This document shows positions 1-47,372 of a stretch of 47,372 nt of DNA, piece by piece. Source of the DNA: Loigolactobacillus backii. Its GTDB lineage: Bacteria > Bacillota > Bacilli > Lactobacillales > Lactobacillaceae. The notes under the pieces are model-generated. The model saw only the letters and a list, made by a program, of their open reading frames with translations, was not told where the DNA came from and did not search any database. The position numbers and the translations under genes are program-made. Position 1 is the first letter of the stretch. Every line of letters starts with the position of its first letter. The stretch spans positions 1-47,372 of the forward strand of contig NZ_RHNQ01000010.1 in assembly GCF_003946275.1 (NCBI RefSeq), written 5' to 3'.

Positions 1-130
1 CAATCGTATGATCAAACAGATCCAGCGAACGGCTTTTGGTTTTCGTAACTATCACCATTTAGTTTCACGGATCAAACTACAACAAATGCGCACCAAACCA
101 AATAAAAAAACAGCATTAGAAGTTGCCTAA
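1..130 (+). CDS. ISL3-family transposase, C-terminal fragment cut by the window edge
   Basis: An open frame runs in from the window edge (first full codon at 2) and stops at TAA 128-130. The 42 visible residues begin NRMIKQIQRTAFGFRNYHH, which is the C-terminal signature of ISL3-family (DDE) transposases: the N-x-x-IK-x-I-x-R-x-A-(Y/F)-G-(Y/F) segment that follows the catalytic Glu. The complete transposase at 29455-30693 has the equivalent [14 protein letters not shown], so the family call is internally supported, but the two proteins clearly differ. Catalytic residues lie outside the window. The element's terminal repeat follows at 150-177. Confidence 0.8.
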   Translation, partial: NRMIKQIQRTAFGFRNYHHLVSRIKLQQMRTKPNKKTALEVA

Positions 131-149
131 CTTCTAACGCTGTAAAATT

Positions 150-177
150 GGCTATCAACAGGATTTGACAGAGAGCC
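150..177 (-). repeat. ISL3-type terminal inverted repeat, end next to the transposase 3' end
   Basis: Read on the minus strand this end begins GGCTCTCTGTCAAAT. The complete ISL3 element at 29279 begins GGCTCTTTGTCAAAT, so the termini match at 14 of 15 positions. The end abuts the A/T tract of the asnB terminator. The other end and any target duplication lie outside the window. Confidence 0.75.
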
Positions 178-229
178 AAAAAAGTCAAACTACCAAATCG
201 CTTTTGCGACAACGTAGTTTGACTTTTTT
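178..229 (-). terminator. Rho-independent terminator of asnB, bidirectional hairpin
   Basis: A perfect 15-bp stem (178-192 with 215-229) contains AGTCAAACTA and its complement. The A6/T6 at the stem base gives a U-tract on both strands. It lies just downstream of the asnB stop (238, minus strand) and touches the ISL3 end at 177, so the element was inserted at the U-tract. Confidence 0.85.
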
Positions 230-237
230 GTAACCTT

Positions 238-2130
238 TTATTGAAATTGATCCAAGTTAATGAAGTAATCCTGGTACCAAACTAAGAATGTATAAATGAC
301 CCAAACTTCACGTCGGCCATTTAGCTCACCAGAATGTGTTTTGTCCAAGATATTCAAAATTTTATCTTGCTCAAAAAATTCTTGAACAAAATCCTGGGTG
401 AATAAATCCCGAACCTTCTGGTAATACTTATCCTCAGCTAACCACTGCTTAATTGGAACCGGGAAGCCCAACTTGGGTCGATCAGCCCAACTCTTCGGTA
501 AATGCATTTCAGAGGCCTTGCGGAATGCATACTTAGTATCCTTGTTATTCAGCAGGTACTTAGTGGGAATGCTGTTGGCTAATTGAGCAACCTTAACGTC
601 TAAAAATGGTACCCGTAATTCCAAACTGTGTGCCATCGATATTTTATCAGCCTTTTGTAAAATATCGTTATACATAAAGTGATGCAGATCAATGTACTGC
701 ATTTGTTTCACTTCATCAATATTAGCAACTTTTTTAAAGTCGTGGGTATAATTTCCTCTAATATCAAGCGTATTACGGTATTTTTCAGTCACCAAACCAT
801 TGGCCTGCTTGGCCGTAAAAATAGTTGGTTGTTCAAAATTATAAATGACCGATTGACCCACGTAATATTCGCTTGGTTTTGCCAAAGTAGTATACAAATG
901 AACCTTGCCACGGAAGTTACTACCCTTCTTAATTCGTTGTGCCAAATGGTAACGGGTATTGCGGGGTAATTTTTTTAGACCAGAAGCAAAGACCTTAATA
1001 ACCTCATTATGCGTGTGCATTCCGTAGTTCACATAACCGGCAAACATTTCGTCGGCACCTTCACCAGATAGCACAACAGTAACATCTTTGGCGGCTAATT
1101 CACATAAAAACCACAGTGGAATCAAGCTTGGATTGCCATCGGGATCATCCATGTGATATTGCATCAGCGGAAACTTATCAAAGGCTTCCTCGGCCGTTAC
1201 AGTGGTTTGCTTGAATTCTAACCCTAGTTTATCGGATAACTCTTTGGCTCGGCCAGCTTCGTTGTAAGCCTCGTCAAAACCAACACTAAACACCTTTTGT
1301 GGTTTAAGGATACTGGTAACGTAGCTACTATCAACCCCTTCAGATAAGAAACTACCTACCGGAACATCAGCAATATTATGGTATTTAACTGATTCCTCAA
1401 CCGACTTATTAATTTCCTTAACTGTATCTTCAAAACTTAGGTTGTTTTGCGTATAGTCCGCATCCCAGTATTGTTCAACGTCCACCTTACCGTCTTTCCA
1501 AATAAAATAATGGCCCGCAGGAAATTTAAAGACGCCCTTAAAGAAGGTTTCATCTAGGTCATTATACTGATTCATCAAGTACGGTTTTAACGCCTCTTTG
1601 TTTAATTGCTTCTTAAACTTAGGGTGCTTCATAAATGTTTTTAACTCAGATGAAAACATAAAAGTACCATCATCTAGATAAGTATAATAAAGTGGTTTAA
1701 TTCCGAAAAAGTCCCGGGCGCCAAATAGTTCTTTCTTAACCGTGTCCCAAATAAAGAAAGTAAACATTCCCCGGACCTTCTTTAACACATCAGGACCCCA
1801 CGCTTCATAGCCGTGAAGAAGGCTTTCAGTGTCAGTGTGCGTTTTGAAAACGTAGCCTAGACCTTCTAATTCATCACGAACTTCCTGATAGTTATAAATT
1901 TCACCGTTAAAAACAATTAATTTCGAATTATCGGCATTATAGATTGGTTGTTTACCATTAGTTAAATCAATAATTGATAGGCGCCGAAAACCTAGCGCAA
2001 CATCGTCATCAACAAAAGAGCCCTTGTCGTTAGGGCCTCGATGTTTAATAACTTCTACCTGTTTATCAAGGATTGTTTGCTTATCCTCAAGATTTAAAGC
2101 GCCGCCTGCAAAGCCGATGATGCCACACAT
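238..2130 (-). CDS. asnB: Asparagine synthetase B (glutamine-hydrolysing)
   Basis: Cytosolic enzyme converting aspartate, glutamine and ATP to asparagine, glutamate, AMP and PPi. The N-terminal class-II glutaminase domain starts MCGIIGFAGG, with Cys2 as nucleophile after Met removal, followed by the HRGPND and FNGEIYNY motifs. The C-terminal synthetase domain has the PP-loop as SFLSEGVDSS (usual form SGGxDSS), then VVLSGEGADEMFAGY and the LRVPFLD segment. Length is 630 aa, normal for the Firmicutes AsnB form. The longest frame begins 15 nt upstream, but the ATG at 2130 is chosen because Cys must be residue 2 and GGAGGG lies 8 nt before it. It is monocistronic, with a terminator at 178-229 and a hairpin in its leader at 2190-2245. 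Confidence 0.95.
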   Translation of the reverse strand: MCGIIGFAGGALNLEDKQTILDKQVEVIKHRGPNDKGSFVDDDVALGFRRLSIIDLTNGKQPIYNADNSKLIVFNGEIYNYQEVRDELEGLGYVFKTHTDTESLLHGYEAWGPDVLKKVRGMFTFFIWDTVKKELFGARDFFGIKPLYYTYLDDGTFMFSSELKTFMKHPKFKKQLNKEALKPYLMNQYNDLDETFFKGVFKFPAGHYFIWKDGKVDVEQYWDADYTQNNLSFEDTVKEINKSVEESVKYHNIADVPVGSFLSEGVDSSYVTSILKPQKVFSVGFDEAYNEAGRAKELSDKLGLEFKQTTVTAEEAFDKFPLMQYHMDDPDGNPSLIPLWFLCELAAKDVTVVLSGEGADEMFAGYVNYGMHTHNEVIKVFASGLKKLPRNTRYHLAQRIKKGSNFRGKVHLYTTLAKPSEYYVGQSVIYNFEQPTIFTAKQANGLVTEKYRNTLDIRGNYTHDFKKVANIDEVKQMQYIDLHHFMYNDILQKADKISMAHSLELRVPFLDVKVAQLANSIPTKYLLNNKDTKYAFRKASEMHLPKSWADRPKLGFPVPIKQWLAEDKYYQKVRDLFTQDFVQEFFEQDKILNILDKTHSGELNGRREVWVIYTFLVWYQDYFINLDQFQ

Positions 2131-2189
2131 GTGCATACCCTCCATTTTTAAATCAAAAGTAGTGCTTTGACTACCTTATTCCGAGTCAT

Positions 2190-2245
2190 AGTTATAAAAA
2201 ATACGGCTAGTTAGTTCTTAATCTGTTACTAAATAAGACCAGCCG
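2190..2245 (-). promoter_or_regulatory. Candidate attenuator hairpin in the asnB leader
   Basis: On the minus strand CGGCTGGT (2238-2245) pairs with ACTAGCCG (2204-2211), with a further CTTA/TAAG pairing inside. An ATTTTTTATAAC tract follows directly, about 60 nt before the asnB start. This resembles an intrinsic terminator within the 5' leader. No T-box GGUGG/CCACC element was recognised. Regulatory function is inference only; it may also stop transcription coming from upstream. Confidence 0.35.
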
Positions 2246-2388
2246 CACAATTCATCATGTTTGCTATTTTAACATAAAATGAACTAATTTTTCCAAACTT
2301 CGCTCAACTCTTAGCGTAAGTTTAAGCCTTTGGAAAATTAAGTAGCGACGGTAGCGCTTTTATTTTTAGTAACATGAAGAAATTTTAA

Positions 2389-2417
2389 TTGACTTTTCAC
2401 TTTTCCTTTTCTTTAAT
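2389..2417 (+). promoter_or_regulatory. Sigma-A promoter of the cupin gene
   Basis: TTGACT (2389-2394), a 17-nt spacer and TTTAAT (2412-2417) match the consensus 5/6 each. They lie about 45 nt upstream of the cupin start at 2464. Confidence 0.6.
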
Positions 2418-2463
2418 AGACTTAACGTGGTTTCCACGTCAATGAAATAAGGGAAGTGGCACA

Positions 2464-2763
2464 ATGCAATTTTTGACAGGTACACAAGGTACAGATGTTC
2501 ACGAACATCTTTTAAATAGCGACGGACAACGAATTGGGCACCGCATCATCGCAAAGGGACAAATTACCGGTAATGATAAGCTTCACCCGGCACCAGCCCA
2601 CGGGGTTGTTATTCCGGTTAAGGGCCGAATTGAATTCAAAACGGATGGGTACAGCGAAGAGATCTACCCTGGCAAAGTCGTCGTAATGGAAAAAGGTGAG
2701 CTCCACTGTATGCGCGGCATTGAAGACAGCGAAATAATTGTCGTTTTAGATTTGCTCCGTTAG
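2464..2763 (+). CDS. Small single-domain cupin protein
   Basis: A 99-aa protein with one beta-barrel cupin domain. PAPAHGVVIPVKGRIEF resembles cupin motif 1, and PGKVVVMEKGELHCM resembles motif 2 with its His. Only part of the usual metal triad (His in PAHGV, His in ELHCM) is visible. Small cupins of this kind bind a metal or ligand or act as accessory regulators; no substrate can be deduced. The start ATG at 2464 follows an AAGGGAAG ribosome site. It has its own promoter (2389-2417) and terminator (2806-2872), so it is monocistronic and divergent from asnB. Confidence 0.75.
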   Translation: MQFLTGTQGTDVHEHLLNSDGQRIGHRIIAKGQITGNDKLHPAPAHGVVIPVKGRIEFKTDGYSEEIYPGKVVVMEKGELHCMRGIEDSEIIVVLDLLR

Positions 2764-2805
2764 CAGCTACTTAAAAGTACTTATTAAATACTTACAGGTT
2801 TAATG

Positions 2806-2872
2806 AAAAAACGTTTCTTGTTAGTACGGTGAGAACGAGTTATTATCTAGCCGCTAACCGAAACGTTTTTTT
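2806..2872 (+). terminator. Terminator of the cupin gene
   Basis: AAAACGTTTC (from 2808) pairs with GAAACGTTTT (from 2860). GTTAG/CTAAC and CGG/CCG extend the pairing inward, and T7 follows at 2866-2872. The stem is long and could work on both strands. Confidence 0.8.
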
Positions 2873-2967
2873 ATTTTCCCGCCTAATTTCCGTCTCAAGG
2901 CGTATGGTACTGCCTGCTAAATGTGGTAGGCTTTGAAGTAAGTAAAAAACTTGAGAGGAGCTTATCT

Positions 2968-3462
2968 ATGTCAAATTCATTTAAAAAAAATCGCGTACTG
3001 CAAACGCTATTGGCCATTGTCGCCGGTATTGCTTTAATTATCTGGCCTCACCCAATCTTTAAAATTGTCATTTATCTAATTGCCCTTTATCTAATCTACC
3101 TTGGGGTTATTGCCTTATGGGCCGCGCATAAAGAATTTAAACAAGGTGGTCGTTACGGAAACCAGCGTACTTCTGGAATTGTCCTTTGCTTGGCCGCACT
3201 GTTCGTTCTAATCTTTGCACCGGGCCTGGTGAGCATGTTGCCTTTCCTATTGGGAATTATCATTCTAATTTATGGAATTAGCCACTTAGTCGGCGTGCTT
3301 AATCACCGTCATTTTGTAAACGTTAGTCGTTTTCCCGAAATTATTTACAGCACAATTATCATCATTGTCGGTGGCTTCTTACTCTTTAATCCTTTCCGTA
3401 GTGTACTCTTCGGTCTACAATCTTCGGCGTTAGCCTCGTCGTTATTGGCTGCCGTGAGTTAG
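2968..3462 (+). CDS. DUF308 (HdeD-like) small integral membrane protein
   Basis: A 164-aa, very hydrophobic protein with about six predicted transmembrane helices arranged as paired segments (LLAIVAGIALIIWPHPIFKI, LIALYLIYLGVIALW, LCLAALFVLIFAPGLV, LLGIIILIYGISHLVGV, and a C-terminal helix). This is the pattern of the DUF308/HdeD family, membrane proteins whose biochemical role is unclear and often linked to acid stress. The start is taken as the ATG at 2968 (MSNSFKKNR), preceded by GAGAGGAG at 2953-2960; the longer frame from 2923 has no ribosome site. It is followed by a strong terminator shared with the converging gene at 3634. Confidence 0.7.
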   Translation: MSNSFKKNRVLQTLLAIVAGIALIIWPHPIFKIVIYLIALYLIYLGVIALWAAHKEFKQGGRYGNQRTSGIVLCLAALFVLIFAPGLVSMLPFLLGIIILIYGISHLVGVLNHRHFVNVSRFPEIIYSTIIIIVGGFLLFNPFRSVLFGLQSSALASSLLAAVS

Positions 3463-3526
3463 TCGAAACCATTCGTAATCGCTAATTAAACAGCCATAGT
3501 ACAAAAGCTAATTCAATTGATTAATT

Positions 3527-3578
3527 AAAATAGGAGTAAGTGGGACAAAACCATCTTTTGTCCCACTTACTCCTATTT
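3527..3578. terminator. Bidirectional terminator between converging genes
   Basis: A near-perfect stem of about 23 bp (3527-3550 with 3556-3578) contains GGAGTAAGTGGGACAAAA and its complement, with A/T tracts at both bases. It serves the plus-strand DUF308 gene and the minus-strand YitT-type gene. Confidence 0.9.
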
Positions 3579-3633
3579 ATATTTATCGCTATTACAGCTG
3601 GAAAATTTGCAAAAATTAAACCTTTTCCTACTT

Positions 3634-4467
3634 TTAAATTTGACCACCGTGAATTTCGGTAATTGGCGTTGTGAAGATAAAGGCCGTCGAATCTACTGCG
3701 TGAATCTGGTTAATGACGTCCTGATAATCTTGATTTTCAACCACTAACATTAACATTTCCCGTTCAACCCCGGTATAACCACCCGTTACAGCAAAAACGG
3801 TCAGTCCCTTTTCCAGCCGTTGTAACAAACGAATTTTAATCTCTGCTAAATCCTCATTGCTCATAATGTAAACTGCTCGTTTACGATCTAAACCAGTCTC
3901 AATATAGTTCATCAGTATCGAAGTAATCACTGATGAAAACAAAGCCAGAATAAACGCTTCTGTCCCAGAAACAAAGATATTAAAGAAACAAACAATGCCA
4001 TCAATTACTAAAAGACTAATCGAAGGTTTAATTTGGAAATATTTTTTTATAATAAGTGGTGGCACCGACGTTCCGCCGCTAGAGGCGTCAATCCGGTAGA
4101 GGATCGACAGGCCAATCGCAAAAATCGCGCCACCCACAATTACGGCTAGCAATCGATCATTAACCACTTTAACCTGCGGCGTTAGTGCCAAGAAAACTGG
4201 CAGCAAAAAACTTCCGGCCATAATTCTTAAGGTCGTCCCTTTGCCCAAGAATAAGTAAGAAAGAACCAGCATCACTAGATTAATAACTAAAACGACTAGC
4301 GAAACGTTCCAATTGAAGGCCGCTTCCAATAGGATAGCGATCCCAGTTGCACCACCAGCAGCAACCTGATGCGGTGCGTAAAATAAATTGATACTAATTG
4401 CGATAATTTCTAGGGCAACCAACATTAATAAAGCTTGACGAATATTTTTCATGGTAATTCTCTTCAT
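3634..4467 (-). CDS. YitT family membrane protein (DUF161 plus DUF2179)
   Basis: A 277-aa protein. The first ~190 residues carry about five or six transmembrane segments with the family motif GGATGIAILLE after helix 1, and RIDASSGGTSVPPLIIKK. The C-terminal ~80 residues form the soluble DUF2179 domain (VYIMSNED to TGGYTGVEREMLMLVV). YitT-type proteins are widespread in Firmicutes with no agreed function. The ATG at 4467 is used; an alternative in-frame ATG lies at 4452 and neither has a strong ribosome site. A consensus promoter lies immediately upstream at 4485-4513, and the gene ends at the shared terminator. Confidence 0.8.
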   Translation of the reverse strand: MKRITMKNIRQALLMLVALEIIAISINLFYAPHQVAAGGATGIAILLEAAFNWNVSLVVLVINLVMLVLSYLFLGKGTTLRIMAGSFLLPVFLALTPQVKVVNDRLLAVIVGGAIFAIGLSILYRIDASSGGTSVPPLIIKKYFQIKPSISLLVIDGIVCFFNIFVSGTEAFILALFSSVITSILMNYIETGLDRKRAVYIMSNEDLAEIKIRLLQRLEKGLTVFAVTGGYTGVEREMLMLVVENQDYQDVINQIHAVDSTAFIFTTPITEIHGGQI

Positions 4468-4484
4468 TATTTCAACTCACTTTA

Positions 4485-4513
4485 ATTTTGTTTGTCCACT
4501 TCCAGTATGTCAA
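4485..4513 (-). promoter_or_regulatory. Promoter of the YitT-type gene
   Basis: On the minus strand TTGACA (4508-4513) and CAAAAT (4485-4490) are separated by 17 nt. The start codon lies about 18 nt beyond the -10. Nothing else was recognised between here and the CDF stop at 4763. Confidence 0.55.
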
Positions 4514-4762
4514 AAATTAATTTCATTTGCAGCTAATATGGAACAGCAAAACTATTTTTGTGAATTTTGCAAAAAATGGTTCAAGCACATCTAAAAATAC
4601 TGTTGCTAGACCCTACTCATATTATTTGTACAAGTACCTAAAATCTAGTTATTAGGCGAACCTGAAAGACCTAAATTACAATTGTTTACAGTATAAAAAG
4701 CTATCTGCACTTTTGTGACTAATTGCAGCGCAGAACCGGCATATTTTTTGGATACGCCCTGG

Positions 4763-5644
4763 TTAAATACAATTGTCTGAGGTTTCTTGAGTGACCTTGC
4801 CTAATTCAGGTTGAATCGTGACGTGATTAATAGCAAATTTGGTCATTAATTCTTGATTTAAGTTTTCTAACAATTCATTATTATTAGCTAATTCAGTTCG
4901 AACAATGTGGACAGTTAGAGCCGTATCAGTGGTTCCGATTGCCCAAATGTGTAAATCATGGATTGCCTTCACTTCAGGATGCGCCTCGATGGCCTGCCTC
5001 ACTTCAGCAAGATTGATCACTGCCGGGACTGCCGCCAAAGCCAAATTGAGTGCATCCCGTAATAGGCCCCAAGTCCCAAAAAGAATTAGCAACGCAATCA
5101 GTAAACTAATTAACGGATCAAGCCACGTCCAGCCTGTAAATAACATCAGAAATCCAGCAATAACAACGCCAATTGAAACCCCAGCGTCGGCCGCCATGTG
5201 CAAGAAGGCTCCTTTAATGTTTAAATCCTTTTTTCGCCCGGACATAAATAACAACGCAGTAAACCCATTAATTAATACACCAATCGCTGCAACAATAATA
5301 ACCGGCCAACCAGCAACTGCCGCTGGCTGATTAAAACGTTGAATGGCTTCCGTTGCTATCCCACCAACTGCAATTAAAAGAAAAATTGCGTTTAGTAAGG
5401 CCGCAAGAATGGATGAACTTTTATAGCCATAGGTGTAACGCTGATTAGAATTTTTACCACTTAACCAAACAGCAATCCACGAAACGGCAAGACCAAGGAC
5501 GTCACTAAGATTATGCCCAGCATCAGCAATTAACGCCAACGAATTACTAGTAACGCCGTAGCCAACCTCAATAATAATAAAAAGTAAATTTAAAAAAACA
5601 CCGATTTTAAATGCTTTACTGTACGTCATTTGGCCCGTTTGCAT
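4763..5644 (-). CDS. Cation diffusion facilitator (zinc/cobalt-type efflux, CzcD-like)
   Basis: A 293-aa proton-coupled metal exporter of the CDF family. It has six transmembrane helices with the conserved metal-site segment SLALIADAGHNLSDVLGLAVSW (HxxxD, helix 2) and FLHMAADAGVS (HxxxD, helix 5). The cytoplasmic C-terminal domain contains AIHDLHIWAIG. The HxxxD/HxxxD pair favours Zn2+ or Co2+ over Mn2+ (DxxxD), inferred from the motif only. The ATG at 5644 is preceded by GAGGTG. Upstream lie a clear promoter and a 24-bp palindrome, so expression is probably controlled by a metal-sensing repressor encoded elsewhere. Its CDF/Cu/P1B neighbours fit a metal-homeostasis region. Confidence 0.9.
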   Translation of the reverse strand: MQTGQMTYSKAFKIGVFLNLLFIIIEVGYGVTSNSLALIADAGHNLSDVLGLAVSWIAVWLSGKNSNQRYTYGYKSSSILAALLNAIFLLIAVGGIATEAIQRFNQPAAVAGWPVIIVAAIGVLINGFTALLFMSGRKKDLNIKGAFLHMAADAGVSIGVVIAGFLMLFTGWTWLDPLISLLIALLILFGTWGLLRDALNLALAAVPAVINLAEVRQAIEAHPEVKAIHDLHIWAIGTTDTALTVHIVRTELANNNELLENLNQELMTKFAINHVTIQPELGKVTQETSDNCI

Positions 5645-5667
5645 GTTTTTACACCTCAGTCATATTT

Positions 5668-5691
5668 ATATATGTTCAATTGTTCATATAT
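5668..5691 (-). promoter_or_regulatory. Palindromic operator of the CDF gene, ArsR/CzrA-like
   Basis: A 24-bp imperfect palindrome, ATATATG-N10-CATATAT, with inner CAATTG also symmetric; only two symmetric pairs mismatch. It covers the expected transcription start, just downstream of the -10. Its shape and the TATATG..CATATA arms resemble operators of ArsR/SmtB-type metal repressors (CzrA, CadC). The assignment to that family is inference. Confidence 0.6.
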
Positions 5692-5693
5692 TA

Positions 5694-5723
5694 AATTTAG
5701 CATATTGGCTGTTACTTAGTCAA
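5694..5723 (-). promoter_or_regulatory. Promoter of the CDF gene
   Basis: On the minus strand TTGACT (5718-5723), an 18-nt spacer, and TAAATT (5694-5699). The palindrome at 5668-5691 follows directly, an arrangement suited to repression. Confidence 0.6.
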
Positions 5724-5895
5724 CTCTTTTTCTAGAGAATAGCTCAAGGTTTTGGCGCTTAACAGCGCGTACAAAGAAGGTGTTCAGATTTCCACGGGAC
5801 ACTAAATAAACCCGGAAAATACTAGTAAAAGTGTTACCCAGGCACAACTTAGCAAAAAATGCTGCTCTGCCTTAAGTATTTTTTGGTCCATTGTT

Positions 5896-6822
5896 CTAAC
5901 GCTTAAAGGCCGCCATTAATGCCGGGACAATCTGTTTTTTTCGTGACACTACATTTGGTAATTGCATTCGATTTTGCCGCAACTTTTTATTAAACGCCGT
6001 TTCAACTATCTTTATTTGGTTTCCAATCACTAATAATTCAACTTGACCAAGCAAAATATTCGTCACCATTAATATAACTAAATCATAACCAGTATCCGCC
6101 TCTCGTTGCATTGCCTGTTCAAACACGGCCTGCCGTTTAAAAATGTCCGCCTCCGCCACAACGTTAACGTTCGCGATTTTTACTGCGTGGTCCACCATTA
6201 TAAAATCTTTGGCGTCGGCACCTAATAGTTGCTGAACCGATTTCGTGTCCACTTGTGTTCCAGCACGTAACATTTTTGGTCCATAAAAGGCCGGATCAAC
6301 TTGAGCAATTGTGGCCAAATTGGCTAATGCTCGTCGATCAAACAAAGTTGTTGTTGGTGATTTTAATAGTAAAGTATCCGAAATGATGGCAGATAGTAAT
6401 AGTCCGGCCAATTTGACGGGAATAGCAATGTTTAATTCGTTAAACAATTCCCATAAAATAGTACTGGTACACCCTACTGGCTCAGCACGATAATACAGCG
6501 GCCGATCAGTTGTGAAATTAGCAAGACAATGATGATCAACTACTACGGATATCTTAAGTTGCTCAATATCAGCAATACTTTGTTGCCGTTCATTATGATC
6601 AACCAACATTACCGTTGACACTTCACTTGCCGCCTTAGTAATTACTCGCGGCATTGTTTCACCAAAATAATCCAGAACAAAGCGCGTTTCAGCGGTTGGA
6701 TCACCTAAAGCAACTGCCTCTGTATTCCTGCCTAACTGATTTTCTAAATAACTGAGTCCAATTGCAGCAACAATCGCATCGGTATCAGGGCTTTTATGTC
6801 CAAAAACAAGTTGCTTTTCCAA
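5896..6822 (-). CDS. ppaC: Manganese-dependent inorganic pyrophosphatase (family II, DHH)
   Basis: Hydrolyses cytosolic pyrophosphate to phosphate. The DHH domain shows LVFGHKSPDTDAI (HxxxDxD metal ligands), MLVDHNE and VVDHH; the C-terminal DHHA2 domain ends in VVSRKKQIVPAL with the substrate-binding Arg-Lys-Lys. Length is 308 aa, standard for PpaC. The longest frame begins at 6840, but its first codons (ATGAGGGGAAG) are the ribosome site. The start is taken as TTG at 6822, 10 nt after AGGGG, giving the family's usual short N-terminus before KQLVFGH. It follows the ClC gene by 27 nt and is probably co-transcribed with it. Confidence 0.92.
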   Translation of the reverse strand: MEKQLVFGHKSPDTDAIVAAIGLSYLENQLGRNTEAVALGDPTAETRFVLDYFGETMPRVITKAASEVSTVMLVDHNERQQSIADIEQLKISVVVDHHCLANFTTDRPLYYRAEPVGCTSTILWELFNELNIAIPVKLAGLLLSAIISDTLLLKSPTTTLFDRRALANLATIAQVDPAFYGPKMLRAGTQVDTKSVQQLLGADAKDFIMVDHAVKIANVNVVAEADIFKRQAVFEQAMQREADTGYDLVILMVTNILLGQVELLVIGNQIKIVETAFNKKLRQNRMQLPNVVSRKKQIVPALMAAFKR

Positions 6823-6849
6823 AAAAGTTCTTCCCCTCATTATTATTGA

Positions 6850-8415
6850 TTACTTCATCGGTTGACTTTTGCCAAGTATAGTTAGCATTCGCCGAATGTG
6901 TGCCCGCTGATTATGATCCGTCAATACGATTAACGTATCTCCGGAATGAATACTTGTATCACCCCGCGGTATTATTTCCCGTTCACCGCGGCGAATTGCC
7001 ATCAATAAAGTATTATCCGGCCACTTAATATCCCGAACTTGTTGCTCCGCAAAATGACTGTCCGTAAAAATAGGAATCTCTACTCGGTCATTTTTCCCGC
7101 TTAAAACGGTTAATTTTTTACCTAAATTCATCCGTTCTAACAGTGAGGCGTAAATCGGTGCACCCCCTAATAGGTCGACAACAACGTACGCCGTTAACGA
7201 AACAACTGCCAGCGGCATCAAATGCTGCAAGGTTCCAACCATTTCCGTAATTAATAGAATGGCCGTAAATGGCGCCTTTCCAATGCCGGCAAAATAACCT
7301 GCCATTGAAAAGATTAGTAAATTCAAAATATCATCTTTAGGCAACAAACCTAGGTGGAACATAATTGTTCCGTAAAGTGCGCCAATAATTGCCCCTAACG
7401 TTAGAATGGGTAAGAAAATCCCCCCTGGTAATCCAGAGCCATACGAAATCATCGAAAAAACGAACCGAAGAATTAGCAACCCAATTAAAATACGAATACT
7501 AGGGTTAACTTTGGCGATAGTGAGGATAACACCGTTGCCACCACCCAGTGTCCGGGGCCAAAAATAACCAATCGGAATAACCAGAATAAATGGTATCAGC
7601 CCGTTTAAATAACGTGGTAACCGAATAAAACGCGCGTACCAACTTGGTAATTTTAATAAGACAATTTGATAAAAATAACCCAGACCACCTAAAATCAAAC
7701 CCAGTAAAATTAAATGCCAATACAGTCGCAATGGAAAACTGTGGGCGTAAGTGATATGTAAGACCGGCACTAATCCAAAAAAGTTAGTTGTAACAAAATT
7801 AGCACCAATCGCCCCTGCTAATGAACTCATCCACACTAAAGGAGAAAAATTATGGTAAACCTCCTCCAGAACAAACAAAGTTCCCGCAATCGGTGCATTG
7901 AAAGCTGCCGCCAATCCAGAAGCAGCACCACTTGCAATTAAAACGCGCCGCTGCATCCCGCCATCCTTAAAACGTTCGGCAACTCCTTGACCAACCGCGG
8001 CACCAAGCTGAATGGAGGGCCCCTCACGACCTAAAAACAGACCCGAACCAATACCCAAAATTCCGCCAATAAACTTACGCCAAAGAATTGACCACCAATG
8101 AACTTCTAGCTCTCCGGCTAACTGGCCTTCAACTTCCGGAATCCCTGATCCCATAATATGTGGTTGTGCCTTAATCAACCAGGCAATAAAAACGGCCATT
8201 AACATGAGGCCAGCTAATATGGCCAATAATAACAACGGTTGTTTTTGAGCCTGTAAGTACGCCCAGGTCCACGCCGCTAATGATTTTTCGATAAACAAGC
8301 GAAATAAACTAACAACAATTCCCGTTAAAACACCAACCAACAATCCCTTCAGGATAAAAACCAAGTGTGTCGTATCCACACGATGCAACTTTTTTGGTGC
8401 CACCAAAATACCCAC
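6850..8415 (-). CDS. ClC-family chloride channel/antiporter with C-terminal TrkA-C (RCK-C) domain
   Basis: A 521-aa integral membrane protein. The ClC signatures are GSGIPEVEG, GREGPSIQLGA (with the gating Glu) and GLPGGIFLP, over about 10-12 helices. Residues from about 440 onward (VEIPIFTDSHFAEQQVRDIK to DTLIVLTDH) form a ligand-binding TrkA-C domain, common in Gram-positive ClC proteins. It probably exchanges Cl- for H+; this is not the fluoride-specific CLC-F signature, as the GREGP loop is canonical. The start is uncertain: GTG at 8415 has only GAAAG upstream, and another GTG lies at 8403. The leader contains a promoter and a terminator-like hairpin. It is first gene of an operon with ppaC. 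Confidence 0.88.
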   Translation of the reverse strand: MGILVAPKKLHRVDTTHLVFILKGLLVGVLTGIVVSLFRLFIEKSLAAWTWAYLQAQKQPLLLLAILAGLMLMAVFIAWLIKAQPHIMGSGIPEVEGQLAGELEVHWWSILWRKFIGGILGIGSGLFLGREGPSIQLGAAVGQGVAERFKDGGMQRRVLIASGAASGLAAAFNAPIAGTLFVLEEVYHNFSPLVWMSSLAGAIGANFVTTNFFGLVPVLHITYAHSFPLRLYWHLILLGLILGGLGYFYQIVLLKLPSWYARFIRLPRYLNGLIPFILVIPIGYFWPRTLGGGNGVILTIAKVNPSIRILIGLLILRFVFSMISYGSGLPGGIFLPILTLGAIIGALYGTIMFHLGLLPKDDILNLLIFSMAGYFAGIGKAPFTAILLITEMVGTLQHLMPLAVVSLTAYVVVDLLGGAPIYASLLERMNLGKKLTVLSGKNDRVEIPIFTDSHFAEQQVRDIKWPDNTLLMAIRRGEREIIPRGDTSIHSGDTLIVLTDHNQRAHIRRMLTILGKSQPMK

Positions 8416-8436
8416 TCACTTTCAACTTCATTTAAC

Positions 8437-8473
8437 GAAAAAAACAGCACCGTTAGCTCTAGCCACCGGTGCC
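8437..8473 (-). terminator. Hairpin plus U-tract inside the ClC-ppaC leader
   Basis: On the minus strand GGCACCG pairs with CGGTGCT (8447-8452 and 8467-8472, plus a wobble), followed by GTTTTTTTC. It lies between the putative promoter (8495-8524) and the ClC start at 8415. It may be an attenuator of the operon, or the terminator of the upstream MFS gene, which ends about 220 nt earlier. Confidence 0.6.
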
Positions 8474-8494
8474 GCCACTCGTAGTTTCTTATTC

Positions 8495-8524
8495 ATCATA
8501 ACAAACTTTAGCAATTAACTTCAA
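8495..8524 (-). promoter_or_regulatory. Candidate promoter of ClC-ppaC
   Basis: On the minus strand TTGAAG (8519-8524), 18 nt, and TATGAT (8495-8500). If used, transcription starts near 8488 and immediately meets the hairpin at 8437-8473. Confidence 0.45.
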
Positions 8525-8695
8525 TACCAGTTACTGCAAAAACTAAAAGGACCACTTTTTCATCAAATTATCGTTGGTTTTCAATGGTGTACCTATTTTT
8601 CTATGCCGCCAAACATTTTTAACAAGCATATCTGCAAAAAGTAAGTCTAAATCGATATGTGAAAAATTAATTTTCTAACTCCCCTTTTACAACGA

Positions 8696-9946
8696 TTAAA
8701 CTGGCTTAATCATTGACTTCGGTAATTCATGTGGTTTAGTTTCTGGTAATTGCAGAACAAAAACTAGGTACAATAACGAACCGAAAATCCAGAACTCACC
8801 CGCCGCGGTCCAACCTAAATTGCCTAGAATAACACTCCAGATAATATTAAGAATTGTGTACACGAAGTAAGAAATTGCCCAGAACATCCCAAAAATGATC
8901 GTTAATTTTTCTGGTGACATATCAGGCATTTCGTGAGGAAGATTCATATATAGCGGATACATAATAAACATAATAAAACCTGTTGCACCAGCTGCCACAT
9001 AAGCCAAACTAGGTGCCTTGGCGGCAAAAATTAACGTAGCCGCTGAGCCTAAAATCATTAACACACCAGTCCAAAAAAGAATTGGCTTACGCGCGTGATT
9101 GGTTAGGCCAATCATAGTCCCTACTACTGTGCCTAAGATACCAAAACCAGTAACCATCAATTCAATCAAAGAACCATTAACCCGAGGTGCATAAGTTGCA
9201 AATAATGAAGGCAGGCTGGTAATCGATAAAACATAAAGGAAAAGAAAACCGCCAAAACCTAAAGAATAGTGCCAAACAAAAGGATCACGAATTGCATCCC
9301 GGTAACCATAATGCACTTCTTCATGTGCACCGACATCAACATCTTGCTTTGTGTTGAAGTTAACTGCTTCTAATTGCCAAATAAGTAAATAAAGAATGCT
9401 AACAGAGGCCAAAACAGTTAATGTGATTTGCCAATCAAAACGTAAAAATTTACCCGCAAATAGAAAGGCTAGTGCAACCACAAAGGCACCAAAATTATAC
9501 GAAACCGTATTAAGTGCATTAGCAATAATTTTACGATCAGTTCGGACATAACGCGCTACTACAGGGTTCATATAAACAATAATCATCGAACCACCTAAAG
9601 TCATAATCATCCGTGCAACTGTGTACCCCCAATAGTTAGGAATCCACACAGCGATAATTGAAAACATTAATAGAACCAGTGCAGTCGTAACCGCATGTTT
9701 TGGCCCTAATTTAATTAAAATAAATGCAGCCAAGAAATTAGCAAAAACTCGTGCTAATGTAATCGAATAATTTACTACTTGCATCGTTAATGGCGATACT
9801 GGACCTTTGAAAAACGCCTTAATAATTTCAGGCGTTAACGTTGACCCTGTTACCCAGTTCATTGCGAATAGAACGTAGGCTAGCCAAAGTATCACTAACA
9901 TCAACATTCCCCGTGAGCTTTGTTTCTTTTGTACATTTTGTGCCAT
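8696..9946 (-). CDS. Major facilitator superfamily transporter
   Basis: A 416-aa membrane protein with about 12 transmembrane helices and an MFS layout: two six-helix halves joined by a cytoplasmic loop around residues 200-220 (NFNTKQDVDVGAHEEVHYGY). The conserved MFS loop is diverged (FILIKLGPKHAV). The substrate is not recognisable from sequence. The ATG at 9946 follows a strong AAAGGAGG. A cre-like site overlaps its promoter region at 10002-10015, implying repression by CcpA when rapidly metabolised sugar is available, which fits a carbohydrate or organic-acid transporter (inference). It is monocistronic. Confidence 0.8.
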   Translation of the reverse strand: MAQNVQKKQSSRGMLMLVILWLAYVLFAMNWVTGSTLTPEIIKAFFKGPVSPLTMQVVNYSITLARVFANFLAAFILIKLGPKHAVTTALVLLMFSIIAVWIPNYWGYTVARMIMTLGGSMIIVYMNPVVARYVRTDRKIIANALNTVSYNFGAFVVALAFLFAGKFLRFDWQITLTVLASVSILYLLIWQLEAVNFNTKQDVDVGAHEEVHYGYRDAIRDPFVWHYSLGFGGFLFLYVLSITSLPSLFATYAPRVNGSLIELMVTGFGILGTVVGTMIGLTNHARKPILFWTGVLMILGSAATLIFAAKAPSLAYVAAGATGFIMFIMYPLYMNLPHEMPDMSPEKLTIIFGMFWAISYFVYTILNIIWSVILGNLGWTAAGEFWIFGSLLYLVFVLQLPETKPHELPKSMIKPV

Positions 9947-10001
9947 AATTGTTGGCCTCCTTTTATTGACTTATTACCCAAAAATAGATCATGAACGAAT
10001 T

Positions 10002-10015
10002 ATAAAGCGCTTTCA
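10002..10015 (-). promoter_or_regulatory. cre-like site (CcpA) with -10 of the MFS gene
   Basis: On the minus strand TGAAAGCGCTTTAT matches the cre consensus TGWAANCGNTNWCA at 12 of 14 positions. TATAAT (9999-10004), likely the -10, overlaps its end, so CcpA binding would occlude the promoter. Catabolite repression is inference from the motif. Confidence 0.6.
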
Positions 10016-10107
10016 TTATTTTAGCTAGTAATCTTACTTATATCTTCACCAAATTATCATTTAACGGATAATAAAAAAATAAATGGATTAATTTTCGTAA
10101 CTTATAA

Positions 10108-10151
10108 CAAATAAAGAGACTACAGCAAAATTAATTTTGTCGTAGTCTCTT
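10108..10151 (-). terminator. Terminator of the LysM gene
   Basis: AAGAGACTAC (10114-10123) pairs with GTAGTCTCTT (10142-10151), with inner CAAAA/TTTTG pairing. On the minus strand TTTATTTG follows. It lies just after the LysM stop at 10195. Confidence 0.75.
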
Positions 10152-10194
10152 CCTCGTTATCTTTATTTAGTTATTTAAACTCTTAATCTATCTT

Positions 10195-10947
10195 TTAGTA
10201 AGAGCCGTTAGCTTGCCAATAAGCCTGGGCAGCAGTCCATGAACCATAGCGTGAAGTAACGTATTGATTAGCAACACGATCCTGGTTAGCGGCAGAGTAA
10301 TCACCATTTAAGTATGAAGAACTTAATTGATATTTACCAATGTACTGGCCATTAGTTGCTGAGTATGAACCACCAGATTCTTTGTTAGCAATCCATGCTT
10401 TTGCAGCATCTTCAGATGAACTAGCTGTACTTGTTTGCGTAGTTGCCTGACTTGCTGTCGTTGCCTGACTTTGGTTAGTCGTTGCCGGAGCCTGACTTGT
10501 TGTCTGTGCTTGACTTTGACTAGTTGATGCTTGGCTTGTTGGTTGTGCCTGACTTTGATTGTTTGTTGTTTGTTGAGTCTGTTGTACTGGTGCCTGTTTC
10601 TGAACTGGCGCCGCTACAGTTTGCTTCTGCTGAACAGGCTGTGCCTGCTGTACAGGAGTTGTTTGCTGTGTTGCAGCAGTTGTCTGCGTTGACGCAGTAG
10701 ATTGTGTTGTACCATCAGGAATATTATATTGATGACCAGCATAGATCAAATGCGTTGTTGAGCTAATACCATTGGTTTTTTCAATGGCATCAACGGTTGA
10801 ACCGTATTTTGTAGCTAGCTTGGCAACCGTGTCTCCTTGTTGTGCAGTAACTGTTGCGGCATTTGCGGCCTGAACGCCACCAACTAATAAACCAGCGGCA
10901 CCAGCAGTTGTAACTAATAACATTTTGATACGTTTACTTAATAAAAT
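10195..10947 (-). CDS. Secreted LysM protein with C-terminal lytic-transglycosylase-like domain
   Basis: About 250 aa. A signal peptide (basic LLSKRIK, hydrophobic MLLVTTAGAAGLLVGG, cleavage near VQAANA) is followed by one LysM peptidoglycan-binding domain (TVTAQQGDTVAKLATKYGS to YNIPDG). Next comes a ~100-residue Gln/Thr/Ser/Ala-rich linker built from TSQAxxTNQSQA-type repeats. The C-terminal ~70 residues (AWIANKESGGSYSA.. GKYQLSSSYL) resemble the Rpf/aggregation-promoting-factor domain, with Glu in KESGG as candidate catalytic acid. It likely acts at the cell wall. The start is unusual: GTG at 10956 overlaps the AGGAG, and the only codon at normal distance (8 nt) is ATT at 10947. The ATG at 10923 would remove the basic n-region. 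Confidence 0.85.
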   Translation of the reverse strand: MLLSKRIKMLLVTTAGAAGLLVGGVQAANAATVTAQQGDTVAKLATKYGSTVDAIEKTNGISSTTHLIYAGHQYNIPDGTTQSTASTQTTAATQQTTPVQQAQPVQQKQTVAAPVQKQAPVQQTQQTTNNQSQAQPTSQASTSQSQAQTTSQAPATTNQSQATTASQATTQTSTASSSEDAAKAWIANKESGGSYSATNGQYIGKYQLSSSYLNGDYSAANQDRVANQYVTSRYGSWTAAQAYWQANGSY

Positions 10948-10956
10948 AAGAATCAC

Positions 10957-11347
10957 TCCTAAATGGGATTTGTTTGTTTTGTCTAACTCTCTTCTTAGTA
11001 GAATGCTAATTTGTTTCCATCACATTCAACGAGACCTAGTATAGCAACTCGGTGTAACAAACAAATACCTAGAGCGTTACAAAAATCAATAATTTCGCAA
11101 CACTGTCATACCACTGACATATCCTGCAATATAATAAAACCGGTAAAATACAATCATCCTACTCTTACCTAAGTACGAACGTATGTACATAAAAATTACA
11201 AAATTGATTTTTTTTAGCAATTTTAGTGTTAAAAAGACGGAAAAAACTTTTTTAACTGCAAAATAAATGAAAAATTGACCGATTTTATTCTTTTAACCAC
11301 CAAAAAAGGCTGGAACAAAAGTCCTAGCCTCTTATTATTTCTGAATG
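10957..11347. other. Gene-free stretch upstream of the LysM gene
   Basis: About 390 nt without a gene. It holds a candidate extended -10 for the LysM gene, TGCTATACT (minus strand, 11039-11047), giving a ~75-nt untranslated leader. A short palindrome TACGAACGTA lies at 11174-11183, and the MarR terminator at 11302-11330. The remainder is very A+T-rich with nothing recognisable. Confidence 0.45.
11302..11330 (-). terminator. Terminator of the methyltransferase-MarR operon
   Basis: On the minus strand AGGCTAGG pairs with CCAGCCT (one bulge), followed by TTTTTTGG. It lies 18 nt after the MarR stop. Confidence 0.7.
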
Positions 11348-11761
11348 TTACTTTAGCACGTGCACCATCAATTTAAGTTTAGAAACAAGCTCTTCATTGA
11401 CTAAATCAGCTGGTTGCTGCTGCCACCAATCTTGAAGTTCACGCTGCACCGCCGCCAAAACTTTTTGGCCGTTAGTACTTAGATTAAGTAACTTTTTCCG
11501 ATGATCTGCTATATCCTGCTCACGAGTAAGGTAAGCCAATTTAATTAGTTTACGCACCATTCGCGTTATTTCATCGTCTGCCAAAAGCATTTTTTGTGCA
11601 ATGGTGTGTTGATTAACTGTCGCTGTTTGACCAACCAGTAATAGTAGATTTAATTCTGGTAGCGTCAATGGTAATTTTTTTTGCCGCAAAAAAAGGCTCA
11701 ACTGCCTTTCAATTTGCCGATTAATTAATAAAATAGCCGTACTGAGCTCTAAATAATTCAT
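11348..11761 (-). CDS. MarR-family transcriptional regulator
   Basis: A 137-aa winged-helix protein of MarR length. The recognition part reads TVNQHTIAQKMLLADDEITRMVRKLIKLAYLTREQDIADHRKKLLNLSTNGQKVL, with the family's D-x-R-(K)-x-x-x-x-x-L-T/S-x-x-G wing. It probably binds a palindromic operator and responds to a small ligand. Its ATG overlaps the stop of the upstream methyltransferase in ATGA, so the two are translationally coupled. No operator was identified in front of the operon. Confidence 0.8.
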   Translation of the reverse strand: MNYLELSTAILLINRQIERQLSLFLRQKKLPLTLPELNLLLLVGQTATVNQHTIAQKMLLADDEITRMVRKLIKLAYLTREQDIADHRKKLLNLSTNGQKVLAAVQRELQDWWQQQPADLVNEELVSKLKLMVHVLK

Positions 11762-12498
11762 CTAATCCTCCGCCACCAAATTAATTTAAAATCATAATAA
11801 CGTGTATTTTCAAATACTGTTTCCAGCTTAAAACGTTGTTCTAAGCGCCGCAACACAAGCCGTTGTTGTTTAAAATTAAGCTCGTCAACCAGACTATCCC
11901 AGATTTCTTGCCGCTCAACTTGTTCATGAACCGCATAATGAAAAACCCGTTGCCGGTAATCGATTTTGTTAGCGTTCAACCATTTTTCGTACGTCGCCAT
12001 TAACTCCAGCTCATTAGAAGGATCACTAATTCCTTCTAATAAGTCATCCAGTAAAACGTCTTTTCGTTGAACCACACGATTGACAATCACCAATTTTCGC
12101 GCAAGTCTAGTTAAAGCAGCTAAATCATCTGCCTGCAAAAAAGGCGCCATATTTACAAAAACAACATCAGCCAGTAATTGCTGGCGCCTTAAATGGGACC
12201 AGGATTCATGCCGAAAACTAAGATTGGTTAACTTCTGTTTTGCCGCCATTTGGCTAGCATAAGCCAACATATTTTCCGAAATATCGCTTAAAATAACCCT
12301 TTTGGCACTACTGGCAAAAGGTAACGCAAAGCGCCCGGCACCAGCAGCAACATCCAAAACAATCTGATCGGTCAATTGGGTGCGCAACGTTCGAATAACA
12401 TCCCGCACAATTGGCACCTGCGATTCCCGCTGGGCCGCAATATAGCTGGCCGCAAAATCATCCCAAAAAGCGGCTACCTCTTTTTCCTCATCATCCAC
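11758..12498 (-). CDS. Class I SAM-dependent methyltransferase
   Basis: A 246-aa Rossmann-fold methyltransferase. Motif I is VLDVAAGAGRFALPFA, followed by VILSDISENMLAYA (acidic loop after strand 2) and a post-motif around ADVVFVNMAPFLQ. The substrate is unknown. The longest frame starts with TTG at 12519, but its codons AAAGGAG form the ribosome site. The GTG at 12498, 8 nt after GGAG, is therefore the better start. It is the first gene of a two-gene operon with the MarR regulator, which suggests a stress or xenobiotic-responsive unit, though nothing in the sequence proves it. Confidence 0.78.
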   Translation of the reverse strand: MDDEEKEVAAFWDDFAASYIAAQRESQVPIVRDVIRTLRTQLTDQIVLDVAAGAGRFALPFASSAKRVILSDISENMLAYASQMAAKQKLTNLSFRHESWSHLRRQQLLADVVFVNMAPFLQADDLAALTRLARKLVIVNRVVQRKDVLLDDLLEGISDPSNELELMATYEKWLNANKIDYRQRVFHYAVHEQVERQEIWDSLVDELNFKQQRLVLRRLEQRFKLETVFENTRYYDFKLIWWRRIR

Positions 12499-12670
12499 GG
12501 TGAATTCTCCTTTACGCAAATAAATAACGGTTTAGCTATTATTAAGTAACCACTCCCGCACTAACTAAAGTCACACCACATATACTTTATTTCTTATAGT
12601 AAGAAACCTAGCTGCCACAAATCATTAATTTCAGTATAGCATCTTAAATAGCGACCTAGCGCAATAAAAT

Positions 12671-12711
12671 GGACCAAGATAAGTAATCGCTGAAATCACT
12701 TATCTTGGTCC
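12671..12711 (-). terminator. Terminator of copB
   Basis: A perfect 14-bp stem GGACCAAGATAAGT / ACTTATCTTGGTCC (12671-12684, 12698-12711), 19 nt after the copB stop. The T tract on the copB strand is short (ATTTTATT); on the plus strand CATCTTTTTC follows. Confidence 0.75.
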
Positions 12712-12729
12712 ATCTTTTTCCAATAATCG

Positions 12730-14769
12730 CTATTCAGTTTTTTCCCTTCGAACGTGTAACGTCAGTGCGTTGATTGCAACGATAACCGTACTCAATGACA
12801 TTAAAACGGCCCCCACCATCGGATCTAAAATAAAACCGATTGGTGCCAATATACCGGCCGCTAATGGAATCGCCAAAATATTGTAGCCGGCTCCCCACCA
12901 GAGATTCTGGGTCATTTTCCGCGTTGTTTTACGCGCCAATTCAAGAAACTCAACGACATCATTGGGATCACTTTTGACTAAAACAACGTCGGCAGAGTCA
13001 ATTGCAACGTCCGTGCCTGAACCGATCGCAACCCCAATATCGGCCCGTGCCAGACTTGGCGCATCATTGATGCCGTCACCAACCATCATGACCTTACCTT
13101 TTTTCTGATAACGACGAACAAGTCGTTCTTTATCCTCAGGTAATAACTGGGCCTGATACTCGGTAATACCCAGCTGTTGGGCAACTTTTTTGGCGGTTTC
13201 TTCATTATCACCAGTCAACATCACTGGGGTAATATTTTGTTCTTTTAAACTAGTAATTAAATTCTTGGCCGCTGGTTTAATTTGATCACCTTGTGCAACG
13301 TAACCTAAAACATTTTTTCCTTTTAATAGGAAACTAACCGAATTACCGGCGGAAGCTAATTTGCTAAAAGCCTTTCGATCATAACTTACCTGCTGTTTAT
13401 CTAGATACGCACCAGAAACAATTCGGTAAGTTGTTTTATCAATAACACCCTGTAAACCTACACCAGTTAATTGCTTAACGTCACTAGCTTGTTGTAGGGA
13501 AAGCTTTTTTTGCTTTGCCGCATTCAAAATACCAACGGCCAATGGGTGACTAGAACCATTCTCTAAAGCGGCAAAAAGTGCTAAAATCTCCTGGTCATTT
13601 TGTTCTGGCACCACGCTCTTAAAAGCGGCAACTTTAAAGTTACCTTCCGTAAGGGTTCCAGTTTTATCCATTAATGTGTAACGGAGTCCTTTTACCTGTT
13701 CCATAGCATCGCGGTTTCGAATCAATAAACCGTTGCTGGCCGCAATCGACGTACTTCGCGCAACAACCAGCGGAATCGCAAGTCCTAATGCGTGGGGGCA
13801 GGCAATAATAAAGACCGTTACAGCAATCGGCAGTGCCATCGTTAAGTTATCAACAAAGAGCCAAATGAAGAACGCTAAAATTCCAACAAATAAGGCAGCA
13901 TAGAATAGATAGCCGGCAACGCGGTCCGCCATATTTTCTTGACTTGATTTAGATTGTTGGGCATCACTAACCAATTTCATTACTTGTGCTAAATAGCCAG
14001 AATCCCCGGTGCCAGTGACTGTCATTTCAAACGTACCAGCGCCATTTACCGAACCGCCAACAACCTTATCTTGACTTCTTTTTGTAACCTGACGTGCTTC
14101 ACCAGTCACCATTGATTCGTTTACGCTAGTTTCACCACTAACTAAGTTCCCATCAGCAGGAATTTTTTCACCGGCCTTGACTTGAAGCTGGTCGCCCGCA
14201 ACCAATTCGCTAATCGCAACGTCCTGAATTTTACCAGAAACCAATTTGTGCGCTGTACTTGGTAGTAATTTGGCCAAATTATCAACCGCCGAGCCTGCAC
14301 TCATAACGGCGTTCATTTCAATCCAGTGCCCTAACAACATAATATCGATCAAAGTAGCGAGTTCCCAGAAAAAATTAGTAACTAGCGGGTGAACTTGAAA
14401 AATATTATTCGCAATTACGGCATAAATACTATAAATGTAAGCAACGCCAATCCCCATCGTAATCAAGGTCATCATGGCAGGTTTGTGTTCTTGCAGTTCA
14501 CCTTTGGCCCCCGAGAAAAACGGCGCGCCACCATAAACGAAGAGAATTGTACCTAACACGGCCACTACCCAATCGGAACCCGGAAACGTAATTTGGAAGG
14601 GTAATTTCATTCCCATCATGTCAGACATTAGTAACATCGGAATGGTCAGTACCAGTGAAATCCAAAACTTACGGCGGAGATTTCCCATGTGCATCATGTG
14701 TCCACCGTGCATCATCATATCATCAGAGTGATCACCATTCATTGGCATCGTCATCTTATCATCAGTCAT
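12730..14769 (-). CDS. copB: CopB-type P1B copper/silver-exporting ATPase
   Basis: A 679-aa P-type ATPase. There is no HMA domain; instead the N-terminal ~35 residues are His/Met-rich (HSDDMMMHGGHMMHM), as in CopB. The TM metal-site motif is CPHALGLAIP, the CPH type typical of CopB. The phosphorylation site is DKTGTLTEG, the actuator TGEA, the ATP-binding signature SSHPLAVGI, and the hinge MVGDGINDAPSLA. It exports Cu+/Ag+ (family inference). The start ATG at 14769 is preceded by AAGGGGGAAA; the frame extending to 14838 runs through the promoter region and is not used. Its promoter carries cop boxes, and copY lies upstream in the same direction. Confidence 0.93.
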   Translation of the reverse strand: MTDDKMTMPMNGDHSDDMMMHGGHMMHMGNLRRKFWISLVLTIPMLLMSDMMGMKLPFQITFPGSDWVVAVLGTILFVYGGAPFFSGAKGELQEHKPAMMTLITMGIGVAYIYSIYAVIANNIFQVHPLVTNFFWELATLIDIMLLGHWIEMNAVMSAGSAVDNLAKLLPSTAHKLVSGKIQDVAISELVAGDQLQVKAGEKIPADGNLVSGETSVNESMVTGEARQVTKRSQDKVVGGSVNGAGTFEMTVTGTGDSGYLAQVMKLVSDAQQSKSSQENMADRVAGYLFYAALFVGILAFFIWLFVDNLTMALPIAVTVFIIACPHALGLAIPLVVARSTSIAASNGLLIRNRDAMEQVKGLRYTLMDKTGTLTEGNFKVAAFKSVVPEQNDQEILALFAALENGSSHPLAVGILNAAKQKKLSLQQASDVKQLTGVGLQGVIDKTTYRIVSGAYLDKQQVSYDRKAFSKLASAGNSVSFLLKGKNVLGYVAQGDQIKPAAKNLITSLKEQNITPVMLTGDNEETAKKVAQQLGITEYQAQLLPEDKERLVRRYQKKGKVMMVGDGINDAPSLARADIGVAIGSGTDVAIDSADVVLVKSDPNDVVEFLELARKTTRKMTQNLWWGAGYNILAIPLAAGILAPIGFILDPMVGAVLMSLSTVIVAINALTLHVRREKTE

Positions 14770-14816
14770 CGTTGTTTCCCCCTTAGTTGCTTTTAATAAA
14801 CAAGGCCTTTTACGTT

Positions 14817-14826
14817 TACATTTGTA
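14817..14826 (-). promoter_or_regulatory. cop box (CopY operator) upstream of copB
   Basis: TACA-TT-TGTA exactly fits the CopY-operator consensus TACANNTGTA and sits inside a longer palindrome GTTTACA-TT-TGTAAAC (14814-14829). It lies just downstream of the copB -10. Confidence 0.85.
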
Positions 14827-14838
14827 AACCATAAACAT

Positions 14839-14867
14839 AGATTACATCGTAGGAGTAAAAGTGTCAA
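14839..14867 (-). promoter_or_regulatory. copB promoter with second, degenerate cop box
   Basis: TTGACA (14862-14867), 17-nt spacer, TAATCT (14839-14844). The spacer/-10 contains CTACGATGTAA, a cop-box variant one base short. The copY promoter (15545-15573) has the same layout base for base over most of its length, indicating co-regulation. Confidence 0.65.
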
Positions 14868-14955
14868 GCCAAACTACTTGGTTTAGGTAACTTTCGCCTT
14901 TACTTCATCGTAACAAAGGAAAATTAAACAACTCAACCTATTCGCTTTACAATAC

Positions 14956-15018
14956 AAAAAGCCAAGTAAATCAATTGAAAATAGTTTAATCTAACTACCC
15001 TTAATTGACTTGCTTGGC
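14956..15018 (-). terminator. Terminator of copY
   Basis: GCCAAGTAAATCAATT (14961-14976) pairs with AATTGACTTGCTTGGC (15003-15018) with two mismatches, and TTTTTG follows on the minus strand. It separates copY from copB, so each gene has its own transcript. Confidence 0.75.
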
Positions 15019-15069
15019 CTAGTGAATTTTAAAAAATAGTAACCGGACAATTGGTAAAACCACGCTAAA

Positions 15070-15504
15070 TCATTGACAGTGACAATCATCCAGTAAGCAA
15101 TTACACGAAACCTTTTCTGGTGCCGTTTTAGCTTTTTCAGTTAATAATTTTTGCAAGTTGGCGATGTCGGTCTGACTTAAGCTTACATGCTTCGCTAAGG
15201 CAGTTAGTGTCGCTCCGGCACGCATCTGACATAAATGATCAAACAAGGAGATGGTTGCAACGTCCATTGCTTCCTGCTCCGGGATTTCAGGGAAATAGGT
15301 GAAAGCGCGGCCGTTCTTTTTGGCCGTTAAGGCCCCTTTTTTCATTAAACGCCCTAATAGTGTTTTAGTCGTAGCCGCTTTCCAGCCCATCTTTTCAGAT
15401 AAGGCCTCAATTACCGTATGACTTGTCGCCGAACCCAGCGTCCAAATAACGCGCATTACTTCCCATTCGGCATCACTGATCTCCATTTGCGCTTTAACTT
15501 CCAT
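15070..15504 (-). CDS. copY: CopY-type copper-responsive repressor
   Basis: A 144-aa BlaI/MecI/CopY-family repressor. The N-terminal winged helix runs MEISDAEWEVMRVIWTLGSATSHTVIEAL to WKAATTKTLLGRLMKKG. The C-terminus carries the CopY metal site CNCLLDDCHCQ (CxCxxxxCxC), which binds Zn (repressing) or Cu(I) (releasing DNA). The ATG at 15504 follows GGAGGGTG. It most likely represses both copB and itself through the cop boxes at 14817-14826 and 15549-15558. Unlike the classic copYZAB operon, no copZ is adjacent; an HMA protein lies 21 kb away at 36820. Confidence 0.93.
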   Translation of the reverse strand: MEVKAQMEISDAEWEVMRVIWTLGSATSHTVIEALSEKMGWKAATTKTLLGRLMKKGALTAKKNGRAFTYFPEIPEQEAMDVATISLFDHLCQMRAGATLTALAKHVSLSQTDIANLQKLLTEKAKTAPEKVSCNCLLDDCHCQ

Positions 15505-15544
15505 AACTCACCCTCCCTTTCGAATAAGCATAAATCGTTAAGTA

Positions 15545-15573
15545 AGTTTACATCCGTAGTCTAAAAGTATCAA
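15545..15573 (-). promoter_or_regulatory. copY promoter with overlapping near-consensus cop box
   Basis: TTGATA (15568-15573), 17 nt, TAAACT (15545-15550). The cop-like site TACA-TC-CGTA at 15549-15558 (one mismatch to TACANNTGTA) overlaps the -10, consistent with autorepression. Confidence 0.65.
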
Positions 15574-15585
15574 TTATTAACTCTA

Positions 15586-15622
15586 GCAAAAAACTAGAAT
15601 ACTTTTTGAATTCTAGTTTTGC
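15586..15622. terminator. Hairpin with T tract between csp and copY
   Basis: AACTAGAAT pairs with ATTCTAGTT (total span 15586-15622) with A/T tracts at the base. It lies just upstream of the copY promoter and may stop read-through from csp; its role is inferred. Confidence 0.5.
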
Positions 15623-15722
15623 GCCATCATACTTCTAGGGTTAATAGTTATGCAATGCTCATCTGGAAAACCTTTTGGCTAATCCAAATTTTAAATCAAC
15701 TTCATTATACCAGAAATAAAAA

Positions 15723-15758
15723 AAGGGTTGTTACTCAAATAAATGAGTAACAACCCTT
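15723..15758 (-). terminator. Terminator of the cold-shock gene
   Basis: A perfect 15-bp stem AAGGGTTGTTACTCA / TGAGTAACAACCCTT (15723-15737, 15744-15758), with TTTTTATTTC following on the minus strand. Confidence 0.9.
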
Positions 15759-15779
15759 AAAGTTACATAATAACTAAAA

Positions 15780-15980
15780 TTAGTTTTTAGTAACGTTTGA
15801 AGCTTGTGGTCCACGGTCGCTTTGTTCGATATCAAAGTTAACGCTCTGGCCTTCGTCTAATGACTTGTAGCCGTCGCCTTGGATAGCTGAGAAATGTACG
15901 AATACATCTGTACCACTATCAGCTGTGATAAAACCGTAACCTTTGTCTGCGTTAAACCATTTTACTGTACCATGTTCCAT
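15780..15980 (-). CDS. csp: Cold-shock protein (CspA family)
   Basis: A 66-aa OB-fold RNA/DNA chaperone. RNP1 is KGYGFI and RNP2 is VFVHFSAI, with the conserved start [15 protein letters not shown]. It melts RNA secondary structure and is often abundant in growth or cold. The ATG at 15980 is preceded by GGAGG; the longer frame from 16019 runs through the leader. A leader of about 100 nt or more (15981 to ~16090) without a gene precedes it, as is usual for csp mRNAs; no clear promoter was fixed. Confidence 0.95.
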
Positions 15981-16157
15981 AAGTGAAACCTCCAGTGCTT
16001 TTGCACAAAAATTTTGCATTTATCAAGTGAAACTAAAGAGGATTGCACTTAATGGAACCTGGCGCTCTTTAAAGTCATCATTATTAAATACATGAGTCTA
16101 GCTTAACAACTAATCCTACAAAAAGCAACTAGTTTTGACGATTATCTTTAATTAATT

Positions 16158-16204
16158 AAAAAGGTAGCCCACTAAATCCCACTATAATGGGAATGCGGAC
16201 TACC
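16158..16204 (-). terminator. Terminator of the 44-codon gene at 16211
   Basis: On the minus strand GGTAGTCC pairs with GGGCTACC (one wobble), with an inner TCCCA/TGGGA stem, then TTTTTAATT. It begins 7 nt after the small gene's stop. Confidence 0.75.
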
Positions 16205-16210
16205 AATAAA

Positions 16211-16345
16211 TTAATTTTGTTTTGAACGTTGTGCTTGTTCACGCTTAAGCACAACAATAAAATTATTTAAGTAATCACTGATTGCTGATTTGGAGCGCCA
16301 ATCAGGATTGCTGTGTACCTTACTTTGCAAATCTTGTTGCTTGAT
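16211..16345 (-). CDS. Small hypothetical protein (44 aa), probable AUC start
   Basis: Not a recognised family. The frame encodes KQQDLQSKVHSNPDW, RSKSAISDYLNNFIVV and LKREQAQRSKQN: an amphipathic, basic-tailed protein of normal composition. It is unlikely to be chance, because AAGGAA (16355-16360) precedes it and a strong terminator follows 7 nt after the stop. However, no ATG, GTG or TTG lies at ribosome distance. An in-frame TGA immediately precedes CTT-ATC; the ATC at 16343-16345 is 9 nt from the SD, while the first TTG (16330) is 24 nt away. Either translation starts at AUC, or a point change has removed the start. Confidence 0.55.
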   Translation of the reverse strand: MKQQDLQSKVHSNPDWRSKSAISDYLNNFIVVLKREQAQRSKQN

Positions 16346-16500
16346 AAGTCACACTTCCTTTCTTATCTAACTACTGGAAGTGTTGGTGTTCCGATAAAAC
16401 ATGGGTTGTTGTTTTAAACCAACTTGTATAGTTAACCATAGTTACCCGATTAGTGCAAGTAAACAGCTCGTCACCCTATTTCGCTAAAAAAGCGAATTAC

Positions 16501-16528
16501 TTACCATTTTCCAAAAAAGGACTACAAT
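16501..16528 (+). promoter_or_regulatory. Promoter of the 73-aa hypothetical gene
   Basis: TTACCA (16501-16506), 16 nt, TACAAT (16523-16528). The -10 sits in a CTACAA/TTGTAG inverted repeat (16522-16538). Confidence 0.5.
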
Positions 16529-16571
16529 GAAGTTGTAGGAAAGAAAAAATAATTATACGGAGGTTATCACT

Positions 16572-16793
16572 ATGGCAGAAGAAGTTACAGAACCTAAAAT
16601 TCTAGATAAGAAAATGAATGAAGCATTTGACTGGAGTAAGGATACGATTCCCGTTCGTGATGCAGTTTGGAATTATTTCATGGAAAATAATAACCATGAT
16701 ACTGAAAAGTCATTAACAGAAATGAAACCATACGTTGATGGCCAAGATGATGCTAAAGTTAAAGACTTTGTTGAAAAGAACATAAAGAAATAG
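16572..16793 (+). CDS. Small acidic hypothetical protein (73 aa)
   Basis: Family not recognised. It is soluble, acidic and predicted helical (MAEEVTEPKILDKKMNEAF.. DWSKDTIPVRDAVWNYFMENNN.. DDAKVKDFVEKNIKK), without membrane segments or cysteines. The ATG at 16572 follows CGGAGG; it has its own promoter (16501-16528) and a strong terminator (16809-16859), so it is a genuine monocistronic gene. No function is proposed. Confidence 0.75.
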   Translation: MAEEVTEPKILDKKMNEAFDWSKDTIPVRDAVWNYFMENNNHDTEKSLTEMKPYVDGQDDAKVKDFVEKNIKK

Positions 16794-16808
16794 CTTGAAT
16801 TGACAATG

Positions 16809-16859
16809 AAAAAAGACGTGGTACTAGGATTAAGATTAATTCTGGTACCACGTCTTTTT
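16809..16859 (+). terminator. Terminator of the 73-aa gene
   Basis: AAAAGACGTGGTAC pairs with GTACCACGTCTTTT (16810-16823 with 16845-16858). It may also serve the converging aldo/keto reductase gene. Confidence 0.85.
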
Positions 16860-16957
16860 ATAGTTTTCCATAAGATCTTTCTTTAGTATTTCAACCAAAT
16901 GTTTTTGTGCCTTAAAAAAACAACTTCCTGCGCCTTTTCAAACACTTCCCAATCAAA

Positions 16958-17818
16958 TTAAAATGTTGTTGTATCTGGATCGGCCGCCAAGCCGGCAACC
17001 CCACGTAAGCCGTCAATTTTTTGCATATCGGCGGCAGTGATCTCAAAATCAAACAACTTCGTATTTGCTTCAATTCGTTCGGCGTGAACGGATTTGGGCA
17101 ACGGTAAAAATCCATGTTGTAATGACCACCGTAGAACCAACTGAGCAACACTCTTACCATATTTTTTCGCTAATTCCTTTAATTCGGGGACGGTAAATAT
17201 CTTACCAGTACCAAGCGGACTGTACGCCTCAGATAAAATATGATGTGCATTATTATACGCAACAACCTCAGGTTCAAGATCACTTGGATTTAAGAAAATT
17301 TGGTTGACTTGGGGAACAACCGTCGCTGTCTTCAAGAGTGCATCAATATGCTTAGGTCGAAAATTGGAAACGCCGATTGCGCGTAACTTACCGGCCTTTT
17401 GCGCTTCTTCCATCGCACGCCATGAACCAGCATTATCTGCCTCCCAATTAGCACGGGATGCAATTGGATTTGGCCAGTGAATTAAATATAAATCTAAATA
17501 ATCTAATCCAAGATTCTGTAACGATGTCTCAATGGCAGCCTTAGTTTTATCGTAACCATGGACATCGTTCGTTAATTTAGTCGTTACCCATAAATCTTCG
17601 CGCTTAACACCACTTTCGCGGATACCAGCACCAACGCTCTTCTCGTTACCATAAGCAAAGGCTGTATCAATGTGCCGATAACCGGCCTTAATAGCAGTTT
17701 TAACCGATTGGCGGGCAACATCACCATCTGGCGTCTGCCAAGTACCAAATCCAACAATTGGAATTTGTGTCCCGTTATTTAACGTATAAGTATCCGTTAA
17801 TTTAGTTAATTGTGTCAT
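16958..17818 (-). CDS. Aldo/keto reductase (2,5-diketogluconate reductase-like)
   Basis: A 286-aa NADPH-dependent (beta/alpha)8-barrel oxidoreductase reducing aldehydes or ketones. The catalytic tetrad is visible: Asp/Tyr in HIDTAFAYGNE, Lys in WVTTKL, His in YLIHWPNP. The cofactor segment LPLPKSVHAERIEANTKLF holds the conserved K-S-x-x-x-x-R-I-x-x-N. The ATG at 17818 follows AGGAGG; the upstream TTG at 17824 lies too close to it. It is monocistronic and may share the terminator at 16809-16859. The natural substrate cannot be told. Confidence 0.88.
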   Translation of the reverse strand: MTQLTKLTDTYTLNNGTQIPIVGFGTWQTPDGDVARQSVKTAIKAGYRHIDTAFAYGNEKSVGAGIRESGVKREDLWVTTKLTNDVHGYDKTKAAIETSLQNLGLDYLDLYLIHWPNPIASRANWEADNAGSWRAMEEAQKAGKLRAIGVSNFRPKHIDALLKTATVVPQVNQIFLNPSDLEPEVVAYNNAHHILSEAYSPLGTGKIFTVPELKELAKKYGKSVAQLVLRWSLQHGFLPLPKSVHAERIEANTKLFDFEITAADMQKIDGLRGVAGLAADPDTTTF

Positions 17819-17963
17819 ACTCAACCTCCTATTTTTAGCTCATCCGTAAAGTATTTCAGAAACGGCCAGTAATTTTTATTTCCCCACTAAGCTTCTAAAA
17901 TTACTTAGTTTCCACTTCCATTAAAGTCATTCCAATTCACCTAGTCAAGTCATTTGGTAAAAA

Positions 17964-18518
17964 TTATTGCCAACTATACCAATGAACTTGTCGAGTTACT
18001 CGTTGTAAGACAAAAAAGAATAATGGAACGGTAAAAAACATCAAAATTCCCGTTAAAATATCGGCAGGCATTCCAACTAATGCTTGAACGGAGGCCCGCA
18101 TTGGTGGCAACCCTAGATCAACACTACTTTCAATAAAATAACGAATAAAGCCAGTTACCATTTTGGTCAAGCCAGCGATAATACCGAGACTTACAACCAC
18201 ACCAGAAGTCAATTGATGGTGCATTAATTTAAAAGCAAGCGCAACGACACCAACTAACAAAACCACTTCTAAAACGGTTAGATAAGCGTGGTTGGCGTAC
18301 CCATTCATTAAATCAAAAAGGCCGAGCCCAATTGCACCAGCCAGCATGGCATAACGCCAACCCAAAAATAGTGTTCCAAGTGCCACAAAAGTGAAACCAA
18401 GGTCTACAAACGGATGGCCTACTGGTGATGGCACGTGAAATTGAAACATTGCAAGAATATAATCAATAGCGGCAAACATTGCCGCTTGTGTGACTAAACG
18501 TAAATGATCGTGTTGCAC
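17964..18518 (-). CDS. Membrane protein resembling an ECF-transporter S component
   Basis: A 184-aa protein with about five or six hydrophobic helices (AAMFAAIDYILAMF.. FVALGTLFLGWRYAMLAGAIGLGLFDLMNG.. VLLVGVVALAF.. SLGIIAGLTKMVTGFI.. MPADILTGILMFFTVPLFFFVL). The size, the N-terminal helix and the A-x-x-G-x-x-G-L-x-D-L motif fit vitamin-binding S components of energy-coupling-factor transporters; the substrate is not recognisable. The longest frame starts at TTG 18524, which abuts the SD; GTG at 18518, 6-8 nt after GGGGGAG, is preferred. It is preceded by a ~150-nt leader with a terminator-like hairpin, so expression may be attenuation-controlled. Confidence 0.6.
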   Translation of the reverse strand: MQHDHLRLVTQAAMFAAIDYILAMFQFHVPSPVGHPFVDLGFTFVALGTLFLGWRYAMLAGAIGLGLFDLMNGYANHAYLTVLEVVLLVGVVALAFKLMHHQLTSGVVVSLGIIAGLTKMVTGFIRYFIESSVDLGLPPMRASVQALVGMPADILTGILMFFTVPLFFFVLQRVTRQVHWYSWQ

Positions 18519-18533
18519 GGACAACTCCCCCTT

Positions 18534-18668
18534 TTATAAAAGCAAAACAGATAACCAATTTAAAGTACCTCTAAAAATACTTGGCCAAGTAGTAAGTTCT
18601 TGGCCAGTAATCCCATCAGTTGCAGAACCTAGGAAGCACTTGAAAAAGTGGTTAGATTTTACTCCCAT
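18534..18668 (-). CDS. Possible leader ORF (44 aa) before the ECF-type gene
   Basis: An ATG at 18668 with AAGGAG 6 nt upstream opens a 44-codon frame (MGVKSNHFFK..TTWPSIFRGTLNWLSVLLL) ending 15 nt before the S-component start, with that gene's SD beginning at the stop. It overlaps a hairpin-plus-U-tract (18573-18606). Against translation: the best promoter -10 (TATACT, 18681-18686) places the RNA start at about 18674, cutting off most of the SD. It may therefore be an untranslated aptamer/leader. Not a recognised family. Confidence 0.3.
   Translation of the reverse strand: MGVKSNHFFKCFLGSATDGITGQELTTWPSIFRGTLNWLSVLLL
18573..18606 (-). promoter_or_regulatory. Candidate attenuator hairpin in the ECF-type gene leader
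   Basis: On the minus strand TGGCCAAG (18599-18606) pairs perfectly with CTTGGCCA (18582-18589), followed by AGTATTTTT. It lies between the promoter TTGTTC-16-TATACT (18681-18708) and the gene. The layout of promoter, ~70 nt, terminator hairpin, gene is that of a riboswitch or attenuator, but no known aptamer consensus (preQ1, TPP, THF, FMN) was recognised. Confidence 0.5.
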
Positions 18669-18738
18669 AAGTTACTCCTTAGTATAAACTGCCCCTTTTC
18701 TTGAACAAGTACCAATCAACCGGAAAAAAAGCAGTCCA

Positions 18739-18787
18739 AAAAAGTGTTGCCCAAGGGATCATTAATTCCCTTTGTGACAACACTTTT
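18739..18787 (-). terminator. Terminator of the FAD-linked oxidase gene
   Basis: AAAAGTGTTG pairs with CAACACTTTT, with inner CAAGGGA/TCCCTTTG pairing, followed by a T-rich tract on the minus strand. Confidence 0.8.
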
Positions 18788-18820
18788 GCCGAGCAATAAC
18801 TTATTGTGACATTTTCACGT

Positions 18821-20260
18821 CTAATTTTTTAATTCTAATGGTCGATTAGGTCGATCGGTCTCCCCTTTAACTGGGAAAACCTTATCTGGATTCAAAATGT
18901 GTTTCGGGTCAAAGGCATCCTTAATTCGATCTAATAAGGCAACGCGATCGGCACCATAAAATGCAGCAAAATACGGTTCCCGCGCATAACCAATACCGTG
19001 TTCACCGGACATCTCACCACCAATATTCTTCGCAACTTGATATAATTTTCGAATGACAATATCTACTTTAACCGCAAAATCGGCCGCCGAATAATTATCC
19101 TGACAAATATAAATATGCAAGTTACCATCACCTGCGTGCCCAAAATTAGGCATCCGAACCTGATCGGTCTCTTCTATCTGGTGCACTTGTTCCAAAACGG
19201 CCGCAATTTTACTACGGGGCACAACAATATCAACTTCATCCATTGCTGGCGTAGTCGCCTGAATTGCCGTCAGTAATTGATTTCGTGCTTCCCACACTAG
19301 TGCCGCCTGATCAGCCGTATTCATTAAGACTGGCGCCTTCGCACCAGCGTTTTTGGCAATCTCCAGTGCTCGTTCGTAATCAGCCTGAACGGCGTCTTTA
19401 TTACTACCATCAAACGTCAATAATAAATAGCCGCCTCCGCTATGATCAACAAACTGCTTTTCGGCGTATTTTTCCCAATAACCTATTTCACGGCTACCAA
19501 AGAATTCAATTCCTGTTGGTATAATTCCGGCCTCTAGAAATTTGGGAACAACCTTAATTGCTGTCTCAACTGAATCAAATGGTAATAAAACATCAATCGT
19601 GATTACTGGTCGCGGAATCAAGCGTAAAACAAGCTCGGTTATTACGGCTAAAGTTCCTTCACTACCTACAATAAGGTCCTTTAAATCATATCCCGAACTA
19701 TTCTTTACCGTTTTTCCGCCTAGCTGTAGACTCGTACCATCGGCCAAAATAACTTTTATTCCGCGTACATAATCGCGGGTGGTTCCGTATTTAACTGCTC
19801 GCATCCCACCAGCATTAGTGCTAGCATTGCCGCCAATAGTTGCCCACTTCATTGCTGGGGCCGGCACATAAATAAACCGTTTATCCGCCAAATATTCGTT
19901 AATATCACGAATCCGTAGGCCATTTTGAACCGTTATGGTTAAATTCTCTGGATCGTATTCAAGTACTTGGTTCATTTTTATCATATCAAGTGCAATTCCG
20001 TGTTCAATTGCAACGTTAGCACCCATCAAACCAGTTGCGTTTCCCCGAACTGTTACTGGAATTGTATGCACATTAGCGTACGCCATGATTTTTGCAACCT
20101 CATCATCATTTATTGGTTGCACCGCAACATCAGGCAAACTACGGACAGATTTCATTTGATCGTGATCATAATGAACCGTCGCTGGATAAATGACGCGATC
20201 GGCACCAACAATCTTGGTTAATGCCGCAACGTCTACTTCAGTCACTTTATTATAGGCCAT
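18821..20260 (-). CDS. FAD-linked 2-hydroxyacid dehydrogenase (GlcD / D-lactate dehydrogenase type)
   Basis: A 479-aa VAO/PCMH-family flavoprotein that oxidises D-2-hydroxyacids such as D-lactate or glycolate. The FAD-binding half shows PVTVRGNATGLMGAN, PAPAMKWATIGGNASTNAGG and the GSEGTLAVITELVLRL stretch. The C-terminal cap contains PNFGHAGDGNLHIYI and EMSGEHGIGYAR, typical of GlcD-like enzymes. It probably passes electrons to quinone or another acceptor. The ATG at 20260 follows AAAGGAGA. A near-perfect cre site at the transcription start indicates carbon catabolite repression. No GlcE/GlcF partner is adjacent, so it probably works alone. Confidence 0.88.
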   Translation of the reverse strand: MAYNKVTEVDVAALTKIVGADRVIYPATVHYDHDQMKSVRSLPDVAVQPINDDEVAKIMAYANVHTIPVTVRGNATGLMGANVAIEHGIALDMIKMNQVLEYDPENLTITVQNGLRIRDINEYLADKRFIYVPAPAMKWATIGGNASTNAGGMRAVKYGTTRDYVRGIKVILADGTSLQLGGKTVKNSSGYDLKDLIVGSEGTLAVITELVLRLIPRPVITIDVLLPFDSVETAIKVVPKFLEAGIIPTGIEFFGSREIGYWEKYAEKQFVDHSGGGYLLLTFDGSNKDAVQADYERALEIAKNAGAKAPVLMNTADQAALVWEARNQLLTAIQATTPAMDEVDIVVPRSKIAAVLEQVHQIEETDQVRMPNFGHAGDGNLHIYICQDNYSAADFAVKVDIVIRKLYQVAKNIGGEMSGEHGIGYAREPYFAAFYGADRVALLDRIKDAFDPKHILNPDKVFPVKGETDRPNRPLELKN

Positions 20261-20277
20261 GATTATGTCTCCTTTTT

Positions 20278-20302
20278 TGTATTCGCTTACATTAGCATTC
20301 TA
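20278..20302 (-). promoter_or_regulatory. Extended -10 promoter and cre site of the FAD-linked oxidase
   Basis: TGTAAGCGAATACA (minus strand, 20278-20291) matches the cre consensus at 13 of 14 positions. It overlaps the expected transcription start downstream of an extended -10, TGCTAGAAT (-10 at 20297-20302). CcpA would block initiation or early elongation (inference). Confidence 0.6.
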
Positions 20303-20387
20303 GCATGACTTTTCAAAATTACCTACTAATTTTACTTGCACGCTATTTTTATTCAAAGCAACGATCAATCAGATAAAAATTTCGCAT

Positions 20388-20424
20388 AAAAAAGCTGAAG
20401 TTAAAGTGTTACTTTAACTTCAGC
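20388..20424 (-). terminator. Terminator of pyrD
   Basis: A perfect 14-bp stem GCTGAAGTTAAAGT / ACTTTAACTTCAGC (20394-20407, 20411-20424) followed by TTTTTTATG on the minus strand. Confidence 0.9.
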
Positions 20425-20435
20425 CGCAATTATTA

Positions 20436-21374
20436 TTATAAAGTTTTTAATTTACCTCGAAAATCAGCAATGCTGTCGTATCCTTTTGCCGCCATAATTC
20501 GCGTTAATTCCTGGCTTAAGCGGTTGAAAATTTTTGGCCCTTCAAAACCAAGTTGGGTCCCAACTTGAACCATACTGGCACCGCACAAGATATGTTCAAA
20601 AATGTCCATCCCATTCTGCACGCCACCAGTCCCGATGATCGCTATCCCAGGATTCAAGCGCTGAGCCAAAGCCCGAACGTTGGCCAAAGCAGTTGGCTTG
20701 ATGTATGCACCACCGATTCCACCAAAACCGCCTTTCGGCTTAATTAAAACGGTTTCCGACTCTGGATCGATCATCAACCCATTACCAACGCTATTAATCG
20801 AATTAACAAAAGCAAGTGGATATTGATTTAAGATCGCCGTGATTTGATCAAAGTGCATCAAGTCAAAGTAAGGTGGTAACTTAACACCTAATGGCTTTTT
20901 AAAGAAGGCAAAAACCGCCGTCAAATAGCGCTCTACTGCATCAAAGTCATAGCCTACTTGGGGCTTGCCCGGTACATTGGGACAAGAAAGGTTTAATTCC
21001 GTTAACCCAGCAAACGCAGACTCTTGAATCTGCTTTAACATACTCAAGTCATCTTCAAGCGTGGTACCAGCGATTGACATAAAATTCGTTTGCTGGGGAT
21101 GGCTCTTCTGCTCTTCCAACAAAAAGTTCAAGTAGTAGTCAAAGCCGTGATTCGGTAGCCCCATTGAATTAATACAGCCATATTGGAGGCCACGCATCCG
21201 AGGTTCTGGATTACCATCACGGGGTTGTGGCGTTGCACTCTTCGTAACTAGCGAGCCAGCTCGTGAATCCCGCAAACCAGCCAAATCAGTCACCGTTGCG
21301 CACCGAATTCCCGCTGCGTTCATCATGCAATTATCAAATTTGTACCCTGCTAAAGTTGTTTTTAAAGTTGTCAT
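20436..21374 (-). CDS. pyrD: Dihydroorotate dehydrogenase, class 1A (fumarate-dependent)
   Basis: A 312-aa FMN enzyme oxidising dihydroorotate to orotate with fumarate as acceptor, in pyrimidine synthesis. The class 1A pattern is visible: [54 protein letters not shown] (the loop with the catalytic Cys), [12 protein letters not shown], and the FMN-phosphate segment [12 protein letters not shown]. It is cytosolic and independent of PyrK. The ATG at 21374 has GGGAG at a slightly long distance. It stands alone, outside a pyr operon; no PyrR-binding leader was recognised. Confidence 0.93.
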
Positions 21375-21520
21375 TAAAAAGTTCAGCTCCCTGTCTGATC
21401 TTATTTTTAGTTCACGTTACTTTAACGTATTTTAGGTTGTTCGTCAACTCACAAGCTCAATTAATTCCGTCTCGGATAATCAAAATCAGCAGTATGACGC
21501 GTTAATCAGAGTCCTAAAAT

Positions 21521-22171
21521 TTATTCTGGTGCTAGGCCTTTTTCTAAAAAATGAATGACTTGTGGTGCTTCCTCGTCTGGAGAATTAACCTGCTTTGGAA
21601 AAGTTATTTGTTTAACTAAATAACCACCGATGCTTGAAATTGTATATTGAAAAATCAATTTAATTGGCCAATCCACAATTAAATTTTTTTGCTGCAGTGC
21701 TTTAACACTATGTGCATATTGATTGGTTAAGACCGCCTGCATTGCACTAACAATTTGATTACGAATCGAAGTATTATAGATAGCCTCTCCAACAAGGATC
21801 TTAATGGTGGCCAAATTATCATTAACAAAAGCAAGCCGATTAGTAACAACGTCCGAAATAAAGGCGTGCAAAGTTGTGTATTCTTTAGCCAACGTTGTTT
21901 CCGAAAATTCAGCAACCGTTTCGGCTAGTACAGTACTGGTCAGCGGTGATAAAACTGCACTTAATAGTGCATCCTTAGTCTTAAACCGTTTATAAACGGT
22001 GCCTTCCGCAACTCCGGCAGCCTGAGCTATGTCGGCGGTACTCGTATCATGGAATCCCTTTGCGGCAAATAGCTTTAAACTAGCCTGTAGAATATCTTTC
22101 TGTTTCTTCGGTAAGGTTGGATCATTATTTAAATTTTGTTGGTATAGCGCGAATGTTTTTGAAATTGCCAA
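21521..22171 (-). CDS. TetR-family repressor of the adjacent ABC exporter
   Basis: A 216-aa regulator. The N-terminal helix-turn-helix reads ILQASLKLFAAKGFHDTSTADIAQAAGVAEGTVYKRFKTKDAL, the canonical TetR DNA-binding domain; the C-terminal ~150 residues are the ligand/dimerisation domain. The start is TTG at 22171 with AAGGGAG 8 nt upstream. It is divergent from the ABC transporter at 22347. Two identical-pattern inverted repeats (AGTGA-N8-TCACT) flank the two start regions and are its likely operators, so it probably represses both itself and the exporter until a toxic substrate binds. Confidence 0.9.
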   Translation of the reverse strand: MAISKTFALYQQNLNNDPTLPKKQKDILQASLKLFAAKGFHDTSTADIAQAAGVAEGTVYKRFKTKDALLSAVLSPLTSTVLAETVAEFSETTLAKEYTTLHAFISDVVTNRLAFVNDNLATIKILVGEAIYNTSIRNQIVSAMQAVLTNQYAHSVKALQQKNLIVDWPIKLIFQYTISSIGGYLVKQITFPKQVNSPDEEAPQVIHFLEKGLAPE

Positions 22172-22190
22172 GATGTAAACTCCCTTCTAA

Positions 22191-22208
22191 AGTGAGTCGT
22201 TATTCACT
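22191..22208. promoter_or_regulatory. TetR operator copy 1 (tetR side)
   Basis: AGTGA-N8-TCACT, 18 bp, between the tetR -10 and its SD. The tetR promoter TTGACA (22236-22241)-17-TAACTT (22213-22218) lies immediately upstream on the minus strand. Confidence 0.7.
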
Positions 22209-22254
22209 AACAAAGTTAGCGTAATTTTAGAAACTTGTCAATTTCAAAAAACAA

Positions 22255-22283
22255 TTGACAACTGTATGAAAATGAGCAAGAAT
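22255..22283 (+). promoter_or_regulatory. Promoter of the ABC exporter operon
   Basis: TTGACA (22255-22260), 17 nt, AAGAAT (22278-22283), placing transcription start near 22290, just before operator copy 2. Confidence 0.6.
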
Positions 22284-22296
22284 GACTTTATGAGTG

Positions 22297-22314
22297 AGTG
22301 AGTAGTTCCTCACT
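22297..22314. promoter_or_regulatory. TetR operator copy 2 (ABC side)
   Basis: AGTGA-N8-TCACT with the same arms and spacing as copy 1, preceded by an additional GTGA direct repeat (TGAGTGAGTGAG from 22291). It lies immediately downstream of the ABC promoter. Confidence 0.7.
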
Positions 22315-22346
22315 AAACAAAATTATCTAAAAAAGAAGGCCTTGTT

Positions 22347-23099
22347 ATGTCATCTACTGCAGAACCAATAATAGTTAAGCAAGTAGCCAAAAGTTATACC
22401 AGTGGTCAACCTGTTTTGAAGAACATCAGCTTAACCCTCCACCCCGGAGAAATTCTAGGCCTAATTGGGCCATCTGGTGCTGGAAAAACAACTTTGATTA
22501 AAGCTATTTTAGGTATGGAAGCTATCGATCGCGGGGAAATTAAAATTTTTGGAACAACCATGCCGAACCGAAAGATTATGGCCCGAATTGGTTACATGGC
22601 ACAAAGTGATGCTCTTTATGAAGAGCTAACTGCACGGGAAAATTTACAATTCTTTGGTCAACTAATGGCAGTTCCTAAAAACCAACTGGAACAGGCAATC
22701 CAACACGCCTCGGCAGTTGTTAATTTGGATCACGTTTTGGATCGCCGAGTTAGTGCATACTCCGGCGGGATGAAACGGCGCCTATCCGTCGCAATAGCGC
22801 TCATTCAGTCACCTGATCTCTTAATTCTGGACGAGCCAACAGTGGGAATTGATCCCGAACTTAGAGAACAAATCTGGCAGGAACTGGAAGCTCAAAAGAA
22901 GGCCGCTAAATCAATTATCATTACAACCCACGTTATGGCAGACGCGGAGCAGTGTGATTATTTAATGCTCATTAGGAACGGTTTGGCCATTACTCAAGGA
23001 ACGCCAGCAGCGCTCAAAAGGCAGTTTGACGTCACAACAATTGATGATGTTTTTCTAAAGGCAGGGAGGCTTCAAGATGCGAATAATCGCGTTGGTTAA
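22347..23099 (+). CDS. ABC transporter ATP-binding protein (drug-export type)
   Basis: A 250-aa nucleotide-binding subunit. Walker A is GPSGAGKTT, the signature YSGGMKRRLSVA, Walker B LLILDEPTVGIDP, and the H-loop ITTHVM. It powers the ABC-2 permease encoded next. The ATG at 22347 follows AGAAGG. The end overlaps the permease start by 23 nt, so translation is coupled. Control is by the divergent TetR. Confidence 0.92.
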   Translation: MSSTAEPIIVKQVAKSYTSGQPVLKNISLTLHPGEILGLIGPSGAGKTTLIKAILGMEAIDRGEIKIFGTTMPNRKIMARIGYMAQSDALYEELTARENLQFFGQLMAVPKNQLEQAIQHASAVVNLDHVLDRRVSAYSGGMKRRLSVAIALIQSPDLLILDEPTVGIDPELREQIWQELEAQKKAAKSIIITTHVMADAEQCDYLMLIRNGLAITQGTPAALKRQFDVTTIDDVFLKAGRLQDANNRVG

Positions 23100-24216
23100 T
23101 CGAATTTTAAAACAAATGCGCCGCTCACCACGGACAATTATATTAATGTTTGTTGCTCCCCTATTTATCCTCACCCTAATGTACTTGCTACTGAGCACAA
23201 ACAATACAGTTAAAACGCGTGTCGGTATTTATCAAGTTAACGACACAATTGTGACTAACCTTAAAAGTAATAAATTAACGCTCAAATCATTCAATAACAA
23301 AAATAAGTTGCAGGCCAAAATGAAACAACATGATCTAGATGCCTTTATCACCGTTTCAGGCAAGAAGATCGACGTCACTTACCAAAACAGTGATCTCAGC
23401 AAAACCGCCTACGTCAAAAACACGCTACGGGCTGGTTTAATGAAAATGAACACCAAGGCGTTAATTAATGTGACCAAGGCCCAGCGTGACGTTATTACGC
23501 GACAACAACAGGCCTTACTAGTGCTCACCAAGCAGCAGCCACCAGCACAAAAAGTACCAAGTAAACCAACCAACTATCAGATTAGTAATCACTATCTGTA
23601 TTCGAATGGCAGTGCAACCTTCTTTGATCAAGCACTTCCGGCACTCATTGCCTTCTTTGTCTTTTTCTTTGTTTTCTTGATTTCCGGCATTTCATTATTA
23701 AGCGAACGAACTTCAGGTACTTTGAGTCGCTTGCTAGCAACACCAATTAAGCGGAATGAGATTATTTACGGTTATTTATGCGGCTACGGTATTTTCGCCG
23801 TTATCCAAACTTTTATTATTGTCTTTTTCACCGTTTATATTCTAAAAATACAACTAGTTGGCAGTATTTGGTTAGTCCTATTAACCAATATTTTGGTCGC
23901 GTTAATCGCGTTAGCAATGGGAATCTTTGCCTCAACCTTTGCTCAGAATGAGTTTCAAATGATGCAGTTCATTCCACTTTTAGTCATTCCGCAAGTCTTC
24001 TTTTCCGGATTAATTCCAATTGACGGCATGGCCCACTGGCTCCAAGCCATTGCACATATTATGCCCCTTTACTACGCTGGCACTAGCCTTCAAAACGTCA
24101 TTACAAAGGGCTACACATTCAGTGACATTGGTTTGAACCTGCTAATTTTGCTGGGCTTCGCAATTCTCTTCATCTGGCTTAATATTCGGGGTATGCGTCG
24201 TTTCCGTAAGGTCTAA
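23077..24216 (+). CDS. ABC-2 type permease of the TetR-controlled exporter
   Basis: A 379-aa membrane subunit. One N-terminal helix (TIILMFVAPLFILTLMYLLL) is followed by a ~170-residue extracytoplasmic region (about residues 40-185, Lys/Gln-rich with little hydrophobic sequence), then five helices (LIAFFVFFFVFLISGISLL to LNLLILLGFAILFIWL). This is the architecture of ABC-2/DrrB- or YhgE-like exporters of drugs, lipids or peptides. The ATG at 23077 follows GGGAGG inside the ATPase gene. The substrate is not deducible. Confidence 0.88.
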   Translation: MRIIALVNRILKQMRRSPRTIILMFVAPLFILTLMYLLLSTNNTVKTRVGIYQVNDTIVTNLKSNKLTLKSFNNKNKLQAKMKQHDLDAFITVSGKKIDVTYQNSDLSKTAYVKNTLRAGLMKMNTKALINVTKAQRDVITRQQQALLVLTKQQPPAQKVPSKPTNYQISNHYLYSNGSATFFDQALPALIAFFVFFFVFLISGISLLSERTSGTLSRLLATPIKRNEIIYGYLCGYGIFAVIQTFIIVFFTVYILKIQLVGSIWLVLLTNILVALIALAMGIFASTFAQNEFQMMQFIPLLVIPQVFFSGLIPIDGMAHWLQAIAHIMPLYYAGTSLQNVITKGYTFSDIGLNLLILLGFAILFIWLNIRGMRRFRKV

Positions 24217-24281
24217 CCGCTAAAATTGAACCCAATGATTAAAGCATGCTATCATAAAAGTAAGCGGAAGGAGGCCCACGA

Positions 24282-24671
24282 ATGCTAAATTTATTAACTG
24301 ACGAGCAGTACACGCTCGCCGAAGAAATTATTTTTGATCGTGTCAGTATTGAATATCGCCGGCAGTTAACCGAGAAAGGTCAGTTTTTTCTTGCTGAAAG
24401 CAGCGATGAAACCCAACCCGATTCGCAGCTATTCACTGATATTACCGAGGAAATCCTGCGTAAATGTTTTAAAAAGGATGATGATGCGGCAATCGAACCA
24501 GATTACCACGATGAACAACTTCAAATTCACCACTTAATCAGCCACTTTTTGAACAGTTTCACTAACCATTTAGTTCAAGTTGACCAAGAAAACAACGCAA
24601 CCAGTTACTACACCAATGATTTCACGGTTAGAACAGTCGCCGCCTACGATCGTAAATATCATCTAAATTAA
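24282..24671 (+). CDS. Hypothetical soluble protein (129 aa)
   Basis: Family not recognised. The protein is acidic and soluble with no cysteines, predicted mostly helical: LTDEQYTLAEEIIFDRVSIE, RRQLTEKGQFFLAES, EILRKCFKKDDDAA, IHHLISHFLNSFTNHLVQV. The ATG at 24282 follows AAGGAGG. It lies 65 nt after the ABC permease without a terminator between, so read-through from that operon is possible. A large terminator follows. Confidence 0.7.
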   Translation: MLNLLTDEQYTLAEEIIFDRVSIEYRRQLTEKGQFFLAESSDETQPDSQLFTDITEEILRKCFKKDDDAAIEPDYHDEQLQIHHLISHFLNSFTNHLVQVDQENNATSYYTNDFTVRTVAAYDRKYHLN

Positions 24672-24677
24672 AAAATA

Positions 24678-24739
24678 ACAACTTAAATTGGCCCTAAATT
24701 CAGTCGGATTAACTGAATTTAGGGCCAATTTTAAGTTGT
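24678..24739. terminator. Very long bidirectional terminator
   Basis: ACAACTTAAATTGGCCCTAA and its complement form a ~26-bp stem (24678-24703 with 24713-24739, one bulged base). A/T tracts lie on both sides, serving the hypothetical gene and the converging aminotransferase. Confidence 0.9.
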
Positions 24740-24793
24740 ATTTTAAAGTGCACTCAACTTTTGTGTGATGTGCCAACCTACAACCCACTTTTA

Positions 24794-25954
24794 CTAGTGT
24801 TTTCCCACGTAGGCCTGTAGCTTAGTAACTGCTTTTTGTAGATTTTCCATACTAGCAGCGTAACTAATTCGAACGTAGCCTTCCCCACCAGGACCAAAGG
24901 AAATTCCGGGAATTAGTGCTAACTTTTCAGTTTTGGCCAAATCACGAACAAAATCCCAGGACTTTTGCGGACAATTAGCGGGAATTTTAGCAAATAAATA
25001 AAAGGCGCCATCTGGTCGTGCCATTTTAAAGCCCAACGGTTGCAACGCAGAGATCAAATAATCACGCCGCTTCTTATACTCTACAGCCATAATGGCACTA
25101 TCACTCTGGCCATGTTTAACGGCCTCTAAAGCTGCTGCCTGCACCATTGTCGTCGGCGCTGTTACCATGTACTGGTGTGCCTTAACCATCTGTTCAACAA
25201 AATTCGTTGGCGCCAGCACAAAGCCTAAGCGCCAGCCGGTCATGGCGTGTGATTTAGAAAGGCCGTTCACCATAATAACTTGATCAGGAATATAGCTGGC
25301 CAGTGATGTGTGTGGTTCAGAATAAGATAATTCGCCATAAATCTCATCACTCAGCACCCAAAGTTGGTGGGCCTTAATTACCTTGGCTAGCCCTGCTAAC
25401 TCGGCTGAACTATAAGTAACGCCAGTCGGATTACTTGGATAATTTAAAACTAACGCCTTAACGGTTTTGTCGCCCTGAGCCTGAATCGCTGCTTCCAGAC
25501 GCTGCGGCGTTAAAACAAAACCATCTGCACTAGTATCAATGAAAACAGGTGTAGCGTGATTGAGCTGGGTATCGGGTATATAAATTGGAAAAATTGGTGT
25601 TGGAATCAAGACAACATCATCTGGATTCAATAAGGTCTGTAATGCAGCCGCAATGCCTTCAGTTGCCCCCACCGTTGTAATCACATTTTCGCCTGAATAA
25701 TTTAATTTAAATTTAGCATTATAGTATTCAGCGGCTGCCTGGCGTAATTCTGGTGTGCCTGGATTAGGCGTATAATGGGATTCATTATTTTCAATTGCCT
25801 TAATTCCAGCCTGCTTAACGTGTTCAGGCGTATTAAAATCTGGTTCACCTAAAGTTAGTTTCAACATTCCTGGAATCTGGCTAACTTCATTATCAAACTG
25901 GCGAATATCTGAAACTGCAATTGACTTGACCACTTCATTAAAATCTTCGCGCAA
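24794..25954 (-). CDS. Pyridoxal-phosphate aminotransferase, class I/II
   Basis: A 386-aa fold-type I aminotransferase of the PatA/AspC/AraT group. LTLGEPDFNTPEHV, the N-terminal YTPNPGTPELRQA, NYPSNPTGVTYS, DEIYGELSY and the Schiff-base region NGLSKSHAMTGWRLGF (Lys in SKS) are all present, as is RISYAASMENL near the C-terminus. It transfers amino groups between an amino acid and 2-oxoacid; aspartate, aromatic amino acids or acetyl-diaminopimelate are possible substrates. The start is TTG at 25954 with GGGGAG upstream. Monocistronic. Confidence 0.9.
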   Translation of the reverse strand: MREDFNEVVKSIAVSDIRQFDNEVSQIPGMLKLTLGEPDFNTPEHVKQAGIKAIENNESHYTPNPGTPELRQAAAEYYNAKFKLNYSGENVITTVGATEGIAAALQTLLNPDDVVLIPTPIFPIYIPDTQLNHATPVFIDTSADGFVLTPQRLEAAIQAQGDKTVKALVLNYPSNPTGVTYSSAELAGLAKVIKAHQLWVLSDEIYGELSYSEPHTSLASYIPDQVIMVNGLSKSHAMTGWRLGFVLAPTNFVEQMVKAHQYMVTAPTTMVQAAALEAVKHGQSDSAIMAVEYKKRRDYLISALQPLGFKMARPDGAFYLFAKIPANCPQKSWDFVRDLAKTEKLALIPGISFGPGGEGYVRISYAASMENLQKAVTKLQAYVGKH

Positions 25955-26112
25955 AATTTTCTCCCCACTTTCAAAGCTAATTCTAATTTAATTATACCTG
26001 TTCAGCAGAAATTTTTCATTTATTCCATTATTAATCGGAATGTCAGAAACTACGTAAACTTTTTGTGCAGCAGCGACAACTATTATTTGAATAAGTTAAA
26101 AAGTGTCTTCAG

Positions 26113-26141
26113 TTGCATAATGTAACTTTTAGTATTACAGT
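26113..26141 (+). promoter_or_regulatory. Promoter of the NAD(P)-binding protein gene
   Basis: TTGCAT (26113-26118), 17 nt, TACAGT (26136-26141). An inverted ATTTGA/TCAAAT (26144-26157) follows and could be an operator for the neighbouring PadR protein (inference). Confidence 0.4.
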
Positions 26142-26174
26142 TAATTTGAAATCAAATTGAAGGGAAGTTTTTTT

Positions 26175-26816
26175 ATGAGCAACGTTTTAATTTTAGGTGC
26201 CGCAGGTAAAATTGCACGTTTAGCAACCCAATTATTTTTAGATCGTACTGATGACAAGTTAACCCTTTATTTGCGTCGTGCCAACCGTTTAACGGCCACT
26301 GATGAGCAACGGGAAAAGCTGATCGACGGTGATACCATTGATGAAGCCAAATTGACTGCGGCCGTAAAAGGACAAGACGTTGTTTACGCCAACCTTGCTG
26401 GCGCCAATATTGAAGCTCAGGCCAAAAGTGTCGTTAAGGCAATGGATGCCGCTAACATTAAACGGCTAATTTGGATTTCGACACTCGGTATTTACGATGA
26501 AGTTCCGGGTAAATTCGGCCAATGGAACCACCAAATGCTTGACGGTGGTTACCTCGAAACCTACGCTGCCGCAGCCAAAGTCATCGAAGCTTCCGATCTA
26601 GATTACACAATCGTTCGCCCAGCCTGGTTAACTAATACAGACGAAATCGACTATGAATTAACTCAAAAAGGTGAGCCATTTAAAGGTACTGAGGTATCCC
26701 GGAAGAGCATTGCCGACCTTGTCGTTAAATTAACCCAAGACCCAACGCAAGAAGTTCACCACTCAATTGGCGTTAACAAAGCAAATACCGATGGTGCCAA
26801 ACCTGCTTGGTATTAA
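26175..26816 (+). CDS. NAD(P)-binding SDR-like protein (NmrA/YwnB type)
   Basis: A 213-aa Rossmann protein: nucleotide loop ILGAAGKIARLA near the N-terminus, VVYANLAGANIEAQA, IWISTLGIYDEVPGK and YTIVRPAWLTN in the atypical short-chain dehydrogenase order. Such proteins act as redox sensors or small reductases. The ATG at 26175 follows AAGGGAAG; the frame from 26157 uses a TTG before the SD and is rejected. It converges with the PadR gene, whose regulon it may belong to (inference from proximity). Confidence 0.82.
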   Translation: MSNVLILGAAGKIARLATQLFLDRTDDKLTLYLRRANRLTATDEQREKLIDGDTIDEAKLTAAVKGQDVVYANLAGANIEAQAKSVVKAMDAANIKRLIWISTLGIYDEVPGKFGQWNHQMLDGGYLETYAAAAKVIEASDLDYTIVRPAWLTNTDEIDYELTQKGEPFKGTEVSRKSIADLVVKLTQDPTQEVHHSIGVNKANTDGAKPAWY

Positions 26817-26830
26817 AATTTAATTTAGTT

Positions 26831-26880
26831 AATTCAAAAAAGAGTTCAACCAAAAAGTAGATCACGGTTGAACCCTTTTT
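26831..26880. terminator. Bidirectional terminator between the SDR and PadR genes
   Basis: AAGAGTTCAACC pairs with GGTTGAACCCTT (one mismatch), with A and T tracts on the two sides. Confidence 0.8.
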
Positions 26881-26949
26881 CTATACTTGTCCTTTTTAAT
26901 CGGCTAAAATGATGCTTAGTATTGTTTGTTAGCCTTTAGATACTTAAAT

Positions 26950-27471
26950 TTACCGATTGCTTTTTTCTTTTACGTTCTGGTACCAATTGATTTCTGCCTG
27001 TTGCACCTGCAATTTGTGTGTTAACAGCTCCGCGGCCAAACCAGCTGTTGGTGCCTCCTTGATTGCGACTGCTAGTACTAAACAATCGGCCTTCAACTGA
27101 CTAATATGTTGCGTTAGTGCCGCTTGCAAAACAGTTGGTTCAATTTGGTCGGCAAATAGCAAACCAACCTTTGATGGTGATTGGCCCTTGTCTGGTTGTT
27201 TCAAATACTGGACGCTTAAGGCCGCAAAGGTTTGTTTACCCTGTGCTGTAATCTGGTAACTTGTTTTGCTGACAAAGGCATTTTTAGTCGGTGAGTAAGC
27301 AACAACTTCGATATCACCTGCTGCCTCTAATGCATCTACGTTGTAATAAAACGAACCCTTTGTTACTGTAATAAACGCATCGTAGTGGCGCTTCTTAACT
27401 AACTGCAATAATTCGTACGGGTAACTAATACCATTTTGGGCCAGTAGACCCAAGATTAATAACTTAATCAT
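26950..27471 (-). CDS. PadR-family transcriptional regulator
   Basis: A 173-aa regulator. The N-terminal winged helix begins IKLLILGLLAQNGISYPYELLQLVKKR and continues VTKGSFYYNVDALEAAGDIEVVA, the classical PadR pattern; the C-terminal helices (PTVLQAALTQHISQLKADCL) form the dimerisation domain of the PadR-s2 subgroup. The ATG at 27471 follows AAGGAGTT. The ligand is unknown; the neighbouring SDR gene is a plausible target. Confidence 0.88.
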   Translation of the reverse strand: MIKLLILGLLAQNGISYPYELLQLVKKRHYDAFITVTKGSFYYNVDALEAAGDIEVVAYSPTKNAFVSKTSYQITAQGKQTFAALSVQYLKQPDKGQSPSKVGLLFADQIEPTVLQAALTQHISQLKADCLVLAVAIKEAPTAGLAAELLTHKLQVQQAEINWYQNVKEKSNR

Positions 27472-27805
27472 TTTTCACAACTCCTTAAGCCGGAAGCGTT
27501 TGGCAAAGTGTTTAGATTCCAAGGATTGGCCACAGGAATCTGCCTTTCCAAACACGACCTATGTGTAAAGTCTATGTTAAGTTTAATCAAACCTAAACAC
27601 AAGCTTGAATTCGCTTCGTTGATATTAAACTGTAATCCTTTAAAAAAAACTTAGGTATGGTTAACTTTAATCCAATAACTATTGACTTTTTTCAAAAAAA
27701 GCTTATGATAATAGTCGCAGTAAGTGAGTAATCAATTGCTTACTTTCGATTGAAGGCCTAGGAGAAGGCACTCAATTCTAAGCCAATAGAAAAGAGGGAA
27801 ACATT
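27472..27805. other. Gene-free stretch between the PadR and mntH genes, with mntH promoter and structured leader
   Basis: The mntH promoter is TTGACT (27682-27687)-16-TATGAT (27704-27709), giving a ~90-nt leader. The leader holds two hairpins: AGTAAG/CTTACT (27719-27744), and ATTGA..GCCT/AGGC..TCAAT (27749-27776). The second encloses CCTAGGAGAAGG. No T-tract follows either. I do not recognise the yybP-ykoY manganese riboswitch consensus. Nothing is recognised from 27490 to 27680. Confidence 0.5.
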
Positions 27806-29197
27806 TTGAAAAATAAAGAAAAATCGGCATCAACTGAACCGAAGAAACACGAAAAGATTTTTGATTCGACTAGTTCAAATCAGCAGTCTTTATCTGAGGT
27901 TAACGGGAGTATTGACGTTCCTGAAAATGCAGGTTACTGGCGAACCTTACTCGCTTACACAGGGCCTGGTGCGCTAGTCGCCGTTGGTTATATGGATCCC
28001 GGTAACTGGATTACATCAATCGCCGGTGGTGCACAATTCAAGTACGTATTGATCAGCGTCATTTTACTTTCTAGTTTAATTGCGATGTTGTTACAGGCAA
28101 TGGCCGCTCGGTTAGGCATTGTAACTGGGCGCGATCTTGCGCAATTAACCCGTGAGCGAACTTCAAAACCAGTCGGAATCATACTTTGGATCATTACTGA
28201 GTTAGCCATTATGGCGACTGATATTGCGGAGATCATTGGGTCAGCGATTGCTATCGAATTACTCTTTGGCTTTCCGCTGATCGTCGGTATTATCATCACC
28301 GGTTTTGACGTTTTAATCTTGCTATTATTAATGAAAATGGGCTTCCGCAAAATCGAAGCCATTGTTGCGACATTAGTTGCAGTTATTCTCTTTGTTTTCT
28401 TATATGAAGTTATTCTGGCTCAGCCAAACGTCCCAGAAATCTTCCGCGGCTTTATCCCGACCACCCAGATTGTAACGAATAAATCAATGTTGTATTTAGC
28501 ACTTGGTATTGTTGGAGCGACAGTTATGCCCCATAACTTATACCTTGGTTCGTCAATTTCGCAAACACGGCACATTGACCGCAAAAACGAAAAACACGTT
28601 GCTAAATCAATTCGTTTCACGGTTGCTGATTCAAATATTCAGCTAACCGTCGCTTTCGTTGTTAACTGTTTGCTCTTAATCCTTGGCGCTGCTTTATTCT
28701 ATGGCACACACAGTGATCTCGGACGCTTCGTTGATCTATACCACGCACTTGGTGATAAAAAAATCGTTGGTGCAATTGCCAGTCCTGTGCTCAGCATGCT
28801 ATTCGCTGTTGCGCTGCTATCTTCTGGTCAAAGTTCAACGATTACTGGTACACTCTCAGGGCAAATCATTATGGAAGGCTTCATTCATTTGAAGATGCCA
28901 CTTTGGGCACAACGTTTAATCACCCGGCTACTTTCAATTACGCCAGTTTTAATCTTTGCCATTTACTATCATGGTAATGAGGCCAAAATTGAAAACCTCC
29001 TGACTTTCTCGCAGGTTTTCCTTAGTGTTGCGCTACCGTTTGCGATGGTTCCCCTAGTTATGTTCACCAGTAATAAAGAACTAATGGGACCCTTCGCCAA
29101 CCGCCCCTGGGTTAAATGGACCGCTTGGATAATCGCTGTTGTCCTGATTGTTCTAAACATTTATTTAATCCTTCAAACACTTGGCGTTGTGGCTTAA
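27806..29197 (+). CDS. mntH: Nramp-family proton-coupled manganese importer
   Basis: A 463-aa membrane protein with 11 helices. The metal-site motifs are [11 protein letters not shown] in helix 1 (DPGN) and [12 protein letters not shown] in helix 6 (MPH). It imports Mn2+ (also Fe2+) with protons; lactobacilli depend on Mn for oxidative stress defence. An unusual ~50-residue hydrophilic N-terminal tail precedes helix 1. The start is TTG at 27806 with GAGGGAAA upstream. Its terminator T-tract is the target of the ISL3 insertion downstream. The structured leader at 27719-27776 may regulate it. Confidence 0.95.
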
Positions 29198-29229
29198 CAT
29201 TTGAAATTTGATAATAATAAGCACCACTA

Positions 29230-29278
29230 AAAAATGAGGTTACGGCAGAATTCACTTTTGTCGTAACCCCATTTTTTT
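29230..29278 (+). terminator. mntH terminator, interrupted by an ISL3 element
   Basis: AAAAAATGAGGTTACG pairs with CGTAACCCCATTTTTT (one mismatch). The element begins at 29279, directly after the T-tract. Before insertion this was probably a shared bidirectional terminator with the HAD phosphatase gene, whose stop codon lies at the other junction. Confidence 0.85.
29271..29278. repeat. 8-bp target site duplication, left copy
   Basis: ATTTTTTT immediately before the element; the identical octamer lies at 30831-30838 immediately after it. Eight base pairs is the usual duplication for ISL3-family elements. Confidence 0.85.
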
Positions 29279-29322
29279 GGCTCTTTGTCAAATGGTGTTG
29301 AAGGATAGTTTCTATCCTTTGG

Positions 29323-29350
29323 AGATCTCCTCGTGTGGGAGATCTTTTTT
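29323..29350 (+). terminator. Terminator hairpin inside the left end of the ISL3 element
   Basis: Perfect 8-bp AGATCTCC / GGAGATCT (29323-29330, 29338-29345) with T6 after it on the plus strand. It would stop transcription entering from mntH from producing antisense transposase RNA. Confidence 0.7.
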
Positions 29351-29454
29351 GTTTTTTTATTAGTTGCGGCGTTTAATCTGGTGTGTCGTCTGAATATCGT
29401 ACTTGAAGGCATAACAAATAAGCCTACCATCGTGACGTTATTGTGGTAGATAAT

Positions 29455-30693
29455 CTAGGCAATCAGCTGGTAGACGCGTGTGAACATATTGGCCTGATTG
29501 GAGAAGCCATAACAAGCACGTTTGAGCTCCTTGATCTTACGGTTGATGCCTTCTATCGGTCCGTTAGAGTAGGACGATTTGGCGGCATTAATTACTCCAT
29601 TAAGATTCTTTCGTAGGGTATGTATGGCCGTATCTAGGGGCGTGCCGTTAGGCTGATAGTTAGTGATGATATTCTTGAGTTCATCAGCGTGACGCCCCAT
29701 CAAAGCATCGTGGAGATCGATGTAGGTTTCATAAGCTGTTTTGAAGGCCGGAAACGTATCGGTTCCAATATCAATAGCGTTCTGTTCGGTCGAGTACTCA
29801 TTCAGGCCGAAGAGGTAGCGGCTCTTTTGTGCGTCAGGGGTGGCCTTGTGGAATAGGCGCCATAGTGATTTCAGTACTTTATATTCCCGCGAATGCTTGT
29901 CGAGTTGCTTTAAACATTGAGTGCGAATGGTATCCATCGTCCGGCCCATTAATTGAATAATGTGGAACCGATCAATAATGAGTTCGGCGTTAGGGAATAG
30001 TTCGTGCACGAATGCCTGATAGGAGGCGTTCATGTCCATGATGACGCGTTGAACCGCGGCCCGTTCTGCGGTGCTGTACTGACTAAGAAAGAACTGTTTG
30101 ATGGTTCTATTAAGGCGGTCGCTAAGTACTTTAACTGATTTGTGAGTGTCGGCGTCAATGCAAATAAACGACATGGAGCCGTGCGTGGAACGGAATTCAT
30201 CAAAGCATAGATTAATCGGTAACCGGCGGCTCGCGTGTGGATGAATATTAGCCGTCAAAATACGCTGAACTGAGTTTGTCGAAATACCGGTGAGACTGGC
30301 GATAGTCTTAGCCGGGAGTGATTTACTGGCTAGCTTCAGCACATGAGTCGCTAGTCCGTGACCGATGGCGTGGTTGGTTGATACCACTGGAGTGGTGGCC
30401 GTACAAGTGCTATGGCAGTTACTACAACGCCAGCGTTGCTTGTTTAGCTCTAGAATTACGGGCCGGTCCATGGGTCCTGAAATGTGGACATGAGTGAGCT
30501 TGTGTCCGTTAGGGTGCAACGTATTGTATCCACAGCTGGGACAGCGCCTGAGTGTGTAGGTAAGCTCTGCCTGGATGACCAAATACTTTTTGCGACCCGA
30601 GCCCCGACCATTAAATTCCTCACGAGTACCGAACACCTGAATGTTTGTGTCTGTAATTCCCAGTAATTTAAGTGTATTATCTAGTTGAGACAT
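29455..30693 (-). CDS. ISL3-family transposase
   Basis: A 412-aa DDE transposase. The N-terminal zinc-binding domain has [13 protein letters not shown] and CSNCHSTC (two CxxC pairs), followed by a helix-turn-helix ([24 protein letters not shown]). The DDE catalytic core includes [40 protein letters not shown], and the late [22 protein letters not shown] with the Glu. It is near the usual length and uninterrupted, so it is probably active. HAD-gene transcription can read into it because the former shared terminator now lies beyond the element. Confidence 0.95.
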
Positions 30694-30836
30694 CTATTCC
30701 TACCCCGCTTATCTTGAGTTTCGTCGCTTAAAGCATAGCACTAGGGAGGCTTAGATGCTTTTTTTGTTATCAAAAAGGGCCTAGTACTTTTGGAATGGAA
30801 ATACTTTCCAACACCAAAAATTCTAGACCCATTTTT

Positions 30837-31652
30837 TTATTCATTTACCTGCGTTAAAACTTGATCAATGACATCAAATACTCCCGCGGAATTATTATCC
30901 AAATTAGTCACAAAACTAGCCTGTGCCTTTAACTCTGGCCGCGCATTTTTCATCGCATAGCCGTAGTGAGCATGCTGCAACATTTCCGCATCATTTAGAT
31001 TATCACCAAAGGCCATCACCTGATTAGGATTCAGCTGCCAATAGTCTTCTAACAACGCCAGCGCCGTTCCTTTATTAACCACCGTCGGAATAATATCAAT
31101 ACTGCCAAAGCCACTTGGTGTTGCCTGAAACTCAGTCGGCAAAATCTGCTTTAAATACCGGGCGTTCGGTGCTACCTTGGCGTGTTCACTAATCAAATTT
31201 ACCTTATATATTTCATCTTGAACGGCGGCCAGATCTGAAACAAATTTGATATTACTGAAGTAATACTGCATCTCCGGATCATCGCTTAGACGGTCGCCCT
31301 TTTCCATGTAGTTACCATTACGGCCAGATAAATTAATCGAACTATCCGCGAACGCAGGATCATGCGTTAAACGCTGGAGAACCATCGTTAGTTGTGGCTG
31401 TGGCAATGGTTCAGCATCGATCACTTGATTACGGTGCATAATAAGGCCACCATTTTCGGAAATAAAGGTGTTAACCGGCGATTTTTCTTTAAAAATATCT
31501 TGTAAATGGTGGTATTGATTGCCACTCGCCACGACGAAATGAATACCAAACTGTTGCATTTGCTTTAATTGTTGATTAAAACGTTCGACAGGATACTCGT
31601 TTTGATCATTTAAAAATGTGCCATCAATATCAGTTGCAATTAATTTAATCAA
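30837..31652 (-). CDS. Cof-type HAD-IIB sugar-phosphatase
   Basis: A 271-aa cytosolic phosphatase. Motif I is ATDIDGTFL (nucleophile Asp), with VASGNQYHHL as motif II, the C2-type cap in the middle, KGTALALLEDYW with motif III Lys, and AFGDNLNDAEML as motif IV. It dephosphorylates sugar phosphates or similar metabolites. The start is TTG at 31652 with AGGAGGAG upstream. The stop codon TAA (30837-30839) overlaps the ISL3 target duplication by two bases, so the protein is intact but its terminator was displaced. A 17-codon ORF precedes it within a duplicated leader. Confidence 0.9.
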   Translation of the reverse strand: MIKLIATDIDGTFLNDQNEYPVERFNQQLKQMQQFGIHFVVASGNQYHHLQDIFKEKSPVNTFISENGGLIMHRNQVIDAEPLPQPQLTMVLQRLTHDPAFADSSINLSGRNGNYMEKGDRLSDDPEMQYYFSNIKFVSDLAAVQDEIYKVNLISEHAKVAPNARYLKQILPTEFQATPSGFGSIDIIPTVVNKGTALALLEDYWQLNPNQVMAFGDNLNDAEMLQHAHYGYAMKNARPELKAQASFVTNLDNNSAGVFDVIDQVLTQVNE

Positions 31653-31656
31653 GAAA

Positions 31657-31697
31657 GCTCCTCCTAAATGTTTTAAGGATTATTTTACGTTAGCACC
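31657..31697 (-). repeat. Direct repeat copy A of the HAD-gene leader
   Basis: 41 nt, 34/41 identical to copy B at 31761-31801. It contains TTTAGGAGGAGC (the HAD ribosome site) and TAAAAT. Next to it an 8-bp inverted repeat, ATTTTACG/CGTAAAAT (31682-31704), is formed. Confidence 0.75.
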
Positions 31698-31705
31698 GTA
31701 AAATC

Positions 31706-31759
31706 TTAGTTACGGAGGATGTCCATTCTCCTTGCGCGAACTACGCGTACTCGAAACAT
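31706..31759 (-). CDS. 17-codon arginine-rich leader ORF before the HAD phosphatase
   Basis: The ATG at 31759 with a strong AGGAGGAG (from repeat copy B) encodes MFRVRVVRARRMDILRN, then TAA at 31706. Six of 17 residues are Arg. The strong SD and position argue for a regulatory leader peptide; an alternative is a by-product of leader duplication. Not a known peptide. Confidence 0.45.
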   Translation of the reverse strand: MFRVRVVRARRMDILRN

Positions 31760-31760
31760 G

Positions 31761-31801
31761 GCTCCTCCTAAATTCTCTAAGGGCTATTTTATGTTACCAC
31801 C
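31761..31801 (-). repeat. Direct repeat copy B of the HAD-gene leader
   Basis: Second copy (34/41 identity with 31657-31697), about 104 bp upstream, with its own AGGAGGAG that serves the 17-codon ORF. Confidence 0.75.
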
Positions 31802-31892
31802 CAAACTATTTCTTTAACCAGTATTATTAAAGCGATTACAAATAAGTAAAAAATAAAAAATGCCCACCCAAAAAGATAGACATCTAACGTAC

Positions 31893-32027
31893 TTATTTGC
31901 TTTCTTGTGCTTCCCGTTCTTTTAAGAAGTCCAAAACAGCTTTTGTGCTTTTAGCCTTTTTATCACGGTTCTTATGGTTTGTTGGGCGGCGGTTATTACC
32001 GACACCAGTATGGTTATTTTGTGCCAT
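31893..32027 (-). CDS. Small basic hypothetical protein (44 aa)
   Basis: A complete small gene. It has promoter TTGTCA-17-TATGAT (32092-32120), SD GAGGAGGG, and ATG at 32027. It encodes MAQNNHTGVGNNRRPTNHKN, then RDKKAKSTKAVLDFLKEREAQESK, ending TAA at 31893. The N-half is Asn/Arg/His-rich and likely disordered, and the C-half is a charged helix, as in small nucleic-acid- or ribosome-associated proteins (speculative). No family recognised. An antisense frame on the plus strand is its shadow. No hairpin terminator is evident, only T-rich sequence downstream. Confidence 0.75.
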   Translation of the reverse strand: MAQNNHTGVGNNRRPTNHKNRDKKAKSTKAVLDFLKEREAQESK

Positions 32028-32091
32028 TCTGCAACCCTCCTCTCACAATCTTCTAAACTACCTCACTATTAGCAAGACAATAACTGCTCCT

Positions 32092-32120
32092 ATCATATCA
32101 ATTTAATTCGGCTTTGACAA
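32092..32120 (-). promoter_or_regulatory. Promoter of the 44-aa basic protein gene
   Basis: TTGTCA (32115-32120), 17 nt, TATGAT (32092-32097), 5/6 matches each. Confidence 0.65.
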
Positions 32121-32221
32121 CTTAAAATTAAATTCTTATTTTATTTACAGTCAAAATTACGTGGAATCCGCGAGTAGGCAGTATCTAGTTAAGCCCTCTG
32201 CTGGCCATTTTCAAACACACT

Positions 32222-32896
32222 TTAGTCCTTTTTCTTCAAAACACCATCTTCAATTTGATAAACGGTATCAACCAAATCCAGCACACGTTCATCGTGGGTG
32301 ACCATGACGGCCGCCTTATGATTTGCGTGAACTTCATCGCGTAACATCGTCACAACCTCACGACCACGTTTTGAATCCAAACTAGCAGTTGGTTCATCGG
32401 CCAAAATAAGTTGGGGATCATTCATTAGCGCCCGGGCAATTGCCACCCGCTGCCGCTCACCACCAGATAAGGCAGCTGGATATTGTTGCAATCGATTGGC
32501 TAATTCAAGGTGAGTCAGCAAGTCCTGAGCACGTTGTTCCTGCCCCTTTCGCTTTGCTAACACACTCATGTAGCGTAATTGATCCATAACCGTCAGGTAA
32601 GGAATTAGCTCTGAATTTTGGAAAATAAAACCAATTTGTTCCAAACGTATTTTGGTCCACTGTTTTTGCGATAATTGAGTAATTTCTTGCCCCGCCAGAT
32701 AAACTTGACCTTCACTTGGCCGTAAAAGCGCACCGGCGATGGATAGAAAAGTACTTTTACCGGCACCACTAGGTCCTACCACTGCTGCAAATTCTCCAGG
32801 CTTAACGGCCAAGGAAACTTCCCGTAATACTTCAATCCGTGCGTCCCCATCTTGATAATACTTAACGACGTTGGTCAATTTCAATGTTTCAGTCAT
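32222..32896 (-). CDS. hrtA: Heme exporter ATP-binding protein HrtA
   Basis: A 224-aa ABC ATPase of the MacB/LolD class. Walker A is GPSGAGKST, Q-loop FIFQNSELIPYL, signature LSGGERQRVAIARAL, Walker B LILADEPTASLD, and H-loop VMVTHD. With the FtsX-type permease HrtB it relieves heme toxicity. The call rests on the neighbourhood (hrtB, hssRS and a matching HssR box), not on this subunit alone. Its ATG overlaps the hrtB stop as ATGA, with GGAGG upstream. No clear terminator hairpin was found after it. Confidence 0.85.
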   Translation of the reverse strand: MTETLKLTNVVKYYQDGDARIEVLREVSLAVKPGEFAAVVGPSGAGKSTFLSIAGALLRPSEGQVYLAGQEITQLSQKQWTKIRLEQIGFIFQNSELIPYLTVMDQLRYMSVLAKRKGQEQRAQDLLTHLELANRLQQYPAALSGGERQRVAIARALMNDPQLILADEPTASLDSKRGREVVTMLRDEVHANHKAAVMVTHDERVLDLVDTVYQIEDGVLKKKD

Positions 32897-33963
32897 TCGC
32901 CAGCACCTCCAATCGCTGTATTCGGATCTACTCGGGCAACCTTAACCAGTGACACCACCGCACTTAAAACAGCAACGACAACAAAGATCAGGCTCGTCGT
33001 TAGTATAATCTGGCCGGAAATAATGAACGGCATCGCTGCTGGCATCACCTGTGCTAGGGCCGCAACAACAATATCGGCAATGATGACTGCTAAGAGTGCA
33101 ACAACACCAATTTCACCGATCAAATAACGTGCCAGATAACTCGTTTTGGTTCCTAAAGCCTTTAAAACGCCAAATTCGCGGATCTTTTGAATCGTAATGA
33201 CGTAGAAGAAAACGGCCAGAACAACGACGGAAATAATGTAAAGAAAGGCAATCATCATATCTAAAGAACCTTGCTCGGCCGAATATCCCGGCACGTTTTG
33301 AATAATTGCTTCTTTCGACACTAAGTTTGCTCCGGCCAATTTAGGCTTGGTGGTTGTTGTTTGTTTAACCGCCAATGCACTGACAGTTTGCGTTTCTTGC
33401 GGCATCATTTTTTGCCATTGATTGGGTGTCACGTAAACAACCGGCGTGTGGGAATAGGTCATCGCCGTGGTGAAACCAATAATTTTTAACGTCACACCAC
33501 TTTGACTGTCCTTGAATTTTTGGCCCAAACGATAGCCGGAAGCCTTTAATTTATCACTAACAACCACGCCAGTAGTATTTAGGGTCTGGCCACTAACACT
33601 TTTTGGCGCGATAAAACTTCCTTGTTTAACCACAAAATAGGCCATATCCGTTTTTTTAGCGGCGTCTTTTGCCCTTTGAATCGTTCCTTGCTGAATCGTT
33701 AACGGTGTTGCCTGCTTAAATTTCTTAGCAAGCTGCTGCGCCTTAGTCTTCGTCAAAGTTGAACGACTAAAACGATTTTCTGCTCCCTTTTGTAAAACAT
33801 AGCCACTTGCCGGACTTTCAGAAATTGCAGCGCCATTGTCACTAGCCAATCCAGCGGCTAGTCCAGTAATGAAAAGAACTAAAAAGACGATTAAAAAGAT
33901 AATCAGACTGATTAGCCCAAATTTCAGTTTAGCGTGGCGCAAATCACGTAATGCTAAAAACAT
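32893..33963 (-). CDS. hrtB: Heme exporter permease HrtB (FtsX/MacB-type)
   Basis: A 356-aa membrane subunit with one N-terminal helix (GLISLIIFLIVFLVLFITGLAA), a ~190-residue extracytoplasmic region, and three C-terminal helices (FLYIISVVVLAVFFYVITI to FVVVAVLSAVVSLV). This is the HrtB/FtsX fold. The start MFLALRDLRHAKLKFGLI and ESPASGYVLQKG are characteristic of HrtB-type proteins. The ATG at 33963 is 9 nt after GAGGAG; an earlier ATG at 33969 is too close. The promoter carries an HssR direct repeat (34011-34030) with TATAGT (33998-34003) as -10. Confidence 0.87.
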   Translation of the reverse strand: MFLALRDLRHAKLKFGLISLIIFLIVFLVLFITGLAAGLASDNGAAISESPASGYVLQKGAENRFSRSTLTKTKAQQLAKKFKQATPLTIQQGTIQRAKDAAKKTDMAYFVVKQGSFIAPKSVSGQTLNTTGVVVSDKLKASGYRLGQKFKDSQSGVTLKIIGFTTAMTYSHTPVVYVTPNQWQKMMPQETQTVSALAVKQTTTTKPKLAGANLVSKEAIIQNVPGYSAEQGSLDMMIAFLYIISVVVLAVFFYVITIQKIREFGVLKALGTKTSYLARYLIGEIGVVALLAVIIADIVVAALAQVMPAAMPFIISGQIILTTSLIFVVVAVLSAVVSLVKVARVDPNTAIGGAGE

Positions 33964-34010
33964 CTGCATCTACTCCTCTTTTTGTATTGATAAGATTACT
34001 ATAAAGAGGA

Positions 34011-34030
34011 AGTATGAACTGAATATGAAC
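34011..34030 (-). promoter_or_regulatory. HssR-binding direct repeat at the hrtBA promoter
   Basis: Minus strand: GTTCATATT-CA-GTTCATACT. The described staphylococcal HssR target is GTTCATATT-N2-GTTCATATT, so 17 of 18 positions agree. It sits just upstream of the -10 TATAGT (33998-34003), where a response regulator would activate. Confidence 0.8.
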
Positions 34031-34060
34031 AAGTGATTACAAAGCGTATTTTAATTGAGC

Positions 34061-35431
34061 TTACCGCTTTAAAGGTAACGAAACACAAAAAGAAGTTACT
34101 TCAGGCGTTGATTTAACGGAAATTTGACCGCCATGTATTGTGACAATTTCCTGGGCGATTGCCAGACCCAATCCGCTATGGGTCGTCCCACGAGTTTGAT
34201 CGGCCCGATAAAAACGATCAAATAAATGTGCCTGAATAGCTGGCGGAATTTGTGCTCCTTAATTACTTATTTCGACTTGAAGCGTTTCTGCTTTTACTTG
34301 TTGCGTGATTGAAATAGTACTGCCCACTGGTGCGTAACGAATGGCGTTGGTTAACAAATTTTGCCAAACCTGAAACAAAAGATCGGCGTTCCCTAGCACA
34401 ATGGCTTCAACTAAATGTGTGCTCACTAGTAAGTCCTTTTCGTCTAATTGAAATAAAAATGTTTGAATCACTTGGCGCAACTGTTCCGCCACTTGAATTG
34501 ATTCTTTTTGCGTTAAAACTTGTTCCTGACTAACTGAAGCCAGTAAAAGCAGTTGTTTGGTTAGCGAAGATAAACGCTCAGTTTCCTGTTGAATGATTTG
34601 GAGGTACTCTGCCCGGGTGGCTGCTGGTAAATCGGATTGCTGTAATTCCTTAGCGTAACCATTTAACGCGGTTAACGGCGACTGAAGATCGTGTGAAACG
34701 TCAGCAACAAACTGATTTCGCGATGCTTCTACCTGGGCTAGTGCGGCCGTCATTTTTTTAAATGCCACAATTAGCCGCCCCAGTTCATCCCGGGAAGATA
34801 CTTTAATTTCTGGCTTTTGGTAATCTCCCGCCGCAATTTTTTCCGTTGCCTTAGTTAACCGTAAGATCGGCCGCACTAGCATTCGCAGCGCAATAAAAAG
34901 TAACACTAAGGCCAGAATAACCGCTAAAACACTCAGCACCGTAAAGTAAACCCGTAATTCGCCAAATTGAACATTTGGGTCCGTTCGCAATAATAGCGCC
35001 TGCTGTCGATTCAGCCGAACACCAATCGTATCCGTAATATCACTGTCAAAAAAGCCCGTAACCAAGATTCCTTTACGAAAGGCCCGAATTCCGTGGTACG
35101 TTTGCCCGGCAAAAATGGATTGTCGTTTATTTCCCGGGAAATTTTTCTGCCGGAATTGGCGCCCGTAAAAATCAGTTTTACCATTACGGTCAATTACTGC
35201 AATCTGGTAACCACTTTTGGCAATGGTTTGTAAATACGTTTGCCGCTGTTTGATTGGTAACTGTTGGTAAAAACGACCAACCTTCTTAGTAATTGCCGTC
35301 ATTTTATTATCATTGGCCGGTTGTAATCGCTGGTGATAATAGTGATTTGCACCTAAAAAAGCGAGGAAGAGACTGCTGGCAACAATGATCACGATCACTA
35401 GGACACTTTTACGGTACAACGAAGCTTTCAT
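34061..35431 (-). pseudogene. hssS: Heme-sensor histidine kinase HssS with in-frame stop in the ATPase domain
   Basis: The full frame is 457 codons (456 aa plus stop if the internal codon is read), the usual HssS length. It has TM1 (~8-28), an extracytoplasmic sensor (~30-158), TM2 (~161-186), HAMP, HisKA with His247 (FVADVSHDLQSPLTALNGY), and HATPase. After VEISN, codon 391 is TAA (34259-34261). The same frame continues GAQIPPAIQAHLFDRFYRAD..SGLGLAIAQEIV to TAA 34061-34063. The open part (390 aa) therefore keeps the N box but loses the G1, F and G2 boxes. It is a single nonsense codon, without frameshift. It overlaps hssR by ATGA. It may be inactivated, read through, or a sequencing error. 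Confidence 0.85.
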
Positions 35432-36099
35432 ACCGTAACCTCCAAGCTATAGCCAACGCCCCGCATTGTTTTAATCTCGATGCCACTATTGGCTGGCAAA
35501 TGACTACGGAGACGCTTGATGTGCACGTCAACCGTTCGGTCACTTCCGTCGTAATCAGTGCCCCAGATGTGCTGGATCAGAGTTTCCCGGGGAAATATTT
35601 GTTGTGGTCGTGCCGCCAATTGGTATAACAACTCGAATTCCTTCAGTGGCAAATAAAGTTCTTCCCCGGCCACTTCTAAAGAATATTGTTGCCGGCTCAA
35701 ACGGATTTTGCCAATCTCAATCACATTGGCCAGTAAATTATGGTAACGGCGCAATAAAGCCTGAACCCGAAATAACAATTCCCGCTCATCAAATGGTTTG
35801 GTTAAATAATCATCACAGCCAGCCGCAAAACCCTTTTGCTTATCAAAAATATCACTTTTAGCCGTTAGCATAATCACCGGTAAATCTTTCGCACGTTTAA
35901 TCGCCGCGCAGGCCGCAACGCCATCCAGCTTAGGCATCATGATATCTAAAATTACCAGAACAACATCATACTGTTCAGCCAACGTAACCGCCTGTTGGCC
36001 ATCGCTGGCCTCAATTGTGTCAAAGCCTGCTGCCGCTAGCTGATTACGCACTAAACGTCGCAAATCGGTATTGTCGTCCGCAATTAAAATTTGCTGCAT
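35428..36099 (-). CDS. hssR: Heme response regulator HssR (OmpR family)
   Basis: A 223-aa regulator. The receiver domain starts QQILIADDNTDLRRLVRN, with phospho-acceptor Asp in VILDIMMPKLDG and Lys in YLTKPFDERELLF. The C-terminal winged helix includes EFELLYQLAARPQQIFPRETLIQHIWG and RTVDVHIKRLRSHL. It probably activates hrtBA through the repeat at 34011-34030. The ATG at 36099 follows GGGGGGA; the longer frame to 36189 crosses its own promoter and is rejected. An inverted repeat GTTACG/CGTAAC overlaps the promoter. Confidence 0.9.
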   Translation of the reverse strand: MQQILIADDNTDLRRLVRNQLAAAGFDTIEASDGQQAVTLAEQYDVVLVILDIMMPKLDGVAACAAIKRAKDLPVIMLTAKSDIFDKQKGFAAGCDDYLTKPFDERELLFRVQALLRRYHNLLANVIEIGKIRLSRQQYSLEVAGEELYLPLKEFELLYQLAARPQQIFPRETLIQHIWGTDYDGSDRTVDVHIKRLRSHLPANSGIEIKTMRGVGYSLEVTV

Positions 36100-36115
36100 A
36101 AATGTCCCCCCACTC

Positions 36116-36153
36116 GTTACGTTAATTAAAAGCGTAACCAAAAAGTAAGTCAA
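36116..36153 (-). promoter_or_regulatory. hssRS promoter with inverted repeat
   Basis: TTGACT (36148-36153), 17 nt, TTTAAT (36125-36130). GTTACG (36116-36121) and CGTAAC (36133-36138) flank the -10 symmetrically and may be an operator. Confidence 0.6.
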
Positions 36154-36159
36154 GCGGAC

Positions 36160-36192
36160 AAAAAAGAGTTGCACCATAAGTTGGCACAACTC
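36160..36192 (-). terminator. Terminator of the HMA-dps operon
   Basis: Minus strand GAGTTGTGCC pairs with GGTGCAACTC (10 bp with two G-U pairs), followed by T6. It ends just before the hssR promoter. Confidence 0.75.
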
Positions 36193-36252
36193 CTTAGAAA
36201 GTGTTTGTAAAATACTTTTGCTGGTATCTATCTGACTAATTAGCGCGGATAT

Positions 36253-36804
36253 TTAATCGTCGTCATCGTCTTCTTCATCCAGGCCAGTTCGTGCGTCGTT
36301 ACCAAGATAGAATTGAAGGTCACGGATATTATGATTATTAATGCCACGCAATTTGACTAGAAAGGCGGCCAACGCCGGTCGTTCTTCTTTTTCAGCCAAT
36401 TTAATTGCGCGATCGATAAATAAATTTTCCGTATCGTAGTCATGCACAGTAGCGTCGACAATGGCCGTTGCTGTGAAATATTTATTCTTGCCGGATTCTT
36501 CTAGCATACTGTACTTTTGATAATCAGCAGTTGTGGATGGTGGTACTTCCCCTTCGTCTAACAAAAGGTGACCTAATTCACTGCTTAACTGTTGGCTTTG
36601 GGCCAATAATTCAGTGAACTTAGGGACCAATGAAAAACGTTCGGGCCCTTTAACGTACCACGCGGCCTGCTGTAATTTACTAGCCTGAATAACCAAATTG
36701 GACAAAATATGGCCCGTCATGGCACCAGCAGTTGGTGTGTGGTGATCAATATCTGCTTGCTTTAATTCCTGTTCAAATTTTTCATCGATTGTTAGTTCTG
36801 CCAT
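36253..36804 (-). CDS. Dps/ferritin-like protein
   Basis: A 183-aa four-helix ferritin-like protein of the Dps group. Its helix A region is HILSNLVIQASKLQQAAWYVKGPERFSLVPKF, then a helix B with LLAQSQQLSSELGHLLLDEGEVPPSTT, where Dps has the ferroxidase-site D/E and the PPST turn. The C-terminus is an Asp/Glu tail (TGLDEEDDDDD). Dps proteins store iron and protect DNA from peroxide. The His of the classic ferroxidase site is replaced in the WYVKG motif, so full activity is not assured. The ATG at 36804 follows GGAGG, 15 nt after the HMA gene; the operon is HMA-dps with an FNR-type box. Confidence 0.78.
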   Translation of the reverse strand: MAELTIDEKFEQELKQADIDHHTPTAGAMTGHILSNLVIQASKLQQAAWYVKGPERFSLVPKFTELLAQSQQLSSELGHLLLDEGEVPPSTTADYQKYSMLEESGKNKYFTATAIVDATVHDYDTENLFIDRAIKLAEKEERPALAAFLVKLRGINNHNIRDLQFYLGNDARTGLDEEDDDDD

Positions 36805-36819
36805 TGTTGTTTCCTCCAG

Positions 36820-37050
36820 TTATTTAGGTTGTTTAACCTTGAGGCTTTGCACTTCATAGCCCAGGCGATTTACGACTGCGGCCAAATCTTCGGCCGTTGT
36901 TTGACTTTCATCAAAATCCGTCTTTACTTTACTAGCGTTAAATAAAACTTTAACGTTCTCAACACCAGTTTGTTTCTTTAATGCCCCTTCAATTTTTTGC
37001 ATACATGACGGGCAAGTTAAACCATCTAATTGCATAATTGCTTTTGCCAT
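36820..37050 (-). CDS. HMA-domain metallochaperone (CopZ-like)
   Basis: A 76-aa ferredoxin-like HMA protein. The metal motif is GLTCPSCMQKIEGAL (CxxC) followed by VENVKVLFNASKVKTDFD. It presumably carries Cu+ or a similar soft metal to the P1B ATPase upstream. The motif has Leu-Thr before Cys, where CopZ has Met-x-Cys. The ATG at 37050 follows TGAGGT. It is first gene of the HMA-dps operon, under an FNR-type box centred about 34.5 bp from the -10. Confidence 0.85.
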   Translation of the reverse strand: MAKAIMQLDGLTCPSCMQKIEGALKKQTGVENVKVLFNASKVKTDFDESQTTAEDLAAVVNRLGYEVQSLKVKQPK

Positions 37051-37087
37051 AGTGAAAACCTCATTTCTTCTTTATTTGATTATCTAT

Positions 37088-37129
37088 AGTATAGAACGCC
37101 TGCTTTATAAAAAAATTGATTGAAATCAA
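37088..37129 (-). promoter_or_regulatory. FNR/FLP-type box and -10 of the HMA-dps operon
   Basis: TTGAT-TGAA-ATCAA (37116-37129) matches the FNR consensus TTGAT-N4-ATCAA perfectly. The -10 TATACT is at 37088-37093. The box centre (37122.5) is 34.5 bp from the far edge of the -10, i.e. about -41.5 relative to an expected start near 37081, the classical class II activator position. Confidence 0.75.
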
Positions 37130-37143
37130 GTTTTTGCTTTTAA

Positions 37144-39054
37144 TTAGGCGTGGGATACTTCTGATTGTTTGGTAGCTGTTTGTTGCTTAGAGCTGCGCGG
37201 TCGGTACTGAATCAGGCGCATTGCGTTAAAAATAACCACTAAGATACTGGCTTCATGAACAAACATCCCACTAGCCATGTAAATATAACCGAAGATCAAA
37301 CCAATGAGTAAGAAAACAACGGTCCCAATGGCAATGACGATGTTCTCGCGAGTATTTAAAACTGTCTTTTTGGCCAAGCCATACGCGTGCACTAGTTCGG
37401 CAAAGCTGGAACGCATTAACACAATATCGGACGTTTCAACGGCGACATCCGTGCCACCGCCCATGGCAATGCCAATATCGGCGGTTGCAATTGAAGGACT
37501 ATCATTGATCCCATCACCGATGAAAGCAACTGTTCGGCCGGCAGCCTTAAACTGTTTAACAAATTTCACTTTATCCTCAGGCAATAAATTGGCGTGAACT
37601 TCATCAATTCCTAATTGCTCAGCAACGTAATTAGCAGTAATCTGATTGTCCCCTGTCAGCATAACCAAATGTTTAATCCCCATTTGCTTTAACTGCGCCA
37701 AGGCTGGCCGCACATTGTCCCGGACAACATCCGAGACACCGATAATCTGCTGAATGACCTGATCGACTGCCACAATCACTGTCGAGCTGCCTTCAGATTG
37801 TAATTGGTGTAAGTCAGCCAACTGTGAGGTGGTTAATTCAACCTGATTAGCAGTCATCATTTTTTGATTGCCGACTAACAACTGGTGATCAGAAACTGTG
37901 GCGCTAACCCCTTGTCCCTTGACTGTCGTGCTATTAGTGACGGCCAATTTATCAAAATCGATTTGTTTATTAGTTGCGTAATCAGTGATTGCCTTACCTA
38001 ACGGATGATCCGAAAGACTCTCGATTTTAGCAACGAGCGCGGACACCTGCTTGGCATCGGCCGCGTAGTTCTTGACCGCAGAAACTTCAGTTGTTCCCTT
38101 AGTCAAGGTTCCCGTTTTGTCAAAGACTAATGTATCCACTTTGGCGAAGGTATCCACAACCTCGCCACCTTTAATCAAAACACCATTTTTGGCACCATTA
38201 CCGATCCCAGCAACGTTAGAAACTGGCGCACCGATAACCAAAGCACCAGGGCAACCTAGAACCAAAACCGTGATTGCCAAACGAAAATCCCGGGAAATCA
38301 GACCAACGATTAAAGCAATTAAAATAACTGCTGGTGTGTAGTAAGTGGCAAACCGATCAATAAATTTCTCGGCATGAGATTTGGTGTCCTGAGCATCCTC
38401 AACTAACTCAATAATTTTAGCAAAAGTGGTGTCATCACCAACCTTAGTGGCACGAATCTGTAAGGTTCCGTTATCGAGAATTGTTCCAGAGAAAACGGCA
38501 TCCTTTTCCCGTTTAGTCACTAGCTTTGACTCACCAGTAACACTGGCCTCATTTAAATAGCCAGCACCATCAACAATATCGCCATCAACTGGGACTTGCG
38601 CGCCAGTTTTAACCAAGACGACATCACCTTCGTCAACATCATCAACGTCCGTCTCAACCGTTGTCCCATCATCCTGAACCACTAAGGCAGTGGTTGGGGC
38701 CATTTCAGTCAACGATTTAATTGACTGGCGCGTTCTGGCCAAAGTTTTCTCTTCTAGAAAGCCGCCAAACAAGAAAAGAAAAGTAACAATTGCTGATTCA
38801 TTGTACTCTTGAATGATGAAAGCACCGACTACCGCAATACTGACTAGTAATTCAATGCTGATCGTCTTAACGCGCAAAGATTCATACGCGCGAATGATAA
38901 TTGGCACCGCCGCTATAATCGAAGCGATGATAAACGCCACCGTATACAATGTGTGCAACCCTAGCCAATTTGCAATAAAACCAATGGCAATTAAAATCGC
39001 CGTTGCAATCGTAATATTGTTCGTGTTCTTCTGAATAAAACGTTCAAACTTCAT
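37144..39054 (-). CDS. P1B-type heavy-metal ATPase with atypical CPG motif
   Basis: A 636-aa P-type metal ATPase without N-terminal HMA. TGES actuator, DKTGTLTKG phosphorylation site, SDHPLGKAI, and FIGDGINDSPSIA hinge are present, with eight helices. The transmembrane metal motif is GCPGALVIGAP: CPG instead of CPC/CPH/SPC, so metal specificity is not predictable from the standard scheme (Zn/Cd, Cu or Fe). Pairing with an HMA chaperone and Dps suggests Cu or Fe detoxification (inference). The GTG at 39063 is discarded because AAAGGAG lies 8 nt before the ATG at 39054. It has its own FNR-type promoter, identical in geometry to the HMA-dps one. Confidence 0.88.
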   Translation of the reverse strand: MKFERFIQKNTNNITIATAILIAIGFIANWLGLHTLYTVAFIIASIIAAVPIIIRAYESLRVKTISIELLVSIAVVGAFIIQEYNESAIVTFLFLFGGFLEEKTLARTRQSIKSLTEMAPTTALVVQDDGTTVETDVDDVDEGDVVLVKTGAQVPVDGDIVDGAGYLNEASVTGESKLVTKREKDAVFSGTILDNGTLQIRATKVGDDTTFAKIIELVEDAQDTKSHAEKFIDRFATYYTPAVILIALIVGLISRDFRLAITVLVLGCPGALVIGAPVSNVAGIGNGAKNGVLIKGGEVVDTFAKVDTLVFDKTGTLTKGTTEVSAVKNYAADAKQVSALVAKIESLSDHPLGKAITDYATNKQIDFDKLAVTNSTTVKGQGVSATVSDHQLLVGNQKMMTANQVELTTSQLADLHQLQSEGSSTVIVAVDQVIQQIIGVSDVVRDNVRPALAQLKQMGIKHLVMLTGDNQITANYVAEQLGIDEVHANLLPEDKVKFVKQFKAAGRTVAFIGDGINDSPSIATADIGIAMGGGTDVAVETSDIVLMRSSFAELVHAYGLAKKTVLNTRENIVIAIGTVVFLLIGLIFGYIYMASGMFVHEASILVVIFNAMRLIQYRPRSSKQQTATKQSEVSHA

Positions 39055-39100
39055 CTCAGTCACTCCTTTAATAAAATACCCTTATCGATTGAATGACTTT

Positions 39101-39145
39101 AGTATACTGAGGTTTTGTTCAGTTTAACTTGATCACCATCAAGTT
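39101..39145 (-). promoter_or_regulatory. FNR/FLP-type box and -10 of the P1B ATPase gene
   Basis: TTGAT-CACC-ATCAA (39129-39142) inside the longer palindrome AACTTGAT-N4-ATCAAGTT. The -10 TATACT is at 39101-39106, again 34.5 bp from box centre to -10 edge. No canonical -35 is needed. Confidence 0.78.
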
Positions 39146-39274
39146 TTGATCAAAATAATTTAAAAGCAGTTAATTTAAGCACAACAATGCCTAGATGGGA
39201 AGTTCAAACAGGTTTCCACTAAATGAGTTAGGTAAATACTAGTAAAGGTATTTGCCAAACGCGGCTAATGGGAT

Positions 39275-39302
39275 GTAGCGCTCATATTTAATATATCGCT
39301 AC
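39275..39302. repeat. 28-bp imperfect palindrome
   Basis: GTAGCG-N16-CGCTAC, with the inner sequence containing ATATT/AATAT symmetry. No gene lies within 170 bp on either side, so the role is unknown. Confidence 0.5.
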
Positions 39303-39370
39303 TAAAAATAATGCTTAGACCGCTTGGCTACTGAATTCCACGTGGGCAGATTTGGTTAGGTTACACTGCG

Positions 39371-39649
39371 GCGCTGGCGTATGGAACGCGTGCGACTTGG
39401 ACTTGCCGGACTTCGGCTTAGTCCAATCGACAACGGGAAACAAGTCCTGTTTAGCGAATATGCTCTAGTAATTAATACTTGCTAAAATTAGTTGTTAAGA
39501 ATGAGCGACAGTGGCGCGTTGCCAAGCTAATTTTCTTTCCGATTAAACCCATTCGGAAAAGAAAATGGATCTTGTCAATCACGCAAGGTACTAAATGACC
39601 ACAATTCGGTCATCAAGTACCTTCGACACGGCTGATACGCCAGCGCCTC
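39371..39649. other. Structured intergenic element (candidate ncRNA or MITE-like repeat)
   Basis: The ends are a perfect 13-bp inverted repeat, GGCGCTGGCGTAT / ATACGCCAGCGCC, with weaker similarity continuing inward about 20 nt. Inside are: TTGGACT/AGTCCAA with inner GCCG/CGGC (39398-39426); TTTTCTTTCCGA/TCGGAAAAGAAAA (39531-39565); and AAGGTACT..TGACC / GGTCA..AGTACCTT (39585-39623). No coding frame is present. The element may be a folded RNA or a small non-autonomous transposon; no flanking target duplication was found. Confidence 0.5.
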
Positions 39650-39766
39650 CATTTCACCTTGGCAGTGATTGAACTCTGATTATTGATTAATTTAATTGTT
39701 TAGTTAGTACACAATTGAATAGGAACCACAGTTTTATGGTTGACAATGCACTAGTCAAGAACTCAC

Positions 39767-40123
39767 CTACAGCCACCCAGCAACCCAAACACCTAAGTAG
39801 GCCAGCCCAACACCTAACACGGTAGATAATATTAAGTACTGCAGCAATGAATACCACTGTCCCCTTCGTTGAAAGATGACTAACTCGTTCATCAAAGTTG
39901 AAAAGGTGGTGAGCCCACCTAAAACACCAGTACTAAATAGTAGGTGATTAATTGAAGTGGCCGGATTAAAGCTTAATAATCCGATTAAGAAGCTGCCAAC
40001 TAGATTAATCCCAAACGTTGCGATTGGGAAGCGAATATTTGCAACTCGTTTAACCCAATTACTGATTGTAAAGCGGATTACCGCTCCAATTGCCGCACCT
40101 AAACCAACCAACATAAATGCCAT
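39767..40123 (-). CDS. crcB: Fluoride channel protein CrcB/Fluc, subunit 1
   Basis: A 118-aa membrane protein with four helices. GLGAAIGAVIRF, FGINLVGSFLIGLL (pore Asn) and GVLGGLTTFSTLMNE (TFS motif with Phe) define the Fluc fluoride-exporting channel. Gram-positive bacteria often have two CrcB proteins that pair; a second copy is encoded 145 nt upstream. The ATG at 40123 follows GGGGGAAG. No terminator with a T tract was recognised after it. Confidence 0.93.
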   Translation of the reverse strand: MAFMLVGLGAAIGAVIRFTISNWVKRVANIRFPIATFGINLVGSFLIGLLSFNPATSINHLLFSTGVLGGLTTFSTLMNELVIFQRRGQWYSLLQYLILSTVLGVGLAYLGVWVAGWL

Positions 40124-40267
40124 TTTCGCTTCCCCCTTTTTTAACGACGGCTAAAAAATTATGCCGCGTGAACCGAATACTTTTTGCAAATGTGATTGTG
40201 TTAAATTGATTGAAAGCTGCTAATAAAATTAGTTTAAAAGTACACCTAAGTACCTTTGCGATACGTG

Positions 40268-40636
40268 CTAATTTAAAAGTTTTCGTCCCAGTGCCATTCC
40301 AAAACTAGCCAATAAGAAACCACCGATTAATGAGGTCAGTAAATAGATTACACCTAGACCCAGTTGGTGCCGCGTTAGTAACGTCAATTCTTCTAAACTA
40401 AAACCGGAAAAGGTCGTAAATGCACCGACAAAGCCCGTACTCATACCAACGACAAGCCAATGGGGCAAGGGCCAGCGTTCCGCAATGTAAGTTGTGATAA
40501 AGGCCAGCAAAAAACTGCCGGTTAAATTAATTAATACCGTTGCAATTGGAAAATGCTGGTTAGGGATGATTGAGCTTAGGAAAAAGCGCAGATCACCACC
40601 GAGAAAGGCGAAAAAAGCAACCGCTAAACTATCCAT
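40268..40636 (-). CDS. crcB: Fluoride channel protein CrcB/Fluc, subunit 2
   Basis: A 122-aa four-helix protein with the same Fluc motifs: FLGGDLRFFLSSII, VLINLTGSFLLAFI (pore Asn), GFVGAFTTFSGFSLEEL. The two copies are clearly diverged and probably form a heteromeric channel. The ATG at 40636 overlaps the DUF190 stop by 8 nt, so these two genes are translationally coupled. Confidence 0.92.
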   Translation of the reverse strand: MDSLAVAFFAFLGGDLRFFLSSIIPNQHFPIATVLINLTGSFLLAFITTYIAERWPLPHWLVVGMSTGFVGAFTTFSGFSLEELTLLTRHQLGLGVIYLLTSLIGGFLLASFGMALGRKLLN

Positions 40637-41291
40637 TCACATCACCGCCATTAACTAAATCTACTGCCGTTGTGAACAAGACACCATCCGTAGCCAAAGG
40701 AGCCATAGCCGTTAATAGTGGCTGCAAGTCAACTTGAGCAACAATCGCCTCGACAACAATTGGTTCGTTATGACTAAACGAAAAAACTTTTGGTCGGTGG
40801 ATTTCATGATCCTTGCCGTAACCGGCAATTCCCCGGGTAACGGTTGCCCAGCCGACATGGTGTTTCTGCAACAAATCAAGCACATCTTCGTAGTGATCTT
40901 TTCTAAACCACTGATTATCGGCTTTAGTAAATAATTTTACAACGTAATGTTGTCCCTCAGTTTGCATCATTTCACTCCCAATCTGCCCACTAGCCGCACT
41001 AATTTGTCCTTTGTTTGCAATAATCCGATTAACACCTGGTACAACAGTCTGATAGATTTTCGCCGGTAAAACTGACTCAATAATGAGCGGCAAATCATTA
41101 AACGGTTCATCCTCCAGAATGCTTTCATGCCGTTTATTATGTTGATCAATTCCGGTCATGCCTTTGCGCATGGTGACCCCGGCAACATGCTGCGCCCATA
41201 AGTAACGTAGCACACGGTGGGCCAACGTATGGTGTCCACTATCCATCTCTAATTCATTAAAAACGATTCGTAATAAATAGCCTGTCGCCAT
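40629..41291 (-). CDS. DUF190-domain protein, two tandem domains
   Basis: A 220-aa soluble protein with two DUF190 copies (about residues 5-100 and 115-215). Copy 1 contains LYRVLRYLWAQHVAGVTMRKGMTGIDQH-like sequence (HRVLRYLWAQHVAGVTMRKG); copy 2 contains YEDVLDLLQKHHVGWATVTRGIAGYG. Both fit the helix-loop-VTRGIxG pattern of this PII-like family. DUF190 genes often neighbour crcB, suggesting regulation of the channel. The ATG at 41291 follows AAAGGAGG. It is first gene of the DUF190-crcB operon. Confidence 0.85.
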   Translation of the reverse strand: MATGYLLRIVFNELEMDSGHHTLAHRVLRYLWAQHVAGVTMRKGMTGIDQHNKRHESILEDEPFNDLPLIIESVLPAKIYQTVVPGVNRIIANKGQISAASGQIGSEMMQTEGQHYVVKLFTKADNQWFRKDHYEDVLDLLQKHHVGWATVTRGIAGYGKDHEIHRPKVFSFSHNEPIVVEAIVAQVDLQPLLTAMAPLATDGVLFTTAVDLVNGGDVNG

Positions 41292-41480
41292 CTGTTCAGG
41301 CCTCCTTTATTTTTTTATATATGTAAAGACTTACTTTCCTAATGCATATTGATTAGACAACAAAAAATATTGATAACTAAAAATTATTGTTGGCGGTCAT
41401 TTTTTACAAAAGTTGGGCCGCCAGTTAAGCACCATTCCTAATTGCTATTAGTCTACTCGTTATTTAGTTTTCTGAAAATA
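41292..41480 (-). promoter_or_regulatory. Leader region of the DUF190-crcB operon
   Basis: A+T-rich region holding a GC hairpin, TGGCGG / CCGCCA (41391-41426, minus strand), about 100 nt upstream of the start. I compared it with the fluoride riboswitch (crcB motif) by eye and could not match the conserved AUGG..AUAAA and GCUGAUG elements. The hairpin may belong to an unrelated leader. Confidence 0.35.
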
Positions 41481-41491
41481 GAAAATCGAAC

Positions 41492-41534
41492 AAAAAAAAG
41501 AAACCACGACAAAATTGCTTGTTATCGCGGTTCC
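41492..41534 (-). terminator. Terminator of the tagE operon
   Basis: Minus strand GGAACCGCGA pairs with TCGTGGTTTC (10 bp with two G-U pairs), followed by T8. Confidence 0.85.
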
Positions 41535-41574
41535 TATTTCCGATCATTATTCTAGTGTGCACTAAAAGCCTGTG

Positions 41575-43098
41575 CTACTGGACAATTTGTTGCCACTGCT
41601 GCCAAACGGTATCTTCAGAAAAGCGTGAACTGCTGCTATAGGCCTGTTCACTGAATTTCTGTAATTTATTTGGATCCTTAAATAACTCAATAATACTATT
41701 GGCCATACTAAACATATTTCCATTTTCAATTAAAAAGCCATTTTCGCCATCTTCAATAATTTCATTGGGTCCATAATTGAAATCATAACTAACAATTGGT
41801 AAGCCATGGCTCAAGGCTTCGATCATGGCTAAAGGCTGGGCATCAATCCGACTGGCAATGACAAAGACTTGGGCGCTATCATAAATATCGTTTAAGTCCG
41901 CCGTGTAGCCCGGAATGCTAACTGCGTCAGTTAGATTAAGCTCCTTAATCAAAGCGTTAAGCTCATCAATTGTTTCACTAGGACCATAACCCCGTAGTTC
42001 CAGCGTTGCATCTGGCATACCGTTATGCACTAAATTAAACGCTCGAATAAGCTGATCAACCCGCTTTTCTGAGCCCAAGCGTCCAACAAATAAGAGCTTG
42101 TGTGATGTTCGTTTGGCCATCATAATTGGTGCCTTTGCGGCCTGTTCAGCCGGAATAACACCACCGGAAATTGCCATAATTGGCATTTGCGGCTGTTTTA
42201 AGCGCATTTCTAAATCACCACGCTGCCGGTTAGTCATCGTAATTAGACCGTCCAATTTTGCCAAGCCTTGCATGCTTAACGGAACTTGATAATAGCCATC
42301 TAATGGCGCATTCAGCTGATCTTCTGGTTCAGTTGCGTGGGCAATTGGGAAGAAGATGTATTTGCGCGCCTTAGTTGTCATCGCCAGTAGCGGTTGATTG
42401 GCAACTCCTGGTCGATCGGCGATAAAGGTGTTAGTTTCCTCAGTTTGCTGATTTAATTTATCGAGGAAGAAGGTAAATAGATCTTCAACATTAGTAAAAT
42501 AGTGCGCTACGTCTTGATCAGTAATGAGCCTAATCAACGTGTTCAGTGGATTGCCCTGCGTATCCTTAACGTAATAGCGCTCCATGACGCGCTTACCAGT
42601 TGGTGTATACAGATTTTCCGCCATTAATTGGCCATCTTGCCCGTAGAGTTGTTCCGCAGACTTGAAGCCGCGCCAATCATATAAATCAGTTTGACTTAAA
42701 TTCCCCGAAGCATCAAAAAAGTTAACGTAATACAATTGGCCAATCGTTCCCGGCGTAAACCAAACGTCTTCTACCAAATGATCGCCACTACGAACGTGAC
42801 TTACATTGGCGCCTGGTTCAATTTGATAATCAACTGGCAAATGTAGGTCTTGAATGTGTAACGTTTTATAATCGGATTCATCAATGTGCTCAGCGTTTTG
42901 AAAATAGTCGAACATATTAACCAAATCATCGTCGGTTAGCCCAAATTGCTTAATCGTTCGGTGTTGCGAACGATCAAAATCCCGCGTAACAATTTTTGCC
43001 GGAACACCTTTAGCGTCAAATAGCTGAACCCGCTTAATTTCGGCGTGTTCCACACCTGAGTTGCGTTCAAAAATATATTGATTTAGAAAGTAATACAT
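41575..43098 (-). CDS. tagE: Poly(glycerol-phosphate) alpha-glucosyltransferase-like GT4, second copy
   Basis: A 507-aa GT-B glycosyltransferase. The N-terminal ~220 residues are the TagE/Gtf1-type extension (MYYFLNQYIFERNSGVEHAE). The GT4 catalytic half includes LLFVGRLGSEKRVDQLIRAF, ELRGYGPSETIDELNA, SIPGYTADLNDIYDSAQVFV and the EX7E region MIEALSHGLPIVSYDFNYGPNEII. It likely adds glucose to wall teichoic acid or a glycoprotein in the cytoplasm. Its ATG directly follows the stop of the upstream paralogue (TAAATG), with GGAGG inside that gene. The pair probably arose by tandem duplication. Confidence 0.85.
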   Translation of the reverse strand: MYYFLNQYIFERNSGVEHAEIKRVQLFDAKGVPAKIVTRDFDRSQHRTIKQFGLTDDDLVNMFDYFQNAEHIDESDYKTLHIQDLHLPVDYQIEPGANVSHVRSGDHLVEDVWFTPGTIGQLYYVNFFDASGNLSQTDLYDWRGFKSAEQLYGQDGQLMAENLYTPTGKRVMERYYVKDTQGNPLNTLIRLITDQDVAHYFTNVEDLFTFFLDKLNQQTEETNTFIADRPGVANQPLLAMTTKARKYIFFPIAHATEPEDQLNAPLDGYYQVPLSMQGLAKLDGLITMTNRQRGDLEMRLKQPQMPIMAISGGVIPAEQAAKAPIMMAKRTSHKLLFVGRLGSEKRVDQLIRAFNLVHNGMPDATLELRGYGPSETIDELNALIKELNLTDAVSIPGYTADLNDIYDSAQVFVIASRIDAQPLAMIEALSHGLPIVSYDFNYGPNEIIEDGENGFLIENGNMFSMANSIIELFKDPNKLQKFSEQAYSSSSRFSEDTVWQQWQQIVQ

Positions 43099-44649
43099 TT
43101 AATCAACCTCCGCGACAGTTTGTTGCTGCTGGTAAAAACGATCAGCCTCAGTAATTAAAAGTTGCCACTGAGCCATAACTGCATCTTCTGAATAACGCCG
43201 ACTATTATCGTAGGCGGCCTCACTAAAGTTCATCAATTTTGCCGGATTACTTAATAAATCGAGAATGGCCTCGGCCAAACCGTCGATATCATCATTTTTA
43301 GTTAGAATTCCCGTTTTCTGATCCTGAATAATATCAGCGGGACCATACTTAATATCGTTGGCAATCAACGGCAGCCCGTGCGCCTGTGCCTCCAATAACA
43401 TCAGTGAGAAACCTTCTGCCCGACTTGGTAGTAACCCAATTTGCGCACTATTATAGATCTCACTAACATTTTCTGAATAGCCCATAAATTTAACACTGTC
43501 CGTCAAGCCAGCTTCAGTCACTTGTTTGCGTAATTTTTCTTCAGTATCGCCGTTACTGTAACCCCAGAATTCCAAGGTTGCCTTAGGATAATGCTGGTGA
43601 ACTTTTTCGAACACCTTAATAGCTTGATCTTGCTGTTTTTCTGGTGCTAAACGAGCAACTTCAACCAATTTTTGAGGGGTGCGCGTTTGCCAATCGACGT
43701 GGGGCTCGTTCAGTGTTTCATTGGCGACAAACCCAACTGGAATCGTAAATTCAGGAACCTTTTCACCAAAACGCGCCACCATATCAGTTGTTTGCTGTGG
43801 CGTTGCTGAAATAACCGCATTCCACTGGCCCAAATTATTAAGGGCATGTTCGTAATTGGAATTCAAAGTTGAATGTTGCATATCGCTAGGATCATTAACG
43901 TGATCATTATGCAAGTGTAATACTTTGAAGGCCTTTGTTTCCATGTGGAACAACGACCAAGCTAGCTCAACCGTTCGATCACAAATGAAAACATTGTGCC
44001 CGCCATCACTTTGATTCAACTCATCGTAGAAAAAGCGTGTTAACTCGGCCATGCCGTTGAAAGAATAGTCTTGGCCGTGATAATTTAAAACGCGCCACGA
44101 ATTTTGTTCATTCCCCTGCCGATCTAGTAAATGCAATTTTTGAATGTGGGCCACACCATCGCGACCAAGGTATTGTTCGTTAGCAATCTTACCATCCCAA
44201 TCAAAATATTGCTCCAAACTAATGAAGCCCCGCGTATCGTACCAAACCATTTTTACAGTTTTACCATTAGGTTCTAGATACTGAATATTTTTAAGATCAG
44301 TAAACTCTGGTTCGCGCGTTGTGATAATCATCAAGCGCTTATCCTGTTGGGTCACAACGTAATCATGACCATTTTTTTGCAACGAACAATTATCTGGCAA
44401 TTTTAAATCATTCACGGTAACCTGCTGATAATCCACTTGTTCAGTGTTATTAAAAAAATCAAATAAGTTAATAAAATTAGCAGTACTAATATTCGCTTGT
44501 GCCAGTACCTGATGAAGATCCAGCGCAAATGAACGCGTGACAATTTTTGCAGCTACGTTATTTTTATTGAATAGCATTAACCGCTTAATTTCGGCGTGCT
44601 CAATACCAGATTTTTGGGCTTGCATATTATCATTTAAAAAATAATACAT
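43099..44649 (-). CDS. tagE: Poly(glycerol-phosphate) alpha-glucosyltransferase-like GT4, first copy
   Basis: A 516-aa paralogue of the next gene, sharing MYYFLNxxxxxxxSGIEHAEIKR and the GT4 motifs LVEVARLAPEKQQDQAIKVFEKV, LEFWGYSNGDTEEKLRK, VKFMGYSENVSEIYNSAQIG and LLEAQAHGLPLIANDIKYGPADII. TagE-type enzymes transfer glucose from UDP-glucose to poly(glycerol phosphate) teichoic acid; a related role in glycosylating Ser-rich proteins is possible. The LysM protein at 10195 is a plausible but unproven protein target. It is the first gene of the operon, with ATG at 44649 and a TATAAT promoter at 44691. Confidence 0.85.
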   Translation of the reverse strand: MYYFLNDNMQAQKSGIEHAEIKRLMLFNKNNVAAKIVTRSFALDLHQVLAQANISTANFINLFDFFNNTEQVDYQQVTVNDLKLPDNCSLQKNGHDYVVTQQDKRLMIITTREPEFTDLKNIQYLEPNGKTVKMVWYDTRGFISLEQYFDWDGKIANEQYLGRDGVAHIQKLHLLDRQGNEQNSWRVLNYHGQDYSFNGMAELTRFFYDELNQSDGGHNVFICDRTVELAWSLFHMETKAFKVLHLHNDHVNDPSDMQHSTLNSNYEHALNNLGQWNAVISATPQQTTDMVARFGEKVPEFTIPVGFVANETLNEPHVDWQTRTPQKLVEVARLAPEKQQDQAIKVFEKVHQHYPKATLEFWGYSNGDTEEKLRKQVTEAGLTDSVKFMGYSENVSEIYNSAQIGLLPSRAEGFSLMLLEAQAHGLPLIANDIKYGPADIIQDQKTGILTKNDDIDGLAEAILDLLSNPAKLMNFSEAAYDNSRRYSEDAVMAQWQLLITEADRFYQQQQTVAEVD

Positions 44650-44690
44650 TTAGTCAGTCCTCCTCAGTTCTTAAGATCCCACTTAATTTT

Positions 44691-44718
44691 ATTATACGCT
44701 CAAAGCCGGTTGTACAAC
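44691..44718 (-). promoter_or_regulatory. tagE operon promoter with palindrome
   Basis: Perfect -10 TATAAT at 44691-44696. The -35 region holds the palindrome GTTGTACAAC (44709-44718), which might be an operator. The -35 hexamer match is poor. Confidence 0.5.
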
Positions 44719-44772
44719 AGTGGGTGGAAAGTACCTATTTAAACACAATCCATTAATTAATTCAGGCCTCTT

Positions 44773-45351
44773 TTAAATTAAAACGGCCGCCTTAAGTAAC
44801 GTTAAAATTTGTTCTAATGGTACTTTGACTGGATCTAACTGTTTAGCCGTCACTGCATGAGCGTAAGTCAATAAAGTTGTGCTAATCATGGTTTGCAGAA
44901 TTGACGCAGCCGTTTTACGGAAAACACCTGCCTTGATACCGGCCGCCAAAAAATCGGTTGGGGCATTAAAAATGGCCTGCCGCTGTTGAATTGGTACTGG
45001 CAGTGTCTGTAAGATTGGATCGGCCGCAAATTGTTGCAACAACTGAACATGTTCTGGATGTTCAATACTATATTGATAGAGCGCACGCATATAAATTCCC
45101 AGCTGTTCTTTCGGCGTTTCAACATCCGTTAATTGTTGCCGCAAATAATCGGCAAGCTGTTCCTGCGTTGTTTTAAAAACAGTTGCTAGAAGAACTTCCT
45201 TACTAGAAAAATAAATATACAAATTAGACTGAACAAGACCCGCAGCCCTAGCAACCTTGGCCGTTGTCACACTGCTCAATCCATTTTTTACAATTAAATT
45301 AGTTGCACTTTTTAAAATAGCCAAGCGTTTTTGATCGTCTTTTATTCGCAT
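44773..45351 (-). CDS. TetR-family transcriptional regulator
   Basis: A 192-aa regulator. The N-terminal HTH is ILKSATNLIVKNGLSSVTTAKVARAAGLVQSNLYIYFSSKEVLL. The C-terminal domain is of TetR size. It sits 24 nt after the beta-hydroxyacid dehydrogenase gene in the same direction and is probably co-transcribed with it. The AGGAG is unusually far (16 nt) from the ATG at 45351, so translation may be weak or partly coupled. The ligand is unknown. Confidence 0.85.
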   Translation of the reverse strand: MRIKDDQKRLAILKSATNLIVKNGLSSVTTAKVARAAGLVQSNLYIYFSSKEVLLATVFKTTQEQLADYLRQQLTDVETPKEQLGIYMRALYQYSIEHPEHVQLLQQFAADPILQTLPVPIQQRQAIFNAPTDFLAAGIKAGVFRKTAASILQTMISTTLLTYAHAVTAKQLDPVKVPLEQILTLLKAAVLI

Positions 45352-45374
45352 AATTTAGTCTAAACTACTCCTAG

Positions 45375-46262
45375 TTATTTAGTTGGCTGATCGCCAGCTG
45401 GCCACCAGAGTTTGATCAATGCCTGCGTTCCGTCATTGCCCAATTGTTTTTGATCAACTAACTGCTCGTATAGTTGCGCAGCTGTTTTGGTTGCTGGCAA
45501 ATCTAATTTCATCTTTTTGGCTTCATCCAGCGCAATTCGCAAATCCTTCAAGAAGTGTTTGGCAAAAAAGCCTGGCGTATAATCGTGCTGCAAGATTCGC
45601 GGTGCGTACGTATTCATACTCCAATTGTCAGCACCACCAGCATGTAAGGTGGCCAAAACATCGGTTAGGTTAAGCCCAGCAGCCTGTGCGTAAACTAACA
45701 TTTCGGTCAAGCCAGTCATCGTGCCGGCAATCATAATCTGATTGGCCATCTTGGCGTGCTGACCCAAACCAGGTCCACCAAATAAATTAACGCGTTGACT
45801 AAAAGCTTTCAGAATTGGCTGCATTTGTTCATAGGCCGCTTTCGTAGCCCCAACCATAACGGTCAAAGTGCCATTTTTGGCACCAATATCACCACCAGAA
45901 ACAGGCGCATCTGCTACTTGAAACTGTTGCGCTTGTCCATCCGTCGCTAATTTTTTTGCTAAAGTTGGCGTACTTGTCGTCATATCGACTAACAACTGGT
46001 TGGCCTTGGCACCGGCAAAGATACCAGCAGCACCATAATAGACTGCCTCAACGTCGGCCGGAAAACCAACCATTGTGAAAGTCACATCACTTGACTGTGC
46101 GACGGCCTTTGGTGTGTCCGCCCAGGTTGCACCAGCCGCAAGCACCTCTGCTGCGTGTGCCTTTGTCCGATTGTAAACAACAACCTGATAACCTGCCTGC
46201 AAAAGGTTATTGATGATGCCACTACCCATAACACCAGTTCCCACAAAACCAATTTTTTCCAT
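45375..46262 (-). CDS. 3-hydroxyisobutyrate dehydrogenase-family protein
   Basis: A 295-aa beta-hydroxyacid dehydrogenase. The N-terminal NAD(P) loop is GFVGTGVMGSGI; DAPVSGGDIGAKNGTLTVMVG is the conserved substrate segment; the catalytic Lys is in HAKMANQIMIAG. Members include 3-hydroxyisobutyrate, tartronate semialdehyde and succinic semialdehyde reductases; the actual substrate is not clear. The ATG at 46262 follows AAGAAGG. It is in operon with a TetR regulator and divergent from the esterase. Confidence 0.88.
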   Translation of the reverse strand: MEKIGFVGTGVMGSGIINNLLQAGYQVVVYNRTKAHAAEVLAAGATWADTPKAVAQSSDVTFTMVGFPADVEAVYYGAAGIFAGAKANQLLVDMTTSTPTLAKKLATDGQAQQFQVADAPVSGGDIGAKNGTLTVMVGATKAAYEQMQPILKAFSQRVNLFGGPGLGQHAKMANQIMIAGTMTGLTEMLVYAQAAGLNLTDVLATLHAGGADNWSMNTYAPRILQHDYTPGFFAKHFLKDLRIALDEAKKMKLDLPATKTAAQLYEQLVDQKQLGNDGTQALIKLWWPAGDQPTK

Positions 46263-46333
46263 ATTTTTGCCTTCTTTCCAGTTGTACTCCCTACTAGCTT
46301 AGTCCACTAACTGGATTTTGTGAACTTTAAAAT

Positions 46334-46378
46334 TTTACAATGTAAAGTGCTTGCTTCTCTTCTTAGTTGGCCCATACT
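46334..46378 (+). promoter_or_regulatory. Divergent promoter region with palindrome, esterase side
   Basis: TTTACA-A-TGTAAA palindrome at 46334-46346, between the dehydrogenase and esterase genes and a possible operator for the nearby TetR protein. The esterase promoter candidate is TTGCTT (46351-46356)-16-CATACT (46373-46378). Confidence 0.4.
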
Positions 46379-46416
46379 AGAATTGATTAGAAACAAATTT
46401 GATAAGGAGGATGCTT

Positions 46417-47226
46417 ATGCAGATTATTGAAAAACCATTAACGGCTAAAGGGATGGCCGGTCCCTATTTGAAGGGATTATTAAAATCCCCTGATCCAGCT
46501 GCTGGTCAGACCAAACTACCAGCAATTATCATCATTCCGGGCGGCGCCTATACGCATATTCCAGTTGAACAAACCGAAACAATGGCACTGGCTTTCGCCA
46601 ACCAAGGCTTCCAGAGCTTTTACCTTCGTTATTCCTTTATGGATGAAGCCCAACCGTTAATGCCCCAACCATTAATTGAACTGGCTAAGGCCGTCCAGCT
46701 ACTACACCAAAACGCTGATGAATGGCAGCTTGATTCTGACAAGATTGTCATTGCTGGCTTCTCGGTTGGTGGCCATATTGTTGGGCTTTATAATGATTAT
46801 TGGGATAGTGCTTGGTTAACTAAGGCAACTGGTTTTGGCGCCGATGAATTAAAAATTAACGCCGCAATCATGGGCTATCCTGTTGTCAGTCCTAAGCTCG
46901 GTTTTCCAAAGGATGCCGCAACCGTTCAAAAGTGGGCGGACGATCCAGACTTCATCGCCGCGGACGAACAAGTGACCGCCACCAACGCCCCAACTTTTGT
47001 TTGGACAACTTTGGATGATAACGTTGTTCCTTCTGCTAATTCACTCGCTTATGTAGAGGCGTTAAAGACCGCCGAAGTTTCAGTTGAAAGTCACCTTTTC
47101 CGCCACGGTCCCCATGGTCTTGCATTAGCCAACCAACAAACGGGTAATGATAGTGAGACGGTTAATCCCCACGTTGGTCATTGGTTTGAACTTGCCACTG
47201 AATGGTTGAATGATATTTTAGATTAA
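46417..47226 (+). CDS. Alpha/beta-hydrolase, esterase/lipase (BD-FAE-like)
   Basis: A 269-aa cytosolic carboxylesterase-type hydrolase. The oxyanion segment is IIIPGGAYTH; the nucleophile elbow is IAGFSVGGHI (G-x-S-x-G-G); Asp is in TTLDDNVVPSANS; and His is in FRHGPHGLAL. It resembles acetyl-xylan or feruloyl esterase-like proteins of lactobacilli. AAGGAGG immediately touches the ATG at 46411, so the ATG at 46417 (6 nt spacing) is preferred over the longer frame from TTG 46399. It ends at a strong terminator. Confidence 0.88.
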   Translation: MQIIEKPLTAKGMAGPYLKGLLKSPDPAAGQTKLPAIIIIPGGAYTHIPVEQTETMALAFANQGFQSFYLRYSFMDEAQPLMPQPLIELAKAVQLLHQNADEWQLDSDKIVIAGFSVGGHIVGLYNDYWDSAWLTKATGFGADELKINAAIMGYPVVSPKLGFPKDAATVQKWADDPDFIAADEQVTATNAPTFVWTTLDDNVVPSANSLAYVEALKTAEVSVESHLFRHGPHGLALANQQTGNDSETVNPHVGHWFELATEWLNDILD

Positions 47227-47236
47227 AAATAACAAA

Positions 47237-47272
47237 AAAGCGAAGTGCCTAGAAATCACGGCACTTCGCTTT
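47237..47272 (+). terminator. Terminator of the esterase gene
   Basis: AAAGCGAAGTGCC pairs with GGCACTTCGCTTT (13 bp). A/T-rich on both sides, so possibly bidirectional. Confidence 0.85.
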
Positions 47273-47372
47273 AATTTATTAATTTACTTTTACAGCTGAA
47301 ACTTGAAAGTATGAAGACAGACTGATCCCTTGGTATCACAGGGCATATTTTAATTAATTTAACCATTTAGCT

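Follow-up and report, generated by a model that had tools for sequence, protein, structure and literature searches.

Two promoters in the 47,372-nucleotide stretch of Loigolactobacillus backii DNA analysed here (contig NZ_RHNQ01000010.1, hereafter the window) carry the same FNR-type box at the same distance from their -10 elements, and we propose that both boxes serve as operators for FLP, an FNR-like protein. One promoter precedes the gene for a P1B-type heavy-metal ATPase, and the other precedes a gene pair encoding an HMA-domain metallochaperone and a Dps-like protein. An FLP dimer centered near position -41.5 would compensate for the missing -35 element and recruit RNA polymerase (class II activation), and would thereby switch on the metal ATPase together with the HMA chaperone and the Dps-like protein. 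As an account of the whole arrangement, FLP class II activation seems to us highly probable given the sequence comparisons described below, from which we infer FLP binding, activation, the redox signal, and the metal. For the lineage, support for such control is strong; for this strain, its operation is uncertain because the flp gene is interrupted.

The box upstream of the ATPase gene occupies positions 39129..39142, and the -10 hexamer of this promoter, TATACT, lies at 39101..39106 on the minus strand. The box upstream of the HMA-dps genes occupies positions 37116..37129, again with a minus-strand TATACT, at 37088..37093. Both boxes, to which no strand is assigned, match TTGAT-N4-ATCAA exactly and are separated from their hexamers by 22 nt. 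The distance from the box center to the 3′ edge of the hexamer is 34.5 bp in each case; if this edge is taken as position -7 relative to a predicted start, the center would fall at about -41.5 at both promoters. The distance from the -10 hexamer to the start codon is also the same (37 nt). The box positions, the identical spacing, and the lack of any other full match in the window had been put forward in the initial annotation, and all were confirmed. The exact box occurs twice in the whole window, compared to a mean of 0.12 in dinucleotide shuffles, none of 100 of which reached two, and the full motif (box-N22-TATACT) is found exactly twice, both times on the minus strand, and never in 100 shuffles. 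No sigma-70 hexamer pair was found on the minus strand at either promoter. A dyad TTGAT-N4-ATCAA held at a fixed distance from a -10 element is the feature by which we assign promoters to the FLP regulon of Lactobacillales, and both window promoters possess it.

The ATPase (639 aa; 37144..39063, minus strand) scores above the cut-off for TIGR01525 (ATPase-IB_hvy), and its nearest named relative, from Loigolactobacillus iwatensis, is 99% identical. Its start codon is GTG, with an ATG three codons further in. The gene for the HMA-domain metallochaperone (76 aa; 36820..37050, minus strand; Pfam HMA) lies 15 nt from that for the Dps-like ferritin-fold protein (183 aa; 36253..36804, minus strand; Pfam Ferritin), and thus the latter is presumably the second gene of a single operon. 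Known metal subgroups of P1B ATPases are distinguished by the TM6 triplets CPC, SPC, CPH, and TPC. The window ATPase has CPG, which aligns to the CPC of CopA and the SPC of 7qbz and matches none of these four, and its TM8 motif is HEASI. CPG is present in 80 of 81 aligned ATPase sequences, the window protein included (the remaining one is unreadable), and HE-x-S-(I/V) is present in TM8 of 77 (four unreadable). Searches of mainly open-access main texts turned up no paper recognised as describing the CPG motif. The sequence does not name the metal.

The Dps-like protein finds its best PDB matches in Lactococcus DpsA (1zs3) and a second Lactococcus-like Dps (1zuj). When it is aligned with MrgA of Bacillus subtilis (2chp), the histidines of KLHRFHW, GPHFF, and TLHEKF are all replaced, as are the aspartate and glutamate of VDTIAER. 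We take these positions to include the ferroxidase ligands. The ligands that mark an iron-storing Dps (His, Asp, and Glu) are thus missing from the window protein in this alignment, which makes iron storage by ferroxidation unlikely and casts doubt on the iron-storage role that had been ascribed to the protein.

Two other features lie close to these genes. In the ATPase leader, a hairpin covering the ribosome-binding site (window positions 39050-39100) has a z-score of -3.12 and is also strong in L. iwatensis (L075). As a general feature it was discarded, given a mean z of 0.16 over 64 distinct ATPase leaders and only four of these below -2 (mononucleotide shuffles). At 39767-40636, the window encodes two small membrane proteins that resemble a CrcB fluoride-channel pair.

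The promoter arrangement is conserved well beyond this genome. Conservation was assessed in 80 named ATPase loci (L075-L154; the best 80 of 98) using a strict motif, TTGAY-N4-RTCAA-N22-TANNNT, within 220 nt upstream of a gene. The count excluded HMA matches that had less than 45% identity or began beyond residue 6. The motif precedes 78 of the 80 ATPase genes (the exceptions are in L081 and L148) and 71 of 74 HMA genes (exceptions in L101, L137, and L152). The arrangement is therefore the rule at these loci, contrary to the earlier view that it is not standard for lactobacilli. Some of the loci are near-copies of each other, and these promoters reduce to 70 distinct sequences for the ATPase and 66 for HMA. 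A search of 978,874 bases gave 174 matches to the motif at a spacing of 22, at least 149 of which come from the ATPase and HMA promoters, and the backwards control at this spacing gives none. Among the other spacings in the range 15 to 30, the highest count is 45, a minor excess at a spacing of 27 within L075-L154, and the rest give at most 16 each. Among open reading frames of at least 100 aa in the same loci, 71 of 1,100 have the strict motif upstream, a count that includes the ATPase genes.

Within the 70 and 66 distinct promoters, the two arms of the dyad are kept while the N4 between them varies, which indicates selection on the arms. This bears on the possibility that the boxes play no part in activation and are instead sites for a repressor, or remnants. 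The interruption of flp in this strain would be compatible with such a reading. However, the conserved dyad with its variable center speaks for selection, a constant 22 nt between box and -10 element is more in keeping with class II activation than with simple repression, and we regard repressor sites or remnants as most unlikely. The lack of a -35 element was also considered as positive evidence for activation and lost weight on inspection: none of the distinct promoters has more than four of six matches to the -35 hexamer, and the distribution in shuffled spacers is very similar. The -35 match is thus at the level expected by chance and is not selected against.

Similar ATPase loci with identical boxes are found in different genera and on a paracasei plasmid (L091, L093, L095, L096, and L226). 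On the plasmid, transposase genes flank the locus, and the module looks mobile.

Scanning the whole genome indicates which sites belong with these promoters. The exact box TTGATN4ATCAA occurs 27 times, compared to 13 times for the backwards control, and 21 of the 27 are inside frames of at least 70 aa. The box alone was therefore rejected as evidence, and it is the spacing to the -10 element that separates real sites from chance ones. When a TANNNT 22 or 23 nt from the exact box is also required, four places remain, all upstream of genes, and none in the controls. These are the ATPase, HMA-dps, and flp promoters (22 nt each) and that of nrdD (23 nt), and this search of all promoters, proposed in the initial annotation, thus yielded two sites in addition to those in the window. 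The nrdD box (L034; contig C68:26075-26117) precedes a gene for an anaerobic ribonucleotide reductase whose identity is confirmed by Pfam and NCBIfam, and the same sequence is present in L. iwatensis (L074). A looser pattern, TTGAY-N4-RTCAA-N21..23-TANNNT, gives nine places compared to four in controls; four of the nine are the promoters just named, and five are within frames. Exact boxes in L011 and upstream of a deoxynucleoside kinase-like gene (L020) have no -10 element at 21-23 nt.

The exact box and a TANNNT separated by 22-23 nt occur together 31 times across eight genomes of the genus, compared to two in controls, and several of the other matches in the genus fall inside frames. Strict boxes are found upstream of a pyruvate oxidase gene in another genome of the genus (L066; above the NCBIfam cut-off) and upstream of genes for a Spx/ArsC-like protein in others (L064, which was scanned, and L057, whose protein is alike by its start). 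The L064 protein is above the Pfam ArsC cut-off and below the NCBIfam cut-offs for Spx.

A CRP/FNR-like regulator encoded outside the window had been postulated, and an FLP-type gene is indeed present on contig C136. Searching the genome for HTH_Crp_2 gives four matches, of which two exceed the cut-off and two are weak and fall short of it. The C136 protein is FLP-like, in that it combines a cNMP-binding domain with the HTH. Its cysteines are at positions 10 and 109, and its recognition helix, TPETISRKL, has the E..SR signature that we use, together with the cNMP-binding fold and HTH_Crp_2, to recognise the FLP family. The gene (L001:1036-1713) has its own exact box, with TAAAAT 22 nt away, and FLP would be expected to drive flp itself and nrdD, as well as the two window promoters. 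However, although this box and those of the targets are intact, the reading frame runs for 72 codons from its ATG to an in-frame TAG at codon 73, followed by an open stretch of 152 codons. A look through the genome for flp therefore turned up the gene, in an interrupted form. The lack of any FNR/FLP protein in the genome had been named as grounds for abandoning the proposal; this is half the case for the strain and not the case for the lineage. Likewise, joint activation of the ATPase and HMA-dps units finds support in their shared class II boxes, whereas active control in this strain is called into question by the stop codon.

The matching frame is open, at 229-244 aa, in all seven other genomes of the genus that were searched, and thus intact copies of flp exist. 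By their FLP coordinates, five of the seven correspond to L. iwatensis, L. binensis, L. jiayinensis, L. rennini, and L. zhaoyuanensis. Compared to the L. iwatensis copy, the interrupted gene has 60 synonymous and nine missense codon differences besides the stop, which suggests that flp was lost very recently or that the assembly is in error. One possibility is therefore that the stop codon is an assembly or sequencing artifact and that FLP works normally in this strain. A single codon is affected, contig C136 is short (6,023 bases), and the ratio of synonymous to missense differences points to selection until very recently. However, the listed completeness of the genome is 99.92%, with 0.65% contamination, and apart from the stop the flp frame is clean. 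We see an artifact as a serious possibility that falls short of being probable. Either the ATPase and HMA-dps promoters of this strain may lack their activator, or the assembly may be wrong at one base. If the interruption is real, these promoters are probably weak or silent, unless another factor acts on them, and the strain would represent a natural experiment on a regulon without its activator.

The distribution of FLP supports its link to the sites. At an E-value threshold of 0.001, an FLP match is present in 39 of 40 and again 39 of 40 of the genomes carrying the named loci, and FLP is found at E below 1e-20 in 76 of 79 distinct genomes. No FLP was found in the genomes of L111 and L149 (the latter a 1.2 Mb draft), and that of L136 gives only a weak match (1.6e-8). 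The flp gene lies within the stretch around the ATPase locus in 20 of the 80 named loci. The association was also assessed in 395 genomes drawn evenly from the order, with an FLP threshold of E 1e-20. The 176 FLP-bearing genomes have a mean of 5.42 strict sites (control 0.63), and none is without a site. In the 219 FLP-negative genomes, the mean is 1.46 (control 0.58), and 65 have none. These genomes are related, and kinship inflates the significance of the association.

Some genomes depart from this pattern. Twenty of the 219 FLP-negative genomes have at least four strict sites, and L111 has the promoter in a genome where FLP was not found, which suggests that other proteins may use the box. 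This is relevant to the boxes in the window, where the broken FLP might be replaced by another Crp/Fnr protein, such as the NihR-like protein of contig C66. The C66 protein is the second HTH_Crp_2 match above the cut-off, and several box promoters persist in some genomes lacking FLP. However, the FLP search of the L. backii genome gives a single match, on C136, and the C66 gene adjoins a gene that we take to be nikM-like. A nickel regulator, NihR, has been predicted at this location (PMC3616900), and the C66 protein resembles it. Use of the boxes by such a protein is thus very unlikely in our view, and FLP remains the preferred regulator.

The 80 ATPase loci, together with 66 FLP loci, yielded 65 distinct FLP proteins, whose features were compared. 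The recognition helix (T/S)PE(T/S)xSR is present in all 65. A pair of cysteines, one N-terminal and the other ~98 residues later, is found in 61, and the other four show one cysteine, in some perhaps as a result of the start codon chosen. By count, 59 proteins have two cysteines, two have three, and four have one, and none of the 65 has the four cysteines of a 4Fe-4S FNR. Upstream of the 65 flp genes, a box of any kind is present in 26 cases and the strict promoter, within 260 nt of the chosen start, in 23, and thus autoregulation is not general.

In Lactobacillus casei, FLP is reported to act as a thiol/disulphide switch. Because two cysteines are conserved rather than four, our analysis suggests that the FLP switch is more likely to be of this kind than an Fe-S switch with four cysteines such as that of E. 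coli FNR. Two observations count against a thiol switch, both from a single source (PMC5039431), in which E. coli FNR is described as having four N-terminal cysteines and a 4Fe-4S cluster. First, the FlpA of Lactococcus may carry an Fe-S cluster that is oxygen-labile and bound by noncysteine residues. Second, changing one of the two cysteines in FlpS of Streptococcus suis left arcABC unaffected (PMC5039431).

The conserved targets make the question of metal and signal testable, since they pair a CPG pump with a Dps for which iron oxidation is unlikely, and a promoter architecture shared by 78 of 80 loci names the core FLP targets across the order. We speculate that FLP commands a distinct module, consisting of a CPG-type P1B ATPase with no assigned metal, a dedicated HMA chaperone, and a ferroxidase-less Dps, which occurs on plasmids as well, moves between Lactobacillales with FLP-ready promoters and uses the resident FLP, and that this strain has lost FLP while its four promoters stay intact. 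This is offered tentatively, as possible rather than probable. If true, the regulon would have been caught just after losing its master switch.

To our knowledge, no settled physiological regulon has been assigned to FLP in lactobacilli in the roughly three decades since it became known. Searches of mainly open-access main texts turned up no paper recognised as describing the ATPase or HMA-dps genes as FLP targets in lactobacilli. The FlpA regulon of lactic acid bacteria has been classed under metal homeostasis (PMC3616900), and flpB has been described as a regulator involved in Zn homeostasis (PMC9964109); the Flp of a third report is a pilus ATPase (PMC9484302). The FLP of L. casei resembles those examined here in having two cysteines and an FNR-like recognition helix, and the same promoters are also present in Lacticaseibacillus genomes. 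E. coli FNR acts at a TTGAT-N4-ATCAA box in the class II position. Both the box and its placement are shared with the promoters described here, whereas FNR has four cysteines and FLP two.

Among the closest known systems are the flp operons of Lactococcus lactis. A plasmid of this species carries the ATPase gene followed by genes for HMA, a DpsA-like protein, and a Crp/Fnr regulator. Upstream of both its ATPase and HMA genes, a box and a -10 element are again 22 nt apart, and its Dps matches the solved DpsA (1zs3) with an E-value of 1.1e-117. We take this gene row to be the published orfX-orfY-flp operon (FlpA and FlpB). Lactiplantibacillus and Latilactobacillus plasmids likewise carry the ATPase, HMA, Dps, and Crp/Fnr genes together, so that FLP adjoins the module genes on three plasmids. 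In a Lacticaseibacillus plasmid, the ATPase, HMA, and Dps genes are present, with no Crp/Fnr gene in the stretch. The HMA, Dps, and ATPase proteins of the L. lactis plasmid are homologous to those of the window; in contrast to the L. lactis flp operons, flp in the window's genome is on a separate contig, is not part of the operon, and is interrupted. Given the HMA-DpsA-Flp gene row on the L. lactis plasmid, our finding is not a new type of regulon: the window boxes belong to the known FNR-like-protein regulon of lactic acid bacteria.
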